DNA from: Bacteriovorax sp. BSW11_IV
GTDB taxonomy: Bacteria > Bdellovibrionota > Bacteriovoracia > Bacteriovoracales > Bacteriovoracaceae
Length of the DNA stretch: 64,000 nucleotides
Assembly: GCF_000447755.1 (NCBI RefSeq)
Contig: NZ_AUNE01000043.1
Coordinates: 1-64,000, forward strand
Direction: 5' to 3'
Shown: positions 1-64,000 of the stretch, one piece after another
How positions within the stretch are numbered: position 1 is the first letter of the stretch
Layout: each line of letters opens with the position of its first letter
The notes under the pieces: generated by a model
Told to the model about the DNA's origin: nothing
What the model saw: only the letters and a program-made list of their open reading frames with translations
The model's database searches: none
Translations under genes and position numbers: made by a program

Positions 1-362
1 TCTTCAACTTCATGGGGGTAGAGAAAATTAATCGGATGATTTTTATACGTGCTATGTTGATATTTAAATGGCAGCGTCTTTTTTACCAAGTAGCCAACTT
101 CTATTCCTCTATTGGAGTTACCTGTTTGAATAATCGGGTGGTATCGCCCTTCGAGGTAAATATCGTTGAAGTATTCAAGAGATTCAATTCCTCCAATCTC
201 TGTCAGCATATAAATATCGGCATCAATTTCAGTGATTGTTTTGGCCATCCATTTGATTTTATCAAGGGATTTATAAATTCCTGGATTAGGGGCATACTCA
301 CTTTTTACAATAAAGAAGTTTTCTAGATTAATCGTGCAAAATTTAATTTTAACAGCACTCAC
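1..362 (-). CDS. Endonuclease/exonuclease/phosphatase family protein, N-terminal part
   Basis: This is the first 120 codons of a gene that runs off the left edge. The reverse strand reads KIKFCTINLENFF, then DADIYMLTEIGG and a G-N-S-N-R-G-I stretch. This is the usual opening of the EEP fold (DNase I, exonuclease III, sphingomyelinase relatives), with the metal-binding Asn in the NLENFF strand and the Glu in TEIGG. The start is a GTG sharing one base with the stop codon of the upstream secreted-protein gene (TAGTG), which implies translational coupling. No signal peptide is visible. The substrate (nucleic acid or phosphoester) cannot be decided from this part. Confidence 0.75.
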   Translation of the reverse strand, partial: MSAVKIKFCTINLENFFIVKSEYAPNPGIYKSLDKIKWMAKTITEIDADIYMLTEIGGIESLEYFNDIYLEGRYHPIIQTGNSNRGIEVGYLVKKTLPFKYQHSTYKNHPINFLYPHEVE

Positions 363-1093
363 TAAGAACAGGCCTTTCCTACAATAAACGTTTCATATTT
401 TTTTGTTTTGTTATTCCACAGGGCCTTGCAATTAGAAAAGCGATAAAGATCTTTGTGCACGTGTTTATCGAAATAATCCTGGAGTTTTTTAGGACAGCTT
501 ATAAACTCTGAAAAATTTTGAGTTGATGGATTTTTTATCAAAGAATACTCATTCTTTTCATTAATTCTCATACCAAAGTAATGACCTTTTTCTTCGAGGA
601 GAAAAACCAAGTCGTTTCCATCTTTGTAAAGAGGGGTTTCATCTCTTGGAATGATATACTCTTTAACCTTATCCCCATTTTCCATATAAATTTTATGAAA
701 AAGAGTGTGGTCACCCTTTTTAAAGGGTGATTTTATAAAAGTTTCTGCCGTTCTGATTTCTTGACCTTCTTTATTATGTACTTCACATGGAGAGTTCCAC
801 GAAATGTAATCTTCTTTTGAAGAATTTTTATCATTCCAAATTTTTAGAGGAAAACCTATGGTCTTTGCCAAAGAGTTCATGGCCATTACAGTTGGGCGTG
901 TTTTAAAAAGATCTTCCCACGCCTTTCTCTTTTTTCCAAGCTCAGCTGTGCACTCTGAATTTGAAGGGCAACCCTCATTGAGATGGTCAAGCATATGGGG
1001 TTTAAAGTTCTTTTCCCAATCAATATCGTCCTGACCCATTATGGGCAGGGATAAATGAAAAAGGCAAATTGTAAGTAGTATTAGTTTATTCAT
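362..1093 (-). CDS. Secreted protein of unknown function
   Basis: A 243-residue protein with a signal peptide (MNKLILLTICLFHLSLPIMG) followed by a hydrophilic domain with several cysteines, one of them the penultimate residue. I do not recognise the family. The ATG at 1093 is preferred over an in-frame GTG nine bases upstream because AGGAG lies eight bases before it. The gene overlaps the downstream nuclease gene by one base, so the two are probably co-translated, and a secreted partner may mean the nuclease pathway acts on external substrate. That link is inference. Confidence 0.7.
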   Translation of the reverse strand: MNKLILLTICLFHLSLPIMGQDDIDWEKNFKPHMLDHLNEGCPSNSECTAELGKKRKAWEDLFKTRPTVMAMNSLAKTIGFPLKIWNDKNSSKEDYISWNSPCEVHNKEGQEIRTAETFIKSPFKKGDHTLFHKIYMENGDKVKEYIIPRDETPLYKDGNDLVFLLEEKGHYFGMRINEKNEYSLIKNPSTQNFSEFISCPKKLQDYFDKHVHKDLYRFSNCKALWNNKTKKYETFIVGKACS

Positions 1094-1146
1094 GAGGTTC
1101 ACTCCTAGAACGCTCTTTTATTTTAATGATTTTTTAAAATGAGGTC

Positions 1147-1180
1147 AAAAAAAAAGACCCTCTGGGGGGAGAGGGTCTTT
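1147..1180 (-). terminator. Rho-independent terminator after the 1203-2240 gene
   Basis: An 11-bp stem (AAAGACCCTCT at 1153-1163 with AGAGGGTCTTT at 1170-1180) is bordered by a run of nine A on the plus strand, which is a U tract for minus-strand transcription. Confidence 0.85.
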
Positions 1181-1202
1181 CTTACTTGGGGGGATTTATA
1201 TA

Positions 1203-2240
1203 TTAGCGAGTTGCTCCGCTATTATATCTTTTGTCGATTTCATTGAAGCGATCTTTTAGTCTTGTACTTGGCATATAACTGCTATTGTCTACGCCAGACT
1301 CTCTGCCAGATTCATCTTCGTCAAAAGAAACTTCTTTGTATCCGTAGCTACAGTATGAGTAGTTCACGCCTAGTTTCTTTCCGTTTTTACAATTTCTATC
1401 TTCATTGAAGACTTCTTCTTGGCCACGAGAGTCAGCTCTTTCGTTACCCATCATGAAGTTTCCAAAAAGTTCATTCAGTTCATGCTCTTTTTCATCTAGA
1501 AGAAGTCTTTGCTCGTTACCTAGCTCATCTTTGAAAGTTGATACTGTAACGATGTCATCTAGTTTATCTTCTTTGTATGAGTTTTTAATACACTCAATAG
1601 AATTGAATTTTAAAACGTGTGGTTTTCTAAATTCTTTTCTTTGGTCATAATCATCTTCATCATACTTAAATGGTGTTTTCTTATTGCCCATTTTGTACCA
1701 AATATCTTCGATAATAGTACCTTGTGCACTTAGCTTATCTGCTTCGTTACCCTTGTTGGCCTTCGCTTCAATAACAACTTGACCAGCTCTTTGATAACCG
1801 TTTTTCTTACAGAAATCATTTGCATCAGTAAGTCTAACAATTTTACTGTGACGATAACCTTTATCCTCTGATGCCCAAAGGTGTTCTACTTTTACGGCAA
1901 AAAGAGGGAGTCCATAATTATTGAGTTCTTTTGTGCCAAAGACTTTTGCTTGTCTTCCAGCAAGAACTTCTTTTTCGTGTGCATCTTTTTTACGGGCCTC
2001 TTCGCTTTCTTTATCGAAGGCCTGTGTTTTGCTTTGAAAACCTTTATAGGCAGATGACTTTTCTGCTTCTGGGTTGTCGGCCAAACAAGAGTTAAGAGCA
2101 TCTTTTTCAACAACAGTTAAATCATGAAAAGTTTTTCTTCCTCTGTCTTTGTAGGCCTCAATAACGTAGTCGCATTCCCCAGCAAAAGATGGAAGAGAAA
2201 AACTAATTGCCATTAGCGGTAATAAAATTTTTCTTTTCAT
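1203..2240 (-). CDS. Secreted, highly charged protein of unknown function
   Basis: A 345-residue protein. It starts at MKRKILLPLMAISFSLPSFAG, a clear signal peptide, with GGAG upstream. The frame stays open 63 bases further, but a sigma-54-type promoter lies in that stretch, so the inner ATG is the start. The mature part is rich in Lys, Glu and Asp with a few Cys and ends in a polar tail. I do not recognise the family. It is monocistronic, with its own terminator at 1147-1180. The alternative sigma promoter suggests expression under a specific life-cycle or stress signal. Confidence 0.8.
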   Translation of the reverse strand: MKRKILLPLMAISFSLPSFAGECDYVIEAYKDRGRKTFHDLTVVEKDALNSCLADNPEAEKSSAYKGFQSKTQAFDKESEEARKKDAHEKEVLAGRQAKVFGTKELNNYGLPLFAVKVEHLWASEDKGYRHSKIVRLTDANDFCKKNGYQRAGQVVIEAKANKGNEADKLSAQGTIIEDIWYKMGNKKTPFKYDEDDYDQRKEFRKPHVLKFNSIECIKNSYKEDKLDDIVTVSTFKDELGNEQRLLLDEKEHELNELFGNFMMGNERADSRGQEEVFNEDRNCKNGKKLGVNYSYCSYGYKEVSFDEDESGRESGVDNSSYMPSTRLKDRFNEIDKRYNSGATR

Positions 2241-2276
2241 AGTAATCTCCCGATTTCCAAGTTTGTGCTTTTTATT

Positions 2277-2294
2277 AAGCAAGCTTGGTGCCAA
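2277..2294 (-). promoter_or_regulatory. Sigma-54-type (-24/-12) promoter
   Basis: The minus strand reads TTGGCACCAAGCTTGCTT. The consensus is TGGCACG-N4-TTGCW; here only the seventh base differs, and GG (2292-2291) and GC (2280-2279) are exactly ten bases apart. The predicted start of transcription is near 2267, 27 bases before the ATG at 2240. No activator-binding repeat was identified. Confidence 0.65.
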
Positions 2295-2367
2295 GAATGG
2301 CAAGGAAGTGATTACTGTAATATTAGAGAGTTATAAGAGAGGGCGTGTCTAGTTTTTAGACACCTAC

Positions 2368-3192
2368 TTACTTTTTTACCATGATCGTTGCAAGTAAAAG
2401 CCCTACAAATTGAATGATTGTTGTTGTGGCACCTGTTGGTAGGTTGAATTTATTGGCCACGACAAGGCCAATAATGCCCGAAATAAGGCAAAATAAAGTC
2501 GAGACGATGAAGACTTGTTTAACACTTTTAGCGACCTTAAACGCAAAAACACCCGGTATGATGAGAAGGGTGTTTATGAGCACTGTTCCCGCAAGTTTTA
2601 CAGAGCTTACAATGATTAAAGAGACTAAGAGAAAGAAGGCATAGTGGAGAAGTTTTGTATTTAGGCCACTGACTTTTGCGCCTTCGCTATCAAAGGTAAA
2701 GTAAATCCACTTTTTGAAAAAGGGGACAATGGCAAGTCCTGTAATGGTCATGAGAATGGACAGGATAATCACATCGGCGCTTTCTAGCAGAAGGATATTA
2801 CCAAAGAGGTAATTCATAAGATTGTTGCCGTTATTAGTAAGTGATTGAAGGATAATCCCCAGGGCCATGGTTGTGGTGAAAAAGATTCCAATCATACTGT
2901 CGGCCGGCACATCTTCTTTGTAAGTTGTGTGGGCCAAAAAACAATTCAAAAGCAGTGTTATTGAAATAAGAGATAAAAAAACGCCAATTGGTCCTTGTGG
3001 ATTAAAAAGTCCAAAAGTAATCGTAAGACTTAAAAGAGTGGAATGCGAAATGGCCGAACCCATAAAGGCGTAGCGTTTAGCAACAAGAAGAGGAGATAAG
3101 AGTCCTGTGGCCAACGATAAGAGAATAGAGCCAATGAGGGCCCTCATTAAAAAATCAAATTGTAAAAAATCAGCTAGCGCCAAATCAAACAT
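2368..3192 (-). CDS. Metal ABC transporter permease, ZnuB/MntB family
   Basis: A 274-residue membrane protein of the ABC-3 family, rich in hydrophobic segments, with the family landmark GLLSPLLVAKRYAFMGSAIS near the N-terminus. It forms the inner-membrane channel for zinc or manganese uptake with the adjacent ATPase and binding protein. The start MFDLALADF is chosen because its ATG overlaps the stop of the ATPase gene by eight bases (ATGTTTGA), typical of coupled subunits. It is the last gene of the three-gene operon. Zinc is the likelier metal from the binding protein, but manganese cannot be excluded. Confidence 0.9.
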   Translation of the reverse strand: MFDLALADFLQFDFLMRALIGSILLSLATGLLSPLLVAKRYAFMGSAISHSTLLSLTITFGLFNPQGPIGVFLSLISITLLLNCFLAHTTYKEDVPADSMIGIFFTTTMALGIILQSLTNNGNNLMNYLFGNILLLESADVIILSILMTITGLAIVPFFKKWIYFTFDSEGAKVSGLNTKLLHYAFFLLVSLIIVSSVKLAGTVLINTLLIIPGVFAFKVAKSVKQVFIVSTLFCLISGIIGLVVANKFNLPTGATTTIIQFVGLLLATIMVKK

Positions 3193-3991
3193 CTTTTTTC
3201 TCTTTCTTAATAAAATCAACTTTACAGTTCAGTTCCCCAATTGTGCCTTCTTCATGGGGGTGAATCGTACATTGGTGATGCGGCGTTTGAGGGCCAGCTC
3301 CCAACTGCTCATGAATAATGAGGTGTTCCATTTCACAGTGATAAATGGATTCAATATGCTCTTTTCTTACGAGTTCTTTTTTATTGTGCCAGTGACCAGT
3401 TCTATTGAGACAAAGAATCTTGTCTGAGAAACGAAGCGTTTGGTTGATATTGTGATCAACGATAATTACGCTGGCACTGTGTTCTTCTTTAATCTCTGTA
3501 ATAAGCTTTAAAAGCTGGTCTTGGCCATTGCTATCTAGGCCATTTGTAGGCTCATCGAGAACAAGTATTTTTGGTCTTTCTAAATGGGCCTTGGCCAGCT
3601 GGATACGCTGCTTTTGACCTCCAGAGAGTTCTCTCACAAGAGAGTTGTAGTACTTTTCCATAGACACAAACTCAAGGGCGCCTCTTCTTTGCCTATCATC
3701 AAAATCACCTGCAAGGCTCAAATACTCTGAGACTGTTAGGGGAAGCGTGTTATTCAGTTTAGTGGTCTGAGGAACGTAAGACATTTTTGTACTATAGCGC
3801 TTGATCTCTCCCTCTGTAGGAGTGAGAAGACCTGTAATAATTTTTAAAAGAGTCGACTTCCCACCACCATTGGGACCTATGATTCCTAGCATTTCTTTTT
3901 CATGAACAGAAAAAGAAACATTCTTTAAGATTGTCTCATCTGGATGATAGTGGAAGCTGATATTTGTGGCCTCAATGAGTTTAGTTGTCAC
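3185..3991 (-). CDS. Metal ABC transporter ATP-binding protein, ZnuC-like
   Basis: A 268-residue ABC ATPase. Visible are Walker A GPNGGGKST, Q-loop SYVPQT, signature LSGGQKQR, Walker B ILVLDEPTNGLD and the switch His in IIVDHN. The C-terminal tail after residue about 215 is unusually rich in His and Cys (PHHQCTIHPHEEG), as in some zinc-transport ATPases, and may sense metal. The gene overlaps both neighbours (11 bases with the binding protein, 8 with the permease), so the three form one operon. It powers metal import from the cytoplasmic face. Confidence 0.92.
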   Translation of the reverse strand: MTTKLIEATNISFHYHPDETILKNVSFSVHEKEMLGIIGPNGGGKSTLLKIITGLLTPTEGEIKRYSTKMSYVPQTTKLNNTLPLTVSEYLSLAGDFDDRQRRGALEFVSMEKYYNSLVRELSGGQKQRIQLAKAHLERPKILVLDEPTNGLDSNGQDQLLKLITEIKEEHSASVIIVDHNINQTLRFSDKILCLNRTGHWHNKKELVRKEHIESIYHCEMEHLIIHEQLGAGPQTPHHQCTIHPHEEGTIGELNCKVDFIKKEKKDV

Positions 3992-4760
3992 TGAAGATTT
4001 CCTTTAAAAGGCTCTTTAAGGTTTGTCCTGGGGTTTCATAAAGCTCCCCAGTAGTGTTTAAATTTACTTTTTTATCGTCACTTTTTACATAAGATAAAAC
4101 AGTGGGCGGAATTTTTATTTGGTTTTCAACAATCCACAAACTTTTGCGACTCTTGGTCTTAAGGGCAATTTCTTTTAGAGTTTGCGCTGAGACTTCATGG
4201 GAGTGGTGTGAAGTTCTCGCGGCCACGATTTCAAGGCCTAGCTCACTGGCCAGTGGATAGAGGGCATCGTGGGTTACAACGAGAAGTCGCTTTTGAGCTT
4301 TTGAGAGTTCTTCAATTTTTAAATCGGAACAATTTTTATTTTCAATGGGAATTTGCCAAGATTGAAGTTTATTTCGAATGGAATCAATGGCCTCACATAG
4401 ACCTTTTTTATAGAGCCAAAAATGGGCGAGAGGCCCATCACTTTGGCCATTCATCTTTGGCAGGCCCAGCTCTAAGCTATCTTCAGTTTTTCTACTTACA
4501 AGAGCTCTTTCTATCCAAGGCACAAGGGCACGATTTGGCGTAATAAGATGCTTTGCTTTAACAAGAGTCTTTAACTCCTTAGCGCTGATTTCGTAATGAT
4601 GGGGGTCAGTTTCTTTTGGCAGTTCTAAAACTTCCAATGAAACTTTGGGTGCAAGATAGTGCACGATATTGCAAATCTGAGTGTGGTAACATGTTATCTG
4701 GGATTCTTTTGCCAAAGTGAATGCTGGCACAAGAAGCGCTAGTATAAATAAAGTTCTCAT
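3981..4760 (-). CDS. Periplasmic zinc/manganese-binding protein, ZnuA-like
   Basis: A 259-residue substrate-binding protein of the cluster A-I (TroA/ZnuA) family with a signal peptide (MRTLFILALLVPAFTLA). Likely metal ligands lie in DPHHYE, LAHFWLY, VTHDALYP and the TSHHSHE segment. The His/Asp-rich loop seen in many ZnuA proteins is missing, and the protein is shorter than usual. It is the first gene of the operon. Its own promoter lies at 4787-4814. No convincing Zur or Fur box was found. Confidence 0.88.
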   Translation of the reverse strand: MRTLFILALLVPAFTLAKESQITCYHTQICNIVHYLAPKVSLEVLELPKETDPHHYEISAKELKTLVKAKHLITPNRALVPWIERALVSRKTEDSLELGLPKMNGQSDGPLAHFWLYKKGLCEAIDSIRNKLQSWQIPIENKNCSDLKIEELSKAQKRLLVVTHDALYPLASELGLEIVAARTSHHSHEVSAQTLKEIALKTKSRKSLWIVENQIKIPPTVLSYVKSDDKKVNLNTTGELYETPGQTLKSLLKEIFSDN

Positions 4761-4786
4761 AGTATTCCTTTAATTTATTCTAACGC

Positions 4787-4814
4787 ATTATCTCTATTCT
4801 TTGCTATCCGTCAA
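4787..4814 (-). promoter_or_regulatory. Sigma-70-type promoter of the metal ABC operon
   Basis: The minus strand has -35 TTGACG (4814-4809), a 16-base spacer and -10 GATAAT (4792-4787), upstream of the binding-protein start at 4760. It sits in the short gap after the giant lipoprotein gene, so the operon need not depend on readthrough. Confidence 0.55.
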
Positions 4815-4822
4815 TTTTGACA

Positions 4823-7800
4823 CTACTTACAATAAATATGGTGACCCCAACGATAGCCTTGGAAGAAATATCCTGTACCTGTGGCCCTATTATCATCAGC
4901 GTCATCGGCAGAGTCAATAATCGAGTAGGTACGTACAGAGTTTGGATCAAAGCCTGAATCCTCTCCAATAAAACCACCGTTATTTGGTTGAGGTGAGAAG
5001 TCTCCAAAAGTCGCCCCATTTCTTGTTTTCCCACCAGAGTCATCATCAGATGTCACACCCTTGTCACAGTAGGCCTCTCCAAGAGCGCGGATTTTTGTGT
5101 ACACTTCTTGAGACAGTTTTGGTTCACCCGTTTCCATAATGAAGTCAGTGTCTACAAGACCACCACCTGGAGCATCTTCACCAGTTCCATCACCTGAAAT
5201 AAAGCGGTTAAAGTAAACCATTAGATCTGTTCCACTTGGGATTTTACAAGTCATTTTTCCATTGTCATCAGTTGTGGCATGGTTTGAACAACAGCCACTA
5301 GAACTTGTTGTTTCTTCACCCAATTCAATACAGCACATGAAGTCTTTATTTGAGAAAATCGCCTGCTGATTAATTCCAGAATCATCAACAACTCTATTTA
5401 GAGGATTGATTGTGTCATTTGTTGCAGCACCGTTACTTGTGACAAGTTGTCCGTAAATTTGTGACATAGAATTTGGATTACTTGAAGTTGCGTTGTAATC
5501 AAATGAGTTTGCTTCAAAATTTGCTCTATCATCCCATGCAAAAAGACCAGGTACAAGATTTTGAGGATCATCGTTACAGTAAACCGGCTCGTAAACCATT
5601 TGCGGAATACCAGCTAGTTCAAAGCGTGAAAGTTTCGTTGCATAATAGAGATCGTTACCTGGATCAAATGGTGTATTGGCCGGTGTTTTTGTTCCCGCAC
5701 TTTCAGAAACTAATCTTCTGTATGGCTTAAATTCAACAATTAGACCTGCATATTGATAGGATTCAGGAATATCTCCCAGACCCTCAAGAGTGCCTGTATC
5801 ACCAGCGTTTGCGTGAAGAACAAGGTAACCACTTTTATTTTCAAGGCACCATTCTTTTTCAGCAAGGTGATCTTTCGCTCTTGTAACAATAGTACATGAA
5901 GGGATATTTTCGTTAAATGTGATCTCAGCGATTTCATTATTATTAGAGTTATAATATTTCGCTCTAACTGATGTTATGGCCGCTCTATCAGCGATATAAT
6001 TTGGTAAGTAAACGCTTAGATCGTAATCAAATTCACTGTCTTCAAAGTAATTGAAAATCTTATCTGGAGCAGAGCCTGTTCTATATGGAGTAGGCATGTA
6101 CAGAACATCAGAAGAAAGATTATCAAATTGTGTCTCAGGGCTTGTGTCCAAAGTCGCTAGTGCCGTTGCGGCATTGGCGACAACAGTAGGTGGACTCAAT
6201 TCAAAACCAGCGGCCTTGCGAAGAGGTGTTTGAACACAGGCACCATTTTCAGATGGATACAGACAAATTTTTCCATAGTCTTTTTGGTAGTTCAATGTGC
6301 TGGCACCTGGTAGTGGTTCCTTATACAATGTATTGTTGTAGTTTAGACATTGTAGTGATTCGACATTGATATTTAGTGCACGTTTTTTATTCCAATTATT
6401 TGTTCCATCGGCAAATTTACGAACCCATCCGCCACCGCAACAAGTTCTTTTTGCAGTATCATTAAAAGTCTTCCACTGAAAAGCATTTGGAACTTGATTC
6501 TGTGCCACTCTTGGCGCTGTTGCTATAGGTGTTGAACTTACTGGCGCAGCATTTGTTGGCGAGGCCACAGTATAGCGAGAATAGCGTCCATTGGCGGCCG
6601 TATTGTTATAAGGAAAGCTTGTTACATTTAGAATTTGATTATTTTCATTTCCATCTAAATGAGTTCCCTCTGTGTACATTGTGATTGTTTTACCAACTTC
6701 ACGGCAACAACGATTTTGTGTTAGATCCCACGAATTTGCTTCAGTTGAACCAAAGATTGGTTTTGGTTTTCCTTGACTACAAACGAGATCTTCACTCCAA
6801 AAGCGATACTCTGCTTCAGTATTTCCAAAGTCTGATTGCGCTAAAAATAGAGCAGAGTTCTTATGTACTTTATTTGGTGAACAGTCTAGGTCTGTATGAC
6901 AAACTGAACCGGCCCTTCTAAAACATGCATCCTTAGCAAATTTAACAGTTGTAAGCTCAGCTAATACTGGAAGCGCCCTGGCCTCAATATCATCAAAAGA
7001 TGAAAGTCCATTTGGTCTTACGGACTCTACACCACACATATTTTGTGAGTGTCTGTTGAGAATATCAGTTGCTGTTTGAGTCTTCACATAATTGCCATCA
7101 TCATCAAAGGCAGGACAAGTCTGCACGCGCGCAATAGGGTCTAAATTAGAGCTATTACATGAGGCGATCTGATTGATATAATCCGTTCTCTTAAGCAGGT
7201 CATTGCTTCTGTGTTGATCAGCTGGATCGAGGGCCAAGGCCTTACCTGGACGACAGAGTCCAAAATCTTGCGCTCCTGCACTTGCTGTATTTTTTCCAAA
7301 GAAGAGGGCAGCATTGTAAGTGATATTTGTAATGACTTTACTGTCAAGAATTCCATCACCAGTTCCACCAACATAACTACTTGGGCGACCTAGTACATCG
7401 GCCTCTTGTCCATAAAGAATATTTGAAAGTGAACTTGGTGCTCTGATCACTTCTTTATTAAAGTTGTTATCATTTAGTCCAGCACAGTAGAAGTTTGGTG
7501 CACAAGTGAAAAGCTTTTGTGTATTAGCATTTGTTAGGTCTGATGTTGGCGTCAGCTTACAAACTGAACCAGCACCTCTATAGACACATCTTTTCTTATT
7601 CGTCGTTTGAAAGCCGTCAAAGATAATGCTAGCAAACGTTGCATCTGCAGATTCATCGTTTAACTTTTCATCCGCACTTGTTGAAAACTTAGGCAAATAA
7701 GTTTTATAACTTCCAACATCGGCACACGTGTATTCCCAACCAAGTTGAGTCACGCAATCGGCATCAACATTACATTGGTGGAAACGCTGACAAGTGGCCC

Positions 7801-9847
7801 CTTGGTTTTGATTAAGATCGTTAAGTGCAAGGGCAGGGTCGTAGTCTTTTGTTGATGCTTGACCATCGCCAAGATCCTCTCTTACAGATATTGAAATTGA
7901 CGATTGTTCAGCAAGGTCTGCGAATGGAGCATTGATGGCAACAAAGAGTTTTTTTGAAGATGATCTCACTCTTCTTGAAAGTGAGCCAATAGAGAACCAC
8001 TTCACACCATCAAAAGAGCCAATGACAGCACCTTTATTAAAACCATACCAGTCTCTTTGGTAGCCATTTACATACATCGCGGCCTGGGACATAAGTCTGT
8101 TAAGGCGTTGTGTTTGAAGACTTGTTTCTTTTTTATGTGTAAAAGGAATCATTGTCGGAGGAACCCAACAAGCTCTCCCAAACACATTGTCTTCATAGTT
8201 AGCATTGCTATTGTTGTACCCAAATCTTGTTCTGTCTGTTGTAATAGGATCACCGTTTATTCCATTTCCATAGCTTGAAGATGGGTGTGACATGAACACT
8301 TGAAACCATTTGTCCTTATCACACTGTGGACACGGCGTGTATGTACCTTTGTTAACAGTAATAAGGTAATTTTTATTCAATTCAACTTCGATCATTTTTG
8401 CAGGTAGTGCCTTATCTAGAGATACACTCATCTGTCCTAAGATTGCGTTCATACTAAATGACGTTGGCACTGGTCCCGATTTTCCAACTTCATCGAAGTA
8501 TAGGAATTCTTCACCTTCTTGCTTAAGGTTTGGTAGACTACCTCTTACTCCTGTTAAGTCATCATAGTTCGTTCCGTTTTCTGCGAAAAAGCGGTGAGGA
8601 GTATGACGTGAAGAAATTGCGACATCGAGTTCTTGAAAAATAGGGGGATTCGCATCGTCTGCTGGTGGAATATCACAAACAACATCAATAGTGGCACCAC
8701 TTGAAGATGTGACTAGTTTTAATCCGTAGTCTGGACAACGAGGGTCGAGTGGATCATTTGTAATAGGATCAAGAGCACATCCACATTCTTTCCAAACACT
8801 TGTTCTGATGGCCTCAAAGCTTGTAAGATCACCACTAGGAACACAGGCAGCGTAACTTGGAGTATCTAGCTTTGCACCTGCAAGACAATTGTATTTTTCA
8901 ATATAGGTTTGTAGTCTTGTGGCCGCATCATCGTTTGGATCACTCGTATCGTCGCCATCACCTGTATCTGGCGCACCTTCACCACAAACGTTGTATACGC
9001 TCGGCCATTTAATATAATTTCTGCGATCAAGATTTACATCGCGAATGGCCTGAAGAAGATCATCGGGGTTTGGATTGCTCTTTAAGGCCCCATCTGTTAC
9101 GCATTGACCGTCGATACAACAATCAAAGCCTTGGGCCATACATGAGCTTTTAGAACATAGTGAGCTGCCGCCTGAATCACTTGAGTTATTTCCAAAATCA
9201 ACTCTAAGGGTAAGGCTACTAAGATCAAGTTCTCCATTTGGAACGATAGAGCTTAAGGAAAGTCCATTGCTTGATTTATAAAGAGAGATGACCACAGAAG
9301 ACTGTTTCCCACGACAAGTTGGGCATAAGCTCTCAAGTGAGTAGCTACCATTTGTCGTTGTTACACTGGCCCCATCCTTTGCTTCATAGTGGGGAATAAG
9401 ACCGCTACAGGCCGCTTGATTATCATTTAGAGAATGAAGATCTATTCTAAAATAGTTTTCTTTTAGGCCTGTTTTAAGATCAAGTGATGTTAATGGAATT
9501 GCTCTTACACGATAAATCGGTGCAATAGCAGTGCTTGCTGTGTTGTAGTTGATCGCCAAACAGTAGCTGTTGTTGATATTGCTATTTAAAGAAAGGTAGT
9601 TGTTAACAGATTTTCCTCTAACGTATAGCGCGCTAGATGAGCTTTGATTGATCGTAACTTCGCCGACTACTTCACTTGTTGTGTACCAGTAGATTTGATT
9701 TTCAAGATCAACTGAGCCAGCATCTGAAGAGCTATCCGTACTTCCGCTTGAACTCTTTTTACGAGAAGCAGAAGGTGAACTCGGGACGCAAGCACCCAAG
9801 GCCAAAGTGAAAAGTAAAAGTGTAATAATATTAATTAAATTCTTCAT
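4823..9847 (-). CDS. Giant cysteine-rich lipoprotein of unknown function
   Basis: A 1674-residue protein starting at MKNLINIITLLLFTLALGAC, a type II signal with lipobox LGAC. The start has AAGGA upstream; a further in-frame ATG 21 bases earlier is less likely because it would spoil the lipoprotein signal. The mature chain begins with a Ser-rich linker and holds many cysteines, often as CC pairs (CCIDGQC, CCREVG, CCGGGW, CCIELG, SGCCSN) and as C-x-x-D-x-DC units such as CHTDLDC and CNVDADC. These suggest repeated disulfide-bonded surface modules. I do not recognise a catalytic domain. It is probably anchored in the outer membrane and may be a predator surface factor, which is inference. Confidence 0.85.
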   Translation of the reverse strand: MKNLINIITLLLFTLALGACVPSSPSASRKKSSSGSTDSSSDAGSVDLENQIYWYTTSEVVGEVTINQSSSSALYVRGKSVNNYLSLNSNINNSYCLAINYNTASTAIAPIYRVRAIPLTSLDLKTGLKENYFRIDLHSLNDNQAACSGLIPHYEAKDGASVTTTNGSYSLESLCPTCRGKQSSVVISLYKSSNGLSLSSIVPNGELDLSSLTLRVDFGNNSSDSGGSSLCSKSSCMAQGFDCCIDGQCVTDGALKSNPNPDDLLQAIRDVNLDRRNYIKWPSVYNVCGEGAPDTGDGDDTSDPNDDAATRLQTYIEKYNCLAGAKLDTPSYAACVPSGDLTSFEAIRTSVWKECGCALDPITNDPLDPRCPDYGLKLVTSSSGATIDVVCDIPPADDANPPIFQELDVAISSRHTPHRFFAENGTNYDDLTGVRGSLPNLKQEGEEFLYFDEVGKSGPVPTSFSMNAILGQMSVSLDKALPAKMIEVELNKNYLITVNKGTYTPCPQCDKDKWFQVFMSHPSSSYGNGINGDPITTDRTRFGYNNSNANYEDNVFGRACWVPPTMIPFTHKKETSLQTQRLNRLMSQAAMYVNGYQRDWYGFNKGAVIGSFDGVKWFSIGSLSRRVRSSSKKLFVAINAPFADLAEQSSISISVREDLGDGQASTKDYDPALALNDLNQNQGATCQRFHQCNVDADCVTQLGWEYTCADVGSYKTYLPKFSTSADEKLNDESADATFASIIFDGFQTTNKKRCVYRGAGSVCKLTPTSDLTNANTQKLFTCAPNFYCAGLNDNNFNKEVIRAPSSLSNILYGQEADVLGRPSSYVGGTGDGILDSKVITNITYNAALFFGKNTASAGAQDFGLCRPGKALALDPADQHRSNDLLKRTDYINQIASCNSSNLDPIARVQTCPAFDDDGNYVKTQTATDILNRHSQNMCGVESVRPNGLSSFDDIEARALPVLAELTTVKFAKDACFRRAGSVCHTDLDCSPNKVHKNSALFLAQSDFGNTEAEYRFWSEDLVCSQGKPKPIFGSTEANSWDLTQNRCCREVGKTITMYTEGTHLDGNENNQILNVTSFPYNNTAANGRYSRYTVASPTNAAPVSSTPIATAPRVAQNQVPNAFQWKTFNDTAKRTCCGGGWVRKFADGTNNWNKKRALNINVESLQCLNYNNTLYKEPLPGASTLNYQKDYGKICLYPSENGACVQTPLRKAAGFELSPPTVVANAATALATLDTSPETQFDNLSSDVLYMPTPYRTGSAPDKIFNYFEDSEFDYDLSVYLPNYIADRAAITSVRAKYYNSNNNEIAEITFNENIPSCTIVTRAKDHLAEKEWCLENKSGYLVLHANAGDTGTLEGLGDIPESYQYAGLIVEFKPYRRLVSESAGTKTPANTPFDPGNDLYYATKLSRFELAGIPQMVYEPVYCNDDPQNLVPGLFAWDDRANFEANSFDYNATSSNPNSMSQIYGQLVTSNGAATNDTINPLNRVVDDSGINQQAIFSNKDFMCCIELGEETTSSSGCCSNHATTDDNGKMTCKIPSGTDLMVYFNRFISGDGTGEDAPGGGLVDTDFIMETGEPKLSQEVYTKIRALGEAYCDKGVTSDDDSGGKTRNGATFGDFSPQPNNGGFIGEDSGFDPNSVRTYSIIDSADDADDNRATGTGYFFQGYRWGHHIYCK

Positions 9848-10064
9848 CCTTAAAAAACCTAAATTCATCCTGATCTCTTTATCGTCTTAGAAATTCAGTG
9901 AGTTTAGATGTTTCTATTTTATCGTTCTTCTCAGGTATTTTGTGCCGAGATATGGATGAAAAGTCGTAAGAACTTGAAAACAAAGAGAAAAGTTTGTTAA
10001 AAAACATTAAGAATCAAGTTATCTTAGGTAAATGGCGAAAAAAAATGACAAAGATTTAGGGCAA

Positions 10065-12272
10065 TTACCAGCTAAATGAGCTGGTACTGCTAGTTGTTGT
10101 CGATCCACCGCTAATTGATTGCAGGGCCATTGACGACTGCTGGAAGTAGATCGGGTTGTTGAAATAGAAGTTTGTCTGAGCTGGGTTATCTAGGAAGTAT
10201 TGAGAGACTCCATAACCATACCACTGATGGGCACCTTGCATATTGTGCAAATATTGTTTTTGAGCAATTAGAGAATTGGCCTGCATATTTGCGATATTGC
10301 TATTGGCCCTTGTTTGAAAGTATGTAGGAAGAAGTCCAAGGGAGCTTTTCATACCAGAGACAAACATAGTCGCAGCAATTGATCTTTTTGGTGTCTTAAT
10401 CATTCTATTAGTTGATTCATCATAAACATAGTGATTCTTCTTAACGTCTTCTAGCTTCTGTTCTGTTTTCTTGCGATTGTGCTCTTCTTGTCTCACTCTT
10501 TGATATCTTTTCGCATAAGTATCGCAGTAACGGCTGATATGGATATCTTCAGCGCTCATGTTAGAGTTGGACTTACTTGAAGTCTGACCTTCTTCTTCAT
10601 TGAGATCGTCATTCTCGCTTGGAATAGAGCTGTTATACTTTTTACTACACATATCTGTAATTGTTGATAGTGCTTCTAGACTTGCAAGTTCACTCTCATA
10701 GACTCCTGGGTATCTGTTATCGATGGCCCTAATAAAATCTTCTCCCACTTTTACAAAACTAGAGAGGTCTCTTGAATTGTCTAAGTTTCGCCCACAGTCT
10801 GAAGCATTTACGAGAATCATTTTATTTTCTTGTTCTTTATTACATCGACCATTTTTTAAGTCTGCAATCATATATTGCTTCATTGTCTCTAACTGATGGT
10901 AGTCAGGATTATCAAAAAGTTTAAGGGCATTGGCGCGGGCGTTTTGAATTTCAGTAAATTCTTTATTGGCCAGATCAACCGCTGCTTTTAAATCAGTGCC
11001 GTTAATCTCTTTCATACAGGCCGCGATATCCTCAGTTGTGCTAGGGCAGTACTGGGCCATGAAATTTTTCGGAGCGAAATTGTAGAGTTTTGGATTTCTT
11101 TCAACAATTTCAGAAAAATCTTTAAGGGACTTCACCTTCGCAAGGATATTTTGTCTCTTATTTAAAATGGTCATTTCATTTTTTTCAATTTGTTCAGGAT
11201 TGGCGCGTGCCGTGATTTCTTTTTCTAACAGAAAGCTCTTCACATTATTAAGTGATGCTCTTGCTGATTGAGTAATTGACGCTTTTTCTTGAGCACAGGC
11301 CTTTAGAGGATCACTACTTTGATCGAACATTGAGTTCGAAAAGCAATTTGCATAATCATTTTTAAATGATTCGATATCTGTTTTTGCAAACTCTTCTTTG
11401 AATTTTAAATAATCAGTATGAGTCGTCTCATTGTCTGGTTTCACATTAATTAGTCTATAGATGTTTTTTAACATCATATCTTCAGCATCATCGAGAATTC
11501 TATAGTCCTGTGCATAGTTCTCGGCCGTAAAAACTTCTCTGGCGATATTCTTATAAGATTGAAGAATCTGTTCGCGAATTTGATTTTGTTCAACTGGTGT
11601 ATGGTTTGAGATTAGGGCCATCTTTGCTTGATTAAAGCCGTTAATCATATTTTTTTGGTCATTACCAGTAAACTGTTCACCGAAATTTTGAAAGATATTT
11701 TTGTTTGAATCTTGCTGGATTACAGAGCATGCCATAGGCGAGTTGAACACATTGATTTCTTTTTGGCATTCTTGACCAAGTTCATTCAATGGTTTCATAA
11801 GCTGAGTCATTTCCATTTGTCCCACAGGTCCGGCCTGTGTGTTGTACATGAAACTCTCTTTATTGAATTGATCGTAGAGTAGAGCAAGTTTTTTTGCCGT
11901 CTTTTTGGCCTTGGCGACATTTTGAATATCGTTTAGTGTTTGCCCATCGATAGTTCCAAAATCCTTATCAAAGGCACGGGCCTTGAAGCTATCATATTCC
12001 ATTTTAAGATCGAGGAGACCTTTTAGGATAACGTATTTTGCAGAGAGTTCGTCGTATTGATTTTGAAGCTCACCATAATTAGCGAGTTTATTGCCATTAG
12101 CATCTGTGAATTCTATAGGAAGTTGTTCTTGCTTTTTTGCAATAGAGCGCAAAGCTTCTTTCATCTGATTACAAGTATTGTGTCTTGCGCCAGCTGCAAG
12201 AGCATCGGTGCATATCATTGCTAAAACGAAAGTTGTTGTGAATGTAGCTAAGTTTCTTTTAGTTCTCATCAT
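10065..12272 (-). CDS. Large secreted helical protein of unknown function
   Basis: A 735-residue protein with a signal peptide ending near DALAAGA (two adjacent Met codons; the second fits the GGA upstream slightly better). The mature part is dominated by Lys/Glu/Gln-rich helical stretches, probably coiled coil, with scattered Cys (for example CNQMKEAL, SCSV-like and CNKEQE contexts), and ends in a Ser/Thr-rich tail. I do not recognise the family. It lies 217 bases upstream of the giant lipoprotein gene on the same strand, so they may be co-transcribed and act together at the envelope. Confidence 0.75.
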   Translation of the reverse strand: MMRTKRNLATFTTTFVLAMICTDALAAGARHNTCNQMKEALRSIAKKQEQLPIEFTDANGNKLANYGELQNQYDELSAKYVILKGLLDLKMEYDSFKARAFDKDFGTIDGQTLNDIQNVAKAKKTAKKLALLYDQFNKESFMYNTQAGPVGQMEMTQLMKPLNELGQECQKEINVFNSPMACSVIQQDSNKNIFQNFGEQFTGNDQKNMINGFNQAKMALISNHTPVEQNQIREQILQSYKNIAREVFTAENYAQDYRILDDAEDMMLKNIYRLINVKPDNETTHTDYLKFKEEFAKTDIESFKNDYANCFSNSMFDQSSDPLKACAQEKASITQSARASLNNVKSFLLEKEITARANPEQIEKNEMTILNKRQNILAKVKSLKDFSEIVERNPKLYNFAPKNFMAQYCPSTTEDIAACMKEINGTDLKAAVDLANKEFTEIQNARANALKLFDNPDYHQLETMKQYMIADLKNGRCNKEQENKMILVNASDCGRNLDNSRDLSSFVKVGEDFIRAIDNRYPGVYESELASLEALSTITDMCSKKYNSSIPSENDDLNEEEGQTSSKSNSNMSAEDIHISRYCDTYAKRYQRVRQEEHNRKKTEQKLEDVKKNHYVYDESTNRMIKTPKRSIAATMFVSGMKSSLGLLPTYFQTRANSNIANMQANSLIAQKQYLHNMQGAHQWYGYGVSQYFLDNPAQTNFYFNNPIYFQQSSMALQSISGGSTTTSSTSSFSW

Positions 12273-12365
12273 GGTCCATTATTAACGACTTTCATTCTTT
12301 TCGATAGGCCATGGACTAAACTTGAGTAAAAAAGTTTATATTCGCTTTGAATTCAATGAGTTGAC

Positions 12366-12392
12366 AAAAAAAAGGCCATGAAATCCATGGCC
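12366..12392 (-). terminator. Rho-independent terminator after dus
   Basis: Stem GGCCATG (12374-12380) with CATGGCC (12386-12392), loop of five bases, and eight A at 12366-12373, a U tract for the minus strand. Confidence 0.8.
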
Positions 12393-12415
12393 CTAACTAT
12401 GCCTGTAAATTGTGG

Positions 12416-13510
12416 CTAACCGTGACCTGAGGTCATAAAGGCCTCAGAGTGGTCAATAGATTTTGATGTACGGTGGTCTAGGCCCATAAAGTAATCTTCA
12501 GTAAATTTCATTGTGTCGCCAAGATCAGGAGTTTGAAAAATTTGTCCTCTAAAATTCGCAACACCAGGAAAGCCCTGTGCCATCCATACGATATGTTTTC
12601 TCATTTGCACAAGAAGGGTTCTTTCTCTATCTGTATATTGTGAGAGGTAATCATATAAACGTGTGATCACTTCAAAATAATCTTTTGGTCCAAAATTAAT
12701 TGTGTCATCAGCAGTTAAATAACTTTCTAAGAAAATAAAAGGATTTCTCAATGGTCCTCTTCCTAACATGAGTGCCTGACAATTTGTCTGGCCCATACGA
12801 TCCCTAACTTCGTGGGCCTCATGAAGATCGCCGTTGCCAATAATAGGAAGCTCGGCCTCACAAGCAACACTCTCTAGGATATTCCAATTGGCGTGTCCTT
12901 TATACTGTTGTGTTCTTGTTCTCCCGTGAATGGCAACAAACTCAAGGCCTTCTTCTTTGGCAATATGAACAACTTCTTTGGCATTGATATTTTCTTCATC
13001 CCATCCTGTTCTTATTTTTACAGTTAGTGGAATGCTTAAATCTTTTTTCATCGTGCTAAAAAAGTTCGCTAGCTTTTGCGTTTCTTTCAAAAGGGCCGAG
13101 CCACCACCTTTTGTGACGACTTTTCTTACGGGACAGCCCATATTGATATCTATGAATTTTGGATTTCTTTCTTGGGCCACAAGTGCAGCACGGGCCATGG
13201 CCTCAGGGTCTTCGCCAAAAAGTTGAATTCCAATATGCTCTTCTCTTGGATCTATAGTGAGCATTTGGTGTGTTTTTTCATTTTGGTAATTGATGCCGTG
13301 GCATGAAATCAATTCACTCACTGTACCACCAGCACCGAGCTCTTCCATCAATAGACGAAACGGAGCAATACTTATGGCAGACATTGGTGCAAGGAGTAAT
13401 GGCGAATTGAATTCGACGCTCCCTAGCATTATCTTTTTTTGACGCTCTTTGAGAGTATCAATTTTTTGTTGTAAATCACTGGAAAATGGAGTTCTTAACG
13501 CTTTTGTCAT
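12416..13510 (-). CDS. tRNA-dihydrouridine synthase, DusB-like
   Basis: A 364-residue flavoprotein that reduces uridine to dihydrouridine in tRNA D-loops. The FMN-binding TIM barrel starts with LLLAPMSAISIAPFRLL. The catalytic Cys is in INMGCPVRKVV, followed by GGGSALL, KIRTGWDE, IHGRTR and the phosphate-binding IGNGDL and MLGRGPL. The segment after APM (usually GVTD) is altered to SAIS. The first 27 residues are an extension to the usual start; an internal ATG at 13429 would give a typical DusB length but has no ribosome-binding site. It is divergent from the HAD gene. Confidence 0.9.
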   Translation of the reverse strand: MTKALRTPFSSDLQQKIDTLKERQKKIMLGSVEFNSPLLLAPMSAISIAPFRLLMEELGAGGTVSELISCHGINYQNEKTHQMLTIDPREEHIGIQLFGEDPEAMARAALVAQERNPKFIDINMGCPVRKVVTKGGGSALLKETQKLANFFSTMKKDLSIPLTVKIRTGWDEENINAKEVVHIAKEEGLEFVAIHGRTRTQQYKGHANWNILESVACEAELPIIGNGDLHEAHEVRDRMGQTNCQALMLGRGPLRNPFIFLESYLTADDTINFGPKDYFEVITRLYDYLSQYTDRERTLLVQMRKHIVWMAQGFPGVANFRGQIFQTPDLGDTMKFTEDYFMGLDHRTSKSIDHSEAFMTSGHG

Positions 13511-13572
13511 GGCCCAATTGTTTACCAGAGGTTAAGATTGGCGTCAATTGCCAAGACCCAACAGATGGAAAA

Positions 13573-14253
13573 ATGACGATGAATTTGGAAAACCCAAGAG
13601 GATTTATTGTATTTGACTGCGATGGAACCCTGATCTCTAGTGAAAAGGCCACTTTTCGCGCCCTCTCCGTACTTTTAACGGAATATTTGCAAAGAGAGGT
13701 CACGGCCAAGGAAGTCGAGCAAAAATATGTCGCTGATTTAGTGAAACTTGCTGCAAATTTTGGTATTGAAGTACAAGAGCAAACTGAGCAGGCCCGTCAA
13801 TTTATTTTGAGATGGCAGCAAGTTTGCGCCGAGTTGAATTTGCGCTACGAGCTTTTTGATGGCATTAAAGAGCTGTTACAAGATCTTATTAAAGAAGGTC
13901 TACTTCTTTATGTGTGGACAGGTCGCGATCGTAAAACAACCCTTGAGATTTTGAATGAACTAGGTGTTGCAAAAGATTTTCTCGATTTTCGCTGTATGGA
14001 CGATACCATTTCCAAGCCTCATCCTCAGGGACTATATGAGATGCTTGGAAGAGAGTGTGACGCCGATAAAGTTGTGATGATAGGTGATAGCTATACCGAT
14101 ATCCAAGGCGCTATGAATTTTGGCTGTCTTTCGATTGGAGCTTGTTGGAGTACTTATGCAAATGTGGAAGTACTAAAAGAAATGGGTGCAGACCATCTTG
14201 TGTCTGAGCCAAAAGATTGTTTAAAAATTATTTTAGATCATATTGAAAAATAA
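13573..14253 (+). CDS. HAD-family phosphatase, phosphoglycolate phosphatase-like
   Basis: A 226-residue HAD hydrolase. Motif I is FDCDGTLI (nucleophile Asp and acid/base Asp), motif II is VWTGRD, motif III Lys is in KPHPQG and motif IV is GDSYTD. A helical cap domain lies between motifs I and II, as in the Gph/PGMB group. An open frame extends upstream to 13486, but it overlaps the divergent dus gene, and MTMNLENPRGF fits the family start. It precedes ffh by 12 bases and is probably co-transcribed with it. The substrate is unknown. Confidence 0.85.
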   Translation: MTMNLENPRGFIVFDCDGTLISSEKATFRALSVLLTEYLQREVTAKEVEQKYVADLVKLAANFGIEVQEQTEQARQFILRWQQVCAELNLRYELFDGIKELLQDLIKEGLLLYVWTGRDRKTTLEILNELGVAKDFLDFRCMDDTISKPHPQGLYEMLGRECDADKVVMIGDSYTDIQGAMNFGCLSIGACWSTYANVEVLKEMGADHLVSEPKDCLKIILDHIEK

Positions 14254-14265
14254 AGGTGAATTGAG

Positions 14266-15744
14266 ATGTTTGATACGTTGAGTGAAAAGTTTTCTGATGC
14301 ATTTAAAAATATTCAAGGCAAAGGGAAAATTTCTGAAACTAATATTGAAGAAACTCTTAAACAAGTGCGAACAGCACTTCTAGAGGCCGATGTTAACTTT
14401 AAAGTCGTAAAGGAATTTATAGCCAAAGTTAAAGAAGAGGCCTTGGGTGAAAAAGTAATTAAGGGTGTAAATCCTGGCGAGCAGTTCATTAAAATCGTTC
14501 ACGATGAACTTGCTTCAGTTATGGGTGTTGAAAACGAAGAATTAAATCTCGACAGAAAAGATATCGTTCCAGTTCTTGTGGTAGGTCTTAACGGTCAAGG
14601 TAAGACGACTTTCTCAGGAAAGCTTGCTCTTCACCTTCGCAATAAGAAGAAGAAAAATGTTCTTCTCGTTCCGGCCGATACTTTCAGACCGGCAGCTAAA
14701 GATCAACTCATCACACACGCAAAGAATCTTGGTGTTGATTGGTTTGACAGTGATCTTTCAATGCATCCAAAGGATATTGCTATTAAAGCGATGGCCTTTG
14801 CAAAAGAAAATGATAAAGATGTTGTTATTATCGATACGGCCGGTCGTCTTCATGTCGATGACGAACTTATGGGACAAATTAAAGAAGTAAGAGAATCTCT
14901 TTCTTCAATGAATCCAGAAGTTCTTATGGTGGCCGATGCCATGACTGGACAAGAAGCTGTAAACGTTGCAAAAAGTTTTCACGATGCCATTACCTTAACA
15001 GGTGTTGTTCTGTCGAAAATGGACTCCGATGCAAGAGGTGGTGCGGCACTTTCAATTCGCTACGTAACAGGTGTACCAATCAAGTATATCTCTACAGGCG
15101 AGAAGATGAAGGATCTAGAGCTTTTTCACCCAGATCGTCTGGCGAAAAGAATTCTTGATATGGGAGATGTTCTCTCTTTAGTTGAAAAAGCAGAAGATGC
15201 CATTGATCAAAAAGAAGCTGAAAGCATGATGAAAAACCTTGAAAAAGGTAAGTTCACTGTTGAAGATTTCATGAAGCAAATGGATATGATGAAAAATCTT
15301 GGTTCAATGTCGAGTATTTTAAAAATGATCCCTGGTATGGGTGGAATGCTTCGTCAAATTGGAGATCTGTCTCCAGCAGAAACTGAAATGACTCGTATGA
15401 GAGTTATTATCAATTCTATGACAAAGCAAGAAAGACAGGACTATAAGCTTATTAAAGAATCTCGTATTGAAAGAATTGCAAAAGGTTCTGGAAACACAGT
15501 TGCTCAGGTAAAGGACTTCCTTGCAAAGTTCCGTCAAATGGAAAAAATGATGGGCGGAATGATGCAAATGTTTAAAGGTGGTGGAATGCCTGGTATGGGT
15601 GGTTTCCCAGGAATGCCAGGTGGCGGTATGCCTGGTGGCGGTATGCCTGGTGGTATGCCAGATTTTGATAATCCTTTTGGCGGTGGCAAAAAGAAGAAAG
15701 GTAAAGGAAAAGGCCCTTGGGGTGGCGGATATTTTAAAAAATAA
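14266..15744 (+). CDS. ffh: Signal recognition particle protein Ffh
   Basis: A 492-residue SRP54 GTPase that delivers nascent membrane proteins to FtsY and SecYEG. The NG domain shows G1 GLNGQGKTT, the RPAAKDQL segment, G3 DTAGRLH and G4 SKMD followed by DARGGAAL. The methionine-rich M domain binds 4.5S RNA. The C-terminus has an unusually long Gly/Met/Pro repeat built from PGGGMPGG units and ends in a Lys-rich tail. It is followed directly by a strong terminator. In many bacteria rpsP follows ffh; here rpsP lies 3.3 kb away. Confidence 0.97.
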   Translation: MFDTLSEKFSDAFKNIQGKGKISETNIEETLKQVRTALLEADVNFKVVKEFIAKVKEEALGEKVIKGVNPGEQFIKIVHDELASVMGVENEELNLDRKDIVPVLVVGLNGQGKTTFSGKLALHLRNKKKKNVLLVPADTFRPAAKDQLITHAKNLGVDWFDSDLSMHPKDIAIKAMAFAKENDKDVVIIDTAGRLHVDDELMGQIKEVRESLSSMNPEVLMVADAMTGQEAVNVAKSFHDAITLTGVVLSKMDSDARGGAALSIRYVTGVPIKYISTGEKMKDLELFHPDRLAKRILDMGDVLSLVEKAEDAIDQKEAESMMKNLEKGKFTVEDFMKQMDMMKNLGSMSSILKMIPGMGGMLRQIGDLSPAETEMTRMRVIINSMTKQERQDYKLIKESRIERIAKGSGNTVAQVKDFLAKFRQMEKMMGGMMQMFKGGGMPGMGGFPGMPGGGMPGGGMPGGMPDFDNPFGGGKKKKGKGKGPWGGGYFKK

Positions 15745-15770
15745 AAAAAAGAGGCCAAGGCCTCTTTTTT
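15745..15770. terminator. Bidirectional rho-independent terminator
   Basis: A symmetric 12-bp stem (AAAAAAGAGGCC with GGCCTCTTTTTT) around AA serves ffh on the plus strand and the small secreted-protein gene on the minus strand, whose stop codon touches it. Confidence 0.9.
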
Positions 15771-16081
15771 TATATGCTCTTTTCGCAGTTAAATTCGATA
15801 TTCATAAAATGAACAGTTTCGCCCTTGTAAGGATAGTCCCAACCATCGCATACAGCACTACCACTTTCGAGATCTTTTTCACATGAAAGCCATGTATCTT
15901 CGTGTTCGTTTCTTAGTTCTACTTTAGTTACAATACCAAAAAGAGATTTCTCTCTAATCGTATAGCTGTAGTCTTCAGTTATATTGGTTGCGCCAATATG
16001 AGGCGAGCATTCAAATACAGATACTTTTGCCATTGAGGCCATACTTGTCACTAAGAGACATATTACTAATAACTTTTTCAT
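15770..16081 (-). CDS. Small secreted protein of unknown function
   Basis: A 103-residue protein with a signal peptide (MKKLLVICLLVTSMASMA) and a mature domain of about 85 residues holding four Cys (in FECSPH, LSCEK, VCDGW and FNCEK), likely two disulfides. I do not recognise the family. It converges on ffh through the shared terminator. The start is preceded by AGGAG. The region 16082-16304 upstream contains no other gene. Confidence 0.7.
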   Translation of the reverse strand: MKKLLVICLLVTSMASMAKVSVFECSPHIGATNITEDYSYTIREKSLFGIVTKVELRNEHEDTWLSCEKDLESGSAVCDGWDYPYKGETVHFMNIEFNCEKSI

Positions 16082-16304
16082 TGACCTACTCCTGATGTCT
16101 TTTGCCTTTTTTAATTGAAATCCGAATGATTCAAAAGAGACAGGGGCATAATTACAGTGGCCGTTTATTTTTTAGACAGATATTTGTTTATAGTTTCACA
16201 CTTTTAAGGTCGTCCCAAAAATTTAGAATTAATTAAGGCATCATTTTTAACCGTCATGTTTAAATTAATTAGGAGCACAATCTTAATTTCTAAGGATCTT
16301 CAGT

Positions 16305-16736
16305 ATGAATGTTTTTACCCATCCTTACAGACTTCTTCTCATTGATGATGACGAGTCCATCTTCAATCTTATAAAGCGCTATGTTGATCTTCGCTATGAA
16401 GGTCTTTTTGTCATTGATTACTGCCAAACATTAGATGAGGCAAAAAAATATTTAGAAGACGAAGAGAAGAATTTCCACGTGGCCTTTGTCGATATCCACC
16501 TTGATGGTGGAAAAAAACCATGGAGTGTTGTTGAAGAAATGCTCTCAACGAATCGAGGGATACAGATCGTGGCGCTCTCAGGGGACGAAACACTTATTAC
16601 CACTCTTGAGTGTTATACCAACGGCTTTCGCTATTTTATAAATAAGCCAGTTGATCGTAAAAAAGTATACGATATTCTCGATCGATGTGCTGACCATCTC
16701 AATTATTGGCATGAACTTGTGAAGACAAGGTTGTAG
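16305..16736 (+). CDS. Stand-alone response regulator receiver protein
   Basis: A 143-residue CheY-like receiver. The acidic pocket is LLIDDDESI, the phosphoacceptor is Asp63 in FVDIHLDGG, the Thr/Ser switch is VALSGDE and the conserved Lys is in INKPVD. There is no output domain. It is followed nine bases later by a second receiver gene, so the two are probably one operon, possibly a phosphorelay or two outputs of one kinase. No kinase is nearby. AAGGA lies ahead of the ATG. Confidence 0.85.
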   Translation: MNVFTHPYRLLLIDDDESIFNLIKRYVDLRYEGLFVIDYCQTLDEAKKYLEDEEKNFHVAFVDIHLDGGKKPWSVVEEMLSTNRGIQIVALSGDETLITTLECYTNGFRYFINKPVDRKKVYDILDRCADHLNYWHELVKTRL

Positions 16737-16745
16737 GAGAGGATT

Positions 16746-17153
16746 ATGACGGTAAGCGCGGCATTACGTATTTTAATTGTCGATGATTGTATTGATACGA
16801 GAAATTTTATCAAACAAATTCTTTTAAAAAAAGGATTCAAAAATATTGTCAGTGCCACTAATGGTGATGAGGCCTTACAAATTCTTAATGAAAGTTATAA
16901 AGCTTTTACTCCCATCGGACTGATCCTCGCAGATCGTGAAATGCCAGTGTTAGACGGAATGCAATTTCTATCAAAAGTAAGACTTGATCCTCGTTATAAC
17001 GAAGTTCCTTTTATCATGGTTACGGCCGATAATGAAAAAGATCATGTCGTCGAGGCCCTTAGTGTCGGGGTGACCAATTATATCGTTAAGCCTATTCGTG
17101 GGGATGTTCTTCTCAATAAAATGGTAGAGACTTTAGAGCGAAAAGTGTCTTAA
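16746..17153 (+). CDS. Stand-alone CheY-like response regulator
   Basis: A 135-residue receiver closer to CheY than its neighbour. It has ILIVDDCID, phosphoacceptor Asp63 in LILADREMPVLDG, MVTAD and the Lys in NYIVKPI. There is no output domain. It may act on the flagellar motor or as a relay protein. The 3' end overlaps the convergent tatD-like gene by 41 bases, which is long for two intact genes and could produce antisense effects. Confidence 0.88.
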   Translation: MTVSAALRILIVDDCIDTRNFIKQILLKKGFKNIVSATNGDEALQILNESYKAFTPIGLILADREMPVLDGMQFLSKVRLDPRYNEVPFIMVTADNEKDHVVEALSVGVTNYIVKPIRGDVLLNKMVETLERKVS

Positions 17154-17820
17154 AATTATTTTCGACTTGCTCACAAAGCTCAAGAAGTCCTTTTTCTCCA
17201 ATACCACTAAGTTCACAATAACGTTGATAGACTTCTTCAATACTATAGTCATTCTCATCAGTTTCAAAAAAGAGACGATCTCTTTTTATGGCCATTAAGG
17301 CCTTAACAACTTTTGTATTGTCTCTCATCATATTTTTGCCAAGGCTTATGTAGCAGCCATGTTTCATGGCCGCTTGAATCTCTTGTGAATTACCGTTGAA
17401 ATCGTGAAGAACCCAGGGGCCTTCAATTTTTCGCGAGGTCTTTTCACTGAGAATTTCACTCAGGGCGCGCACACAGTGAATAAGAATTGGTTTTTTAATT
17501 TTTTGGGAGAGTTCGATTTGTTTATGAAAGGCCAGTTCTTGCTGAGAAAGGTTTTCTTTTTTTATGTAATCAAGACCTGTCTCTCCTAAAAAGTAGACAT
17601 TTTCATTTTCAAGAAGAGTTGCCAATTCATGCCAATTTGGAGCTTGCTGATCCCACTGTGCATCCCATGGATGAAGTCCAATTGAGATTGCATCTACGAT
17701 CATATCGTTTTGTATGGCCTTCAGACCCTCAAAATGCCCCTTTTTACCCCATCGGATGTTGCGGATGCTTAATATGCCACTTCTTGGGGCCTTGTGGGTG
17801 TGGATGTCAATAAAGGGCAT
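17113..17820 (-). CDS. TatD-family metal-dependent hydrolase
   Basis: A 235-residue TIM-barrel hydrolase of the TatD DNase group. Metal ligands are visible in FIDIHTHK, the Glu in FLGETGLDY, the His in ILIHCVRA and WVLHDFNG, and the Asp in FFETDEN. It is somewhat shorter than the usual 255-265 residues. Family members act as 3'-5' exonucleases or D-aminoacyl-tRNA deacylases; the role here is not decided. It overlaps the convergent cheY-like gene. Confidence 0.88.
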   Translation of the reverse strand: MPFIDIHTHKAPRSGILSIRNIRWGKKGHFEGLKAIQNDMIVDAISIGLHPWDAQWDQQAPNWHELATLLENENVYFLGETGLDYIKKENLSQQELAFHKQIELSQKIKKPILIHCVRALSEILSEKTSRKIEGPWVLHDFNGNSQEIQAAMKHGCYISLGKNMMRDNTKVVKALMAIKRDRLFFETDENDYSIEEVYQRYCELSGIGEKGLLELCEQVENNFKTLFALKSLPFY

Positions 17821-17860
17821 GGAATACCTTATTATGATTGTCTATTAACGTCTGTTGTTT

Positions 17861-17879
17861 ATATAGATTATATCTATAT
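17861..17879. promoter_or_regulatory. Candidate operator palindrome upstream of dps
   Basis: ATATAGAT-TAT-ATCTATAT is a perfect 8-3-8 inverted repeat 69 bases before the dps start. The AT-rich form recalls Fur/PerR-type operators but does not match a consensus well. It overlaps a possible -35 (TTGCCA at 17879-17884). The regulator is unknown. Confidence 0.4.
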
Positions 17880-17947
17880 TGCCATACTTAAAATTGATTT
17901 CATTTATGTTATGATCTTTCCCATAATAATACCAACTGGAGGGTTTT

Positions 17948-18388
17948 ATGAAAAATATTACAGAAAAAATGAACTTAATTTTAGCGGACTTACACATTCT
18001 TGGGACGAAGGCCCAAAACTACCACTGGAATATCAAAGGGGAAAGATTCTTTGAAATCCATGCAAAGACAGAGGGCTACTATGACCATCTTCAAGAAGTG
18101 TACGATGCTTTAGCTGAGAGAATTTTACAATTGGGTGGTAGACCACTTGTGACGTTAAAACAAATTCTTGAAGTCGGTCGTATCTCAGAAGATGCAAGCA
18201 CTGACTTTAATGCAAAGTATGTTGTTGAAAATATCCTTAAGGACTTTGACTTTCTTAGAACAGAATTCAAGGCCCTTAGCCAAATGAGCGAAGGGGATAC
18301 AACAACTGTGGCCTTTGCTGATGAGCAAGTTGCGTTTCTCGATAAAGAGACGTGGATGCTTCGTTCATTTCTTGGACAGGGCCTATAA
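17948..18388 (+). CDS. dps: Dps family DNA-binding ferritin-like protein
   Basis: A 146-residue Dps protein, which forms 12-subunit shells that oxidise Fe(II) with peroxide and protect DNA. The ferroxidase residues are in AQNYHWNIKG, the following FFEIHAKTEGYYD segment and DALAERILQLGGRP. The N-terminus is short, without a Lys-rich DNA-binding tail, so DNA binding is uncertain. GGAGG precedes the ATG. A palindrome at 17861-17879 may be its operator. Bfr and Bfd further along complete an iron-storage set. Confidence 0.92.
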   Translation: MKNITEKMNLILADLHILGTKAQNYHWNIKGERFFEIHAKTEGYYDHLQEVYDALAERILQLGGRPLVTLKQILEVGRISEDASTDFNAKYVVENILKDFDFLRTEFKALSQMSEGDTTTVAFADEQVAFLDKETWMLRSFLGQGL

Positions 18389-18468
18389 AAAGTATCTAGC
18401 GCAAACAGTTCTTTTTTAGAATTTGCTATAGTCTCTCTAATTCATAACCATGTTTTAGAGAGGCATTT

Positions 18469-18882
18469 ATGTTAAAAAAATTCTTGGCCACAGGCCTTAT
18501 TCTTTTTACCCTTACACAATCAGCACAGGCATTTGTATCTAATGATGATTGCCGCTCACTCTTTAACGACGCTTACCAAGAGCTTAGTGAACTGACTTCT
18601 GAATTTAACAACAAATATATGGATAAAGAAGATTTCGCCATGAGAGTGGGACTTCTTAGTACTCAGGTTACGGGTAATAAGTATCTTTGTAAGATGCTTG
18701 CAGATGCTGAGTCTGTGAAATGTTCTGAACTTTATGAATCACGCTATAAGAGATTAAGAGATGAAATCAGATTAGGTGCAATCCTTTCAGGCAACCAAAA
18801 AGAGGTTTCAGTGCACGCAATCAATAGAATTACTCGTGATTTTACGAATTCAATTAACAAATTACGTTGTGGGGACCTGTAA
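18469..18882 (+). CDS. Small secreted protein of unknown function
   Basis: A 137-residue protein with a signal peptide (MLKKFLATGLILFTLTQSAQAF) and a helical mature domain. Cys residues occur at NDDCRSLF, YLCKML, VKCSEL and near the C-terminus in RCGDL, so two disulfides are likely. I do not recognise the family. It sits alone between dps and rpsP with a short upstream gap containing a TATAGT element. It is probably periplasmic. Confidence 0.7.
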   Translation: MLKKFLATGLILFTLTQSAQAFVSNDDCRSLFNDAYQELSELTSEFNNKYMDKEDFAMRVGLLSTQVTGNKYLCKMLADAESVKCSELYESRYKRLRDEIRLGAILSGNQKEVSVHAINRITRDFTNSINKLRCGDL

Positions 18883-18929
18883 AAGGCCCCTAAATATGAG
18901 AAAAAACCTCAGAATTATTGAAATATAGG

Positions 18930-18958
18930 TTGATTTCTTCGGTAAAAGTATATATTTT
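18930..18958 (+). promoter_or_regulatory. Candidate promoter of rpsP
   Basis: TTGATT (18930-18935), 17-base spacer, TATTTT (18953-18958), about 40 bases upstream of the rpsP start. A GTAAAA/TTTTAC inverted repeat overlaps the -10. Confidence 0.4.
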
Positions 18959-18999
18959 ACTGTTTCGTTAATTGTTATTACTGATGTAGGAGTAGCTAA

Positions 19000-19245
19000 A
19001 TGCTTACAATTAGAATGCAGCGTGGTGGTAGAACACACAAGCCAATTTATACAATCGTTTCAACTGACTCTAGAAATGCAAGAGACGGTCGTTTTATTGA
19101 AAGACTTGGACAATATAATCCACACCTAGCTGAAAACAACCTTATTGATATTAAGGCTGACAGAATTAAAGACCTTCTTGCTAATGGTGCAACTATTTCT
19201 GATTCAGTTAAGTCTCTTCTCAAAAGAAACAAAATTGCTCTTTAG
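19000..19245 (+). CDS. rpsP: 30S ribosomal protein S16
   Basis: An 81-residue S16 protein with the family start MLTIRMQRGGRTHKPIY and GRFIERLGQYNP. S16 helps assemble the 30S 5' domain. The Ala codons are GCT/GCA, typical of the highly expressed genes here. GGAG lies upstream. khpA follows after 102 bases, an order conserved in many bacteria (rpsP-khpA-rimM-trmD), but rimM and trmD do not follow. Confidence 0.97.
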   Translation: MLTIRMQRGGRTHKPIYTIVSTDSRNARDGRFIERLGQYNPHLAENNLIDIKADRIKDLLANGATISDSVKSLLKRNKIAL

Positions 19246-19347
19246 TTAAAAAAAAGGTACCGTTTTTACAAAAACATATATAGAATAGTTTTTGTTGAAT
19301 TGTATTTATAAACTAAAGTTTAATTCTTGTTACATTGGGAATAGGTT

Positions 19348-19587
19348 ATGAGTGAACTGAAAGATTTGATTAATTACGTTAGTAAAGCTCTAGTTGATAT
19401 GCCAGATCATGTTGAAGTCAATGAGATCGTTGGTGAGCAGACAACTGTAATTGAGCTTAAAGTTGATAAGTCTGATCTTGGTAAAGTTATTGGTAAGCAA
19501 GGGCGTACAGCTCGTGCTTTAAGAACTATTCTCAATGCCGCTTCAACTAAATTGAAGAAGCGTTCTGTTTTAGAAATTATCGAATAA
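19348..19587 (+). CDS. khpA: KH-domain RNA-binding protein KhpA
   Basis: A 79-residue single-KH protein (YlqC family). The RNA-binding GXXG-type loop is in [15 protein letters not shown]. In other bacteria it pairs with KhpB/Jag and affects cell length and sRNA function. It lies behind rpsP in the conserved order and ends in a terminator at 19619-19655. Confidence 0.92.
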
Positions 19588-19618
19588 ATCATTCATTTTT
19601 TTCTAAAGATAACATTAA

Positions 19619-19655
19619 AAAAAAGAGGTCCGCTTGTTTTAGGCCTCTTTTTTTT
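19619..19655 (+). terminator. Rho-independent terminator after khpA
   Basis: A stem of AAAAAAGAGG plus CC with GGCCTCTTTTTT, one bulged T, closed by a ten-base loop and followed by a T run. Confidence 0.85.
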
Positions 19656-19706
19656 TGTTCTCTGGTGTAGATTATTCCTAATAGAATCACTTGCTAAAGG
19701 GGAGCA

Positions 19707-20090
19707 ATGTCTACCGAACCAATTCACGTACTTTTAGTTGATGATGAGCAAGATCTTCTTGATATATGCGGCGATTCGTTTGAGATGGAAGGCTTTAAGG
19801 TTTCACCCGTTTTAAGTGGGGAGAAGGCCTTAGATCTTTTGGCCAAAAACGATTTCGATGTCGTCATATCAGATTTTATGATGCCAGAAATGTCTGGCCT
19901 TGAATTTTTGTCACAAGCACAGAAGTTGTGTGCCCATAAAAAATTTCCTGTTTTTATCTTCTCTACCGGAGCAGTTGACGTCAATGAAAGTGACGTTAAA
20001 CTTAAAGGTGCTAGTGCCATCATTATCAAGCCTTTTGATATTGATGAGCTTATAAACCTTGTAAAAGAAGAATTAAAAAAAGCTCAGTAA
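19707..20090 (+). CDS. Stand-alone response regulator receiver protein
   Basis: A 127-residue CheY-like protein with LLVDDEQDLL, phosphoacceptor Asp56 in VVISDFMMPEMSG, IFSTGA and Lys in IIIKPFD. It has no output domain. It lies three bases before the SIS-domain gene, so the two are translated from one message; whether a receiver controls amino-sugar metabolism is an open question. GGGGAG precedes the ATG. Confidence 0.87.
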   Translation: MSTEPIHVLLVDDEQDLLDICGDSFEMEGFKVSPVLSGEKALDLLAKNDFDVVISDFMMPEMSGLEFLSQAQKLCAHKKFPVFIFSTGAVDVNESDVKLKGASAIIIKPFDIDELINLVKEELKKAQ

Positions 20091-20093
20091 TTC

Positions 20094-21557
20094 ATGAATG
20101 ACAAAGATTATTTTTCCTTAGGGCATTTGACGACAGAAAGTTGTCATCCTTTGACTCGCAATTTGTCTTTTGATTGTGAGAGCAATCTTGCGAAGGCCAT
20201 TTCCGATTTTTATGAAGTGGATAAGCTTGCTCTCGCTTCTCTTCAAAAGAATATACACAAATTGGACCCACTTATTTTCGCCATTGAAAGATCACTAAGT
20301 AGTGGTGGTCGATTAATTGTTTGTGGTTGTGGCGCCACAGGACGTCTATCATTGGCATTGGAAAGTTTTTTCAAAGAGAAGTTTGGTGCCAAACTCCTTT
20401 CTTTTATGGCCGGAGGGGATAGTGCTCTTATTAAGTCCATTGAAAAATTTGAAGACTATCCTGAATATGGTAAAGATCAACTTCATCTTTTTAATCCCTC
20501 GGCCGCTGATCTTATAGTAGGGATAACAGAAGGGGGAGAAACGCCTTTTGTTATTGGTGCAGTTGAAGAGGCCTCAAAAATTTGTCGAGAAAAACCATTT
20601 TTTATCTACTGTAATCCTGATGAAGAACTTCTTCCTGTGGAGCGCTCACGTGGTGTGATTGAGAACTCGGCCATTGAAAAGATCAATCTTACTTGTGGCC
20701 CCATGGCATTGGCCGGTAGTACGCGATTACAAGCAACAACTGTACAGCTTCTTTTTATGTGTCTTGCTCTAGAGCGGGCCTTTAATGAAAAGATCAATGT
20801 TGTACAACTCTTTAAAGACTTTGTAGCGCTTCATCAAAAAAGTGAATTTTTAAAACTCATTCCCTTTATTGAGTGGGAGAGTGGTCTTTATAAAAAAAAT
20901 GAAAGAGTGAATTATTTTGTCTCAGGACTTAATGCTCTTTCTGTTTTAACTGATACCACTGAGCGTGCACCTACTTTTGGATTATCGCCCTTTGATAGTG
21001 TTTCAAGTGCCAAAAGGGATTCGTTTGTATATTGCTTTATGGAAAATGCAATTAGTGCATTTGATGGTTGGATAAAAATGCTGGGCAGAAGACCGCGCAC
21101 ACTAAATTGGCGCGGGCATGGTGGGCAAACACAGTTTTTATATCTCATGGATATGGATATTAGTTCTCACAATCCAAGGGCCAAAGAGGTAGAGCACAGT
21201 GTCCACTTACATCACAGCGATGATAAATTAATTTTGAACTTTGATAATATGAGCATCGAATTTACTTCTTCTTTTCAATACACTTGGATGGAACAAGTTT
21301 TTTTAAAGTTGATTCTTAATATGCATTCAACTCTAGTCATGGGACGCATGGGGCGCTATGTGGAAAATCTAATGGTATGGGTGCGCCCTTCCAATGGAAA
21401 GCTTATTAATAGGGCCTGTCGATATGCGGATATTTTACTTAGAGAAAAGGGCATTGTGCTTGAGTACGACATTATCGAAAGAAAATGCCTAGAGCTCTAT
21501 CAGTCAATGCCCCACAATCATTCTATAGTGCTTGAAATTGTAAAGGCCTTAAGTTAA
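20094..21557 (+). CDS. SIS-domain protein of the MurQ / glucokinase-regulator family
   Basis: A 487-residue protein. The N-terminal half matches N-acetylmuramic acid 6-phosphate etherase (MurQ): HPLTRNL, CGCGATGRLSL, MAGGDSALIKSIEKFED (with the likely catalytic Glu), VGITEGGETPFVIGA and GPMALAGSTRLQA. In MurQ the next segment follows at once; here about 170 residues intervene before LNMHSTLVMGRMGRYVENLM and SNGKLINRACR, the MurQ C-terminal signature. The length fits a two-SIS protein like GCKR. A role in MurNAc recycling from prey or self peptidoglycan is plausible. It could instead be a sugar-phosphate sensor. Confidence 0.75.
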   Translation: MNDKDYFSLGHLTTESCHPLTRNLSFDCESNLAKAISDFYEVDKLALASLQKNIHKLDPLIFAIERSLSSGGRLIVCGCGATGRLSLALESFFKEKFGAKLLSFMAGGDSALIKSIEKFEDYPEYGKDQLHLFNPSAADLIVGITEGGETPFVIGAVEEASKICREKPFFIYCNPDEELLPVERSRGVIENSAIEKINLTCGPMALAGSTRLQATTVQLLFMCLALERAFNEKINVVQLFKDFVALHQKSEFLKLIPFIEWESGLYKKNERVNYFVSGLNALSVLTDTTERAPTFGLSPFDSVSSAKRDSFVYCFMENAISAFDGWIKMLGRRPRTLNWRGHGGQTQFLYLMDMDISSHNPRAKEVEHSVHLHHSDDKLILNFDNMSIEFTSSFQYTWMEQVFLKLILNMHSTLVMGRMGRYVENLMVWVRPSNGKLINRACRYADILLREKGIVLEYDIIERKCLELYQSMPHNHSIVLEIVKALS

Positions 21558-21563
21558 GGCCTT
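21543..21563. terminator. Palindrome shared by two convergent stop codons
   Basis: AAGGCCTTAA-G-TTAAGGCCTT is a perfect 10-bp inverted repeat that contains the stops of both the MurQ-like gene and tatA. No strong T run follows on either strand, so it may be a weak bidirectional terminator or a 3' stabiliser. Confidence 0.45.
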
Positions 21564-21747
21564 ACTTATTTTCTTTGTCTTCTATTTTTTCTTTATCAGA
21601 GTCTTTCGCGCCTTCGTTTAGACCTTTCTTAAAATTATTGATGGCCTCACCCATAGACTTACCAAGTTGAGGTAGTTTTTTTCCACCAAAGATCAATAGA
21701 ACAACGGCAAGAATAATTAGCGCCTCTCCCATTCCTAGACCAAACAT
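21562..21747 (-). CDS. tatA: Twin-arginine translocase subunit TatA/TatE
   Basis: A 61-residue protein. One N-terminal membrane helix (GEALIILAVVLLIFGGKKLP) is followed by the conserved FGGKKLPQLGKSMGEA hinge and amphipathic helix and a charged tail. TatA oligomers form the pore-like element for folded exported proteins. tatB and tatC are not nearby. It lies nine bases downstream of queF on the same strand and is probably co-transcribed with it. Confidence 0.93.
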   Translation of the reverse strand: MFGLGMGEALIILAVVLLIFGGKKLPQLGKSMGEAINNFKKGLNEGAKDSDKEKIEDKENK

Positions 21748-21756
21748 AATATCTCC

Positions 21757-22296
21757 TTAGTATATTTTAGAGAGGTCCATCGAATATTTACCTGGAGCGT
21801 ATTCGAAAAATCTCTTCTCTTTTAATTCTTTATATTTTTTCCCATTATTAGACGAACTGGCAAATGGATAAATTGCAATTCCACCTCTTGGAGTAAATTC
21901 ACCGATGACTTCAAGATATTTTGGATTCATAAGGGCCGTTAGATCGTCGCAAATTTTTTGGATACAATCTTCGTGGAAATCTCCGTGATTTCTAAAGCTG
22001 AATAAATAGAGCTTTAGAGATTTTGATTCCACCATTTTTTTATCAGCAATATAATTAATGTATACGCGAGCAAAGTCTGGTTGAGCAGTCTTAGGGCATA
22101 GAGAAGTAAACTCTGTGCATACAAAAGTTGTCCATGCGTCTTTTCCTGGGTTTTTATTGTCGAAGGCCTCAAGCATTTCTGGAGCATAAGTCGTAGGGTA
22201 AACAGTTTCGTTTTGACCCAGCGCAAAGTCAGCAAGTTCTTTAACGTCGCGACCTTTCTTAGTTTGTCTCGTATTTGTCTTCTTTTTTACGGCCAT
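21757..22296 (-). CDS. queF: NADPH-dependent 7-cyano-7-deazaguanine reductase QueF
   Basis: A 179-residue type I (single-domain) QueF, which reduces preQ0 to preQ1 for queuosine in tRNA. The nucleophilic Cys is in TEFTSLCPKTAQPDFA and the substrate loop is ESKSLKLYLFSFRNHG with FHEDC after it. The N-terminus has a Lys/Arg-rich extension. The 103 bases upstream were checked for a preQ1 riboswitch; none was seen. Other queuosine genes are not in the window. Confidence 0.96.
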   Translation of the reverse strand: MAVKKKTNTRQTKKGRDVKELADFALGQNETVYPTTYAPEMLEAFDNKNPGKDAWTTFVCTEFTSLCPKTAQPDFARVYINYIADKKMVESKSLKLYLFSFRNHGDFHEDCIQKICDDLTALMNPKYLEVIGEFTPRGGIAIYPFASSSNNGKKYKELKEKRFFEYAPGKYSMDLSKIY

Positions 22297-22399
22297 TTTT
22301 CTAGTCCTTATGTCTGGTATTTGCTATATGTTAGTATTATATGTCTTTTATGCAAAACATAGCTTAACTCAATGAATAATTAAAGCTTTAAGGTAAATT

Positions 22400-24856
22400 G
22401 TGGAAAAAAATAACGCGTCAAACACCTTCCATAAAACTCTACCAGCAACAGGACCTAAAACAAAAGTTGTTTTCGTTCAGCTGGGTTCACCGAAGTCTCC
22501 TAAAATAGCAGATGTCAGAACTTTCTTAAAAGAATTTTTGGGTGACCCAAGAGTTGTGGATATTAATCCCACTTTGTGGAAACTTATTCTTAATTTATTT
22601 GTGCTGCCTTTTAGGCCAAAGAGATCTGCAAAACTTTATTCTCGTATTTGGGATGGGAGAACGTTTCCATTAATCGAAATCACAAGAAAGTTCAGCGACA
22701 AAGTAAAAGCTTCAATTAAAGATAAAGAGCATTTAGAAATTAATCATGCCTTCTTATTATCATCTCCAACAGTAAAAGAAGTTTATTCAGACTGGGAAGA
22801 CGATCTCGATCAAAAAGAAAGTCCGGCCACTGAGCTTTTGGCCATTCCTATGTTTCCACAGTATTCAGAAAGTACTGTGGCCTCAGGTATTGATGGGCTA
22901 TTTCATATGCTGAAAGAAAAGGTGCGCATTCCTCATCTAAGAGTGATGTCTCACTTTCATACATCGAAGGCCTTCATTGATAATAGTGTGCGCCTAATTG
23001 TTGAAAAATTTGAAGAGCTTGAAAAAAATGGCCTTAGTGCAAATGCTCTTGTTTTAAGTTTTCACGGAATTCCTAAAAGAAGGGTTATCTATAAAAAAGA
23101 TCCTTACTACCAACACTGTTTTGAAACATATAAGTTGATTAAAGATAGACTCCCGGCCAAGTATCGCGATCTTGTGCACATGACTTTTCAATCTCGCTTT
23201 GGTTCAGAAGAATGGCTAACACCTTACACAGATGAATATATTTGTGATCTTGTTAAAGAGGGTAAAAAGCATATTGTTGTTTATGCCCCGAGTTTCGTGG
23301 CCGATTGTTTAGAGACAATTGATGAGCTCGGTCATGAGCTTGTTGAAGAGGTTAGTGAGCACGGAGGGGTTGTTCACCTTGTGCCATGTTTAAATGACGA
23401 TCAAAAGTGGTGTGAAGATTTTGCAAGTTTTGTAGAAAACCAAACACTGGCCGATATCACAAAAAGAAAAGAAGATTTTTACTATTTAGAAAAGGAAGAC
23501 TACATGGATTTGAAACAGCAAAAAATGCAATCACCGCCGCTCAGTTCTGAGGCGAAGTCGGTGTTAAAAATTATTTTTCTCACGCTGTTTTTAGATCTCA
23601 TCGGTTTTTCGATTATCTTTCCTTTGTTCCCAGCACTGGCCAAACACTATTTGACAGTTGATGGTGATAATTATTTCTTGAAATTAATTTTTGGTGCCAT
23701 CTCTTCGTTTGCTAATGAAAGTGGTCACATGTCGATGAATGCCATCGTTCTATTTGGTGGTGCCTTAGGGGCCCTTTATAGTTTACTTCAGTTTGTCGCC
23801 TCTCCTATATGGGGAAGTTTATCTGACCGTTATGGAAGAAAGCCAATTCTTTCAATTTCAATATTCTTTTTAGGTCTTAGTTATGTTCTATGGTTCTTCT
23901 CTGGATCATTCACACTCTTAATTTTGGCCAGATTTATTGGTGGAATTATGGGAGGTAATATTTCTACAGCTACTGCTGTCGTGGCCGATATTACAACTAA
24001 AGAGAATCGCTCTAAAGGAATGGCCATTATTGGAATTGCCTTCGCTCTAGGGTTTATCATTGGTCCGGCCATGGGGGGAATTTTTTCTTTAATCGATCTC
24101 ACTAAGATTTATCCAGTTCTTGCTGATTATGGGGTTAATCCTTTTTCAATGCCTGCTTTAATTGCAGCTGTACTATCTTTTTTCAACCTCTTCTACATTG
24201 TCAGAAGATTTAAAGAAACTTTACCAGAGGAAAAAAGAGGTAGAGCAGAATCAGAAAGAACAACAAATCCTCTTAAGCTTTTTGCACCCTTACCGTACAA
24301 AGGTGTTAACCTTACAAACTTTGGATACTTTTTCTTTTTAACGGCCTTTTCTGGTATGGAGTTTACACTTACATTCTTAGCAGTTGAAAGGCTTGGTTAT
24401 TCGTCAATGGATAATGCTTATATGTTTATCTTTATCGGACTGATCATTGCTCTTATTCAAGGTGGTGTCGTTCGACGTAGTGCCCATAAAGTTGGGGAAA
24501 AGAAAATGGCCATTGTTGGTCTAATCTCTCTAATTCCTGGGCTACTGCTTATAGGAAATGCTTACACAAGCGGCATGGTTTATTTTGGTCTATTCTTTCT
24601 ATCTGTGGGCTCGGCCATGGCCATTCCTTGTTTAACTGGACTAGTAAGTCTTTACACTCCTTCGCAAGTTCAAGGACGCAGCATTGGTATTTTTAGATCT
24701 CTTGGGGCCTTGGCCCGTGTTGTCGGTCCTATTGTTGCTTCTCTTGTTTACTGGCGCATTGGCTCAAGTGGACCTTATATATATGGTGCCTTCTTTTTGA
24801 TTGTGCCAATTATCATGCTTTCTTTCTTGCCAAAGGTTGAGAGCACTGAGGATTAA
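22400..24856 (+). CDS. Ferrochelatase fused to an MFS transporter
   Basis: An 818-residue two-part protein with a GTG start. Residues 20-350 are a ferrochelatase (HemH), which inserts Fe(II) into protoporphyrin IX: LGSPKSPKIADVRTFL, FLGDPRVVD, catalytic His222 in SFHGIPKRR and Glu305 in CLETIDELGHE. Residues about 385-815 are an MFS transporter (TetA-like) with DLIGFSIIFPLFPALA and motif A GSLSDRYGRKP. No stop separates them. A strong ribosome-binding site precedes Met369, so a free transporter could also be made. Channelling of heme or a precursor across the membrane is the obvious hypothesis. The alternative is a loss of the stop between adjacent genes. Confidence 0.88.
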   Translation: MEKNNASNTFHKTLPATGPKTKVVFVQLGSPKSPKIADVRTFLKEFLGDPRVVDINPTLWKLILNLFVLPFRPKRSAKLYSRIWDGRTFPLIEITRKFSDKVKASIKDKEHLEINHAFLLSSPTVKEVYSDWEDDLDQKESPATELLAIPMFPQYSESTVASGIDGLFHMLKEKVRIPHLRVMSHFHTSKAFIDNSVRLIVEKFEELEKNGLSANALVLSFHGIPKRRVIYKKDPYYQHCFETYKLIKDRLPAKYRDLVHMTFQSRFGSEEWLTPYTDEYICDLVKEGKKHIVVYAPSFVADCLETIDELGHELVEEVSEHGGVVHLVPCLNDDQKWCEDFASFVENQTLADITKRKEDFYYLEKEDYMDLKQQKMQSPPLSSEAKSVLKIIFLTLFLDLIGFSIIFPLFPALAKHYLTVDGDNYFLKLIFGAISSFANESGHMSMNAIVLFGGALGALYSLLQFVASPIWGSLSDRYGRKPILSISIFFLGLSYVLWFFSGSFTLLILARFIGGIMGGNISTATAVVADITTKENRSKGMAIIGIAFALGFIIGPAMGGIFSLIDLTKIYPVLADYGVNPFSMPALIAAVLSFFNLFYIVRRFKETLPEEKRGRAESERTTNPLKLFAPLPYKGVNLTNFGYFFFLTAFSGMEFTLTFLAVERLGYSSMDNAYMFIFIGLIIALIQGGVVRRSAHKVGEKKMAIVGLISLIPGLLLIGNAYTSGMVYFGLFFLSVGSAMAIPCLTGLVSLYTPSQVQGRSIGIFRSLGALARVVGPIVASLVYWRIGSSGPYIYGAFFLIVPIIMLSFLPKVESTED
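23492..23506 (+). promoter_or_regulatory. Internal ribosome-binding site and ATG inside the fusion gene
   Basis: AAGGA is followed after seven bases by ATG (codon 369), in frame, right at the junction between the ferrochelatase and transporter domains. It is as good as the start sites of other genes here, so the transporter part may also be translated alone. Confidence 0.5.
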
Positions 24857-24858
24857 TT

Positions 24859-25731
24859 TTGCTTAATTTGTGGATTGTTACATTTGTTTGGGCCTTTTCA
24901 TTTCCCTTGATAGGCCACTATATTTCTGGCCAGATTGATAGTTATCTGGCCATTTTAATTCGCTTCGTGCTCGCGGCCCTTTGCTTTATTCCCTTCACAA
25001 GCTTCACGAATAATTGGAAGCTTAAAGCGAAGGTTGCACTTTGTGGTTTGATTCAAGTTGGCCTTATGTATTTGTGCTTTTACAAATCATTTGCCTTTTT
25101 AAAAGTTCCGGAAGTTATCTTATTCACTATTACGACACCCCTTTATATTGCCTTGATTGGTGACTTCTTAGAAAAAAGATTTTCACCCAATCATTTACTT
25201 GCGGCCCTTGTTGCCATTTTAGGCAGTTATATTATTCGTTATCAACAAATGAGCAATGATGTTCTCGTTGGACTTTTGCTTGTCCAGGGGTCGAATATTT
25301 GCTTTGCCATAGGCCAAGTTTTTTACAGAAAATTAAAAAATGAATTAGAAGAAATTCAATTAAAAGATCGCAATGTCTTTTTTTACTTCTATTTTGGCGC
25401 GTCTGTATTTATTGGTCTATTAAGTTTGCTCTTTTCCAATTTTAATAAGATTCCAACAACCACAACACAGTATTTTGTCCTATTGTGGTTAGGAATCATT
25501 GCTTCTGGACTTTGTTATTTTTTGTGGAACACAGGGGCCAAGAAAGTCGAAGTCGGAATATTGGCCGTGATGAACAATATGGTTATCCCGGTAGGGATTT
25601 TTGTAAGTTTTATGTTTTTTGGGGACTCAGTTGATATTGTCCCATTTTCAATTGGAACAAGTGTTCTTGTCCTCTCATTAGTAATTGCAAATTATGAAAA
25701 AAATAAAAGATCTCAAAAGCAACGTGCTTAA
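24859..25731 (+). CDS. EamA/DMT-family transporter
   Basis: A 290-residue membrane protein with about ten hydrophobic segments in two EamA halves (first WAFSFPLIGHYISG with IRFVLAALCFIPF, second LWLGIIASGLCYFLWNTGAK). The family exports amino acids, drugs or metabolites; the substrate is unknown. It starts with TTG two bases after the fusion gene stop and has no early ATG, so coupled translation is likely. Its end overlaps the UbiB-like gene. Confidence 0.85.
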   Translation: MLNLWIVTFVWAFSFPLIGHYISGQIDSYLAILIRFVLAALCFIPFTSFTNNWKLKAKVALCGLIQVGLMYLCFYKSFAFLKVPEVILFTITTPLYIALIGDFLEKRFSPNHLLAALVAILGSYIIRYQQMSNDVLVGLLLVQGSNICFAIGQVFYRKLKNELEEIQLKDRNVFFYFYFGASVFIGLLSLLFSNFNKIPTTTTQYFVLLWLGIIASGLCYFLWNTGAKKVEVGILAVMNNMVIPVGIFVSFMFFGDSVDIVPFSIGTSVLVLSLVIANYEKNKRSQKQRA

Positions 25732-26986
25732 AAGAAATTTTTCTCTCGCCAAAATGGCCTACAAAGTAGGCCGTGATTATATTTCTGAGAAAAAGGATGA
25801 TGTATTAGAAAAAGGTGCAAGCGCCCTTTCTAAGCATAGTGAGTTGATCTACTCTGAGCTTGCTATGATGAAAGGCTCTGCCCTAAAGGCCGGACAGATG
25901 CTCTCTGTTTATGGTGATTATTTTTTACCCAAAGAGGTAAATGATGTTTTTAAAAAATTGCAAACCCAAACTCATTACCTTGACTTTGAAAATATCTCTC
26001 AAAATATTCCCAATCATTTTTTTGACCAATTAAAAATTGAACATGGCCCTTTTGCTGCTGCATCCATAGGTCAGGTTCATGTGGCCTATACAAAAGATCA
26101 AGAAAAGATGGCACTTAAAATTCAATATCCGAATATCAAAAAGGCCATAAACTCAGATATGTTGGCCTTGAAATTATTGCTAAAAGGTATCAAAGCACTT
26201 CCTAAAAAGTTTGATCTTGATCCCTTCTTAGATGAAGTCAAAAAAATGATGATCCATGAAATGGATTACCAAAAGGAAAAACAGTCACACGATTTTTTTA
26301 TACAATGCTTAGAGGGCGATGAACGCTATTACATTCCAAAGGTTTATGATGACTTTTGTAGTGACACCACAATGGCCACTGAATTTATCGATGGTGTAAA
26401 AGTTGATTCAGATGTTGTTGCATCTTTGGCGCAAGACGTTCGTAATGAATTAGCAACGTCTTTTTTTGAACTCTATTTGCGAGAGTTTTTTGAATTTAAA
26501 AAAGTTCAATCAGACCCTCACTATGGAAATTACCTTCTCCGACATATTCAAGGCAGATGGCAATGGGTCTTGCTGGACTTTGGCTCTGTTAAGGATGTTT
26601 CAGATTCCATTGGAGAGTGTTACCAAGATATGATGAGGGCCTGTATTGTAGGGGACAGAGAGCTTTATTTTGAAGTCGTTGAGCGTATGAATTATTTTCG
26701 TGCGGGAATGAGTGACAAGGATAAAGATCTTCTTTGGGATAATGCACGCTTACTTGGTGATCCTTTTAAAGGTGAAATCTATGATTGGGGGGCCACAAGA
26801 TTGGCCGATGATTTATTAAAAAATGGTATGCAGATGTTTGGTAAAGTGGATATAGCAAGTCCACCACAAGATATTGTGTTTTTAGATAGAAAGATCGGTG
26901 GTGTCTTTATGATTTTGAAAATACTAGGGGCCAAAATCGACTTGCGTAATTTGGCCCTAAGATATTTAGAGAGTAAGAACTCTTAG
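25694..26986 (+). CDS. ABC1/UbiB-family atypical kinase
   Basis: A 430-residue UbiB/ADCK-like protein. Visible are the family KxGQ motif (KGSALKAGQMLS), the Ala-rich nucleotide loop AAASIGQVH, the Lys in ALKIQYP, the catalytic-loop QSDPHYGNYLL and the metal-binding LLDFGSV. Family members support ubiquinone synthesis or lipid homeostasis by ATPase activity. The ATG at 25694 is preferred over an in-frame TTG nine bases before. It overlaps the DMT gene by 38 bases and the convergent bfr gene by four. No C-terminal membrane helices are obvious. Confidence 0.9.
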   Translation: MKKIKDLKSNVLKRNFSLAKMAYKVGRDYISEKKDDVLEKGASALSKHSELIYSELAMMKGSALKAGQMLSVYGDYFLPKEVNDVFKKLQTQTHYLDFENISQNIPNHFFDQLKIEHGPFAAASIGQVHVAYTKDQEKMALKIQYPNIKKAINSDMLALKLLLKGIKALPKKFDLDPFLDEVKKMMIHEMDYQKEKQSHDFFIQCLEGDERYYIPKVYDDFCSDTTMATEFIDGVKVDSDVVASLAQDVRNELATSFFELYLREFFEFKKVQSDPHYGNYLLRHIQGRWQWVLLDFGSVKDVSDSIGECYQDMMRACIVGDRELYFEVVERMNYFRAGMSDKDKDLLWDNARLLGDPFKGEIYDWGATRLADDLLKNGMQMFGKVDIASPPQDIVFLDRKIGGVFMILKILGAKIDLRNLALRYLESKNS

Positions 26987-27465
26987 TGTTCCATTGTCAT
27001 TTCGATTTGAGATTGCATGTAGTTTTCTACACCAACTTTTTCAATTAAACCTTTTTGAGTTTCAAGCCAATCAATATGGTGTTCTTCAGACTTAAGAATT
27101 TGAACAAAAAGATCACGAGTTGCGTAATCACTTTCAGCCTCAGCGATTTTAATACAGTCTTTAAGATGAGGTACAGCTGAGTATTCTACTTCAAGATCGG
27201 CCTCAACGACTTCTTTTACATTTTGACCAATTTTAATGCGATCAAGCTTTTGAAGATTAGGTAGTCCTTCAAGAAAAAGAATTCTTTTAATAAGCTCATC
27301 TGCGTGCTTCATTTCATCGATACTTGCTTCATATTCAAGGCGTCCAAGCTTAGCTAGGCCCCAGTCTTGTAACATTCTTGCATGAAGAAAATATTGATTA
27401 ATGGCCGTTAGTTCTTTTGTAAGAACAGAGTTTAGAGCGTCAATTACTTTTTGACTTCCTTTCAT
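26983..27465 (-). CDS. bfr: Bacterioferritin
   Basis: A 160-residue Bfr, which stores iron as 24-subunit shells with heme between subunit pairs. Met52, the heme ligand, is present in ASIDEMKHADELI. The ferroxidase residues include Glu18, Glu51, His54, Glu94, Glu127 and the His in EEHHIDWLETQ. It has its own strong promoter between it and bfd. Heme supply could come from the neighbouring ferrochelatase gene. Confidence 0.96.
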   Translation of the reverse strand: MKGSQKVIDALNSVLTKELTAINQYFLHARMLQDWGLAKLGRLEYEASIDEMKHADELIKRILFLEGLPNLQKLDRIKIGQNVKEVVEADLEVEYSAVPHLKDCIKIAEAESDYATRDLFVQILKSEEHHIDWLETQKGLIEKVGVENYMQSQIEMTMEH

Positions 27466-27494
27466 CGGGGTCTCCTTAGATCAAATTTATAGGT

Positions 27495-27523
27495 ATTATA
27501 AAAATGATAGGAGTTTGTGGCAA
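27495..27523 (-). promoter_or_regulatory. Sigma-70-type promoter of bfr
   Basis: The minus strand reads TTGCCA (27523-27518), 17-base spacer, TATAAT (27500-27495), 30 bases before the bfr start; AAGGAG is the ribosome-binding site. Confidence 0.7.
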
Positions 27524-27529
27524 CTAGAG

Positions 27530-27733
27530 TTAACGATTTGTTGTTGGATTTTGAAGAATTTGCTCACTTTTTAGTTCGCTATCTTTTTGAATTCTTTCTA
27601 TGGCGTCCACAAGACAGATTCCACAACTATCGCCTACACCAAGTTTCTTTAGTGTTTCTTTAGCATTGTACGAGTTCGTCATAGCTGTTTTTAATTGATC
27701 TTCTGTGATTCCGTTACAAATACAAATGTACAT
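27530..27733 (-). CDS. bfd: Bacterioferritin-associated ferredoxin
   Basis: A 67-residue [2Fe-2S] protein. The four cluster Cys are in MYICICNGIT and DSCGICLVDA, in the Bfd pattern C-x-C and C-x2-C. It reduces the mineral in bacterioferritin to release iron. The start MYICIC is chosen because GGGGG lies six bases upstream; a longer in-frame start at 27745 is inside the promoter palindrome. It is upstream of bfr on the same strand. Confidence 0.93.
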   Translation of the reverse strand: MYICICNGITEDQLKTAMTNSYNAKETLKKLGVGDSCGICLVDAIERIQKDSELKSEQILQNPTTNR

Positions 27734-27744
27734 GTAATCCCCCA

Positions 27745-27781
27745 TTTGTATCCATTATATACAAAAAATTTGAATAGCCAA
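27745..27781 (-). promoter_or_regulatory. Promoter of bfd with an overlapping inverted repeat
   Basis: The minus strand has TTGGCT (27781-27776), a 16-base spacer and TATAAT (27759-27754). An inverted repeat TTTGTAT (27745-27751) and ATACAAA (27759-27765) brackets the -10, as expected of a repressor site. Iron control is a reasonable guess, but it is not a clean Fur box. Confidence 0.55.
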
Positions 27782-27905
27782 ACTAATTTTCGGCATAACC
27801 ATCATAAAACTATAGATTTTACAAAAATAATGCAATGCACTGGACTCGGCCATCTTGATGTGTTTTATAGACCTTACACATGTTTGTTCGCAAAAGGGGG
27901 ATGTG

Positions 27906-29378
27906 TTGTCTAGGGTTAAGTTGTTAATTCTATTAACTTTTTTTATTATATCTGCACATGCAGAACAAGCTTTCTCGCCCTTTGTTTCAGAACAATACAC
28001 GCCCCATCAGGTACAAATCTTAAACCACGGATCTTTTTCACTTAAAAAACGTCTTGATATGATCGAGGCCGCTCAAAATACCATTGAAATGGAATACTTT
28101 ATTTTTCGCCATGATAAGGCCGGAAGATTAATCCTGCGCTCCCTAGTTCAAAAGGCCAGCGAGGGAGTTAAGGTTCGAGTTTTGTTTGATAAATTTCTCG
28201 TTAAAAAAACCATGAACAAATATCTTTTGGCGCACTTAAAAAATGCAGGAATTGAAGTTCGCTTCTTTAATACCCTTCCTAATATCTTTTTTAATCGCGC
28301 TCAATATCGCAATCATAGAAAGACTTTAATCGTTGATGATGAAAAAGTTATTATTGGTGGCCGCAATATTGGAAATGAATATTTTGATATGGATGAGAAT
28401 TACAATTTCATTGATAGAGACATTTTCGTTGATGGTCCAATTGCCAAGACTGTACGTCAAAGTTTTGATGTGTTTTGGAAATCTGAATTTACTAAAACAA
28501 TTGACCCTGCCAAAAGACCAGAAATGAGTCGTTTTCATCATAAAAATGAGCATCAACAGTTGTTTCAGTATCGCTCTCGTTTAAGAAGTTATGAGAAGAA
28601 TATGGCCAAGGAACATGAGTTTCTTTACTCATCAGAAAAAACGAGTCTGATGATTGAGCTTGAAGATTTTTGGGCCGGGGAAGAATTCAACAAGAGAAGT
28701 CTCAATGACGAATTTGTTTGTGATGACATTGGCTACTATTCAGATATGCCTTCGGTTGGGCGAAAGAAAACGGATAATGCACGCGTGCTAAAGTATAGAG
28801 TTTTTGATCTTATTAAAAACGCAAAAAATAATGTTTTGATAGAGTCTCCTTATTTTATTATGGATAAGGATATGAAAAAAAATATCAAAGTGGCATTGAG
28901 TAAGGGAACAGAAGTTAAAGTTCTAACAAATGGTCTGTATTCTACTGATGCTGTCTATGTTGGTTCTCGCATGTATGACCTCGTTCGCTCATGGTTAAAA
29001 CTTGGCCTAGATCTCTTTTTAATTAAGGGCTCTAGTGTAAAGAATTATCCTGTATTTCGTTCAATCTTTAAGAAAAACAGATGGGGAACTCATGCTAAAA
29101 CTATTATTGTGGACGATGAAACTTCAGTAATTGGTACATATAATATTGATCCACGATCTAATAATTATAATATGGAACATGCGATTGTATGTCGCAATAA
29201 TCCGGCCATGGCGAAGGCCTTAAAAGATAGTGTTTATGTGCGTATTGAAGATAGTTCCCGACATATGACAGACGAAGAAACTTTTGAAAAATTAAAGTTT
29301 GAGAAAGTGAGTACTGGAAAAATGTTTCTTTATTATCTCGTTAAAATACCTTCAATTATTTTTAATCATCTCTTGTAA
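27906..29378 (+). CDS. Secreted phospholipase D / cardiolipin synthase family protein
   Basis: A 490-residue PLD-superfamily protein with a signal peptide (VKLLILLTFFIISAHA). There are two HKD motifs, HRKTLIVDDEKVIIGGRN near residue 140 and HAKTIIVDDETSVIG near residue 400. The first half contains IEMEYFIFRHDKAGR. The start is taken as TTG at 27906 (GGGGG five bases upstream); GTG at 27903 is the alternative. It may remodel cardiolipin or attack prey phospholipid in the periplasm. The 3' end overlaps the convergent ATP-grasp gene by 17 bases. Confidence 0.85.
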   Translation: MSRVKLLILLTFFIISAHAEQAFSPFVSEQYTPHQVQILNHGSFSLKKRLDMIEAAQNTIEMEYFIFRHDKAGRLILRSLVQKASEGVKVRVLFDKFLVKKTMNKYLLAHLKNAGIEVRFFNTLPNIFFNRAQYRNHRKTLIVDDEKVIIGGRNIGNEYFDMDENYNFIDRDIFVDGPIAKTVRQSFDVFWKSEFTKTIDPAKRPEMSRFHHKNEHQQLFQYRSRLRSYEKNMAKEHEFLYSSEKTSLMIELEDFWAGEEFNKRSLNDEFVCDDIGYYSDMPSVGRKKTDNARVLKYRVFDLIKNAKNNVLIESPYFIMDKDMKKNIKVALSKGTEVKVLTNGLYSTDAVYVGSRMYDLVRSWLKLGLDLFLIKGSSVKNYPVFRSIFKKNRWGTHAKTIIVDDETSVIGTYNIDPRSNNYNMEHAIVCRNNPAMAKALKDSVYVRIEDSSRHMTDEETFEKLKFEKVSTGKMFLYYLVKIPSIIFNHLL

Positions 29379-30195
29379 GATTTTTTAAAATTTTCTTTGC
29401 GATATTGATGCCTGAATATTTTTCGAATTCCATAAAACCTGGAGAAGTATTCATTTCAAGAAAAATATATTGTTCGTTAAAAACCATAACGTCTATTCCT
29501 GTATAAAAAAGTTCTGAGGCCTTTGTTATTGCTATTGATATAGCAATAAGTTTTTCATCGAGATTACTCCTTTCAATAAACCGACACTCTACTCGAGATG
29601 CATTGCAAACTTTATCTTGAACATCTTTTTCCAGCGCACCAATGAGCTCACCATTAATCATAAAAAGTCGTAACTCACTTTGCTTTTGAATATAGGGTTG
29701 GACAATATAGCGCAGATCTTCAATGGCCAATTTCTCCATGTGGAAATTTTTAAGTTCGGCCAGAGTCTCAAAATATTCGACTCCAATTCCTTTATTTCCT
29801 CTCAACGGTTTGATGATATAGGGGGGATTCAACTGAGGATTGTTAAAATTAAACTCCCAAAGCCCAAGAGTTTGAGGCGTATTGACACCTTGATTCAATA
29901 AAAAATTGTATTGTTTACTTTTGTCTCTAAATGAAAGGGTTGCGTTAGGAGTATTGCAAATAGTGGTTTTTGTACGCTTTTGTATTTCTCGAAGACGAAC
30001 TAAATCTTCGTCATCGTAGGTAATTCCAGTGACGCGGTTTATGATAAAATCGTGTTCGCTAAAGTCTAATTGTGACAGTTGCTCTACAGTGATGATTTGG
30101 GCACTTAGGCCTAGTGCTTGGGCCTCTTCTTGAAAGCGTGAAAGTGTAGGCAAATGGTTGTTTTTTGACACGAGGAAAATGTTCGGTTTTACCAT
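29362..30195 (-). CDS. RimK-like ATP-grasp ligase
   Basis: A 277-residue ATP-grasp enzyme. Central segments are the substrate/ATP region PYIIKPLRGNKGIGVEYF, VQPYIQKQSELRLFMING and the metal-binding FLEMNTSPGFMEFEKYSG. The family adds amino acids, often glutamate, to proteins or small molecules. It is divergent from an M14 carboxypeptidase lipoprotein. A modify/unmodify relation is possible, but the two act in different compartments if the lipoprotein signal is used. Confidence 0.85.
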   Translation of the reverse strand: MVKPNIFLVSKNNHLPTLSRFQEEAQALGLSAQIITVEQLSQLDFSEHDFIINRVTGITYDDEDLVRLREIQKRTKTTICNTPNATLSFRDKSKQYNFLLNQGVNTPQTLGLWEFNFNNPQLNPPYIIKPLRGNKGIGVEYFETLAELKNFHMEKLAIEDLRYIVQPYIQKQSELRLFMINGELIGALEKDVQDKVCNASRVECRFIERSNLDEKLIAISIAITKASELFYTGIDVMVFNEQYIFLEMNTSPGFMEFEKYSGINIAKKILKNLTRDD

Positions 30196-30203
30196 AAAAA
30201 CTC

Positions 30204-30231
30204 TTTTGTTTCGGTTCTTTATGATTATAAT
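30204..30231 (+). promoter_or_regulatory. Candidate promoter of the M14 peptidase gene
   Basis: A perfect -10 TATAAT (30226-30231) with a weak -35 TTTTGT 16 bases upstream, in the divergent gap. Confidence 0.4.
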
Positions 30232-30261
30232 GGGGTACTGTTAAAACACATAGGGAAATAG

Positions 30262-31380
30262 ATGAAAAAGACAGTTTTAATTCTTCTGACATTGGTTTTG
30301 AGCTCATGTGCTTTTTTCTTAAAAGACGATCAAAAAAAGATCGAAAATAAGGGAGTTGTCACTGCTGAACTTCACGCTAAAAAAGAAGGTGAACTTTCAT
30401 CTACAACTTCTGTTGCGCCTATAAAAAAATTGAGTGACGAATTGGTTGAACAGTCGCCGGCCCTTAATCAGTATTGCAATAAAATTAATAAAACTTTCCT
30501 GCACTGGGGTTGGGGAGTTTCACGTTGTAAGAATTATAACTGGAAGCATGTTAGAAATTCTGTAAATGGTGATCCTCTTATTTGGGCGGTGTTTGGAAAC
30601 GAAGAAAAAGAAAAAGATCCTACAGTTGATCGCACAATGATTTTTTGTGCCGTTCATGGTGACGAGATTACTCCGGTAAAATTTTGTTTTGATATCATGA
30701 CTCATATTGAGCGCATCTATGCAGGATTAGAACCTGGATATGAAGAATTACAAAACAAACTTATCATCGTGGCCCCAATCGTAAGCCCTGACTCTTTTTT
30801 TACAACAAAACCTTCGCGCACAAATGCACGTGGTGTAGACCTCAATCGAAATTTTCCAACTCAAGATTGGGATAAAGAGGCCCTACATTTATGGAAGCAT
30901 CGATATGCCGCAGATAAGAGACGCTTTCCTGGGCACAAGGCCATGAGCGAGCCGGAAACTCGTTTTCAAGTAAATCTCATCAGAAGATATAAACCAAATA
31001 AGATTCTCTCTGTTCACGCCCCGCTGACTTTCCTAGATTACGATGGGCCAGAAACTCTTGGTGTTAAGATTGCTCACAAGGCAACTCAGCTTTTGCTCAA
31101 TATGAGTAAGGCCGCTCAGGGTTACAAAATGAAGAACTATCCTTTCTTTCCAGGTAGCCTTGGTAATTTTGCGGGTAATGAGATGGGAATTCCAACCTAT
31201 ACGCTCGAGCTACCAAGCTCTGATAACCGCAAACACAAAGTTTATTGGGAGCGTTTCAAAACCGCTGTACACTTTGCCATGCTTCACGATCTTCGTGATG
31301 AGCATAGTGTAAATATCGCTCTTAAAAAGTCTCAAGAGATTGAAGATAACAATCTCGATGAAGATGAGCAGGGAATGTAA
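30262..31380 (+). CDS. M14-family zinc carboxypeptidase lipoprotein
   Basis: A 372-residue protein with a lipoprotein signal (MKKTVLILLTLVLSSC, Cys16). Zinc ligands are His132 and Glu135 in AVHGDEITP and a His in LSVHAPL. The substrate Arg/Asn region is VDLNRNFPTQDWD, and the catalytic Glu is in TYTLELPSSD. The pattern resembles the succinylglutamate desuccinylase/MpaA branch, which cuts gamma-D-glutamyl bonds in muropeptides. A role in trimming self or prey peptidoglycan is likely but not proven. Confidence 0.85.
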   Translation: MKKTVLILLTLVLSSCAFFLKDDQKKIENKGVVTAELHAKKEGELSSTTSVAPIKKLSDELVEQSPALNQYCNKINKTFLHWGWGVSRCKNYNWKHVRNSVNGDPLIWAVFGNEEKEKDPTVDRTMIFCAVHGDEITPVKFCFDIMTHIERIYAGLEPGYEELQNKLIIVAPIVSPDSFFTTKPSRTNARGVDLNRNFPTQDWDKEALHLWKHRYAADKRRFPGHKAMSEPETRFQVNLIRRYKPNKILSVHAPLTFLDYDGPETLGVKIAHKATQLLLNMSKAAQGYKMKNYPFFPGSLGNFAGNEMGIPTYTLELPSSDNRKHKVYWERFKTAVHFAMLHDLRDEHSVNIALKKSQEIEDNNLDEDEQGM

Positions 31381-31426
31381 TATAATTTAGCACATGCGTT
31401 TACAATTTAGTTGCCACTAGGGTGAT

Positions 31427-31472
31427 CTACCTGTAATAAGTGGGCCTGTAATCACATATACTTAGGAGGTAG
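31427..31472 (+). promoter_or_regulatory. Possible Shine-Dalgarno-masking hairpin in the speA leader
   Basis: CTACCT (31427-31432) can pair with AGGTAG (31467-31472), which includes the end of the strong ribosome-binding site AGGAGGT (31464-31470). The 34-base loop is long, so this is only suggestive of leader control. Confidence 0.3.
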
Positions 31473-31480
31473 GTGATAGA

Positions 31481-33397
31481 ATGAAAAACACTGAATGGAC
31501 AATCAAAGATGCAGAGGATGCCTACCACGTTTCAAAGTGGGGCGGCGGTTATTTCCAAATTGCAGACAATGGAGATCTTACTGTTAGACCAAATGGAGTC
31601 GATGATGGAATTTCTTTTTCCATTAAAGACGTTGTTGATGAGATTAAGGCATTAAATATTCCTTTTCCTGCTGTTGTTCGTTTTCAGGACGTTCTACGCT
31701 CCCAAGTAAAACGCATTAACACTTGTTTCAGACAGGTTATTGAAGAGGCCGGATACGAAGGCCGCTACAGTGGTGTTTACCCTGTAAAAGTAAACCAGAT
31801 GCGCGAAGTTGTAGAAGAAATCGTGGATGCTGGATCAAAGTATGATTACGGTCTAGAGGCCGGTTCTAAGCCAGAGCTTTTGTCAGTTCTTGCTTACAAT
31901 ACAAATAAGAATGCTCTTACTGTTCTTAATGGATATAAAGACGAAGAATATATTCGTCTTGCTATGCTAGGAAGAAAACTTAAAAGAAAGATCATTGTTG
32001 TTATCGAAAAATTTTCAGAACTAAAACTTCTTGTGGATACGGCAAAGGCCATGGATGTTGAACCTCTAATCGGTATTAGAGGTAAGATGACTGTTAAGGG
32101 TCGTGGAAAGTGGGAGAGTTCAAGTGGTGATAGAGCTAAATTTGGTCTATCTACTGCAGAGATTATCCGCGCTGTTCAATACTTAAGAAGTGAAAAGCTT
32201 GATCACTGTATCAAACTTTTCCACTTTCATATTGGTTCTCAAATTACAGATATTCGTTCTGTAAAAGAAGCGATTCAAGAAGGTGGAAGAATCTACGCTA
32301 AACTTTATCAAATGAATGTGCCTATTGAGTACTTCGATGTTGGTGGTGGTTTAGGAGTTGATTATGATGGTTCACAGTCGACAAATGATTCGTCTATGAA
32401 CTACTCAATTGTGGAGTACGCATCAGATATCGTTTATGGTTTAAAGCAAATTTGTGATCTTGAAGATGTTCCACATCCAAATATTGTAACTGAATCGGGA
32501 CGTGCCATCACTGCCCACCACTCTTGTATTATTACAAATGTAGTGGGTGAAATTGATAACACAGAAGAAAGTCTCGATACAAAGAAAGTAACAGGGGAGC
32601 ATATCCTTGTTTCAAATATGCGCGATCTTGTTGATATGCTTGATGAGCTTTCTTCATTGCAAGAAGGTTACAACGACGCTGTTCAATTAAAAGATGATGC
32701 CATTAATGCTTTCAAGCTAGGTGTAATTTCTCTTGAAGAAAGAGCAAAAGTTGAAACTCTTTACTGGAAACTTTTAAAGAAGATTAACGATAAGCTGGAA
32801 GAAGAAGACTTCGTCCCTGAAGAACTTCAAGGACTTGATGAAGTTTTATCGGCCCAGTATTTGTGTAATTTCTCAGTATTTCAGTCGGCCGCTGATAGTT
32901 GGGCCATTGATCAACTTTTACCAATTTGTCCGATTTCTAAACTTGATGTTAGACCATCAAAAAATTGTTCACTTGTGGATATTACTTGTGACAGTGATGG
33001 AAAGATCGATAAGTTCATTGATCTGGATGGTGAAAGAAAGACAATTCCTATCCATAAACTAAATCCTGATGAGCCTTACTTTTTAGGTATTTTCCTAACT
33101 GGTGCTTATCAGGACGTTATGGGTGATATGCACAACTTATTTGGTCGCTTGAATGAAGTTCACGTTTATGGACACGATGATGACCCTCAAGACTTCTATA
33201 TTGAAGAAGTTGTTAAAGGTTCGTCTGCAGAGCAAGTTCTTTCGACTATGCAGTATAATCCTGAATACATGGCCTTTACGATTAAGAGAAGTATCGATAA
33301 GGAAATCAGCAAGGGAAGTATAAATCCGCGTGAAGGGGTCAGGTTAATTGACTTCTATGAGGACTGCTTAGCTGGTTACACGTATCTTAAAAAATAA
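31481..33397 (+). CDS. speA: Biosynthetic arginine decarboxylase
   Basis: A 638-residue PLP enzyme converting arginine to agmatine for polyamines. Visible are the family start DAYHVSKWGGGYF, the PLP-binding Lys in YPVKVNQM, FHFHIGSQ, the Gly-rich GGGLGVDYDGS and TESGRAITAHH. Length fits SpeA. Agmatinase or agmatine deiminase, needed to reach putrescine, is not in the window. speE and speD lie nearby on the other strand. Confidence 0.97.
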   Translation: MKNTEWTIKDAEDAYHVSKWGGGYFQIADNGDLTVRPNGVDDGISFSIKDVVDEIKALNIPFPAVVRFQDVLRSQVKRINTCFRQVIEEAGYEGRYSGVYPVKVNQMREVVEEIVDAGSKYDYGLEAGSKPELLSVLAYNTNKNALTVLNGYKDEEYIRLAMLGRKLKRKIIVVIEKFSELKLLVDTAKAMDVEPLIGIRGKMTVKGRGKWESSSGDRAKFGLSTAEIIRAVQYLRSEKLDHCIKLFHFHIGSQITDIRSVKEAIQEGGRIYAKLYQMNVPIEYFDVGGGLGVDYDGSQSTNDSSMNYSIVEYASDIVYGLKQICDLEDVPHPNIVTESGRAITAHHSCIITNVVGEIDNTEESLDTKKVTGEHILVSNMRDLVDMLDELSSLQEGYNDAVQLKDDAINAFKLGVISLEERAKVETLYWKLLKKINDKLEEEDFVPEELQGLDEVLSAQYLCNFSVFQSAADSWAIDQLLPICPISKLDVRPSKNCSLVDITCDSDGKIDKFIDLDGERKTIPIHKLNPDEPYFLGIFLTGAYQDVMGDMHNLFGRLNEVHVYGHDDDPQDFYIEEVVKGSSAEQVLSTMQYNPEYMAFTIKRSIDKEISKGSINPREGVRLIDFYEDCLAGYTYLKK

Positions 33398-33421
33398 AGT
33401 CCGACACAAATAAGTCGATAA
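33395..33421 (+). promoter_or_regulatory. Sigma-28 (FliA)-type promoter
   Basis: TAAA (33395-33398), 15 bases, GTCGATAA (33414-33421), against the consensus TAAA-N15-GCCGATAA. Only one base of the -10 differs. It begins in the speA stop codon and points at the small membrane-protein gene 19 bases further. Confidence 0.65.
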
Positions 33422-33440
33422 GTGGGTCAAGGAGAGTAAA

Positions 33441-33677
33441 ATGTCTGAGGCCCACGACTATTCCACATCGTCATCAACATTATCAAAGAAAAAAAGCACA
33501 CACAGCTTATCGGCCTATTATCATCAAGGTTTTAAGGCAAGAGTAGGTCTTGGTGGGATATTTATAGTGGGAGCGATGGGTTTTTTACTGACACTTTGTC
33601 TTTTTGTGATGGCCTTTAGCTATTCACCTAAAGGCCAGACATTTATCAGAAGTTTTAAACTTCGTCTTTTTTTCTAA
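33441..33677 (+). CDS. Small single-pass membrane protein
   Basis: A 78-residue protein. A Ser/Thr/Lys-rich N-terminal part is followed by one hydrophobic helix (GIFIVGAMGFLLTLCLFVMA) and a basic tail rich in Phe and Arg. AAGGAGA precedes the ATG. I do not recognise it. The FliA-type promoter suggests it belongs to the late flagellar regulon, perhaps as a motility accessory protein. It converges on the EVE gene with no gap between stops. Confidence 0.7.
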   Translation: MSEAHDYSTSSSTLSKKKSTHSLSAYYHQGFKARVGLGGIFIVGAMGFLLTLCLFVMAFSYSPKGQTFIRSFKLRLFF

Positions 33678-34142
33678 TTAAGAAAGTCCAACGATAAATT
33701 CATATTCTTCTTTGTTAACAGGCATAACTGAAAGTCTGTTGCCTTTTTGAAGAAGGCGCATATCTTTAAGTTCGTCGCACTCTTTCAAGTAGTGAAGAGA
33801 AACAACGTTGGCAAATTTCTTTTTAAATTTAACGTCAACCATCATCCAACGAGGATTTTCTTGTGTGGATTTTGGATCGTAGTAATCTGACTTTTTATCA
33901 AATTGCGTGTGATCGGGGTAAGCAGAGCTTGCCACAGTGGCAAGTCCTGCGATTCCTGGCACTGGACAATTTGAGTGGTAGAAAAGAATAATATCACCGA
34001 CCTGCATTTCATCTCTCATGAAATTTCTGGCCTGATAATTTCTTACGCCATCCCAGTGTTCAGTTTGATTTTCTCTCTTAGAAAGATCATCAATTGAAAA
34101 AACATCAGGCTCACTTTTCATGAGCCAATATTTCTTTGCCAT
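33678..34142 (-). CDS. EVE-domain protein
   Basis: A 154-residue single EVE domain (THYN1/PUA-like fold): YWLMKSEPDVFSIDDL, HWDGVRNYQARNFM, GDIILFYHSN and NPRWMMVDVKF. EVE domains bind modified bases in RNA or DNA; the aromatic cage residues (Trp, Tyr) are visible. The gene is 9 bases downstream of speE on the same strand and is probably co-transcribed. A link to polyamine metabolism is not evident. Confidence 0.92.
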   Translation of the reverse strand: MAKKYWLMKSEPDVFSIDDLSKRENQTEHWDGVRNYQARNFMRDEMQVGDIILFYHSNCPVPGIAGLATVASSAYPDHTQFDKKSDYYDPKSTQENPRWMMVDVKFKKKFANVVSLHYLKECDELKDMRLLQKGNRLSVMPVNKEEYEFIVGLS

Positions 34143-34151
34143 TACTCCACC

Positions 34152-35012
34152 TTAGTTTTGAATAAGTCCTTCTAAGTTCTTTCTTTGGAAAGTTGGAATA
34201 TACTTGAAAGCACCTTCGTGCATATCTGTATTGTAATAACCAAACTCTAATCCAGAATCTTTAACTCTTTGCGGGTTAAAGTCTTTAAGTGGGTGAAGAC
34301 CTTTTGATGCAAAAGTAAATGTCCACAGACCACCTGGGTAAGTTAAGTTAGAGAAGTTGTATACAAAAGTATTTGGGAAAAGCTTGTTCTTAATTGAGAC
34401 AAGTTTCGTTTGCATTGTTACTTCAAAATATGGTGATTCACCCTGAGATACAACAATTCCGTTGTCCGTTAGACAATTATAAATATCTTGGTAGAAGTCT
34501 TCGTTAAATAGTGGTTGAGCTGGACCGATTGGGTCAGTTGAATCAACTAAAATAACGTCGAATTTTTCTTTTGTGTTTTTAACGTATTCAATTCCATCTT
34601 GAATAAGAAGTTCAATTCTTGGATCTTTAAGCATGTCAGCTGTTTGCGGGATATGTTCAACACAAGCGTCTACAACCATTCCATCAATTTCAACCATGAC
34701 ACATTTTTCAACTGAAGGGTGGCGAATAACTTCTCTTGCCGTTCCACCGTCTCCACCACCGATAACAAGAACCTTCTTTGGATTTGGGTGAACAAATAGA
34801 GGAACGTGAGTGATCATGTCGTGGTATACAAACTCATCGCGCTCAGTAACCATTACGAGACCATCGTTAAGAAGCATTTTTCCGTGACCTTTAGTCTCAA
34901 CTACGTCAACAGTTTGGAATTCACTTTTTCCAGAGAAAAGTGTTTTTTCAACTTTATACTTCATTCCGTAAAAATCTCTAAATCTTTCTTCAACCCATAG
35001 ATGTGAATTCAT
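34152..35012 (-). CDS. speE: Spermidine synthase
   Basis: A 286-residue aminopropyltransferase moving the aminopropyl group from decarboxylated SAM to putrescine. Key segments are SEFQTVDVVETKGHGKML, DEFVYHDM, VLVIGGGDGGTAREV, VEIDGMVV and ILVDSTDPIGPA (catalytic Asp). It lies one base after speD, so SAM decarboxylase and its user are one translation unit. Confidence 0.96.
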   Translation of the reverse strand: MNSHLWVEERFRDFYGMKYKVEKTLFSGKSEFQTVDVVETKGHGKMLLNDGLVMVTERDEFVYHDMITHVPLFVHPNPKKVLVIGGGDGGTAREVIRHPSVEKCVMVEIDGMVVDACVEHIPQTADMLKDPRIELLIQDGIEYVKNTKEKFDVILVDSTDPIGPAQPLFNEDFYQDIYNCLTDNGIVVSQGESPYFEVTMQTKLVSIKNKLFPNTFVYNFSNLTYPGGLWTFTFASKGLHPLKDFNPQRVKDSGLEFGYYNTDMHEGAFKYIPTFQRKNLEGLIQN

Positions 35013-35013
35013 A

Positions 35014-35952
35014 TTATAGCTCCTTAATCTTGTATGGTTTTTGTGTTTCTTGTACGTGCTTGTAGTAGTGCGTGAATGTTACTTTGTAACCACACTTTAG
35101 CTCATCTTGCACACGTCTTTTATCTGTATATACCGATGGTACAAATTTAGATAACTCTTTTGTATCATCAGCATTGAAAGTAATAAGATCAAAAGACCCT
35201 GGTCTTAATACTTCAAGTGGAATATTAATCTTTTCCACAAGATTGAAGTTTGCTTCGAAACTAATGTAAGAGCTCTCTTCTTGTGGAGTGATGTGAATCG
35301 TTAAATACTGATCGTCTTTAAGTGCGTTCAATGAATAACCGTATGGAGTAAAGACGAAATCATCAATTTCAAAGCCTGGGATCAGCTGATCGAGGGCCAA
35401 GAACTTTCTAAGGACTTCTTTCGTTTGATTTTCTTTTGTTAGAACATCAATGCACAGAGGACAAATGTCATACATAAGAAGTTCATAAGTTTTATCATCT
35501 TTATCTGGAGTGTATTCTCCATTCATATGAAACAGATAGTTGTGGTGAGCATCAATATGCCCAAAACGGAAGGCCTCTCCGTCCACATGCTCTTTTAGCT
35601 TCTTAACATCATCAAAGAATGTCGTCGGCTGCATATATGAGAAGTACTCATTTTTTCTTTGGAAGATTAGTTGTTTTAAAACGTCTTTTCCTTTCTGTTC
35701 TAGAAAATACAGAACAGCGTCTACTAGTGTTGTTTGCCCACAAGTGATCAAAAGAAAATGATCATCCCATACAAAAAGTGATGATTCAGACAATAAATAA
35801 GCATCGCAGTGCTCGTTGCTAATTTTTGACAGTACCGTCGCATTACACTTAGAAACGAGTGTGCGCCAAAAAGATTCATCAATTGAGCGTAGAGCAATTT
35901 TCTCTTTGTCTACAATCACTTCACATTTCTTTTCAGAACCTTCAAAGATCAA
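35014..35952 (-). CDS. speD: S-adenosylmethionine decarboxylase, eukaryote-type
   Basis: A 312-residue SAM decarboxylase of the animal/plant (AMD1) type rather than the short bacterial SpeD. The start IFEGSEK carries Glu4 and Glu7, equivalent to human Glu8 and Glu11. YLLSESSLFV contains the self-cleavage Glu-Ser, making Ser57 the pyruvoyl precursor; Cys71 in TCGQT is at the same distance as human Cys82. YGYSLNAL and TIHITPQ keep the human Ser229 and His243 equivalents. The start is TTG with AGGAG six bases upstream. It heads the speD-speE operon. Transfer from a eukaryote or a rare bacterial lineage is possible. Confidence 0.93.
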   Translation of the reverse strand: MIFEGSEKKCEVIVDKEKIALRSIDESFWRTLVSKCNATVLSKISNEHCDAYLLSESSLFVWDDHFLLITCGQTTLVDAVLYFLEQKGKDVLKQLIFQRKNEYFSYMQPTTFFDDVKKLKEHVDGEAFRFGHIDAHHNYLFHMNGEYTPDKDDKTYELLMYDICPLCIDVLTKENQTKEVLRKFLALDQLIPGFEIDDFVFTPYGYSLNALKDDQYLTIHITPQEESSYISFEANFNLVEKINIPLEVLRPGSFDLITFNADDTKELSKFVPSVYTDKRRVQDELKCGYKVTFTHYYKHVQETQKPYKIKEL

Positions 35953-36218
35953 GGCCTTCTCCTTATTAAAGGGTCGATAAAATTTAAGAATATCAGTGTG
36001 TTATACGCAAAAATGCGGGCCACGTCTAAAAAAAAATGGACTTATGGCATTAATTTCTTAAAGGCGTTGTAAATCAATGAAATCAGGCATGTGTATTGGG
36101 TTTTGTACGATGATTCTTATTTATTTTTCTTCTTAAAGAATAACGTTTTAGTTGAGGAAGGTTGTCAGTCTAAGCCTTATGAATTACTCGGCCTTGCCAA
36201 AATTATTAGGCAATTTTC

Positions 36219-36246
36219 TAAAGTTCATGCCAGTGAGTTCCGATAA
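36219..36246 (+). promoter_or_regulatory. Possible sigma-28-type promoter in an otherwise featureless gap
   Basis: TAAAGTTC (36219-36226) and TCCGATAA (36239-36246) match the FliA boxes well, but the spacer is one base longer than usual. It lies 39 bases before the PilZ-GAF regulator start. I see nothing else in the 333-base gap 35953-36285. Confidence 0.45.
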
Positions 36247-36285
36247 CAACGATAGGATAGGCCTTAATATTTGAAGGAGTGAGGT

Positions 36286-38226
36286 ATGCTCGCAAGTTTT
36301 CAAGAATTTAAATTTTACCAGTCGTTCAGAATTCCTGTTGAGGAAGCTGATGATCTGAGATTTCTTGTTCAGATAGAAGATGAAGCAGGAAATTTTCATT
36401 ATATTGATGACGCTAAATTAATAGATATTAGTGTTACGGGTCTTGGTTTTTCAACGAAGCAGCGTATTTCTGTACAAGCAGAGCTATCCATTTCACTTCA
36501 ATTTAAAAAATTCCACCTCGACTTATCGGGGAGAGTTGTAAGGGCCTTCTCAAATACCATTGAAGACGAAGAAATTATCTACGGTGTAGAAATTGACGAA
36601 GAGAAAAAAGTACATAAATTTCTTGAACAGTATATTATGAGTTTTTCTTCAGATCGTTTGAAAGAATGTCTGGTTGACTCTGCACTAAAAGAAAAATACA
36701 CAAGTGCTTCTGAAGGTTTTGAGATGTTCTCTCTACTTCTTTCTCTTTTTAAAGACATCACTCACTTCGGAGACAAAGAAGGCTTCCTCGATAATATGCT
36801 TGAAGAAGTTGTGCGTATTATGAATGCACAACGTGCCTCGATTTTTCTCATTAATCCTGAAACTAACGAGCTTGAGGCCGTGGCCGCTCTTGGGGTTGAA
36901 AAAGATACATTAAAATTCGATTACCGCTTAGGTATTGCTGGCTCTGTTTTTACGACAGGTGTTGCACTTAATATCGACGTGCAAAATGATAGTTCACGAT
37001 TCAATGAAGTTTTCGATCAAGTTTTACAATTTCAAACGAAGTCGATTATTTGTCATCCAATCCATAATAGAGAAGATAAGATCATTGGTGTTATCGAAGT
37101 TATTAACAAGAGAAACCAAGATCGTTTTACAATTGAAGATGAAAAAACAATGAAAGTATTAGCACTTGTTTTCTCATCAGTGTTCCACGGTTTCACACCG
37201 ATCAGTGAGACAACACAAATTAGAAGATTCTCTCAGCCATTTGATAGAAAGTTTGCTCTTGTGGGGAGAACTCCACATGTCGGGACACTGAGAAACTCTA
37301 TTATTAAAATCAAAGATCTAGAATCACCAGTTTTAATTCAAGGTGAGAGAGGAGTTGGTAAAACTCTCTATGCAAAAATTCTTCACCACGAAGGAGCAAG
37401 AGGTCTTCACGCATTTGATACAGTTCATTGCGAGAATAAAGATTTTGATACTCTCTCAGAAAGACTTTTTGGACCAGATGAAACGAAGTGTGTATTCACA
37501 AGCTGTAAAGGAGGGACAATCCTTCTTCACGAAGTGTGTGCCCTTAGTTTTGATTTCCAAAAGAGACTTTTACAAGTTTTAAGAGAAAAAGGTATCCCAG
37601 GTAGTCGTTTAAGTTTAGATGCTAGAATTATTGCTTCTACAACTAAAGATCTAGGGAAAATGGTTGATGAAGGGGAGTTCAACAAAGATCTTTATGAACT
37701 TCTGTCTAAGGCCTATATTCAAATTGAACCACTAAGAAGAAGAGTCGAAGATGTTGATCATCTTGTGGATTACTTTTTGAAAATCGAATGTAAGAAGCAA
37801 GGTCTTCTAATGAAGAACTTCTCACCTAAGGCCATTCAAAAAATGAAAGAATACGATTGGCCAGGCAATATTAAAGAGCTTCAAACTTGTATTGAAAGAG
37901 CAGTTCTTTATAATCCACGCTCACACGTGATTACTGAAGTTGCTCTCGAAAATACGACAACACCGCTTCTTGATTTTAATCAAAAGCAAAGAATGTTTGG
38001 AACAATTCCTTACGTAAGTGATTTCTCTATTCCTCTTAAAGATCGTATTGCTCTTGTTGAAAGAGAGATGATCATTGCTGAAATTAAGAGAAATAACGGT
38101 AATAAATCGAAGGCCGCTAAAGAAATGGGAATTTCTCGAGAGGCCCTAAGAAAGAAGCTGCTTCTTTCAAATAACGTTCTTGAGGAGCTTACTCCTGAGG
38201 AAAAAGCTAAAAAGGCAGCCGCTTAG
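36286..38226 (+). CDS. PilZ-GAF-AAA-Fis regulator with a degenerate sigma-54 activation loop
   Basis: A 646-residue regulator. Residues 10-125 are PilZ-like (DISVTGLG, Asp47-Ser49-Gly52) without a clear RxxxR motif. Residues about 165-305 are a GAF domain. An AAA+ domain follows with Walker A GERGVGKT at 353-360, and a Fis-type HTH lies in NKSKAAKEMGISREALRKKL. The GAFTGA loop is replaced by CVFTSC (402-407), about 13 residues normally following it are missing, and Walker B reads GGTILLHEV with His415 for Asp. It probably cannot remodel sigma-54 and may act as a DNA-binding regulator sensing c-di-GMP or a small ligand. Confidence 0.88.
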   Translation: MLASFQEFKFYQSFRIPVEEADDLRFLVQIEDEAGNFHYIDDAKLIDISVTGLGFSTKQRISVQAELSISLQFKKFHLDLSGRVVRAFSNTIEDEEIIYGVEIDEEKKVHKFLEQYIMSFSSDRLKECLVDSALKEKYTSASEGFEMFSLLLSLFKDITHFGDKEGFLDNMLEEVVRIMNAQRASIFLINPETNELEAVAALGVEKDTLKFDYRLGIAGSVFTTGVALNIDVQNDSSRFNEVFDQVLQFQTKSIICHPIHNREDKIIGVIEVINKRNQDRFTIEDEKTMKVLALVFSSVFHGFTPISETTQIRRFSQPFDRKFALVGRTPHVGTLRNSIIKIKDLESPVLIQGERGVGKTLYAKILHHEGARGLHAFDTVHCENKDFDTLSERLFGPDETKCVFTSCKGGTILLHEVCALSFDFQKRLLQVLREKGIPGSRLSLDARIIASTTKDLGKMVDEGEFNKDLYELLSKAYIQIEPLRRRVEDVDHLVDYFLKIECKKQGLLMKNFSPKAIQKMKEYDWPGNIKELQTCIERAVLYNPRSHVITEVALENTTTPLLDFNQKQRMFGTIPYVSDFSIPLKDRIALVEREMIIAEIKRNNGNKSKAAKEMGISREALRKKLLLSNNVLEELTPEEKAKKAAA

Positions 38227-38639
38227 TCTTTTTGGAATTTAACTAATACAATCCTTGTCTTGGGATCGTCTCGAAATTCTGCGAGATAGATCCCTTGCCA
38301 AGTTCCTAGCAAGAGCTGTCCTTTTTCAACGATAAACGCCAAATTCTGATGACACAATAAGCTTTTCATGTGGGAGGGTGAGTCGTCTTCACCTTCATCG
38401 GTATGAGTAATCAGTGATAAATTTCTAGGGGCGAGATGTTTTAAAAAGTTCTCTAAATCTATTCTCGCACTAGGGTCATAGGACTCATTAATTGTCAGAG
38501 CACAGCTTGTATGGGTCACAAAAAGATGTAGGATGCCACTGTGATTGGCACAAATTTGCGAAACATAGCGCTTAACTTCTTCGGTGATATTATAAAACTT
38601 TTCACCATGTGTTTTCACTTCTATTTTGATTATACTCAT
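38223..38639 (-). CDS. YjbQ/UPF0047 family protein
   Basis: A 138-residue protein of the YjbQ family. Signatures are FVTHTSCALTINESYDP, HTDEGEDDSPSHMKS and LLGTWQGIYLAEFRD, with the conserved His residues of the putative active site. Family members have weak thiamine-phosphate synthase activity; the true role is unclear. It converges on the regulator gene with a four-base overlap. Confidence 0.93.
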   Translation of the reverse strand: MSIIKIEVKTHGEKFYNITEEVKRYVSQICANHSGILHLFVTHTSCALTINESYDPSARIDLENFLKHLAPRNLSLITHTDEGEDDSPSHMKSLLCHQNLAFIVEKGQLLLGTWQGIYLAEFRDDPKTRIVLVKFQKD

Positions 38640-38875
38640 GAATAATTCCTTTCATGGCCATCATATAAGAGTGCGCTAAGTATTGAAATTTTTATTTAAA
38701 AATAATTTCTCATCTCGATAAAATTCGTCATAATGACTGCACAGTTATCTTTGCTAATAAAGGGCCGAGCTTGTTTTGAGAATTAAGTCGATTAAATATC
38801 TCAAGTATTCGGTGTCCTGTGACGAAAAGTAGCCATATACAAATCATTGAAGTTGCAAAAAGGGCGGTATAGGCC

Positions 38876-39688
38876 ATGCAAATATTAGATATTTTCATAA
38901 ATCAAATGGGGGTAAAGGACTTCCTCGATATTTTTATCGTGGCCGTCTTACTCTACCAGTTGCTCCGTATCGTTCACGGTACGAGGGCCTTACAAATGTT
39001 ACTTGGGATAGCGTTTCTCGTTATTCTGTTCTTACTTGGACAATACTACAAACTGTATTCTCTAAGCTGGATTCTGACTCACTTTTTTGATTCTTTTTTT
39101 CTTATTTTTATTATTCTTTTCCAAGATCAAATTCGCTCTGCTCTTGCAAGTGTTGGTACGGGAAAAAGAGTTTTTGGACTATTGCAAAAGCAAGAATCTG
39201 ATCTTGATATTGAAGAAATTGTAGAAGTGGCAAGTGCGATGAGCAGAAAACGAATTGGGGCCTTAATGGTTTTTGAAAGAAAACACGGGCTCTTTGACTA
39301 TATTGCCTCAGGTACGAAGATGGATAGTTTTATCCATTCCGATCTTCTCTATTCGATTTTTCAGACAAAGTCGCCACTGCATGATGGTGCCGTTATTTTT
39401 AGAAATAATAAAATTGCAGCTGCAGGTTGTTTTTTACCACTATCAAAAAATGTTGATATCGACCGCCACCTAGGAACACGCCATAGAGCGGCCCTCGGTA
39501 TTAGTGAAGTTAGTGATGCAGTTGTCGTTACTGTGAGTGAAGAAACAGGACGAATTAGTTTGTGTTTAAAAGGTGTTTTCTATCCTTGTGAAAATGAAAA
39601 TCATCTTCGTCAATACATGAAACACTTGTGGGCCCATGAAAAATTAAGTGCCGAACTTAGACCTCTAAATATTGAAGGGGAGGTTTAG
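38876..39688 (+). CDS. cdaA: Diadenylate cyclase CdaA
   Basis: A 270-residue membrane enzyme making c-di-AMP from two ATP. Three N-terminal membrane helices (residues 15-90) precede the DAC domain with Asp170-Gly-Ala and Arg202-His-Arg (LGTRHRAALG). It is followed directly by cdaR and glmM, the order known from Firmicutes, where it couples c-di-AMP to cell-wall precursor synthesis and osmotic balance. No c-di-AMP phosphodiesterase is in the window. Confidence 0.95.
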   Translation: MQILDIFINQMGVKDFLDIFIVAVLLYQLLRIVHGTRALQMLLGIAFLVILFLLGQYYKLYSLSWILTHFFDSFFLIFIILFQDQIRSALASVGTGKRVFGLLQKQESDLDIEEIVEVASAMSRKRIGALMVFERKHGLFDYIASGTKMDSFIHSDLLYSIFQTKSPLHDGAVIFRNNKIAAAGCFLPLSKNVDIDRHLGTRHRAALGISEVSDAVVVTVSEETGRISLCLKGVFYPCENENHLRQYMKHLWAHEKLSAELRPLNIEGEV

Positions 39689-40627
39689 ATGAAGCAAAGA
39701 GTGAAGTTTGCTTTCTCGTCAATTAATCGCAAAAGAACTGAGAAGACGGCCCTTAAAATTGTGAGTTTGTTTATAAGTGTTTTTTTGTGGTTCTACGTTT
39801 TAAATTCTGAACCTCAGGAAATCACAAAGCAGATGAAAATAGAGTTTATCTCACCTGAAGGTCTTGCTGTTTCGGCCATGAATTTTAGTACGATCAATGT
39901 CGAGTTGCGTGGCGCACGCGCTTTTATTAACGAAATTTTACCGCGTGAAGAGCGTGTTGTTGTCAATTTGAATAAGTATCCATTCAAAAAAGGAAAGGAT
40001 TTTACGATTCATATTGGTCCCAATGACATTCCTATTCCCTTTGGAGTGGATGTTCTTTCTGTTACGCCCAATGCTCTTACTGTAAGACTTGATCGTGAAA
40101 TAAAAAAGTTTGTCCCCATTAAAATGAACCTTGTTGGCGCGCTGCCAAGTGAACTCAAGATGGTTAAACAAGAATTGAGTCCTGATAAAGTTATGCTGCA
40201 AGGTCCTGTTGAAGTGATGCGTAATGTTGGTATGGCCAAAACTATACCCATCGATATTAGTGAACTAGAAGGCGAAGGCGAAGTGAAAACGACACTGGCC
40301 GAAATTGACGAGCGCATTACCTATGACAGGGAGCAACCAATTTCATTTGCCTATGATATCAAAGCAAAGAAGGCGAATTTGACACTGAAAAATATCCCGA
40401 TTCGCTTTTTATCTTCTTCAAAGATTTTGAAAGCGACGAGTCGAAAAGTGTCTCTTGATGTCCTCGCACCCGAGGGAATGTCAATTAGAAGTTCACAAGT
40501 GCAGGTGGTTGCTGATATACCAGAGGGGTCAAAAGGGAATGTGGAAATTAAGCTCAAGGCCAATCTGCCAGATGGTGTCCATCTTTTGCAAATTAACCCA
40601 CAATCTATTAATGTTACTGTTCGATAA
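39689..40627 (+). CDS. cdaR: YbbR-domain regulator CdaR
   Basis: A 312-residue protein with one N-terminal membrane helix (IVSLFISVFLWFYVL) and repeated YbbR domains outside the membrane (segments such as VELRGARAFI, VMLQGPVEVM and VSLDVLAPEG). In other bacteria it modulates CdaA. Its ATG follows the cdaA stop directly, with GGGGAGG inside the end of cdaA. Confidence 0.9.
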   Translation: MKQRVKFAFSSINRKRTEKTALKIVSLFISVFLWFYVLNSEPQEITKQMKIEFISPEGLAVSAMNFSTINVELRGARAFINEILPREERVVVNLNKYPFKKGKDFTIHIGPNDIPIPFGVDVLSVTPNALTVRLDREIKKFVPIKMNLVGALPSELKMVKQELSPDKVMLQGPVEVMRNVGMAKTIPIDISELEGEGEVKTTLAEIDERITYDREQPISFAYDIKAKKANLTLKNIPIRFLSSSKILKATSRKVSLDVLAPEGMSIRSSQVQVVADIPEGSKGNVEIKLKANLPDGVHLLQINPQSINVTVR

Positions 40628-40663
40628 TTTTAATGTTGTTTTATATCCAAAGGATAAATGAAA

Positions 40664-42034
40664 ATGTCACAACGCAAGCTTTTTGGAACTGATGGTATTC
40701 GCGGAAAGGCCAATATCTATCCAATGACTTCAGAGATCGCGACGGCCCTAGGACGTGCCGTAACTCATTACTTTCAAACTCATGGCGATGGTAAAAGAAA
40801 AAAACCACTTATCATTGTCGGAAAAGATACGAGACTTAGTTGTTATATGCTGGAGCATGCCTTTGCAGCAGGTGTTTGTTCACAGGGAGGCTCGGTTATT
40901 TTAACTGGACCTCTACCAACTCCAGGTGTGGCCTTTGTTACGAAATCTATGCGTGCGGATGCAGGGGTTATGATCTCTGCTTCACACAATAGTTTTGATG
41001 ATAATGGAATTAAGATCTTCGATGCCTCTGGACATAAACTTCCCGATGAAGTTGAGCTAGAGCTTGAAAATTTAGTTCTCACACCAGATCTAATGCCAGT
41101 TATGGTTGGACCGAAACTTGGAAATGCAAAACGTTTAAAAGAAGTTTTTGGCCGTTATATCGTACATGCGAAATCGGCCCTTAGGGGAGACTTTGATCTT
41201 GATGGCATGAGAATCGTTCTTGATTGTGCCAATGGTGCTGGTTACAAAGTTGCGCCGATGATGTTTGATGAACTTGGGGCAGAAGTGATGACTTTAGGGG
41301 TGAACCCTAATGGAGAAAATATTAATTTGAATTGTGGTTCTCTACACCCAGAAGGCGCGGCCGAGAGTGTGACGAAGTTTCGTGCAGACCTTGGAATCTG
41401 TCTCGATGGTGATGGGGATCGTGTCACAGTTATCAATCACGATGGAAAAGTTATTCATGGTGATGTTCTTATTGGTCTTTTTGCTAAACTTCTTCTTGAT
41501 CAAGGCTCTTTGAAAAAAGGGGACACGGTTGTTGGTACTGTAATGTCAAACCTTGGGCTCGAAGTTTATCTAAGAGAGCTTGGATTGAAATTTCATAGAA
41601 CTAAAGTTGGTGACAGATACATCATGGAGCATATGAAAGAAAGTGGTGCGATCTTAGGCGGAGAGCCGTCTGGACACATTATTTTTAAAGAGTTTGCAAC
41701 AACTGGTGATGGTTGTCTTGCGGCCCTTAAAATGGTTGAGGCCATGAAATTTTACGGCGAAGAACTGCAAAATATTTTAGCGCAAATTCAACTGTATCCT
41801 CAGGTGACTAAAAACGCTATTGTTAATAAAAAAGTTCCCCTCGATACAATTGAGCCAATTCAGGCGCTATTGAAAAAAGTAGATGTGGAACTTGGGGATA
41901 AGGGACGAGTTCTTGTTCGTTACTCTGGAACCGAGCCATTGGCCCGTGTCATGGTTGAAGGCGAGAGATTTGAGCAAGTCGATCGATTATGTGATGAGCT
42001 TGTTGATGTTGTAAGCCGTGAGCTTGGACAATAA
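40664..42034 (+). CDS. glmM: Phosphoglucosamine mutase
   Basis: A 456-residue enzyme converting glucosamine-6-P to glucosamine-1-P for UDP-GlcNAc. Start MSQRKLFGTDGIRGKA; phosphoserine Ser107 in SASHNSFDDNG; metal loop DGDGDR; sugar-binding GGEPSGHI; phosphate-binding RYSGTEPLARVM. The second ATG is preferred by its distance to AGGA. It follows cdaR by 36 bases in one operon. Confidence 0.96.
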   Translation: MSQRKLFGTDGIRGKANIYPMTSEIATALGRAVTHYFQTHGDGKRKKPLIIVGKDTRLSCYMLEHAFAAGVCSQGGSVILTGPLPTPGVAFVTKSMRADAGVMISASHNSFDDNGIKIFDASGHKLPDEVELELENLVLTPDLMPVMVGPKLGNAKRLKEVFGRYIVHAKSALRGDFDLDGMRIVLDCANGAGYKVAPMMFDELGAEVMTLGVNPNGENINLNCGSLHPEGAAESVTKFRADLGICLDGDGDRVTVINHDGKVIHGDVLIGLFAKLLLDQGSLKKGDTVVGTVMSNLGLEVYLRELGLKFHRTKVGDRYIMEHMKESGAILGGEPSGHIIFKEFATTGDGCLAALKMVEAMKFYGEELQNILAQIQLYPQVTKNAIVNKKVPLDTIEPIQALLKKVDVELGDKGRVLVRYSGTEPLARVMVEGERFEQVDRLCDELVDVVSRELGQ

Positions 42035-42048
42035 TTAAAGGAAATAAA

Positions 42049-42801
42049 ATGACGATTCGTTTAGGTGTAAATATTGATCACGTGGCAACTTTAAGACAGG
42101 CCCGTGGCGAAGATTATCCCTCTGTCGTTGAAGCGGCACGTGTGGTTTTAGAAAATGGAGCCGATCAAATTACAATTCATTTACGTGAAGACAGACGCCA
42201 CATTCAGGATATAGATGTTGAAGCGGTTCAACTGGTCACAAAGCGCTATGGGAAACCACTAAATTTAGAGATGGGTTGTAATAAAGAAATTATCGATATC
42301 GCCGTGGCCACCGGCCCCGAGTGGATATGTTTAGTGCCAGAAAAAAGAGAAGAAAAAACGACTGAAGGTGGCCTCGATCTTATTGGTGAGGCCAATAATG
42401 CTAAGGTTCGTGAAACTTGTGCTTATTTAAAAGAAAAAATCCCTGGAACAAAGATTTCTCTGTTTCTAGAGGCCGATATTCATACTCTTGTAAAAGCGAG
42501 TGAGATGAATATTGACGCTGTTGAAATTCATACAGGTGATTATGCTCGTGCTTTTTTACAAGGGGAAGATATTGAGAAGTATTTGACTCAATATAAGGCC
42601 GCGCAGGAGTTCTTGTTGAGCAAAAAGATCAACTGCCATGCCGGTCATGGACTGACACTTGAAAGTGTATGCCCCCTGCTTTCCAATAATCTGTTTGAAG
42701 AATACAATATAGGTCATTGGATAATTTGCCAGGCCCTATTTGAGGGACTTGGTAGTGTAACAGATAAGTTTAAAAAACTATTTGCAAATTATACATATTA
42801 G
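42049..42801 (+). CDS. pdxJ: Pyridoxine 5'-phosphate synthase
   Basis: A 250-residue TIM-barrel enzyme condensing aminoacetone phosphate and deoxyxylulose phosphate in vitamin B6 synthesis. Signatures are RLGVNIDHVATLRQARG, ITIHLREDRRHI, the Glu in NLEMGCN, LVPEKREE, VEIHTGDYA and HAGHGL. It follows glmM by 14 bases. Confidence 0.97.
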   Translation: MTIRLGVNIDHVATLRQARGEDYPSVVEAARVVLENGADQITIHLREDRRHIQDIDVEAVQLVTKRYGKPLNLEMGCNKEIIDIAVATGPEWICLVPEKREEKTTEGGLDLIGEANNAKVRETCAYLKEKIPGTKISLFLEADIHTLVKASEMNIDAVEIHTGDYARAFLQGEDIEKYLTQYKAAQEFLLSKKINCHAGHGLTLESVCPLLSNNLFEEYNIGHWIICQALFEGLGSVTDKFKKLFANYTY

Positions 42802-42828
42802 TTCGTCCAAGGAATAAGGAGTTTCCCT

Positions 42829-44415
42829 GTGAGAGTTGTTGGTTTAGATGAAATGAAGACGATTGAAGAGGCCGCAATTAGTAAATTCGGTTTCAGCGAA
42901 GGATTGATCATTGAAAATGTTGGTATTAGAGGAGCTGATTTTATTGAAGAAGCTTTCTTAGAAGATCAGGATTTTGGTGAGATTATTGTTCTTTGTGGAC
43001 GTGGAAATAATGCTGCTGATGGGATGGCCATTGCAAGAAATCTTGCAAACCGCTCACACCGTGTTCGTGCCTTCATGCTCTTACCTGATGATCCATACTC
43101 AGAGGAACTCAATAGACAAATTGAACTTGCAAAGAATTATGGTGTAAGGATAAATGATATAAGAAGCGTTGATCAGCTTAGTGATTACCTTTCTCAAGGT
43201 GGTGGACACTTTTTATTTATCGATGCCATCATCGGGATGGGTTTTCGCTTACCATTAGCAAATAACCTTTTTGATATTATTAATCTCGTAAATGAATATT
43301 CATCGGTAATGGTCTCTGTTGATCTACCATCTGGTGTTACAGGAGATGCTGGAGAAGCTGGACAGACGGCCATTCGTGCTGATTATACTCTTGCTATTGG
43401 TCTTCCTAAACTTGGTCACTATGTTGGTGAAGGATCAAAGTTAACAGGTGAGGTTGTTGTCATTGATGCAGGGATTTCATCGAAGGCCTTAGGTGGTGGT
43501 GATAAGTGGTTGCTTAATCCATCACACTTTGTTGATGTAATTGCTTCTCGCTCTAAATTTGACCATAAGAATCGCTTTGGACACACTCTTGTTATTGGTG
43601 GTTCTCGAGGCATGACAGGTGCTGTTTTGATGGCCTCTGAAGCTTGTTTAAAAGTGGGGACTGGTCTTGTGACTGCGGCCACTTGGCGCGACAATTACGG
43701 TGAACTTGTCTCTCGTATCACGCCAGAAATTATGACTGGTCAAATTCCAACAAACAAAGATGAGGTTGAATCTGTTCTTCGCGATCTAGATCGTTTTGAT
43801 TCAATTGTAATTGGTCCAGGATTAGGTTCTCGTGAAATCACGAGAGAATCTGTAATTGATGTTTTGACTCATTTTTCGGGACCTGTTGTTATTGACGCTG
43901 ATGCAATTAATGCACTTAATATCAATGATGACGCCCTTCTTTTAACGAAGAGAAAATTTCCAACTATTATGACTCCGCACGTGGGAGAGTTTTCTAAATT
44001 TGTTGGAGCAACACCTGAAGAAGTTAATTTAAATCCTATTGGATATTTAAAAAAAGCAGTTGATGAAACAAATTCTATTATCGTTTTAAAGAGTGCATGT
44101 ACTTATATTGGATTACCAAATGGTGATATCTACATCAATTATTTTCCAAATGATGGTATGGCCACTGGTGGAAGCGGTGACGTTTTGGCCGGAATTTTAG
44201 GTGGCCTCCTTGCACAAAATCCACTTGAACATAAAACAAGTATGATGTTCGTTGATAAGAGTAAAATATCTAAATCAGTATTGTTTGGAGTTTTCGTCCA
44301 CACTCTTGCTGGAAAGGTTGCAAGTGAAAATCTTGGCCCAAGAGCAATGACGGCGCTATCAATAGTTGATCATTTTTCTGAAGCCTTTGCTCAAATCGAA
44401 GAGCTTCTTGATTAA
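42829..44415 (+). CDS. nnr: Bifunctional NAD(P)HX epimerase/dehydratase
   Basis: A 528-residue repair enzyme for hydrated NAD(P)H. The N-terminal YjeF epimerase part (GRGNNAADGMAIARNL, VDLPSGVTGD) is followed by the ADP/ATP-dependent dehydratase part (GGSRGMTGAVLMASEA, IGPGLGSR, DADAINALN, TPHVGEF, DGMATGGSGDVLAG). The usual GNNGGDG is changed to GNNAADG. The start is GTG with AAGGA eight bases upstream. Confidence 0.95.
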   Translation: MRVVGLDEMKTIEEAAISKFGFSEGLIIENVGIRGADFIEEAFLEDQDFGEIIVLCGRGNNAADGMAIARNLANRSHRVRAFMLLPDDPYSEELNRQIELAKNYGVRINDIRSVDQLSDYLSQGGGHFLFIDAIIGMGFRLPLANNLFDIINLVNEYSSVMVSVDLPSGVTGDAGEAGQTAIRADYTLAIGLPKLGHYVGEGSKLTGEVVVIDAGISSKALGGGDKWLLNPSHFVDVIASRSKFDHKNRFGHTLVIGGSRGMTGAVLMASEACLKVGTGLVTAATWRDNYGELVSRITPEIMTGQIPTNKDEVESVLRDLDRFDSIVIGPGLGSREITRESVIDVLTHFSGPVVIDADAINALNINDDALLLTKRKFPTIMTPHVGEFSKFVGATPEEVNLNPIGYLKKAVDETNSIIVLKSACTYIGLPNGDIYINYFPNDGMATGGSGDVLAGILGGLLAQNPLEHKTSMMFVDKSKISKSVLFGVFVHTLAGKVASENLGPRAMTALSIVDHFSEAFAQIEELLD

Positions 44416-44429
44416 GGAATTTTAGAAAT

Positions 44430-44882
44430 ATGCTTGAAAGATCTTGGAAAAAAGTTTTTGAATCAGATCTCGAAAATATTGCCAGCGAGCTTAAAGAGAC
44501 CGTTAAAAAACCTGCTGTCATTATCCTCTCTGGGCCAGTGGGAGCAGGTAAAACAACGTTTACAAAGAAGTTTGTAGGTGGCAGGGCCGATGCGATGTCG
44601 AGCCCTACATATTCTATCATCAATGAAAATGGCAATGTCGCTCATGCAGACTTCTATCGTCTTGAAGAACCAGAAGAAATCATTCACCTTGAATTGTCTT
44701 TGTACTTAGAGAATAAAGATTTTTTTCTTGTTGAATGGGGGAAGAAGTATGTTCGAGATATTTCTCGTCATGTCAGCATCGACTTTTCTTTTTATGAAAT
44801 GGTGATTGAAATCAACGAAGCAAACGAAGATTCTAACACAGTTTCGTCACGCAATTTCTTGCTCCATAAACTCGACGTTTAG
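44430..44882 (+). CDS. tsaE: tRNA t6A synthesis ATPase TsaE
   Basis: A 150-residue P-loop protein needed for threonylcarbamoyladenosine formation with TsaB/TsaD. Walker A is GPVGAGKTTFTK; SSPTYSIINEN and ADFYRLE (switch and metal-binding), and DFFLVEWGKKY follow. It ends the cdaA-tsaE run with a clear terminator. The nnr-tsaE adjacency is common in bacteria. Confidence 0.95.
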   Translation: MLERSWKKVFESDLENIASELKETVKKPAVIILSGPVGAGKTTFTKKFVGGRADAMSSPTYSIINENGNVAHADFYRLEEPEEIIHLELSLYLENKDFFLVEWGKKYVRDISRHVSIDFSFYEMVIEINEANEDSNTVSSRNFLLHKLDV

Positions 44883-44894
44883 TGGTAAATAATG

Positions 44895-44924
44895 CCGATC
44901 AAAATGCTTTGATCGGTAATTTTT
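44895..44924 (+). terminator. Rho-independent terminator after tsaE
   Basis: CCGATCAAA (44895-44903) and TTTGATCGG (44908-44916) form a 9-bp stem with loop ATGC, followed by TAATTTTT. Confidence 0.85.
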
Positions 44925-45064
44925 CCACGTGCGTCAAATTGGTTAACATCTTGGATTTTTTTGAGATTTGGGCCCTAAATACCTGAGTTTTTTATTCTTT
45001 AGCAAAAGCATAACTTAATTTTTAAATTTGTTGGAACTTTTCTTTTTTTTAATCGGAAATCGAG

Positions 45065-45094
45065 TTGACGGTGTCGGTAGTTTATTGTCATACT
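45065..45094 (+). promoter_or_regulatory. Sigma-70-type promoter of the Rrf2-cysteine desulfurase unit
   Basis: TTGACG (45065-45070), 18-base spacer, CATACT (45089-45094). No IscR-type operator was recognised around it. The rest of the gap 44925-45120 shows nothing else. Confidence 0.5.
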
Positions 45095-45120
45095 ATTTAC
45101 GTAGCTCGGAGTTCGCTGGA

Positions 45121-45258
45121 ATGAACATCGACTCAAAACGGAAGCGTAGGATTCGCGACCTCGATTTGAGAGAACACGCACAAGGCTTCATGAAAGAAAA
45201 AACCGAGTTCAATTCTTATTTGGATTTATGGAGGAAGACTAATGAGACTAACATCTAA
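45121..45258 (+). CDS. Possible small leader ORF before the Rrf2 gene
   Basis: A 45-codon frame that starts ATG with GGAG upstream, is rich in Lys, Arg, Glu and Asp, and overlaps the start of the Rrf2 gene by 17 bases. Its end covers the Rrf2 ribosome-binding site, so translation could control the next gene. I do not recognise the product; it may be only an untranslated leader. Confidence 0.35.
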   Translation: MNIDSKRKRRIRDLDLREHAQGFMKEKTEFNSYLDLWRKTNETNI

Positions 45259-45805
45259 AGGACGTTACGCTGTAAGAGCTATGCTCGACCTTACTGTTCA
45301 CAGTAATGGAAACCCTGTTCGCTTACAAGAGATCTCTCAAAGACAGAACATCTCTCTTCACTACTTAGAGCAGCTTTTTAGAAAGCTAAGAAATGGTCAG
45401 GCCGTTAAGTCGGTTAGAGGACCAGGTGGTGGTTATGTACTATCGAGATCAATGGATCAAATCACTGTAAAAGACATTCTTGACTGTGTTGGTGAAAACA
45501 TCAACCCTGCAAAAGATATTCTTGGTACAGAAGCTGAAGCAGCAAACACTGTTGAGTTCCACCTATCAAAGAATTATTTTCAAAACCTAGGTGTGATCAT
45601 GACAGAATATCTTGCAACAACATCACTTGGTGATCTTGTAAGAAAGTCTGCTGAAGTTGAAATCCCTGCTCAAGCAGCTACTGCTAATAACGGTACTGGA
45701 GCTGGAACAACTACAGGTACTGGAACTGGCGCATCTCAGTCTGAGGTTTCTTTAGGTGGTTTAACATCTGCCATAAGGAACCCAATTGGTGAAATTAACC
45801 AATAA
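45242..45805 (+). CDS. Rrf2-family regulator without Fe-S cysteines
   Basis: A 187-residue IscR-like protein. The winged HTH is typical (MRLTSKGRYAVRAMLDL, QRQNISLHYLEQLFRKL, VRGPGGGYVLSR). The three-Cys loop that holds a [2Fe-2S] cluster in IscR is absent; the only Cys in that part is in ILDCVGEN. The C-terminus carries a Gly/Thr/Ala low-complexity tail. It overlaps the cysteine desulfurase gene and probably regulates Fe-S or sulfur genes without sensing a cluster itself. Confidence 0.9.
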   Translation: MRLTSKGRYAVRAMLDLTVHSNGNPVRLQEISQRQNISLHYLEQLFRKLRNGQAVKSVRGPGGGYVLSRSMDQITVKDILDCVGENINPAKDILGTEAEAANTVEFHLSKNYFQNLGVIMTEYLATTSLGDLVRKSAEVEIPAQAATANNGTGAGTTTGTGTGASQSEVSLGGLTSAIRNPIGEINQ

Positions 45806-46946
45806 CAGATTTTATTTCGATTATAATGCCACATCCCCATTAGCAGAGTCGGTCACAAGCTGGCTCTCTTCTGGGGATCTACCATTTGGAAATCCATCTT
45901 CCATTCACTCATCTGGTAAATTATCAAAGCGATATATCAATGAAACTCGTGAGTTTCTTTATCAGACATTTGGTTTAAATGATTTCCGTCTTTTTTTCCA
46001 CTCTGGTGCAACAGAGGGGATTAATAGTATAGTTAGAGGGCTTGCTTATGAGTTATTTAAAAACTCTGAGAAGCTAACGTTCATTTGTTCACCCACAGAT
46101 CATTCATGTATTTATAATCTAAAAGAAGAATTAGAACTTTTCGGACATCAATTTGTTGTTTTTGATATTGATGAAAACGGTGAATTTTCTTATGAAAATT
46201 TGCGTGATTTAATAAAAGCGCAAACCAATAAAGTTCTTTTGAATTATACATTTGTAAACAATGAATCAGGTGTTGTATGGCCACTGGATATGGCCGTCTC
46301 TTTAAAAGAAGAAACAGGCTGTTTTGTTCATGTTGATGCTGTACAGGCCGTCGGTAAAATAAAAGAATGGCAAGAGCTTAGCGAAAAAATTGATGCTTTC
46401 ACTTTCTCGGCCCATAAGTTTGGCGCCATGAAAGGTATTGGTTTTAGCTTTATGCGCACAGATTTTCCCTTTCATTCTTTAATTCGTGGTGGCGGTCAAC
46501 AAGAAGGACTACGTTCGGGAACTGAAAATGTTCACGCAATCTATTCAATTAAGCTTGCTCTTGAATCACTCATGAAAAGCTACGATTTTTCACAGCAAGT
46601 TGTAGGTAAAAACATTATTGAAAATGAAATACTTAAAGAGATTCCTTCTTTGAAACTGGTTGGTGCAAAGGCCAATCATAGAAATGGTAATACCATTTAT
46701 CTTGTTATCCCTAATAAGAAGGCCGATATTCTTCTTACGGCCTTTGATCTTGCAAAAATGGATGTGTCTTCAGGCTCTGCCTGTTCTTCTGGTGCTGTTA
46801 TTCCATCGCGTGTGCTTATGGCCATGGGTTATAGTGAAGATGAGGCCAAAGGTGCTGTGAGGCTATCCTTCGCCCCTTCATTAGATGTGGCAAGTGCAAC
46901 TGAGTACGCAACAAAGATTGTGACGGTTCTTAAAAGATTCGCCTAA
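45789..46946 (+). CDS. Cysteine desulfurase, NifS/IscS family
   Basis: A 385-residue class V PLP aminotransferase-fold enzyme that takes sulfur from cysteine. FYFDYNATSPLAESV opens the protein; HSGATEGINSIVRG binds PLP, HVDAVQ stacks on it, the Lys is in FSAHKFGAMKGIG and the persulfide Cys is in SSGSACSSGAVIPS. The start is GTG with AGGAA eight bases upstream, overlapping the Rrf2 gene by 17 bases. No iscU or hscBA follows, so it may feed another sulfur pathway such as tRNA thiolation. Confidence 0.93.
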   Translation: MKLTNNRFYFDYNATSPLAESVTSWLSSGDLPFGNPSSIHSSGKLSKRYINETREFLYQTFGLNDFRLFFHSGATEGINSIVRGLAYELFKNSEKLTFICSPTDHSCIYNLKEELELFGHQFVVFDIDENGEFSYENLRDLIKAQTNKVLLNYTFVNNESGVVWPLDMAVSLKEETGCFVHVDAVQAVGKIKEWQELSEKIDAFTFSAHKFGAMKGIGFSFMRTDFPFHSLIRGGGQQEGLRSGTENVHAIYSIKLALESLMKSYDFSQQVVGKNIIENEILKEIPSLKLVGAKANHRNGNTIYLVIPNKKADILLTAFDLAKMDVSSGSACSSGAVIPSRVLMAMGYSEDEAKGAVRLSFAPSLDVASATEYATKIVTVLKRFA

Positions 46947-47030
46947 TATTTTCTGACAGCTATCTTGCCAAGTCATTAAAAATCTCTCACCATTTAAAGA
47001 ACACACAAACGTTTTTTTATGGAGGCATTC

Positions 47031-47309
47031 ATGAACAAGAAGGAACTTATCGAAGCTATCGTAAGCGAAAAAACACTTTCTCACATCTCAAAAAAAGATG
47101 CTGAGCTTTTCGTTAATCACGCTGTTGAAACAATCAAAAAAGCAGTTAAAAAAGGTGACGACGTTTCTCTAATCGGTTTTGGTACTTTTACAAAAGTTAA
47201 AAGAGCTGCTAGAGATGGTGTTAACCCTGCTACAGGTGAAAAAATCAAAATCAAAGCTAAAACACTTCCAAAATTCAAGCCAGGAAAGGCCTGGAAAGAG
47301 ATGTTCTAA
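47031..47309 (+). CDS. DNA-binding protein HU
   Basis: A 92-residue histone-like protein starting MNKKELIEAIV with GGAGG upstream. Core features are GDDVSLIGFGTFTK, the DNA-minor-groove arm with NPATGEKIKI (Pro intercalation) and KFKPGKAWKEMF. It is free-standing with a strong terminator. HU and IHF are hard to separate; the arm fits HU. Confidence 0.95.
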   Translation: MNKKELIEAIVSEKTLSHISKKDAELFVNHAVETIKKAVKKGDDVSLIGFGTFTKVKRAARDGVNPATGEKIKIKAKTLPKFKPGKAWKEMF

Positions 47310-47335
47310 TTTTTGATTGGAATTTTTTTTCAATG

Positions 47336-47363
47336 AGCGCTTCCTTTGGAGGCGCTTTTTTTT
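47336..47363 (+). terminator. Rho-independent terminator after HU
   Basis: AGCGCTTCC (47336-47344) pairs with GGAGGCGCT (47348-47356) with one G-U, followed by eight T. Confidence 0.88.
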
Positions 47364-47366
47364 ATA

Positions 47367-47418
47367 GGCGGGATCGTCAGTTTTTGGGAATTGAGGAAAG
47401 AGAATCAACGACCCCGCC
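47367..47418. repeat. Long-loop inverted repeat between HU and a small minus-strand ORF
   Basis: GGCGGGATCGT (47367-47377) and ACGACCCCGCC (47408-47418) match at ten of eleven positions around a 30-base loop. They are the most GC-rich bases of the neighbourhood. No T run follows on either strand, so a simple terminator is unlikely. Confidence 0.5.
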
Positions 47419-47440
47419 AGATTAATATCTAAGAATTCTC

Positions 47441-47590
47441 TTAGTTATTTTCGTTAAATAATTTTTGCAGAAGAACACGCTCTTCAAGGTTGCAGTTCTT
47501 TTTCATTTCTAATGTTTCATAGTTCAAAGACTGATCTTGATTGTGACCAAGAAATTTCAAAATCGTTTCAAAAAATCTAAGTAGTTTCAT
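47441..47590 (-). CDS. Small ORF of 49 codons, unknown function
   Basis: Starts MKLLRFFETILKFLGHN with GGGGTGG just upstream, then a polar, helix-prone part with one Cys and ends QKLFNENN. The frame has coding-like composition and a good ribosome-binding site, and lies downstream of the ankyrin gene on the same strand (77-base gap). The N-terminal amphipathic/hydrophobic stretch suggests membrane contact. I do not recognise it. Confidence 0.5.
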   Translation of the reverse strand: MKLLRFFETILKFLGHNQDQSLNYETLEMKKNCNLEERVLLQKLFNENN

Positions 47591-47667
47591 GTTCCACCCC
47601 ATGGATATTCTATTCAAGATGGATTCTACTCAGAAAAAACGTTTTGTGTTTTAGGATTTAATTAGGT

Positions 47668-48465
47668 TTATTTTAGAAGTGTTTCAATCGCTTGGAACTC
47701 CGATTCAGCCGCGTATTCAAGCGCAGACTTGTTTTTAGAGTCTCTAATATTTTTATTTGCACCATTGGCCAACAGAAGTTTAACAATCTCCAAATGACCC
47801 TCTCTCGCAGCGTAGTGCAGGGCCGTTTGTCCATCGGCGTTTATAGCATTTATATCGGCCTTATACTCAACAAGATGTCTTGTAATATTGATATTTCCTT
47901 CAAAAGAAGAATCCATTAGGAGAGTGAACTTTTTAGAGTTAAAAATAATATTTGGATCAGCGCCTTTTTTTAAAAGTTCTAAAGTCATATCTTCATTGGC
48001 GCCACTGCTTGCAAAAACTAAGGCCGTTTGACCTGACTTATCTTTTATATTGGGGTCAGCTCCTTTAGAGAGAAGGTAAAAAAATAGGTCTGATGAATTA
48101 CCATTTATCGCACTCATGAGCAGCGTTTGGCCGTTCTCATTTTGACTGTTAATATCAAAACCATTTTCGATGGCCTCTTTTAACTTTTCACCATTTCCAT
48201 CAAAGGCCTCCTCGAAAAGTGACTTATCAATTTTATGCTCTTGTTGGATTGATTCGCTTATTTCAACTGTGTTGTCTTGATTTTGAGAGGCCTGTTCACT
48301 TACATTTGATTTTGTAACTTCATTTAAACTCGGGCGTGTTTGCCTTGTGTGCTGTGAGGGCATTGGGTTTTTTAATTGGGCCGATTGTCTGTACATTTGA
48401 AAAGTATAGACGCCCATTACGAGCGTCGATACTATAAAGATCATTTTGATTATTTTTATTTTCAT
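47668..48465 (-). CDS. Membrane-tethered or periplasmic ankyrin-repeat protein, candidate DacB immunity protein
   Basis: A 265-residue protein. An N-terminal hydrophobic helix (residues 4-22) acts as signal or anchor, followed by a Ser/Gln/Asn linker and about five ankyrin repeats from residue 85 to the end (NGQTLLMSAINGNS, SGQTALVFASSGAN, DGQTALHYAAREGH). It starts nine bases after the dacB-like gene. In Bdellovibrio bacteriovorus the ankyrin protein Bd3460 protects the predator from the adjacent DacB endopeptidase Bd3459; the same arrangement suggests the same job here. Confidence 0.85.
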   Translation of the reverse strand: MKIKIIKMIFIVSTLVMGVYTFQMYRQSAQLKNPMPSQHTRQTRPSLNEVTKSNVSEQASQNQDNTVEISESIQQEHKIDKSLFEEAFDGNGEKLKEAIENGFDINSQNENGQTLLMSAINGNSSDLFFYLLSKGADPNIKDKSGQTALVFASSGANEDMTLELLKKGADPNIIFNSKKFTLLMDSSFEGNINITRHLVEYKADINAINADGQTALHYAAREGHLEIVKLLLANGANKNIRDSKNKSALEYAAESEFQAIETLLK

Positions 48466-48474
48466 GAACCTATT

Positions 48475-49785
48475 TTACTGCAAAATTTGATCTGCAGGAA
48501 AAAAGTATTCTTTTTTATAGTCAAATTTTTTCGGTCCACCATTCGCATCAATAATCTCTGTTACGATCTCATTTTGAGCCATCTTTGCATTTCCTTTCCA
48601 ACCTTGAAGTTGGTGGAAAACACCAAAGTAAACATCTCCATTTTTTGTAGATACTTTACCAGCAAGGGCCGATGTATGAAAAAGCGTACCTGTTTTTGCT
48701 ACAATCGAGTTTGCTATTCTCGGAGTATTTAGGCGAGTTCTAAATGTCCCACCATCTGATCCTGGAACAGCTACGATTTCTTGAATTTTTCTATCGAGAT
48801 CCATCATTTTTTGATCAAGTCTCTTAATTAGCTTAACTACAATGGCACATGTCGCATAATTATCGAAACGCGCGCCATTTTTTACTGTATTTAGACCTGA
48901 ACCACTATTGATCACAATTGATGGTTCATTTGCAGAATATTCAAGACGCTCATTTTTGTAATCTGGAAAATCTTCTTCAACTATTGGATTAACATATTTT
49001 TCAAAGGCCTTAGTACCACCAAGTTTTTCAAAAACTTGGTCAGCAATGTAGTTGTTTGATTGAATGTTCATCAGTTTTAGATATTTTTCAATTTCCGGCG
49101 ATAGGTGAGTCATTTCCTTCACAGCACTTTGATCGTCTTTAAATGGATTTTCTTCGACGTAACGAATACTTTTAACTTTTAGTGAGATATCATCTAAGGA
49201 ATCTCTAATCTGAAGTGCATCAATCACACTTTTTGGAGTGGATTTGATAAAGGCCGTATAGGCCACTTTTAGTTTTTCCCACGCATCAGTGTTAAAGAAA
49301 TCTCTCAAATTTTGAGCTGTTCTTTCTGGTGAGATATTAAGAATACTTCCCGAATAACCTTCTGCTCCAGTGAAAATCTTAAGATTCTTATCAAATGTAA
49401 GATTGTTAATTTCTGTGATTCCCATATTGTTTAATTGGGAAATCAAAAAGAAAAGTTTCCTTGTACTGAAGATCGGATCTAAATCCCCTGCGATATGAAT
49501 ATCACCGTCTTTTTCAAAGAACTTCGTATCATACTTAAAGTCTGGTCCAATTTTTTCAACGGCCCACAAAGTGGTAAGCAGCTTAGTCACAGATGCAAGA
49601 CGAACTTTTCGATGCGGATTTAAACCGCCAATATTACCTTTGTCATCGAGAGTACATAGACCGTGGTACTTTGGTGTCAGATCATACGAGGCCATAATCT
49701 TTGTAAAATTAGCGACCGCATAGACTTGAGAATGAGACAGGATACTTAAAGCAACTGTCGAAATCATAAGTTTTAATTTCATCAT
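48475..49785 (-). CDS. PBP4/DacB-type D-Ala-D-Ala carboxypeptidase/endopeptidase (S13)
   Basis: A 436-residue secreted penicillin-binding protein with a signal peptide (ends near VYAVA). Catalytic motifs are Ser65-x-x-Lys68 in LASVTKLLTT, Ser243-Asn-Asn245 in IQSNNYIADQ and Lys364-Thr-Gly in VAKTGTLFHT. It is shorter than E. coli PBP4 (477 residues), consistent with loss of one insert domain as described for predator DacB. It cuts peptide cross-links in peptidoglycan, probably of prey. It lies between a secreted protease gene and the ankyrin gene. Confidence 0.92.
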   Translation of the reverse strand: MMKLKLMISTVALSILSHSQVYAVANFTKIMASYDLTPKYHGLCTLDDKGNIGGLNPHRKVRLASVTKLLTTLWAVEKIGPDFKYDTKFFEKDGDIHIAGDLDPIFSTRKLFFLISQLNNMGITEINNLTFDKNLKIFTGAEGYSGSILNISPERTAQNLRDFFNTDAWEKLKVAYTAFIKSTPKSVIDALQIRDSLDDISLKVKSIRYVEENPFKDDQSAVKEMTHLSPEIEKYLKLMNIQSNNYIADQVFEKLGGTKAFEKYVNPIVEEDFPDYKNERLEYSANEPSIVINSGSGLNTVKNGARFDNYATCAIVVKLIKRLDQKMMDLDRKIQEIVAVPGSDGGTFRTRLNTPRIANSIVAKTGTLFHTSALAGKVSTKNGDVYFGVFHQLQGWKGNAKMAQNEIVTEIIDANGGPKKFDYKKEYFFPADQILQ

Positions 49786-49815
49786 TTCCCCCCCAGAAAA
49801 TGAATTTCTCTTCTT

Positions 49816-50547
49816 TTAAATGAATTTTTCAATCCATGATAGATGGTCAGCAAGATTTACAAAGATTGAATTTGCTCTGCAAAAATCACCTTTATAATAC
49901 GCCGACGAGATTCCAACTAAATTTAATGATTCCCCTAAATCATTTTTAGTAAGAAGAGCTCCACCGCTATCAGCTCCATAAATAGCAGTATTTGTTGTAA
50001 TAATTTTTTTCGTGTTTTTATAACAACGTCTTTTAATTGGTACTTCTTTTATTGTTTTAGTGCGTAGGGCAGTGATGTTGTTTTCATCTTTACCGTGTCC
50101 TACAACTAAAAAAGTGCTTCGCTGCTTTTTTAATGCAGTTATTTTTGGATATTTACTTACGTTAAATTGATCGCCACTTTCCAATTTGATTATGGCAATA
50201 TCATTATCACTATAATTATCGAGACTATAATCAAATTCTGGATTGGTGATAATTTCAGCAATTTGTCTTGTCGTGCTGCCGTTACTGATTTCATCTGGAA
50301 GATAATTTTCGAAACAATGGGCCGCCGATAGGGCAGTGTCGTTATTTAAAAGAATCGCTGTGCAGATTGTTTGATTGTCTTGAAGAATTTTGGCCACGAA
50401 AGAGTATTCATCTTGGTCCACCTCTTCTCCATGAATGATTCCACTCACTGAGAATTCTACCTTTTCGCTAACGTTTCCGCGTCCACATGAACTTGCAATT
50501 ACAGCGAAGAAACAGGTGAAGATTATACTCTTTCGTAACCACATCAT
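49816..50547 (-). CDS. Trypsin-like serine protease (S1), lipoprotein or secreted
   Basis: A 243-residue S1 protease with an N-terminal signal that ends in IASSCGRG (Cys21, likely lipobox). The catalytic triad is His77 in LSAAHC, Asp116 in DNDIAIIKL and Ser194 in YGADSGGAL. The 25-residue stretch before GIIHGEE may be a short propeptide. It is 30 bases upstream of the DacB gene on the same strand. Predators secrete many such proteases during prey entry; a shared message with DacB and ankyrin is likely. Confidence 0.9.
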   Translation of the reverse strand: MMWLRKSIIFTCFFAVIASSCGRGNVSEKVEFSVSGIIHGEEVDQDEYSFVAKILQDNQTICTAILLNNDTALSAAHCFENYLPDEISNGSTTRQIAEIITNPEFDYSLDNYSDNDIAIIKLESGDQFNVSKYPKITALKKQRSTFLVVGHGKDENNITALRTKTIKEVPIKRRCYKNTKKIITTNTAIYGADSGGALLTKNDLGESLNLVGISSAYYKGDFCRANSIFVNLADHLSWIEKFI

Positions 50548-50726
50548 TTAATTCCCCCAAACAAATGATGCTGTGCTTATACCGCATTGTGTTGTGCTTG
50601 TTTAGAGCTAGTGTCATTTTTACAAGGGCCAAAATGGGAACCGTGAAAAAGGTGCAATTGGGCCCTGGGGCCAGAAGATTTCGAGGGCATTTCATTGAAT
50701 TTACTAGGAATACTTGAGTGAAAAAG

Positions 50727-50744
50727 TTGGCACGAGGATTGCTT
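50727..50744 (+). promoter_or_regulatory. Consensus sigma-54 promoter with no gene downstream
   Basis: TTGGCACGAGGATTGCTT matches TGGCACG-N4-TTGCW at every fixed position, with GG (50729-50730) and GC (50741-50742) ten bases apart. It faces right; transcription would start near 50754. The nearest plus-strand gene begins at 51690. Confidence 0.75.
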
Positions 50745-50753
50745 ATAGTATTA

Positions 50754-50911
50754 ACAAGAAAGCCGGACAATATACAGGCCTTGGTTACGATTTAAAATCG
50801 GTCCTTTTGTCCCACCTATACCGGCATCATTAAAGTGGATAAGAATTTATCCCCTTAATCCAAATCAATATCCTATCTTACCATTTAAATTTGTACCAAG
50901 GCCCTCTTGTT
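50754..50911 (+). ncRNA. Candidate structured noncoding RNA driven by sigma-54
   Basis: No ATG occurs on the plus strand from the predicted start to the end of the gap. Complementary pairs are GGCCTTGGT (50777-50785) with ACCAAGGCC (50895-50903), GCCGG (50762-50766) with CCGGC (50821-50825), and GGATAA (50837-50842) with TTATCC (50847-50852). The first two cross, so they would be a pseudoknot or alternative folds. A 9-bp stem at 50904-50922 may mark the end but lacks a T run. The rest of the gap 50548-50726 shows no gene. Confidence 0.4.
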
Positions 50912-51559
50912 TTAAACAGGAGCGCCCTTGAGGATTGGTAGAATCTCTTTAACGCCTTTGGCGATCATTTCGATTGAGATTGCCAGAAGAATTATACCAA
51001 AGACCCTTGAAAGAACGCTCATTCCCACCATGCCTAGTTTTCTACCCAGAGTTCTTGAGCTTCTTAGAATAACGTATACGACTACACCCATAGATATAAT
51101 TACCAGGATCGAACCAAGCCACTGTTCAAGTCCACTTAGTGATTTACCTTGAATAATGGCCGTTGAAATACTTCCAGGTCCGGCCAACATTGGAATAGCT
51201 AGTGGAACAATCCCTAAGTCTGGACGGTTTTCAAAAGTTTCCATTTCGCTTTTATTAATTTTAGTCTTACTCGGAGAGGCCGTGATCATACTGAAGGCCA
51301 TACTAAGAAGTAGGATTCCACCACCGATAGTGAATGAAGGAATACTAATTCCAAACATATTAAGAATGTTTTGTCCAAAAATAAGACTTATACAAAGAGT
51401 AACAATAACCGCTATTGAACACGTTTTAGAAACCGTCACAATATGTTGTTGACTAAAGTTGTCTGTTAACGACAAAAAAATTGGAATCGCACCAAGCGGA
51501 TTAATAATCGTTAAAAGAGTAATCATAAATTTCAAAATATCAGTCTTATCTGCTGTCAT
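50912..51559 (-). CDS. MarC-family integral membrane protein
   Basis: A 215-residue protein with six hydrophobic segments. Family features are TIINPLGAIPIFLSLT near the N-terminus and GIVPLAIPMLAGPGSIST in the middle. Function is not established for the family; despite the name it is not tied to multiple antibiotic resistance. It runs toward the candidate ncRNA, so a long transcript from the sigma-54 promoter would be antisense to it. Confidence 0.92.
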   Translation of the reverse strand: MTADKTDILKFMITLLTIINPLGAIPIFLSLTDNFSQQHIVTVSKTCSIAVIVTLCISLIFGQNILNMFGISIPSFTIGGGILLLSMAFSMITASPSKTKINKSEMETFENRPDLGIVPLAIPMLAGPGSISTAIIQGKSLSGLEQWLGSILVIISMGVVVYVILRSSRTLGRKLGMVGMSVLSRVFGIILLAISIEMIAKGVKEILPILKGAPV

Positions 51560-51689
51560 TGTCCACCTCTAACCCATTGTAAACGAAGTTAATAAAGATT
51601 TCATAAAAAAATGGCCACCAAAAATTATAAAGAAGGGGAAATATTTTCCGATTGGTTTCTTGAAACAATACAAAACAAGAGAGAAAACC

Positions 51690-52874
51690 ATGAAGAAGTA
51701 TTTGATCGTTTTACTCGCAAGCTTATTCTTTGCAGATCAAGCGATGAGTATGGGGCTGTTTAGATCACGCCAAACGGGATCATCATCAAATTCAGGTGCA
51801 AATACAACACCCACACCAACACCTTCTGAACCAAATAGAGAGCCTGCAAGTCCTGTAGAGCCTCAATACGATACACCGGCCCTAGATTCTACTTATATGA
51901 ATGAAGAGGTTGCAGAATTTATTAATGCCGAAGTTGAGTCTCAATTTGGGAGTGCCGAGTTACTTAAAGTAAGGGATGGTAGCTTTAATACATCAAGTGA
52001 TCATTGCTCAAATGCTCTTGATGGAAAAGATCGCTTTGTCGATCAAATTTCTTTTTATGTTTCTGAGCAATTGCTTAATATTCGTCCCGAGGTAGCACAT
52101 CTTTCATCTTATTATGCTGTACCAAGCTCGCGCGATAAACATGCATTAACAGGACTAGCACATTTTCCTTTATGCCACTCAACAAAAAGTTCATTAACGA
52201 CATCGCTTAAAAAAGTTCCAGGTTCAGATGTTATTGAGATGCTCAATGAATTTGAAGATAAAGTAAATGGCCTTAGAGATGATATGCTAGCAGGAGATGA
52301 AGTGGCCAAGCTTGATCTAGTGAAAACATGGTCAAAATTTATGGGCTGTTTATCTTATGTTGAGTCGTTAACTACGGCCGATGCATCTTCATCTGTGAAA
52401 GTAGCAGGAAAGTATGCTCCTTCAAATTATAGAAAGCCTGCTGGTGTAAAATTTTATGAAGATCCCTATCAGCCAGCGGAGAGTAAATTGAATATCGGTC
52501 TCTACCAATTCACTCCGCGATACACAGGAAATATTGGAGCATGTTTAAAACATTGGAACCAAATGTATCCTCAATGTCCTGTAAATGAAAAAGCATCCCA
52601 ATCAGATCTCATTAGAATGTTTGGTAGCTCACACCAAGGAATGAATGCCTTTTGTGGTGTAAATAAAGTGGCGCAAACATTCGCTATTCAGGTAAACACA
52701 ACGGCTTCAAAATCTACTCACCCTAGTAATAGATCATCTTCAGGTTTAGTGCCTGCGGCACAAAGATGTGTCACTCCGTTCATATATGCAGGTTATGCAT
52801 ATAATCACTTTGGCCCTCTTCAAAATTCAACAGGTGCGAATCTTAAGAAACTTATGAGTTGCGTTCTTAAATAA
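51690..52874 (+). CDS. Secreted protein of unknown function
   Basis: A 394-residue protein with a signal peptide (MKKYLIVLLASLFFADQAMS), a Ser/Thr/Pro-rich linker of about 45 residues and a cysteine-bearing domain (DHCSNAL, FPLCHS, FMGCLSY, GACLKHW, YPQCPVNEK, MSCVLK). The segment around TWSKFMGCLSYVESLTTADAS resembles a lysozyme-like helix turn, but no catalytic residues can be assigned. The inner ATG is preferred to a TTG at 51660 because of the signal peptide. A terminator follows. Confidence 0.8.
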   Translation: MKKYLIVLLASLFFADQAMSMGLFRSRQTGSSSNSGANTTPTPTPSEPNREPASPVEPQYDTPALDSTYMNEEVAEFINAEVESQFGSAELLKVRDGSFNTSSDHCSNALDGKDRFVDQISFYVSEQLLNIRPEVAHLSSYYAVPSSRDKHALTGLAHFPLCHSTKSSLTTSLKKVPGSDVIEMLNEFEDKVNGLRDDMLAGDEVAKLDLVKTWSKFMGCLSYVESLTTADASSSVKVAGKYAPSNYRKPAGVKFYEDPYQPAESKLNIGLYQFTPRYTGNIGACLKHWNQMYPQCPVNEKASQSDLIRMFGSSHQGMNAFCGVNKVAQTFAIQVNTTASKSTHPSNRSSSGLVPAAQRCVTPFIYAGYAYNHFGPLQNSTGANLKKLMSCVLK

Positions 52875-52882
52875 TGAAATCA

Positions 52883-52906
52883 GGGAGACAATGGTCTCCC
52901 TTTTTT
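52883..52906 (+). terminator. Rho-independent terminator
   Basis: GGGAGAC (52883-52889), loop AATG, GTCTCCC (52894-52900), then six T. Confidence 0.9.
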
Positions 52907-52969
52907 ATGTCAATCCGAATGGCCCTTTCTTCTTGTTCTTAAAAATAAATTCCTTGAAAATATGAAGAT

Positions 52970-54013
52970 ATGGCCGAACACAGATTGTCCTTATTTTTAA
53001 AGATAATTATACTTTTTCACCTAACGGTGATCGCTTGGTTTTTTAACCAAATATTTAATCATTATTTGTTTCGCTATGAAGTCTACAACCAAGAAAAAAA
53101 ATTAACAGAAATTCAAGTCTCTTATGCTAAAGAAGTGGAAGCTTACTTTGATGGCCATTTAAAATTTGTTAACTCTTTAGCAAATTCTCCCATTTTTGAT
53201 GGTTATGATTCTCAAAAATTTATGCCTAAATTAAAACTTCTTGGCGAAGTAGAGAAACGATTTATAAGAATTTTTGTCGTTAATGCTGATGGGACATATT
53301 ATACCGCAGACAATCCTGGAAATACTTTCTTGGGAGGTCTTCATTCTTTGGATAACTCTGATCCAAAATCACCTTTGAAAAACACAAAGAAAAGACATTA
53401 TTGGCAAAAACTTGTGCGCGACAATGTGGACAATAAATACATGACCTATGTAACGGCTCCATTAATCGCCTATGTCTCTGAGTATAGGCTTGTGCTTGTA
53501 TTGGCAACCATTATAAGGGATGGAAAAGTTAAAGGGCTAGTTGGAGGTGGTGTTGAGTGGAATGAATTTGATAAATTTATTAAACGATTGAATGAAAGTT
53601 ATAAACTTGATGATTCATATTGGCCTTCGGTCATCCATCGCAGTGGTGCTTTTTGGTATCACTTTGATAATCGTAAAAAATTGGTGCCGATCTCTGATCA
53701 AGATGGAAATCAAATTTATGATCAATTTGGAAATGTTCTCGTTGTAAGTGATTATATCCAATACGATAAGAATGATCAGTTTGCGCAAATTGGTCGAAAG
53801 TTAGTAAAAGGCGAGCGTGGAGTTAGCGAATTTCGCTATGAAGGTAATCACCTTATTTGTAGTTATGGACCTATTGATAAGATAGAAGATTATTCGATGT
53901 TAATGGCCAAGGTTGTGTCTAAACCAAATGGCCATTACTTCTTTATTCTTTTGATAATAATGAACTTTTTTATCGTCGGACATATATACCGCTTCTTGCG
54001 AAAATATATCTAA
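52970..54013 (+). CDS. Cache-like sensor protein without an output domain
   Basis: A 347-residue protein. A membrane helix at residues 8-28 and another at about 322-340 flank a large periplasmic region that looks like a double Cache sensor (FIRIFVVNADGTYYTAD, RHYWQKLVRDN, YMTYVTAPLI, GLVGGGVEWNEFDKFI). After the second helix only a few residues remain. Such domains normally feed a kinase, cyclase or chemoreceptor; here it must signal through a partner, or be a remnant. It converges on the next gene with a four-base overlap. Confidence 0.75.
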   Translation: MAEHRLSLFLKIIILFHLTVIAWFFNQIFNHYLFRYEVYNQEKKLTEIQVSYAKEVEAYFDGHLKFVNSLANSPIFDGYDSQKFMPKLKLLGEVEKRFIRIFVVNADGTYYTADNPGNTFLGGLHSLDNSDPKSPLKNTKKRHYWQKLVRDNVDNKYMTYVTAPLIAYVSEYRLVLVLATIIRDGKVKGLVGGGVEWNEFDKFIKRLNESYKLDDSYWPSVIHRSGAFWYHFDNRKKLVPISDQDGNQIYDQFGNVLVVSDYIQYDKNDQFAQIGRKLVKGERGVSEFRYEGNHLICSYGPIDKIEDYSMLMAKVVSKPNGHYFFILLIIMNFFIVGHIYRFLRKYI

Positions 54014-54633
54014 TCTATTTTATCCCATGAAACATCATTTCCGAGAGTCACTCCAGAGATTGTTTTTTCAACATCTTTTTTAATGAATGGAAACTCTAGT
54101 TTTTCTAGTTCATCAAAAGACTCATCGAAGGCTATTGTAATTGTTCTTGGTACAAAGTCTGTTAAAGAGCTAAGGAAATAATCCTTTGGCAGGTTTTGCA
54201 TTAGGACATCTGTTTCTTCTTCTTCAATGACCTGTTCATTCATTGGTCTTGTCGTTGTGTTTTTAACGATAAGAGCACCTTTGATCTTGTCGCGCGGAAT
54301 ATCTTTTGTCAGATTCCATGTACCAATATGAAAGTAGTCGAGATAGAAGATAGATTTGCCATACTTCAGCTTACGCGGAAGCATTAGGGATTGAAGAAAC
54401 TTGCGGGTCGTTTGGTCCTTCGCTTTTTTACACAGCTTGTCGGCCAAGAGGCTGTCTTCAATACGTATAATGTAGGCGCCCGGAACTTTTGTCGAATTAA
54501 ACAAAAGATACTGAAACCCAATACTGAATAGTGTAAAAAGTTTGTGCTGTGGCAAATGAATGTGATTTGCCGTGTGGTCGACGAGGGATTTTACGCCTTC
54601 ATATAGATCTTGTTTACTAAGTTCGCTGCCCAT
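54010..54633 (-). CDS. Protein of unknown function
   Basis: A 207-residue cytoplasmic-looking protein without signal peptide or membrane helix. It starts MGSELSKQDLYEGVKSLVDH, has a hydrophobic central part and an acidic EEEETD stretch near residue 140. I do not recognise the family. The 290-base gap to fusA contains no other gene. Confidence 0.65.
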   Translation of the reverse strand: MGSELSKQDLYEGVKSLVDHTANHIHLPQHKLFTLFSIGFQYLLFNSTKVPGAYIIRIEDSLLADKLCKKAKDQTTRKFLQSLMLPRKLKYGKSIFYLDYFHIGTWNLTKDIPRDKIKGALIVKNTTTRPMNEQVIEEEETDVLMQNLPKDYFLSSLTDFVPRTITIAFDESFDELEKLEFPFIKKDVEKTISGVTLGNDVSWDKID

Positions 54634-54824
54634 AGATTCGTACTCTTGAGTATTCCTTAAATGATAATCTAATATGTTAATTTTACGATGAATTTTGTCT
54701 GTTAAAATTTATTAATGGTAAGGGGCTTTCTTGTCAACTAGGATACGCTTTTTTAAGTGAAAAATTACTAGTTGAGTCATTTTATTGGGCCCCTATTTTT
54801 TTCAGTTATTTTAATGTTCCTAGA

Positions 54825-54853
54825 TTGACTCATGCCCAGAATTTCACTAAGAT
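54825..54853 (+). promoter_or_regulatory. Sigma-70-type promoter of fusA
   Basis: TTGACT (54825-54830), 17-base spacer, TAAGAT (54848-54853), about 70 bases before the fusA start. TGACTCA at the -35 and TGAGTCA 54 bases upstream are complementary copies that could be an operator pair. Confidence 0.65.
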
Positions 54854-54923
54854 GCGGTTTTAAAATGTTTAAAAAATTACAGTTGTATTTAATAATTCTA
54901 TCATTCTAGTTTGGAGAGAAAAG

Positions 54924-57086
54924 ATGATTAACAACAAACTTATGGCCAAAACTCGTAACATCGGGATTTCGGCGCACATTGACTCAGGAAAGACGACACT
55001 GAGTGAGCGTATTCTTTTTTACTGTGACATGATCCACAAAATCTCAGACGTTCGTGGTGCTGGTGATGGTGCGAAAATGGACCACATGGAACTTGAAAAA
55101 GAAAAAGGTATTACAATTACTTCTGCTGCTACAACTGTTACTTGGAAAGGTATCGGTAACGCAGGTACAACTTTTGCTGATGGTGTTGATAAAGAAACAA
55201 GAATCAACCTAATCGACACTCCGGGACACGTTGACTTTACTGTAGAGGTAGAGAGATCACTTCGTGTACTAGATGGTGCTGTACTAGTTCTTTGTTCTGT
55301 TGCTGGTGTTCAGTCTCAGTCAATTACAGTAGACAGACAGATGAGAAGATATAACGTTCCAAGACTTGCTTTCCTAAACAAGATGGACCGTATGGGTGCA
55401 AACCCTTTCAAAGGTAGAGATGCCCTTGTTGAAAAACTAAACCACAACGCAGTTCTTGTTCAGATCCCAATCGGTGAAGAAGATGGTTTCTGTGGTGTTG
55501 TAGACCTAGTTGCTAAAAAAGCTTACTATTTCGACGGTGATAACGGTGAAAAAGTAAGAGAAGAAGAGTGTCCAGCTGATCTAGTTGATCAAATGGAAGA
55601 ATACAGAGCAGAAATGATCGATAAAGTTGCTGAGTTCGACGATGAGATCATGGAAAGATACCTTGAAGGTGAAGAGCCTTCAGAAGAAGAACTACACAAG
55701 TGTATTAAAGTTGGTGTTCAATCACTTAAACTTACTCCTGTATTTATGGGTTCTGCTTTCAAAAACAAAGGTGTTCAACTTCTTCTTAACGGTGTTGCTA
55801 GATACCTTCCATCTCCACTTACTTGTGCTCTTCCAACTATCGTTGATGAGAAAGCAGGGAAGATGGAAATCCAACCGGATCCAGAAGGAACTCTTATTGC
55901 TATGGCGTTCAAAATTACTGACGAACAATTCGGTCAGCTTACTTATACAAGAATCTACCGTGGTACTCTAAATAAGGGTGAAACTGTTTACAACACAAGA
56001 ACTAAGAAAAAAGTTCGTGTTGGACGTATGGTTCGTATGAACTCTAACGACAGAGAGAATATCGATTCAGCTCACGCTGGGGATATCATCGCTCTTGTTG
56101 GTGTTGACTGTGCTTCAGGGGATACATTTGTTGCTGACGACAAAGACCTAAACATTTCATGTGAGGGTATCCACGTTCCAATTCCAGTTATTGAGCTTTC
56201 AGTTTCTTGTAAAGATAAAGATGCTCAAGCGAGAATGTCAAAAGGTCTTGCTAAGTTCCTTAAAGAAGACCCGACTTTCCACGTTTACACTGATGAAGAA
56301 TCAGGTGAAACACGTATCGCTGGTATGGGTGAGCTTCACCTTGAAATTTACGTAGAAAGATTAAAGCGTGAGTTCAATGCTGAAGTTACTGTTGGTGCTC
56401 CACAGGTTAACTACCGTGAGACAATCAGAACTGAAACTAAGTTCGATTACACTCACAAGAAGCAAACTGGTGGTTCTGGTCAATTCGGTCAAGTTGTGGG
56501 TATGCTTAAGCCACTTCCAGAAGACAGAAAAGAGAAAGAAGACCAAGTATTTAGATTCAATAACGAAATTAAAGGTGGATCTATTCCTAACGAATTCATT
56601 GGTGCCTGTGAAAAAGGTTTCCAAGACGTTATGGATAAGGGACCTCTTGCAGCTTTCCCAGTTATTAACTGTGAAATCTTCCTACAAGACGGTAAGTACC
56701 ACGATGTTGACTCTTCTGATATGGCGTTCCGTATTGCTTCTAGACAAGCGATGAGACAAGCTATCAAAGGTGCTCAACCAGTTCTTCTTGAGCCAGTAAT
56801 GAAAGTTGAAGTTACAACTCCAGACGAATACCAAGGTTCGGTAATTGGTGACCTTTCTTCTAGAAGAGGTATCATCCAAGGTTCTGAGACTGATCCAGGT
56901 GGGGACGTAATCATCAATGCTGAGGTTCCTCTATCAGAAATGTTCGGATACTCTAACGAGCTTCGTTCAATGTCTGCTGGTAAAGCTTCTTACACAATGG
57001 AATTTGCAAGATACGCTGAGTGTCCTTCAAATATCCAAGAAAAAGTAATTGCTGAGCGTAAAGAGAAACTTGCTAACGATGATTAA
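54924..57086 (+). CDS. fusA: Elongation factor G
   Basis: A 720-residue translational GTPase that moves tRNA and mRNA on the ribosome. G1 is [13 protein letters not shown], switch [13 protein letters not shown]3 DTPGHVDF and G4 NKMDRMG; the later domains include GSGQFGQVV and the C-terminal [20 protein letters not shown]. The switch I segment [18 protein letters not shown] resembles mitochondrial EF-G1 and the spd-type EF-Gs more than the common EF-G (MDWMEQEQERGIT). Codon use is that of a highly expressed gene. It is not in an rpsL-rpsG-tuf cluster. Confidence 0.96.
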
Positions 57087-57125
57087 TCGTTACTTTCTCG
57101 AACGAAATTAAATTTTCAAAAAATG

Positions 57126-57152
57126 AGGCCCAGAGAAATCTGGGCCTTTTTT
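57126..57152 (+). terminator. Rho-independent terminator after fusA
   Basis: AGGCCCAGA, loop GAAA, TCTGGGCCT, then T run: a 9-bp stem with a stable tetraloop. Confidence 0.92.
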
Positions 57153-57261
57153 ATTTTGGACCGTAATAATTTTCGACACTATCTATAATAATTTCTATTA
57201 GACCCATCTTTGTGTGAAATTTGTTTAAGATAAATCACTTTCAATAAACACAGGTGGCAAA

Positions 57262-57717
57262 ATGAAAATGACAACTCTTATAGCATTTACGATGCTTTCT
57301 CTGGGCGCAAATGCACATAAAATCGTTAATTACAAAGGACATTCTACTATTGATGGATCAGAGTGTTCTGTTGAAATCCTTCATCATGGAAAAGAGGTGC
57401 GTGCCATTATGGTTAAAGGTACTCTCAAGACAGAAGCAATCCTTGTCTGTAAGGACGAAATTGGCGGTGAGGACAGCATTTTTATAGAGGTAGATCAAGA
57501 GCTAGGACTTACAGAAGAGCTTTTAGAAGAGGCCACTGTGGACGATAACGGTGATCGTGTTCTGATTACCGGGCATGATCAAATAGATCAGTTTGAAATA
57601 CTTTCTAAAATTCAAGTTACAAGAAAGAACGAGAGAGTTGATGCAGTAGAAATAGAGGCGACGACAGTCGGCTGTACACAGTCCACGATGACTTGTGTAG
57701 ACCTTGTTCAAAAGTAA
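57262..57717 (+). CDS. Small secreted protein of unknown function
   Basis: A 151-residue protein with a signal peptide (MKMTTLIAFTMLSLGANA), a beta-rich mature part and four Cys in GSECSVE, LVCKDE, VGCTQ and MTCVDL. The acidic composition (many Glu/Asp) suggests a periplasmic or exported protein. AGGTGG precedes the start. I do not recognise the family. Confidence 0.7.
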   Translation: MKMTTLIAFTMLSLGANAHKIVNYKGHSTIDGSECSVEILHHGKEVRAIMVKGTLKTEAILVCKDEIGGEDSIFIEVDQELGLTEELLEEATVDDNGDRVLITGHDQIDQFEILSKIQVTRKNERVDAVEIEATTVGCTQSTMTCVDLVQK

Positions 57718-57810
57718 GTGATAACTAATTAGTCATTGATAAATATTTGAGCAGTGTAAGTAGTTAATTTGACTGAAAAATTTTGGCATGTTTCTTGTTA
57801 TTTAAACAGA

Positions 57811-60807
57811 ATGAAAAATTTTAAAATGTTAACGTTCCTGCTCATTTCATTGTTCACTCTTAGTTCTTTTTCTAAAGAGATTCAAATCCATTATATGAGA
57901 AAAGATGGGAAGGCCTCCGATTTTGGAGTCCATGTTTGGGGTGATGCTATCTCTGAAAAAGATCGCACTGTGTGGCCCGAAACAATTGGTTTTAAATCTG
58001 AAAAGGTAACCCTTGATCTTGGCGATGGTGAATTCTATTTGATGGTTCATAATAATGGTCAAATTGATATTAATCCAATTCATATCAAAGACCTTGGCGA
58101 TACTAAGGATATTTATCTTGTCCAAGGGGCCAGTGAATATTTTGATTCTTATGATAAGGCCCTTATGGCCTCTCAAAAAATTTATGATGTACAATTTCGT
58201 TGGATTGATCATAAGACCTTTGGGGTGCTTGGCCACTATGATAATCAAGATTATAAGGCCTATCTATATCATAGTGAAACAGGTGATATTCGAGTTTCAG
58301 ATAAAGATGTCATCGTTGATGGTCAAGTTGACCATGGTTTCGAAATGTCTTTTTCTGGAGACTTTAGATCTGAAAGCGAAGATTTTTATAAGCGCTTTGA
58401 TTATCTAAGAAGTCACGGTTTTTCAAAAATTACCGGCGACATTAATCAAGAAAGTGCTCGCAATCTTTCTAAAGATCACATCGCCATAGTTATAAGAAAT
58501 TCACAGGGTGAAATTGTTAAGAGTTCAGGTGTTCATAAGGCCAGTGTTTTAGATGAACTCTTTTATTATAATGGTGATGATTTAGGAAGTGTGGTCACTA
58601 AAGAAGGCACTCAATTTAAGCTTTGGGCGCCTACTGCGAAAAATGTTTCAGTTCGTCTTTATCATGAAGATGGTCAGGAATCTTTTGAAACACTGATAAT
58701 GAATGAAGAAAATGGCGTATATGTGGCCAAGTCAGATCAAGATCTTAATGGAAAATTTTATCTTTATGAGATTACTCAATTTAATCGCGAAAGTGGAAAA
58801 ATTGAAACTCACTTAGTGACAGACCCATATTCTCTTTCATTGAGTACAAATAGTAAAAAAAGTCAGATTGTTGACTTAGAAAACAGTTACCGTCCACAAG
58901 GTTGGGATACCCATACTGTTCGTGAGCACCATACTTTGGTCCATCCTACAGATATGACAATCTATGAACTTCATACGCGCGATTTTTCTATCTTTGATGA
59001 AACTGTCCCAGAAAAAATGCGTGGTACTTTTGCGGCCTTTGGACAAAAAAGCTCGAATGGTATGAAGCATTTGTCTGAGCTTGCAAAATCTGGGCTTACA
59101 CATATTCACTTACTTCCTATTAATGACATGGCTTCAGTAAATGAAAATAAAGATGAGAGGATAGATATATTTAATAAGTATGGAGATATTGAACCTGACT
59201 CGCCAGATGCTGAGAAAACAATTTTAGAAGTTCTAGAGTCTCTACCAAAAGATAGTGACAAGCAACAAGCAATCATTGCAAAAATTAAAGATCGCGATGG
59301 GTTTAATTGGGGTTATGACCCCCATCACTATATGGCACCTGAAGGGGCCTATGCTACAGATAGTATGGGGGCAGCTAGAGTTCTTGAGCTAAGACAGGCC
59401 GTTCAGTCTTTACATGAGTCTGGTTTAAGAGTTATAGCCGATGTCGTTTATAATCATACTTTTGATAACACTGTATTAAATAGAGTTGTCCCAGACTATT
59501 TTTATCGTTTAGATCACTTTGGAAATCCCACTAAAGATTCTTGTTGTGTTGATACGGCAAGTGAAAACAAAATGGTAGAAAAGCTGATCTCTGATTCTAC
59601 TTATAAATGGGTAAAAAACTATAAGTTAGATGGTATCCGCTTTGATCTTATGAATTTTCTAACGAAAGATACAATGAGAGAAGTTCGCAGAAAGCTCGAC
59701 ACACTAACATTGGCCAAAGATGGAGTTGATGGTAAGAAAATTTATCTCTATGGAGAAGGTTGGGACTTCGGTTCTTTGAGATGGCTCTTGCCTAGTGAGA
59801 CCGTTCACCAATGGGGTGCAGCTTCTTTAAAAATGGGATTAGGAAGTTTCAATTCTACTTTTAGAGATGCCATTAAAGGTAAGGGACAAAATGAGAGAGA
59901 GCTCTTTATTGATGACTCTTATTTAACAGATAAAACACATAATAGAGAAACAGTAAAAAATGCATTGAGAGCAACTTTGAATGATTGGAATGGTGGGATC
60001 TATAATGAACCGGCCGAATCAATTAATTACTTAACTGCCCATGATAAGGCCACGATGTTTGATCATTTGATGGCAAAAGTTGGAATGTGGGCACCTATGG
60101 AAAAAGTTGTTCAAATGCAGCAGATGGGAATCGGTTTTATTTCACTCGCGCAAGGAATTCCGTTTTTTCATGCGGGTGTTGAGATTTTAAGATCAAAATC
60201 AGGAGATGAGAATTCGTACAATTCAGGTGATTGGTTTAACCGCCTTGATTTTACTTATACAACAAATAATTGGGCCAAGGGACTCCCTCCAGCATGGCAG
60301 GAAGAGAATCTTCATGCGTGGCCAAATTGGAAGGAGAGGCTAACAAGAATACCTGCGCCTTCTAAAGAACAGATCATGGGCAATTTAGAGTGGTTTAAAA
60401 CGATGTTGCAAACACGTAAAGAGTCTGGTCTTTTTAGAATGCAGACTAAAGAACAAATTGCTCAGAAGTTGTCGTTTAATGATAATGTTCGAAATCAAGT
60501 TGGTGACTTTGATCCGCGTCTTCTGGTAATGAAGCTTGATGATAGAGTTGGTCAGAGAATTGATCCCGACAACAAAGGGGCCTATATTCTTTTCAATACA
60601 TCGTGGCATGATTGGTTAGACTTTTATGATGAGGATATTAAACACAATGATATTAAGCTTGCAAATTCTTTGACTCAATCCCAGGAACCACGTTTAAAAC
60701 GTCTTCTTGATCAGTCGGGAGCAAAAAGAGACGAAGCTTTTGTGGATAAAAGAGCTGGTAAAATTAGTGTGCCTTGTATGAGTTTAATGGTTTATTTTAT
60801 GAAATAA
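57811..60807 (+). CDS. Secreted pullulanase-type glycoside hydrolase (GH13)
   Basis: A 998-residue protein. A signal peptide (MKNFKMLTFLLISLFTLSSFS) leads a PUD/CBM41-like domain (IHYMRKDGKASDFGVHVWGD), a CBM48-like domain (GTQFKLWAPTAKNVSVRLY) and the GH13 barrel with ADVVYNHTF, the nucleophile Asp in GIRFDLMNF, the acid Glu in YLYGEGWDFG and the third Asp in YLTAHDK. The YDPHHYMAPEG segment is typical of type I pullulanase. It debranches alpha-glucan, perhaps prey glycogen. The start at 57811 is chosen over TTG at 57769 for the signal peptide, but no clear ribosome-binding site is seen. Confidence 0.93.
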   Translation: MKNFKMLTFLLISLFTLSSFSKEIQIHYMRKDGKASDFGVHVWGDAISEKDRTVWPETIGFKSEKVTLDLGDGEFYLMVHNNGQIDINPIHIKDLGDTKDIYLVQGASEYFDSYDKALMASQKIYDVQFRWIDHKTFGVLGHYDNQDYKAYLYHSETGDIRVSDKDVIVDGQVDHGFEMSFSGDFRSESEDFYKRFDYLRSHGFSKITGDINQESARNLSKDHIAIVIRNSQGEIVKSSGVHKASVLDELFYYNGDDLGSVVTKEGTQFKLWAPTAKNVSVRLYHEDGQESFETLIMNEENGVYVAKSDQDLNGKFYLYEITQFNRESGKIETHLVTDPYSLSLSTNSKKSQIVDLENSYRPQGWDTHTVREHHTLVHPTDMTIYELHTRDFSIFDETVPEKMRGTFAAFGQKSSNGMKHLSELAKSGLTHIHLLPINDMASVNENKDERIDIFNKYGDIEPDSPDAEKTILEVLESLPKDSDKQQAIIAKIKDRDGFNWGYDPHHYMAPEGAYATDSMGAARVLELRQAVQSLHESGLRVIADVVYNHTFDNTVLNRVVPDYFYRLDHFGNPTKDSCCVDTASENKMVEKLISDSTYKWVKNYKLDGIRFDLMNFLTKDTMREVRRKLDTLTLAKDGVDGKKIYLYGEGWDFGSLRWLLPSETVHQWGAASLKMGLGSFNSTFRDAIKGKGQNERELFIDDSYLTDKTHNRETVKNALRATLNDWNGGIYNEPAESINYLTAHDKATMFDHLMAKVGMWAPMEKVVQMQQMGIGFISLAQGIPFFHAGVEILRSKSGDENSYNSGDWFNRLDFTYTTNNWAKGLPPAWQEENLHAWPNWKERLTRIPAPSKEQIMGNLEWFKTMLQTRKESGLFRMQTKEQIAQKLSFNDNVRNQVGDFDPRLLVMKLDDRVGQRIDPDNKGAYILFNTSWHDWLDFYDEDIKHNDIKLANSLTQSQEPRLKRLLDQSGAKRDEAFVDKRAGKISVPCMSLMVYFMK

Positions 60808-60811
60808 AAAT

Positions 60812-60837
60812 AAAGGCCCCAATTAGGGGCCTTTTTT
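60812..60837. terminator. Bidirectional rho-independent terminator
   Basis: AAAGGCCCC, loop AATTA, GGGGCCTTT then T run on the plus strand; the minus strand side is followed by a T-rich stretch. It ends the pullulanase gene and the chemoreceptor gene, whose stop lies inside it. Confidence 0.88.
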
Positions 60838-62428
60838 ATGAGGCAACTTTTTCAAGATAAGATACGGCCTTTTTAATAGACTTACTCTTTTCGATCAAAA
60901 CTTTTACTTGTTCATCTGAAAGCTTTTGGCTTCTCTTTAATTCGTTTTGTGTATCATAGAGCATACTAATTGATTTATTGATATCGTGAATTCCTGTTCC
61001 TTGCTCAAGAAGGGCACCCAAAATCTCTTGGCCCATTTCACTTGTTAGGTGAGATTGTTGATTGAGATTTATTAATGCGCTTTCACATTGGTTCATCAAA
61101 TGATTTCCTTCTTTCATATTTACGGAAGTCGTCTTAATGATTTTCTCAATTTTTTGAGTTGTCGATGTTGCAAGCTCTCTAACATTTCTTGTACTTTCTT
61201 CAACAATTTGAGCAATTTCAATGGCAGAGTCACCACTTACTTTTGCAAGGTTTCCAATTTCATTGGCCACAACACTGAAGCCTTTACCGTGCTCTCCAGC
61301 TCTTGCAGCTTCAACGGATGCATTAAAAGAGAGGAGTTTCGTTTGGAAAACAATGTCACTAATAATAGTTGTTTTATCTCTGATATTTGTGATGGTTTCA
61401 GCAATCTTCTCAAGATGTTGACTATTTTCTTTAATTGTTTCAATGATATCACTATTATCTTTTTCAATAATTTTGAAAGACTCGATAAGTTCAGCAATTT
61501 TAGATTTACCCTCTAGTGATGTTGAAGCTGCTTGGTTAGACATCTCACTAGAAGTTGTCGCACTATTTTTTGTGGACTCATACATTTGTCTTACTTCGTC
61601 TGCGGCACTGGCCATATTCTCTACTGAAGCGGCCTGTTGTTCTGTGGCCACGATGAGTGATTCTGAGCTTTCTGCAATATGTGAGGCAACCTTATCAAGC
61701 TCTGTATATTCAGCTTTTAAATTATTAATAACTTTTTTGATAGGAAGAATAAAACTTCTGTACTGAATGATTGAATTCGCAAATGACAGCATAAGGGCAA
61801 TAACAACACAAATGATGAGACCGATAACAGTCGTCTTCTTTGCTTGGGCAACAGTGTAATTAACGTCATCAATAAAAACACCTGTACCAAGAACCCAACC
61901 CCATGGTTTGAACAATTTTACATATGAGATTTTTTCAAGAGGCTCGTTTTGACCTGCTTTTGGTCTAAAGTAACTTATTGGCCCTTCCTCTTTATCTTTG
62001 GCAATTTTAACAAATTCTTGATAGAGAAACACTCCATTTGAATCTTTGTATTCTTTCATATTGTTTCCCACTTTCTTTGGTTCTGCACCATGGGCCACAA
62101 CGTTGTATTCAAGATCTGTTACAAAAAAATAATTGTTACCATTAAAGCGCAAGGCCTGAAGAAGTTCTCTCGCTTGAATTTTGGACTCTTCTTCAGTGAT
62201 GATTTTTTGCTCAGCATTTTTGTGAATTTTTTCAATCATTGTATAAGCGTTTTCGATAGCGACTCGAATCGCCTCTGTCTTTCCTTTTCTCGCCGTTTGC
62301 TCAACAGAGGGAAGGGTGAAGAAAATAATAAGTAAAACAAATGTAATTGAAGATAAGAATGAAAAAATTGAAGCTTGGAAAAATTGTTTCACACGCTCTT
62401 TCATAGTCGTTTTATTTATATTTTGCAT
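60836..62428 (-). CDS. Methyl-accepting chemotaxis protein with a Cache sensor
   Basis: A 530-residue chemoreceptor. A membrane helix at about 18-40 and one at about 200-222 flank a single-Cache periplasmic domain (NNYFFVTDLEYNVVAHG, SYVKLFKPWGWVLGTGVFID). The cytoplasmic part is a long coiled coil with the signalling tip IVFQTKLLSFNASVEAARAGEHGKGF split by the hairpin. GGGAGG precedes the start. A FliA-like promoter lies upstream, as usual for receptors. The ligand is probably a small organic acid, which is inference from the Cache type. Confidence 0.93.
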   Translation of the reverse strand: MQNINKTTMKERVKQFFQASIFSFLSSITFVLLIIFFTLPSVEQTARKGKTEAIRVAIENAYTMIEKIHKNAEQKIITEEESKIQARELLQALRFNGNNYFFVTDLEYNVVAHGAEPKKVGNNMKEYKDSNGVFLYQEFVKIAKDKEEGPISYFRPKAGQNEPLEKISYVKLFKPWGWVLGTGVFIDDVNYTVAQAKKTTVIGLIICVVIALMLSFANSIIQYRSFILPIKKVINNLKAEYTELDKVASHIAESSESLIVATEQQAASVENMASAADEVRQMYESTKNSATTSSEMSNQAASTSLEGKSKIAELIESFKIIEKDNSDIIETIKENSQHLEKIAETITNIRDKTTIISDIVFQTKLLSFNASVEAARAGEHGKGFSVVANEIGNLAKVSGDSAIEIAQIVEESTRNVRELATSTTQKIEKIIKTTSVNMKEGNHLMNQCESALINLNQQSHLTSEMGQEILGALLEQGTGIHDINKSISMLYDTQNELKRSQKLSDEQVKVLIEKSKSIKKAVSYLEKVAS

Positions 62429-62453
62429 AGGCCTCCCACAACTGTTCGAGTTT

Positions 62454-62480
62454 CTATCGTCTATATCTTAAGTTTGCTTA
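62454..62480 (-). promoter_or_regulatory. Sigma-28 (FliA)-like promoter of the chemoreceptor
   Basis: The minus strand has TAAG (62480-62477), 15 bases, GACGATAG (62461-62454), against TAAA-N15-GCCGATAA. Spacing is exact; three positions differ. Confidence 0.45.
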
Positions 62481-62655
62481 AAGTTTTAAATGATGACTTG
62501 CGTCAGGTTTCGGAAGGAGTCTTGTCATGTTGTAAGTGCCTGTATATACGATGTAGTTAAGTGGAATTTGTGTAAAAAATATATGTTGCGGCCGCTTGCT
62601 TCATTTTGTTTTCAAAGTGCAACACCTTGTTTACAAAAAGTGCTATAACCCTCCC

Positions 62656-63444
62656 ATGCTTGAAACGAAAAAATATCACATTCATAAAATCCAGCAGGAG
62701 TTGGCCAATAGGCAAAGGCATAATCCGCAGTATTCATTGCGTGCTTTTGCTCGAGATATTGGTGTTCATCCTGCGACTTTATCTCAAGTTATGAAGGGAA
62801 ATAGACCTTTGCCGCTTAAAACATCACATGTCGTTGTTGAAAAGTTGGCCTTGGCACCAAAAGAGAGGACTTTATTTCTAGAGAGCCTCTACCGTTCTAA
62901 AACAACTATTGATGATATTAAAATTGATGAAGCTGATGATCGTTTCATGTTGGATGAATCTTATTTTAATGTCATCGCTCAGTGGGAGCATTACGCTGTT
63001 CTTACGCTTTTTGATATTGATAGTTTTGACTGTTCTGTTCAAGAAGTAGCAAGAAGGTTAGGGATCTCTGAGCTAAGGGCCGAAGTTGTCCTTGAGAATT
63101 TAAAAGTAAGTGGTCTGCTGTCCCTTGAAGATGGACAGTTTAAGAAATCAAAACCTAGAGTAAGAACGACTGAGGATATTAGCAGTCTTGCTCTTAAAGA
63201 ATCACATAAAGAAACCCTAGAAATGGGGAAATTAAAGCTTGATGAAGTTGAGGTGATGCTTAGAGACTTCTCTGCAATGACGGTTGCAGTTGATCTAGAA
63301 AAGCTCACGGAGGCCAAAACCATTATTAGAGAGTTTCGTCAAAAGATGATGGCACTGCTTAGAGATGGTAATAAAACGGATGTTTATCAATTGGCCATCC
63401 AATTTTATCCATTAACGAAAACTGAAAAATTAATGGAGATGTAG
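62656..63444 (+). CDS. TIGR02147-family regulator
   Basis: A 262-residue protein of the TIGR02147 (DUF4423) family, frequent in Bdellovibrionota and Fibrobacterota. An N-terminal HTH (SLRAFARDIGVHPATLSQV) is followed by the conserved middle part with YFNVIAQWEHYAVLTLFDID and a second winged-helix-like region (VQEVARRLGISELRAEVVL). The Met at 62656 is chosen because the frame upstream does not resemble the family; no clear ribosome-binding site is visible. The next gene starts at the base after its stop, so the regulator may serve the secreted protein next to it. Confidence 0.88.
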   Translation: MLETKKYHIHKIQQELANRQRHNPQYSLRAFARDIGVHPATLSQVMKGNRPLPLKTSHVVVEKLALAPKERTLFLESLYRSKTTIDDIKIDEADDRFMLDESYFNVIAQWEHYAVLTLFDIDSFDCSVQEVARRLGISELRAEVVLENLKVSGLLSLEDGQFKKSKPRVRTTEDISSLALKESHKETLEMGKLKLDEVEVMLRDFSAMTVAVDLEKLTEAKTIIREFRQKMMALLRDGNKTDVYQLAIQFYPLTKTEKLMEM

Positions 63445-64000
63445 ATGAAAAAACTAATTGGATTAATGGCCCTTCTCTCGATGAGTCCTATCACAAATGC
63501 AAAAGAGCCCCTTCTAAACGAAAAAGGAAATGGGGGCGATGTTGTTTATTGTGAAGGAAATATTCATACTCTTGATTCTGTAATCATGATGGAAGAGAGG
63601 TACTTCGATATTATTAGGCAAGATCATTATGAAATCTCAATTAAGAGAATTCAAAATCATTTGAAAACGACATTGCCTCTTTTGGAACAAACTCTTAATA
63701 AGTTTCTCGATAATTTTAAAACTAAGGGAAATGTTGAAGAGGGAGTGTTTTGGGTAAAAGGCAAACTTAAAAATGTTGCAGATGAGAACCTTTTTGTTGA
63801 ACTTCCTGGTCGATGTGATGATGAAGTTAAGCAAGTCGTTGTCTTAGTGAAAGAGCCCTTCAAAAGATACTACTATGATGCATCTTTGATCGATCAACTC
63901 TCAAAGAATGCAGATGAATTATCTTGGTTGTTTGTTCATGAATGGTTGAGAAATTATGTAAATGATTCTGATGTTATTCGAATTATCAATGCTTATCTGC
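63445..64000 (+). CDS. Secreted protein of unknown function, partial
   Basis: A gene running off the right edge; 185 residues are visible. A signal peptide (MKKLIGLMALLSMSPITNA) is followed by NEKGNGGDVVYCEG, a short opening motif that I associate with secreted orphans of predatory bacteria, then an extended helical region and LFVHEWLRNYVNDSDVIR. The HEWL segment could bind metal, but no full protease motif is visible. The ATG directly follows the regulator stop codon, so translation is coupled. Confidence 0.8.
   Translation, partial: MKKLIGLMALLSMSPITNAKEPLLNEKGNGGDVVYCEGNIHTLDSVIMMEERYFDIIRQDHYEISIKRIQNHLKTTLPLLEQTLNKFLDNFKTKGNVEEGVFWVKGKLKNVADENLFVELPGRCDDEVKQVVVLVKEPFKRYYYDASLIDQLSKNADELSWLFVHEWLRNYVNDSDVIRIINAYL

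Follow-up and report, generated by a model that had tools for sequence, protein, structure and literature searches.

The window analysed here, a stretch of 64,000 nucleotides from Bacteriovorax sp. BSW11_IV, carries three adjacent genes that the ORF map places on the minus strand in the transcription order S1 protease, DacB-like enzyme, ankyrin protein. The S1 protease gene (49816-50547, minus strand; 243 aa; Pfam Trypsin, 6e-20), the DacB-like gene (48475-49785, minus strand; 436 aa; Pfam Peptidase_S13, 1e-24) and the ankyrin gene (47668-48465, minus strand; 265 aa; Pfam Ank_2, 7e-33) all begin with ATG, and the Pfam matches of the three proteins exceed the curated cut-offs. The original prediction had described three genes on one strand, 30 and 9 bases apart, and the ORF coordinates agree exactly: 30 bases (49786-49815) lie between the S1 protease and DacB-like genes, while 9 bases (48466-48474, minus strand) separate the TAA stop codon of the DacB-like gene from the ankyrin gene, which follows in frame. 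By inspection, G-rich ribosome-binding sites were found ahead of the S1 protease and DacB-like starts, and only a weak AGG ahead of the ankyrin start. Since this start lies 9 bases past the preceding stop codon and has only the weak AGG, translational coupling of the ankyrin gene to the DacB-like gene is plausible from the sequence. Promoter and terminator scans of the locus revealed no clear excess over shuffled sequences, and a search of plasmid records found no relative.

When compared to PDB sequences, the DacB-like protein matched Bd3459 (2e-45) and Bd0816 (3e-43) best, with E. coli PBP4 far behind (1e-4). The catalytic motifs SXXK, SXN and KTG are present as S65-V-T-K68, S243-N-N245 and K364-T-G366 and are invariant in the alignment, and the N-terminus reads by inspection as a Sec signal that ends between VYA and VA. 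When aligned to the housekeeping S13 enzymes encoded by the same genome and by HD100, the protein proved to be devoid of the domain III insertion and to keep the C-terminal extension ('staple'), two features that characterise predatory enzymes according to Lerner et al. (PMC3276566). A tree of 70 rows, with two long-branched housekeeping genes as the root, places the window enzyme with Bd3459/Bd0816, apart from housekeeping PBP4; within this group it clusters with its sister species (G001) and the Halobacteriovorax genus (g3). The split between Bd3459 and Bd0816 falls within the Bdellovibrio part of the same tree, and the window enzyme is therefore co-orthologous to both. The enzyme part of an AlphaFold2 model aligned to Bd3459 residues 38-438 (5cec_A; Z 43.6, rmsd 2.2 over 374 residues), with a Z of 27.6 against E. 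coli PBP4. Taken together, sequence, motifs, tree and modelled fold make it a well supported assignment that this protein belongs to the Bd3459/Bd0816 type of DD-endopeptidase (peptidase S13, PBP4-like), with its activity being predicted.

We also considered that the DacB-like protein may be a housekeeping PBP4 acting on the cell's own wall, with the ankyrin protein an ordinary regulator unrelated to predation. Its membership of the S13 family would fit such a role, as would its match to the NCBIfam PBP4 model, though this falls below the cut-off. However, the only further S13 gene of the genome lies on contig C8; it is of the conventional housekeeping type and carries an extra insertion that the alignment shows to be missing from the window enzyme; the tree keeps the window enzyme with Bd3459/Bd0816 and not with the housekeeping genes, and its fold is far nearer to Bd3459 than to E. 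coli PBP4. A housekeeping function thus appears very improbable, and we retain the Bd3459/Bd0816-type assignment below.

The ankyrin protein is 34% identical to Bd3460 over 183 aa (the window enzyme and Bd3459 share 30%), with two gap positions, and is collinear with it over all six repeats; Bd3460 is also its best match within the B. bacteriovorus HD100 genome, whose proteins agree with the Bd3459 sequence of 5cec and with the beginning of Bd3460 as defined by the published primer. Six helix pairs in the AlphaFold2 model correspond to six ankyrin repeats at about residues 80-265, and the alignment places one extra residue in the AR3-AR4 turn. The ankyrin part of the model matched 5cea_E with a Z of 22.9 (rmsd 2.4 over 187), a score that generic ankyrins equal or surpass. 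The remaining ankyrin proteins of this genome sit at separate loci. Sequence, gene order and modelled fold argue for a Bd3460-type inhibitor, and we regard this identification as well supported, the inhibition itself being a prediction.

Across the genomes compared, an ankyrin gene lies directly after the enzyme gene in 32, from Bdellovibrio to Halobacteriovorax, and such recurrence across two classes indicates that the adjacency is not due to chance. Another 39 examined loci, including those of the two housekeeping genes, have no adjacent ankyrin gene, and the presence of the ankyrin neighbour tracks the enzyme tree, with 6 changes as compared to 23 when labels were shuffled. The 9-base in-frame gap is common to the window, the sister species and five genomes of the Halobacteriovorax genus. 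MarC flanks the pair in G003, G012 and other genomes of the Halobacteriovorax genus, as it does in the window, but the S1 gene is missing from the stretch between MarC and DacB. In G097, a tyrosine-phosphatase-like gene (L117:5494-6072) lies between the DacB and ankyrin genes.

That the DacB-ankyrin order represents the local version of Bd3459/Bd3460, as had been proposed, is thus borne out by sequence, gene order, tree and fold. Like the pair of B. bacteriovorus HD100 (3v39, 5cea, 5cec; PMC4686830, PMC3276566), the window locus has the enzyme gene followed by the ankyrin gene after a short gap, an S13 enzyme without domain III, six collinear repeats and one housekeeping S13 gene elsewhere in the genome. 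It differs in having the S1 gene in front and in the number of predatory DacB enzymes, which is one in this genome and two in HD100. Bacteriovorax (Halobacteriovorax) marinus resembles the window genome in having a single predatory DacB (Bms2102) and a single housekeeping S13 (Bms2612) (PMC3276566). Synteny of the pair has been described as common to other periplasmic predators (PMC4686830), and the pair, its mechanism and its occurrence in such predators are already published (PMC4686830, PMC3276566); by orthology, the self-protection pair that is best characterised among predatory bacteria is common to the Bdellovibrio and Halobacteriovorax sides.

The enzyme was also found in the Bacteriovorax-like g14 clade, in which it is kept with no adjacent ankyrin gene, and a search of five g14 genomes detected no clear Bd3460 ortholog at other loci. 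The inhibitor is therefore not obligatory for owning the enzyme, and g14 represents a sister group in which the enzyme occurs with no inhibitor that could be recognised. At the g14 loci L075, L076 and L078 a 3D-domain gene follows the Bd3459-type enzyme, and at those tested for it (L075 and L078) a YkuD L,D-transpeptidase gene lies ahead of the enzyme.

We modelled the DacB-like enzyme and the ankyrin protein together with AlphaFold2 as a single read-through chain, in which the two in-frame genes were joined by reading the stop codon as Gly, using an alignment of 14 paired and 18 single rows. The resulting fusion of 705 residues displayed a mean pLDDT of 88.5 and a pTM of 0.84. The ordered parts of the chain amount to ~600 residues in total, and we estimate that the enzyme alone would be expected to give a pTM of about 0.6; a value of 0.84 over these residues thus implies that the ankyrin domain is confidently placed against the enzyme, in support of binding. 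The docking that the original prediction had called for is therefore confidently predicted in this single read-through chain, with an interface between enzyme and ankyrin domain. An equivalent S1-DacB fusion reached a pTM of 0.64, with only DacB folded and S1, represented by only two sequences, unfolded. This value fits the expectation for the enzyme alone, a weak control since S1 was unfolded, and for the same reason the S1-DacB read-through was rejected as a test of contact, on which it is uninformative. S1 homologs added to its alignment fell wrongly onto DacB, and that alignment was dropped.

The ankyrin protein starts with MKIKIIKMIFIVSTLVMGVYTFQMYRQSA and has a hydrophobic segment at about residues 5-22, and all of its candidate cleavage sites fall inside the hydrophobic core, the best lying between VMG and VY. 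Residues 28-77 (~50 residues) form a disordered linker before the first repeat, with pLDDT < 50 in the model; this low-confidence stretch was used in place of linker lengths from an uncertain alignment, which were dropped. Given the presence of an N-terminal export or anchor segment, retention of the protein in the cytoplasm, which would have counted against a self-protective role, appears unlikely. As judged from the N-terminus, export is likely, whilst cleavage of the signal is doubtful. Here the protein contrasts with Bd3460, a difference that the original prediction had overlooked: Bd3460 and most Bdellovibrio orthologs have a signal peptide whose cleavage site is good (e.g. after AFA) and lies just ahead of the repeats, whereas the window protein has the extra disordered stretch of ~50 residues and no convincing cleavage site. 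Ankyrin proteins of the Halobacteriovorax genus share with the window protein an anchor-like N-terminus and a long linker; in four of five there is no candidate site in the tested range, and residue 31 is the only candidate in the fifth. Our N-terminal survey also indicates that the ankyrin proteins of other relatives could be cleaved.

We posit that in Halobacteriovorax and its neighbours an uncleaved segment and a flexible leash of ~50 residues may hold the ankyrin inhibitor at the predator's inner membrane, instead of its being soluble in the periplasm, a proposal that we consider evenly balanced between true and false. By a crude cleavage-site score, Bdellovibrionia and Bacteriovoracia could not be told apart (p = 0.05), so the suggested tether is a working hypothesis that draws on individual sequences. 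If true, the enzyme would be free to leave and the inhibitor would not, and retention would be explained by construction. A membrane tether would thereby address the retention question raised by Lambert et al., 'retain Bd3460 and differentially secrete' (PMC4686830), and anchor plus leash would constitute a second inhibitor architecture, one that lets retention be tested directly. In the part of the literature that we searched, we found no Bd3460 ortholog described as anchored in the membrane.

We propose that the locus serves a Halobacteriovorax-like predator as an invasion operon. At entry, the Sec-exported DacB-like DD-endopeptidase would cut 3-4 peptide cross-links in the wall of the prey. 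The ankyrin protein, whose synthesis follows directly on that of the enzyme, would face the predator periplasm and bind the enzyme over its active-site side, keeping it inactive until it leaves the predator; in this lineage the inhibitor may, with about equal chances either way, stay in the inner membrane on its flexible leash. We infer enzyme activity, inhibition, the face that is bound, timing and the role in predation from the Bdellovibrio orthologs (PMC4686830, PMC3276566), and the predatory lifestyle of this organism from that of its relatives. Taken as a whole, an explanation in which a prey-wall DD-endopeptidase is paired with an ankyrin self-protection inhibitor, with the S1 protease outside the pair, is in our view very probable. 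The initial proposal of prey-wall attack with self-protection is hence partly supported: the DacB-ankyrin pair is upheld by sequence, gene order, tree, fold and docking, but the S1 protease as a member is not.

The S1 protease has a His77/Asp116/Ser194 triad, conserved with the sister species, and its Pfam Trypsin match spans the full profile; the N-terminus, MWLRKSIIFTCFFAVIASSC-GRGN, reads by inspection as a lipoprotein signal. The original prediction had seen in it a further partner or client of the pair. As a third component, S1 would be co-exported at invasion and would cleave or strip the ankyrin inhibitor, for example at the linker, to yield active DacB, or it would be a client guarded by the ankyrin protein. 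Such a role would agree with its position on the same strand at a gap of 30 bases, with the arrangement and triad being kept in the sister species, and with the long disordered ankyrin linker, a plausible target for a protease. However, the S1 gene is ahead of the pair at only 2 of the 32 DacB-ankyrin loci, those of the window genome and of the sister species, and is missing from the other 30, all five Halobacteriovorax-genus genomes included, which argues that the pair works without it. Moreover, a search of 115 genomes of the family found no clear S1 ortholog outside the genus, where the best match had an E value of 4e-21 and the rest were weaker, and the 21 trypsin-family matches in the window genome make chance recruitment easy. 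Docking lends no support either, given the unfolded S1 in the fusion. S1 was rejected as a conserved partner on the basis of its presence at 2 of 32 loci, and its participation as a third component seems improbable.

We favour instead a two-component pair of enzyme and inhibitor, beside which the S1 gene is probably co-transcribed and, having been retained by two species of the genus, probably functional. Its product is probably a genus-specific envelope or predatory hydrolase that takes no part in the working of the pair, as nothing ties it to the mechanism. The part of the literature searched yielded no description of an S1 gene at this locus.

Further ankyrin loci were observed in the window genome. 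On contig C4, an ankyrin-repeat lipoprotein is encoded 56 bases downstream of MltG/YceG (L169:4096-4797 and L169:4854-5888, both minus strand). MltG followed by an ankyrin gene also occurs in the sister species and in none of the other 28 loci checked, and it is possible that this constitutes a second pairing of a peptidoglycan enzyme with an ankyrin protein, restricted to this genus. Bd1180/Bd1181, an ankyrin protein and an LD-transpeptidase described as a predicted pair (PMC4686830), likewise combines an ankyrin gene with a peptidoglycan enzyme but differs in enzyme class, and the function there is only predicted. On contig C45, the gene for an ankyrin protein whose N-terminus is signal-like is one gene away from that of a papain-family protease (L167:3918-4568 and 5509-6345). 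Within the window itself, a secreted-looking protein of 404 aa with no Pfam match (51660-52874, plus strand) adjoins MarC, and similarity of start and position identifies a counterpart beside MarC in Halobacteriovorax-genus genomes.

Follow-up and report, generated by a model that had tools for sequence, protein, structure and literature searches.

Comparative sequence evidence for a family of sigma-54-driven, structured non-coding RNAs in the Bacteriovoracaceae

The locus described here lies in a 64,000-nucleotide stretch of Bacteriovorax sp. BSW11_IV (contig NZ_AUNE01000043.1, positions 1 to 64,000), the whole of which is referred to below as the window. Its genes were assigned with Pfam, except that the Rrf2 assignment was made by eye. 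The predicted RNA is intergenic across the members of its family, and its place near fusA is kept. Common upstream neighbours are a cysteine desulfurase and an Rrf2-type regulator; those common downstream are a 207-residue protein of no known family and fusA, towards which the RNA is usually oriented. The 207-residue protein, encoded at 54010-54633 of the window on the minus strand, has no Pfam match, and relatives of it lie near the RNA in 22 of the genomes compared. The features of the locus are as follows.

50626-50642, no strand: candidate enhancer-binding-protein site GGGCCAAAATGGGAACC, a looser match found by eye, with two extra bases
50651-50666, no strand: candidate enhancer-binding-protein site GGTGCAATTGGGCCCT, the window site picked by the motif search
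50728-50742, plus strand: sigma-54 (-24/-12) promoter TGGCACGAGGATTGC, with GG-N10-GC spacing
50754-50911, plus strand: predicted non-coding RNA, ends approximate (match to covariance model R1 at 50761-50906, E 4e-10)
50762-50766, plus strand: helix x, 5' arm GCCGG, partner 50821-50825 (covariation)
50777-50785, plus strand: helix y, 5' arm GGCCTTGGT, partner 50895-50903 (covariation)
50810-50817, plus strand: unpaired C-rich motif 1, UCCCACCU (YCCYWYCW motif count)
50821-50825, plus strand: helix x, 3' arm CCGGC, partner 50762-50766 (covariation)
50837-50852, plus strand: hairpin h, GGAUAA-GAAU-UUAUCC (covariation and invariant loop)
50871-50879, plus strand: unpaired C-rich motif 2, UCCUAUCUU (comparable sequence here in many members)
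50895-50903, plus strand: helix y, 3' arm ACCAAGGCC, partner 50777-50785 (covariation)
50904-50916, plus strand: U-rich stretch past helix y, a possible termination zone

The sigma-54 promoter proposed in a first-pass annotation of this DNA is present as described, and its box predicts a transcription start near 50754. Exact matches to TGGCACGN4TTGC number four in the 3.65-Mb genome, the window box being one of them; with one mismatch tolerated there are 45 sites, a figure that may be compared with 8 for a reversed control pattern. The same genome encodes rpoN (PF04552, E 6.9e-65). A correctly spaced box is found, about 30 nt upstream, in 42 of the 43 family copies described below and, since the promoter was left out of both covariance models (R1 and R2), it is a feature lying outside the models. 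Among the 37 copies scored first, TGGCAY-N7-GC occurs upstream of 36 with the window included, i.e. of 35 of the 36 others, the sole exception being the first copy in genome G020, where the box ends in GT rather than GC. All six loci from the refined search with R2 carry the box, at -28 to -32. In G102 the box is about 50 nt upstream. Elsewhere in the window's own genome, other sigma-54 boxes (L022, L023, L037, L040 and L094) directly precede genes whose products begin in the manner of signal peptides or lipoproteins, which suggests that the RpoN regulon contains many exported proteins.

An expectation-maximisation motif search of the 160 bp upstream of 33 non-redundant members yielded a palindrome, aGggcCAAAa.GaaCc, in 31 of them, with a log-likelihood of 152.8 versus 44-58 in shuffled controls. 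The search's own pick in the window is GGTGCAATTGGGCCCT; the second candidate, GGGCCAAAATGGGAACC, recognised by eye, lies some 85-100 bp upstream of the sigma-54 box. Such an upstream position is usual for enhancer-binding proteins, and the shared palindrome fits, as expected, a candidate site for one. Together with the -24/-12 spacing and the presence of rpoN, this putative activator motif gives the window locus the composition of a predicted sigma-54 transcription unit.

No ATG occurs within 198 nt past the predicted start, in agreement with the ATG-free transcript initially described. Among family copies no open reading frame is kept in place, length or frame; GTG and TTG codons do occur in the RNA sequences. 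Since a T-rich stretch follows the 3' arm of helix y in 23 of 37 copies, this helix may double as a terminator stem, possibly an unusual one with a long loop. The start and end of the RNA, like its dependence on RpoN, are predictions.

Helix x joins the 5' end of the RNA to a site before hairpin h, while helix y begins inside the loop of x and has its partner close to the 3' end; x and y therefore cross. Both of the crossing pairs named at the outset, GCCGG/CCGGC and GGCCTTGGT/ACCAAGGCC, lie where they had been placed and do cross. For the window sequence by itself, 23 of 1000 dinucleotide shuffles reach the score of the crossing pair and the ordinary fold has z = -2.1; this signal being only mildly unusual, the case was decided by comparison across relatives.

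A plain DNA search with the window returned mostly promoter-only matches, and DNA similarity alone initially led to another sRNA family, one that has the promoter sequence in common with the window RNA. One of the promoter matches, in genome G016, shows the same layout with other letters: GGTTGG/CCAACC replaces GCCGG/CCGGC, and the arms of y are ACCCTTGATCT/AGATCAAGGGT where the window has GGCCTTGGT/ACCAAGGCC. This copy also lies near marC and fusA, and its sequence, used as the query, retrieved further members. Covariance model R1 was made from nine relatives and contained helices y and h only, with no promoter. MAFFT had placed the window wrongly in helices x and y, so the window was excluded from R1 and its match to the model is an independent test; the next-best match in the 64 kb has E 0.13. 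Among 129 genomes of the bacterial family, R1 identified about 36 with the RNA, in one copy each except for two in G020. All these matches have E values below 1e-5 other than that in G102 (E 0.006), which was accepted because promoter and pseudoknot are present. The set scored first comprised 37 copies in 36 genomes, window included. The two G020 copies are tandem and diverged (L145:3819-3969 and L145:4129-4277), one having GT in its -12 element.

Refined model R2, made from 36 copies, brought in five further members with clear matches (E 5e-11 to 1e-8) and a marginal one in G019 (E 0.008), giving a family total of 43 copies in 42 genomes, about one third of the 129 sampled. Weak model matches in G012, G026, G035 and G030, as well as a second match in G083, had no promoter and were dropped. 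Absence of the RNA from a given genome is weak evidence, because some assemblies are incomplete. A search of 368 genomes of the phylum found none outside the bacterial family at E 1e-4, and order- and class-level searches covered just the same 129 genomes. The core DNA pattern occurs in eight records among about 85,000 species genomes, all from the window's group and including a Halobacteriovorax marinus isolate (contig MAAO01000002.1). Rfam 15 gave no match at the window locus up to E 5 and none of relevance in other members.

The helices differ in sequence from member to member. Variants of x include GGTTGG/CCAACC, GCCGG/CCGGC, GGTCGG/CCGACC and TTGAGG/CCTCAA, with GGCCGG/CCGGCC in a same-genus relative; helix y, which also covaries, is GGCCTTGATC/GATCAAGGCC in many members. 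At hairpin h, GAAT is found in all 37 copies examined and four stem pairs show changes on both sides. With positions anchored on the helices, a treatment that leans towards the structure, pairing is seen in 99.5% of cells for x (9 both-side changes), 100% for the core of y (23) and 89% for h (61), and not one of 1000 shuffles of the 3' letters gave pairing or both-side changes as high for x, y or h. In the model alignment of 36 copies, y and h together contain 86 both-side-changed cells, compared to 19.6 after shuffling (none of 500 shuffles being as high), and have a covariation of 0.516 versus 0.176; shifting the partner by one column lowers their pairing from 96% to about 50%. The covariation of x does not come from model fitting, since x was in no model. 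Comparison of the sequences thus argues that x and y form a real pseudoknot, with x, y and h covarying across genera. A second pairing, GGACAA/UUGUCC, competes with x in the window and in the same-genus relative and may represent an alternative state. Promoter and paired bases are both conserved in relatives, so the RNA passes the alignment check by which the first-pass annotation would have refuted it.

A second family of sigma-54-driven sRNAs is represented in the window's own genome on contig C3 at 5817-5945 (L021:5817-5945). Its -24/-12 surroundings are 97% the same as those of the window RNA over 30 nt; it has conserved segments (GUGUGUGUGUAGGAG, GAAAGGAUUUUUUC and AUGUCUCUC) as well as a strong intrinsic terminator. 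DNA matches to it, some of them weak, occur in 92 of the 129 genomes, and Rfam has no relevant match. A palindrome, CAGTCA-N6-TGAC, is present in 27 of 27 members, beginning 65-114 bp upstream of the sigma-54 box; a separate enhancer-binding protein probably binds there. The palindromes being different, the window RNA and this second family probably answer to different activators. Shorter sigma-54-driven RNAs at L092, L096, L097 and L086 (genomes G091, G104, G079 and G149) are closed by a long stem, contain motifs resembling UCCYACCU, and are possible cousins of the window RNA.

The unpaired parts of the RNA contain a C-rich motif of UCCYACCU type. Counted as YCCYWYCW, it occurs twice in 20 of the 37 RNAs examined and once in 14, where 0.12 would be expected from the flanks; three of the 37 RNAs have no motif as so defined, and motif 2 is degenerate in some members. 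Because the stems vary freely while UCCYACCU is kept, the scaffold looks made to present these motifs, and the two unpaired copies are likely to be the working surface of the RNA. The RNA probably acts in trans, and the simplest role for the motifs would be to pair with G-rich parts of mRNAs close to start codons. The sequence AAGGTRGGA upstream of ATG, a single strict motif counted in eight member genomes, was not enriched (56 occurrences versus 53 for the reversed pattern), so that mRNA pairing near start codons is something we infer. One AAGGTRGGA site, kept in two close relatives before a gene resembling, by eye, that of the iron-sulfur subunit of succinate dehydrogenase, was judged too weak to support a claim. 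Pairing between the window RNA and the second sRNA family, considered by eye, was likewise set aside, the complementarity not being kept in the window. No Hfq (Pfam PF17209) was found in the window's own genome at E 0.001, in an assembly about 98% complete, though the gene may have diverged or may fall in a gap of the assembly; lacking a Pfam Hfq, the organism is unlikely to employ the RNA in the classical Hfq-dependent mode.

There is thus strong support for a structured non-coding RNA, driven by sigma-54, whose promoter is conserved and whose paired bases are conserved and covary; promoter type, fold and conservation are all backed by comparative sequence evidence. A chance promoter match lying atop a chance fold could appeal to the 2.3% of shuffles that reach the crossing stems of the single sequence, but homologues sharing promoter, fold and locus refute that explanation, whose probability is negligible. 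The first-pass annotation had suggested an undescribed small RNA acting either in trans or as marC antisense; the RNA itself has stood up to comparison, the antisense option has not. In the window, the predicted 3' end of the RNA does abut the stop of the convergent marC at 50912, and antisense action at the 3' end of marC, or collision with its transcription, might be supposed. Yet marC directly follows the RNA in just two genomes, that of the window (G000) and its one same-genus relative (G001), different genes on either strand occupying that place elsewhere, and the conserved part of the RNA stops short of marC, all of which makes this explanation highly improbable. Of 36 loci, about 24 have a convergent gene immediately downstream and about 12 have one on the same strand. 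The latter loci would accommodate a leader of the downstream gene, just as the available GTG and TTG codons would accommodate a small protein with a non-ATG start. Against such readings stand the convergent majority, the lack of reading frames conserved in place, length or frame, the ATG-free window sequence and the covariation of the stems at the RNA level, and we regard a leader or small protein as very unlikely. Since the downstream gene varies, with marC in that place in the window's genus alone, a conserved role as marC antisense or as a leader is excluded.

A more serious rival accepts the RNA gene as real and makes it a protein-binding decoy acting through repeated UCCYACCU, in the manner of CrcZ with Hfq/Crc. 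The repetition of the motif and its near constancy across genera while the stems change would suit a decoy, as would the unenriched AAGGTRGGA before ATG in the eight genomes and the occurrence of the same motif in short sigma-54 RNAs without overall similarity. On the other hand, some members have one copy of the motif, or none as defined, and we know of no protein that reads UCCYACCU; on balance, a decoy appears rather unlikely. We favour, with a probability of roughly 0.68, a stand-alone sigma-54 RNA gene in which a pseudoknot scaffold carries C-rich motifs that bind mRNAs in trans. An enhancer-binding protein bound upstream would activate RpoN polymerase at the promoter (50728-50742), and the product would be an RNA of about 155-165 nt that starts near 50754. 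Its helices x and y would cross into the pseudoknot, with hairpin h projecting between them and the two UCCYACCU motifs left unpaired and presented by the scaffold. These motifs could then bind G-rich stretches of mRNA, probably around translation start sites, and target expression would be altered in trans whenever the signal of the enhancer-binding protein was present.

The Bacteriovoracaceae have obligate bacterial predators among their members, and the literature consulted seems to contain almost nothing on RNA control in this family. An RNA gene family is now defined there by coordinates, promoter, enhancer motif, fold and presence or absence over 129 genomes, and whether RpoN-switched RNAs steer the predatory cycle is a question directly testable in cultivated Halobacteriovorax. 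A pseudoknotted sigma-54 sRNA working without Hfq would be unusual. More tentatively, and with the odds against it at present, this predator lineage without recognisable Hfq may run several RpoN-switched sRNA families through at least two kinds of enhancer site, some of them displaying UCCYACCU on rigid scaffolds, of which the pseudoknot described here would be one; if so, the set would constitute an undescribed, chaperone-independent layer of RNA control.

Regulatory RNAs under sigma-54 are already known. The Qrr sRNAs of Vibrio, controlled by LuxO and sigma-54 with distal activator sites, resemble the window RNA as short stand-alone RNAs with sigma-54 promoters and such sites. They differ in being Hfq-dependent, in having several copies per genome and an intrinsic terminator, and in lacking a pseudoknot of this type; the window RNA, for its part, has no Rfam match and no Hfq detected in its own genome. 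CrcZ and CrcY of Pseudomonas, driven by CbrB and sigma-54, bind Hfq/Crc through A-rich motifs. They share with the window RNA the promoter class and repeated unpaired motifs, and are the model for the decoy explanation, but their motifs are A-rich, they are longer and they have no such pseudoknot core; here too the window RNA has no Rfam match. LhrC and RNAIII are C-rich anti-Shine-Dalgarno sRNAs, comparable in offering unpaired C-rich stretches as the proposed contact site; their promoters and folds are different, the motif here is UCCYACCU, and its pairing with targets is a proposal. GlmY and GlmZ of enterobacteria have a sigma-54 promoter and, like the window RNA as proposed, work beyond their own locus. 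Theirs is a different fold and a different route, acting via RapZ on glmS (PMC7073468), and again the window RNA has no Rfam match. Small RNAs, among them attack-phase sRNAs and merRNA, are also reported for Bdellovibrio bacteriovorus, likewise a predator and of the same broad group. According to that study (PMC3627812), three of them have FliA motifs, merRNA contains a c-di-GMP riboswitch, and significant homology is absent outside B. bacteriovorus; the family described here was found only in the window's bacterial family. A literature search, including Bdellovibrio small RNA and sigma-54, found no report of the window RNA. What is new, relative to these systems, is a sigma-54 RNA that belongs to no Rfam family, has a conserved pseudoknot and was found in a single bacterial family.
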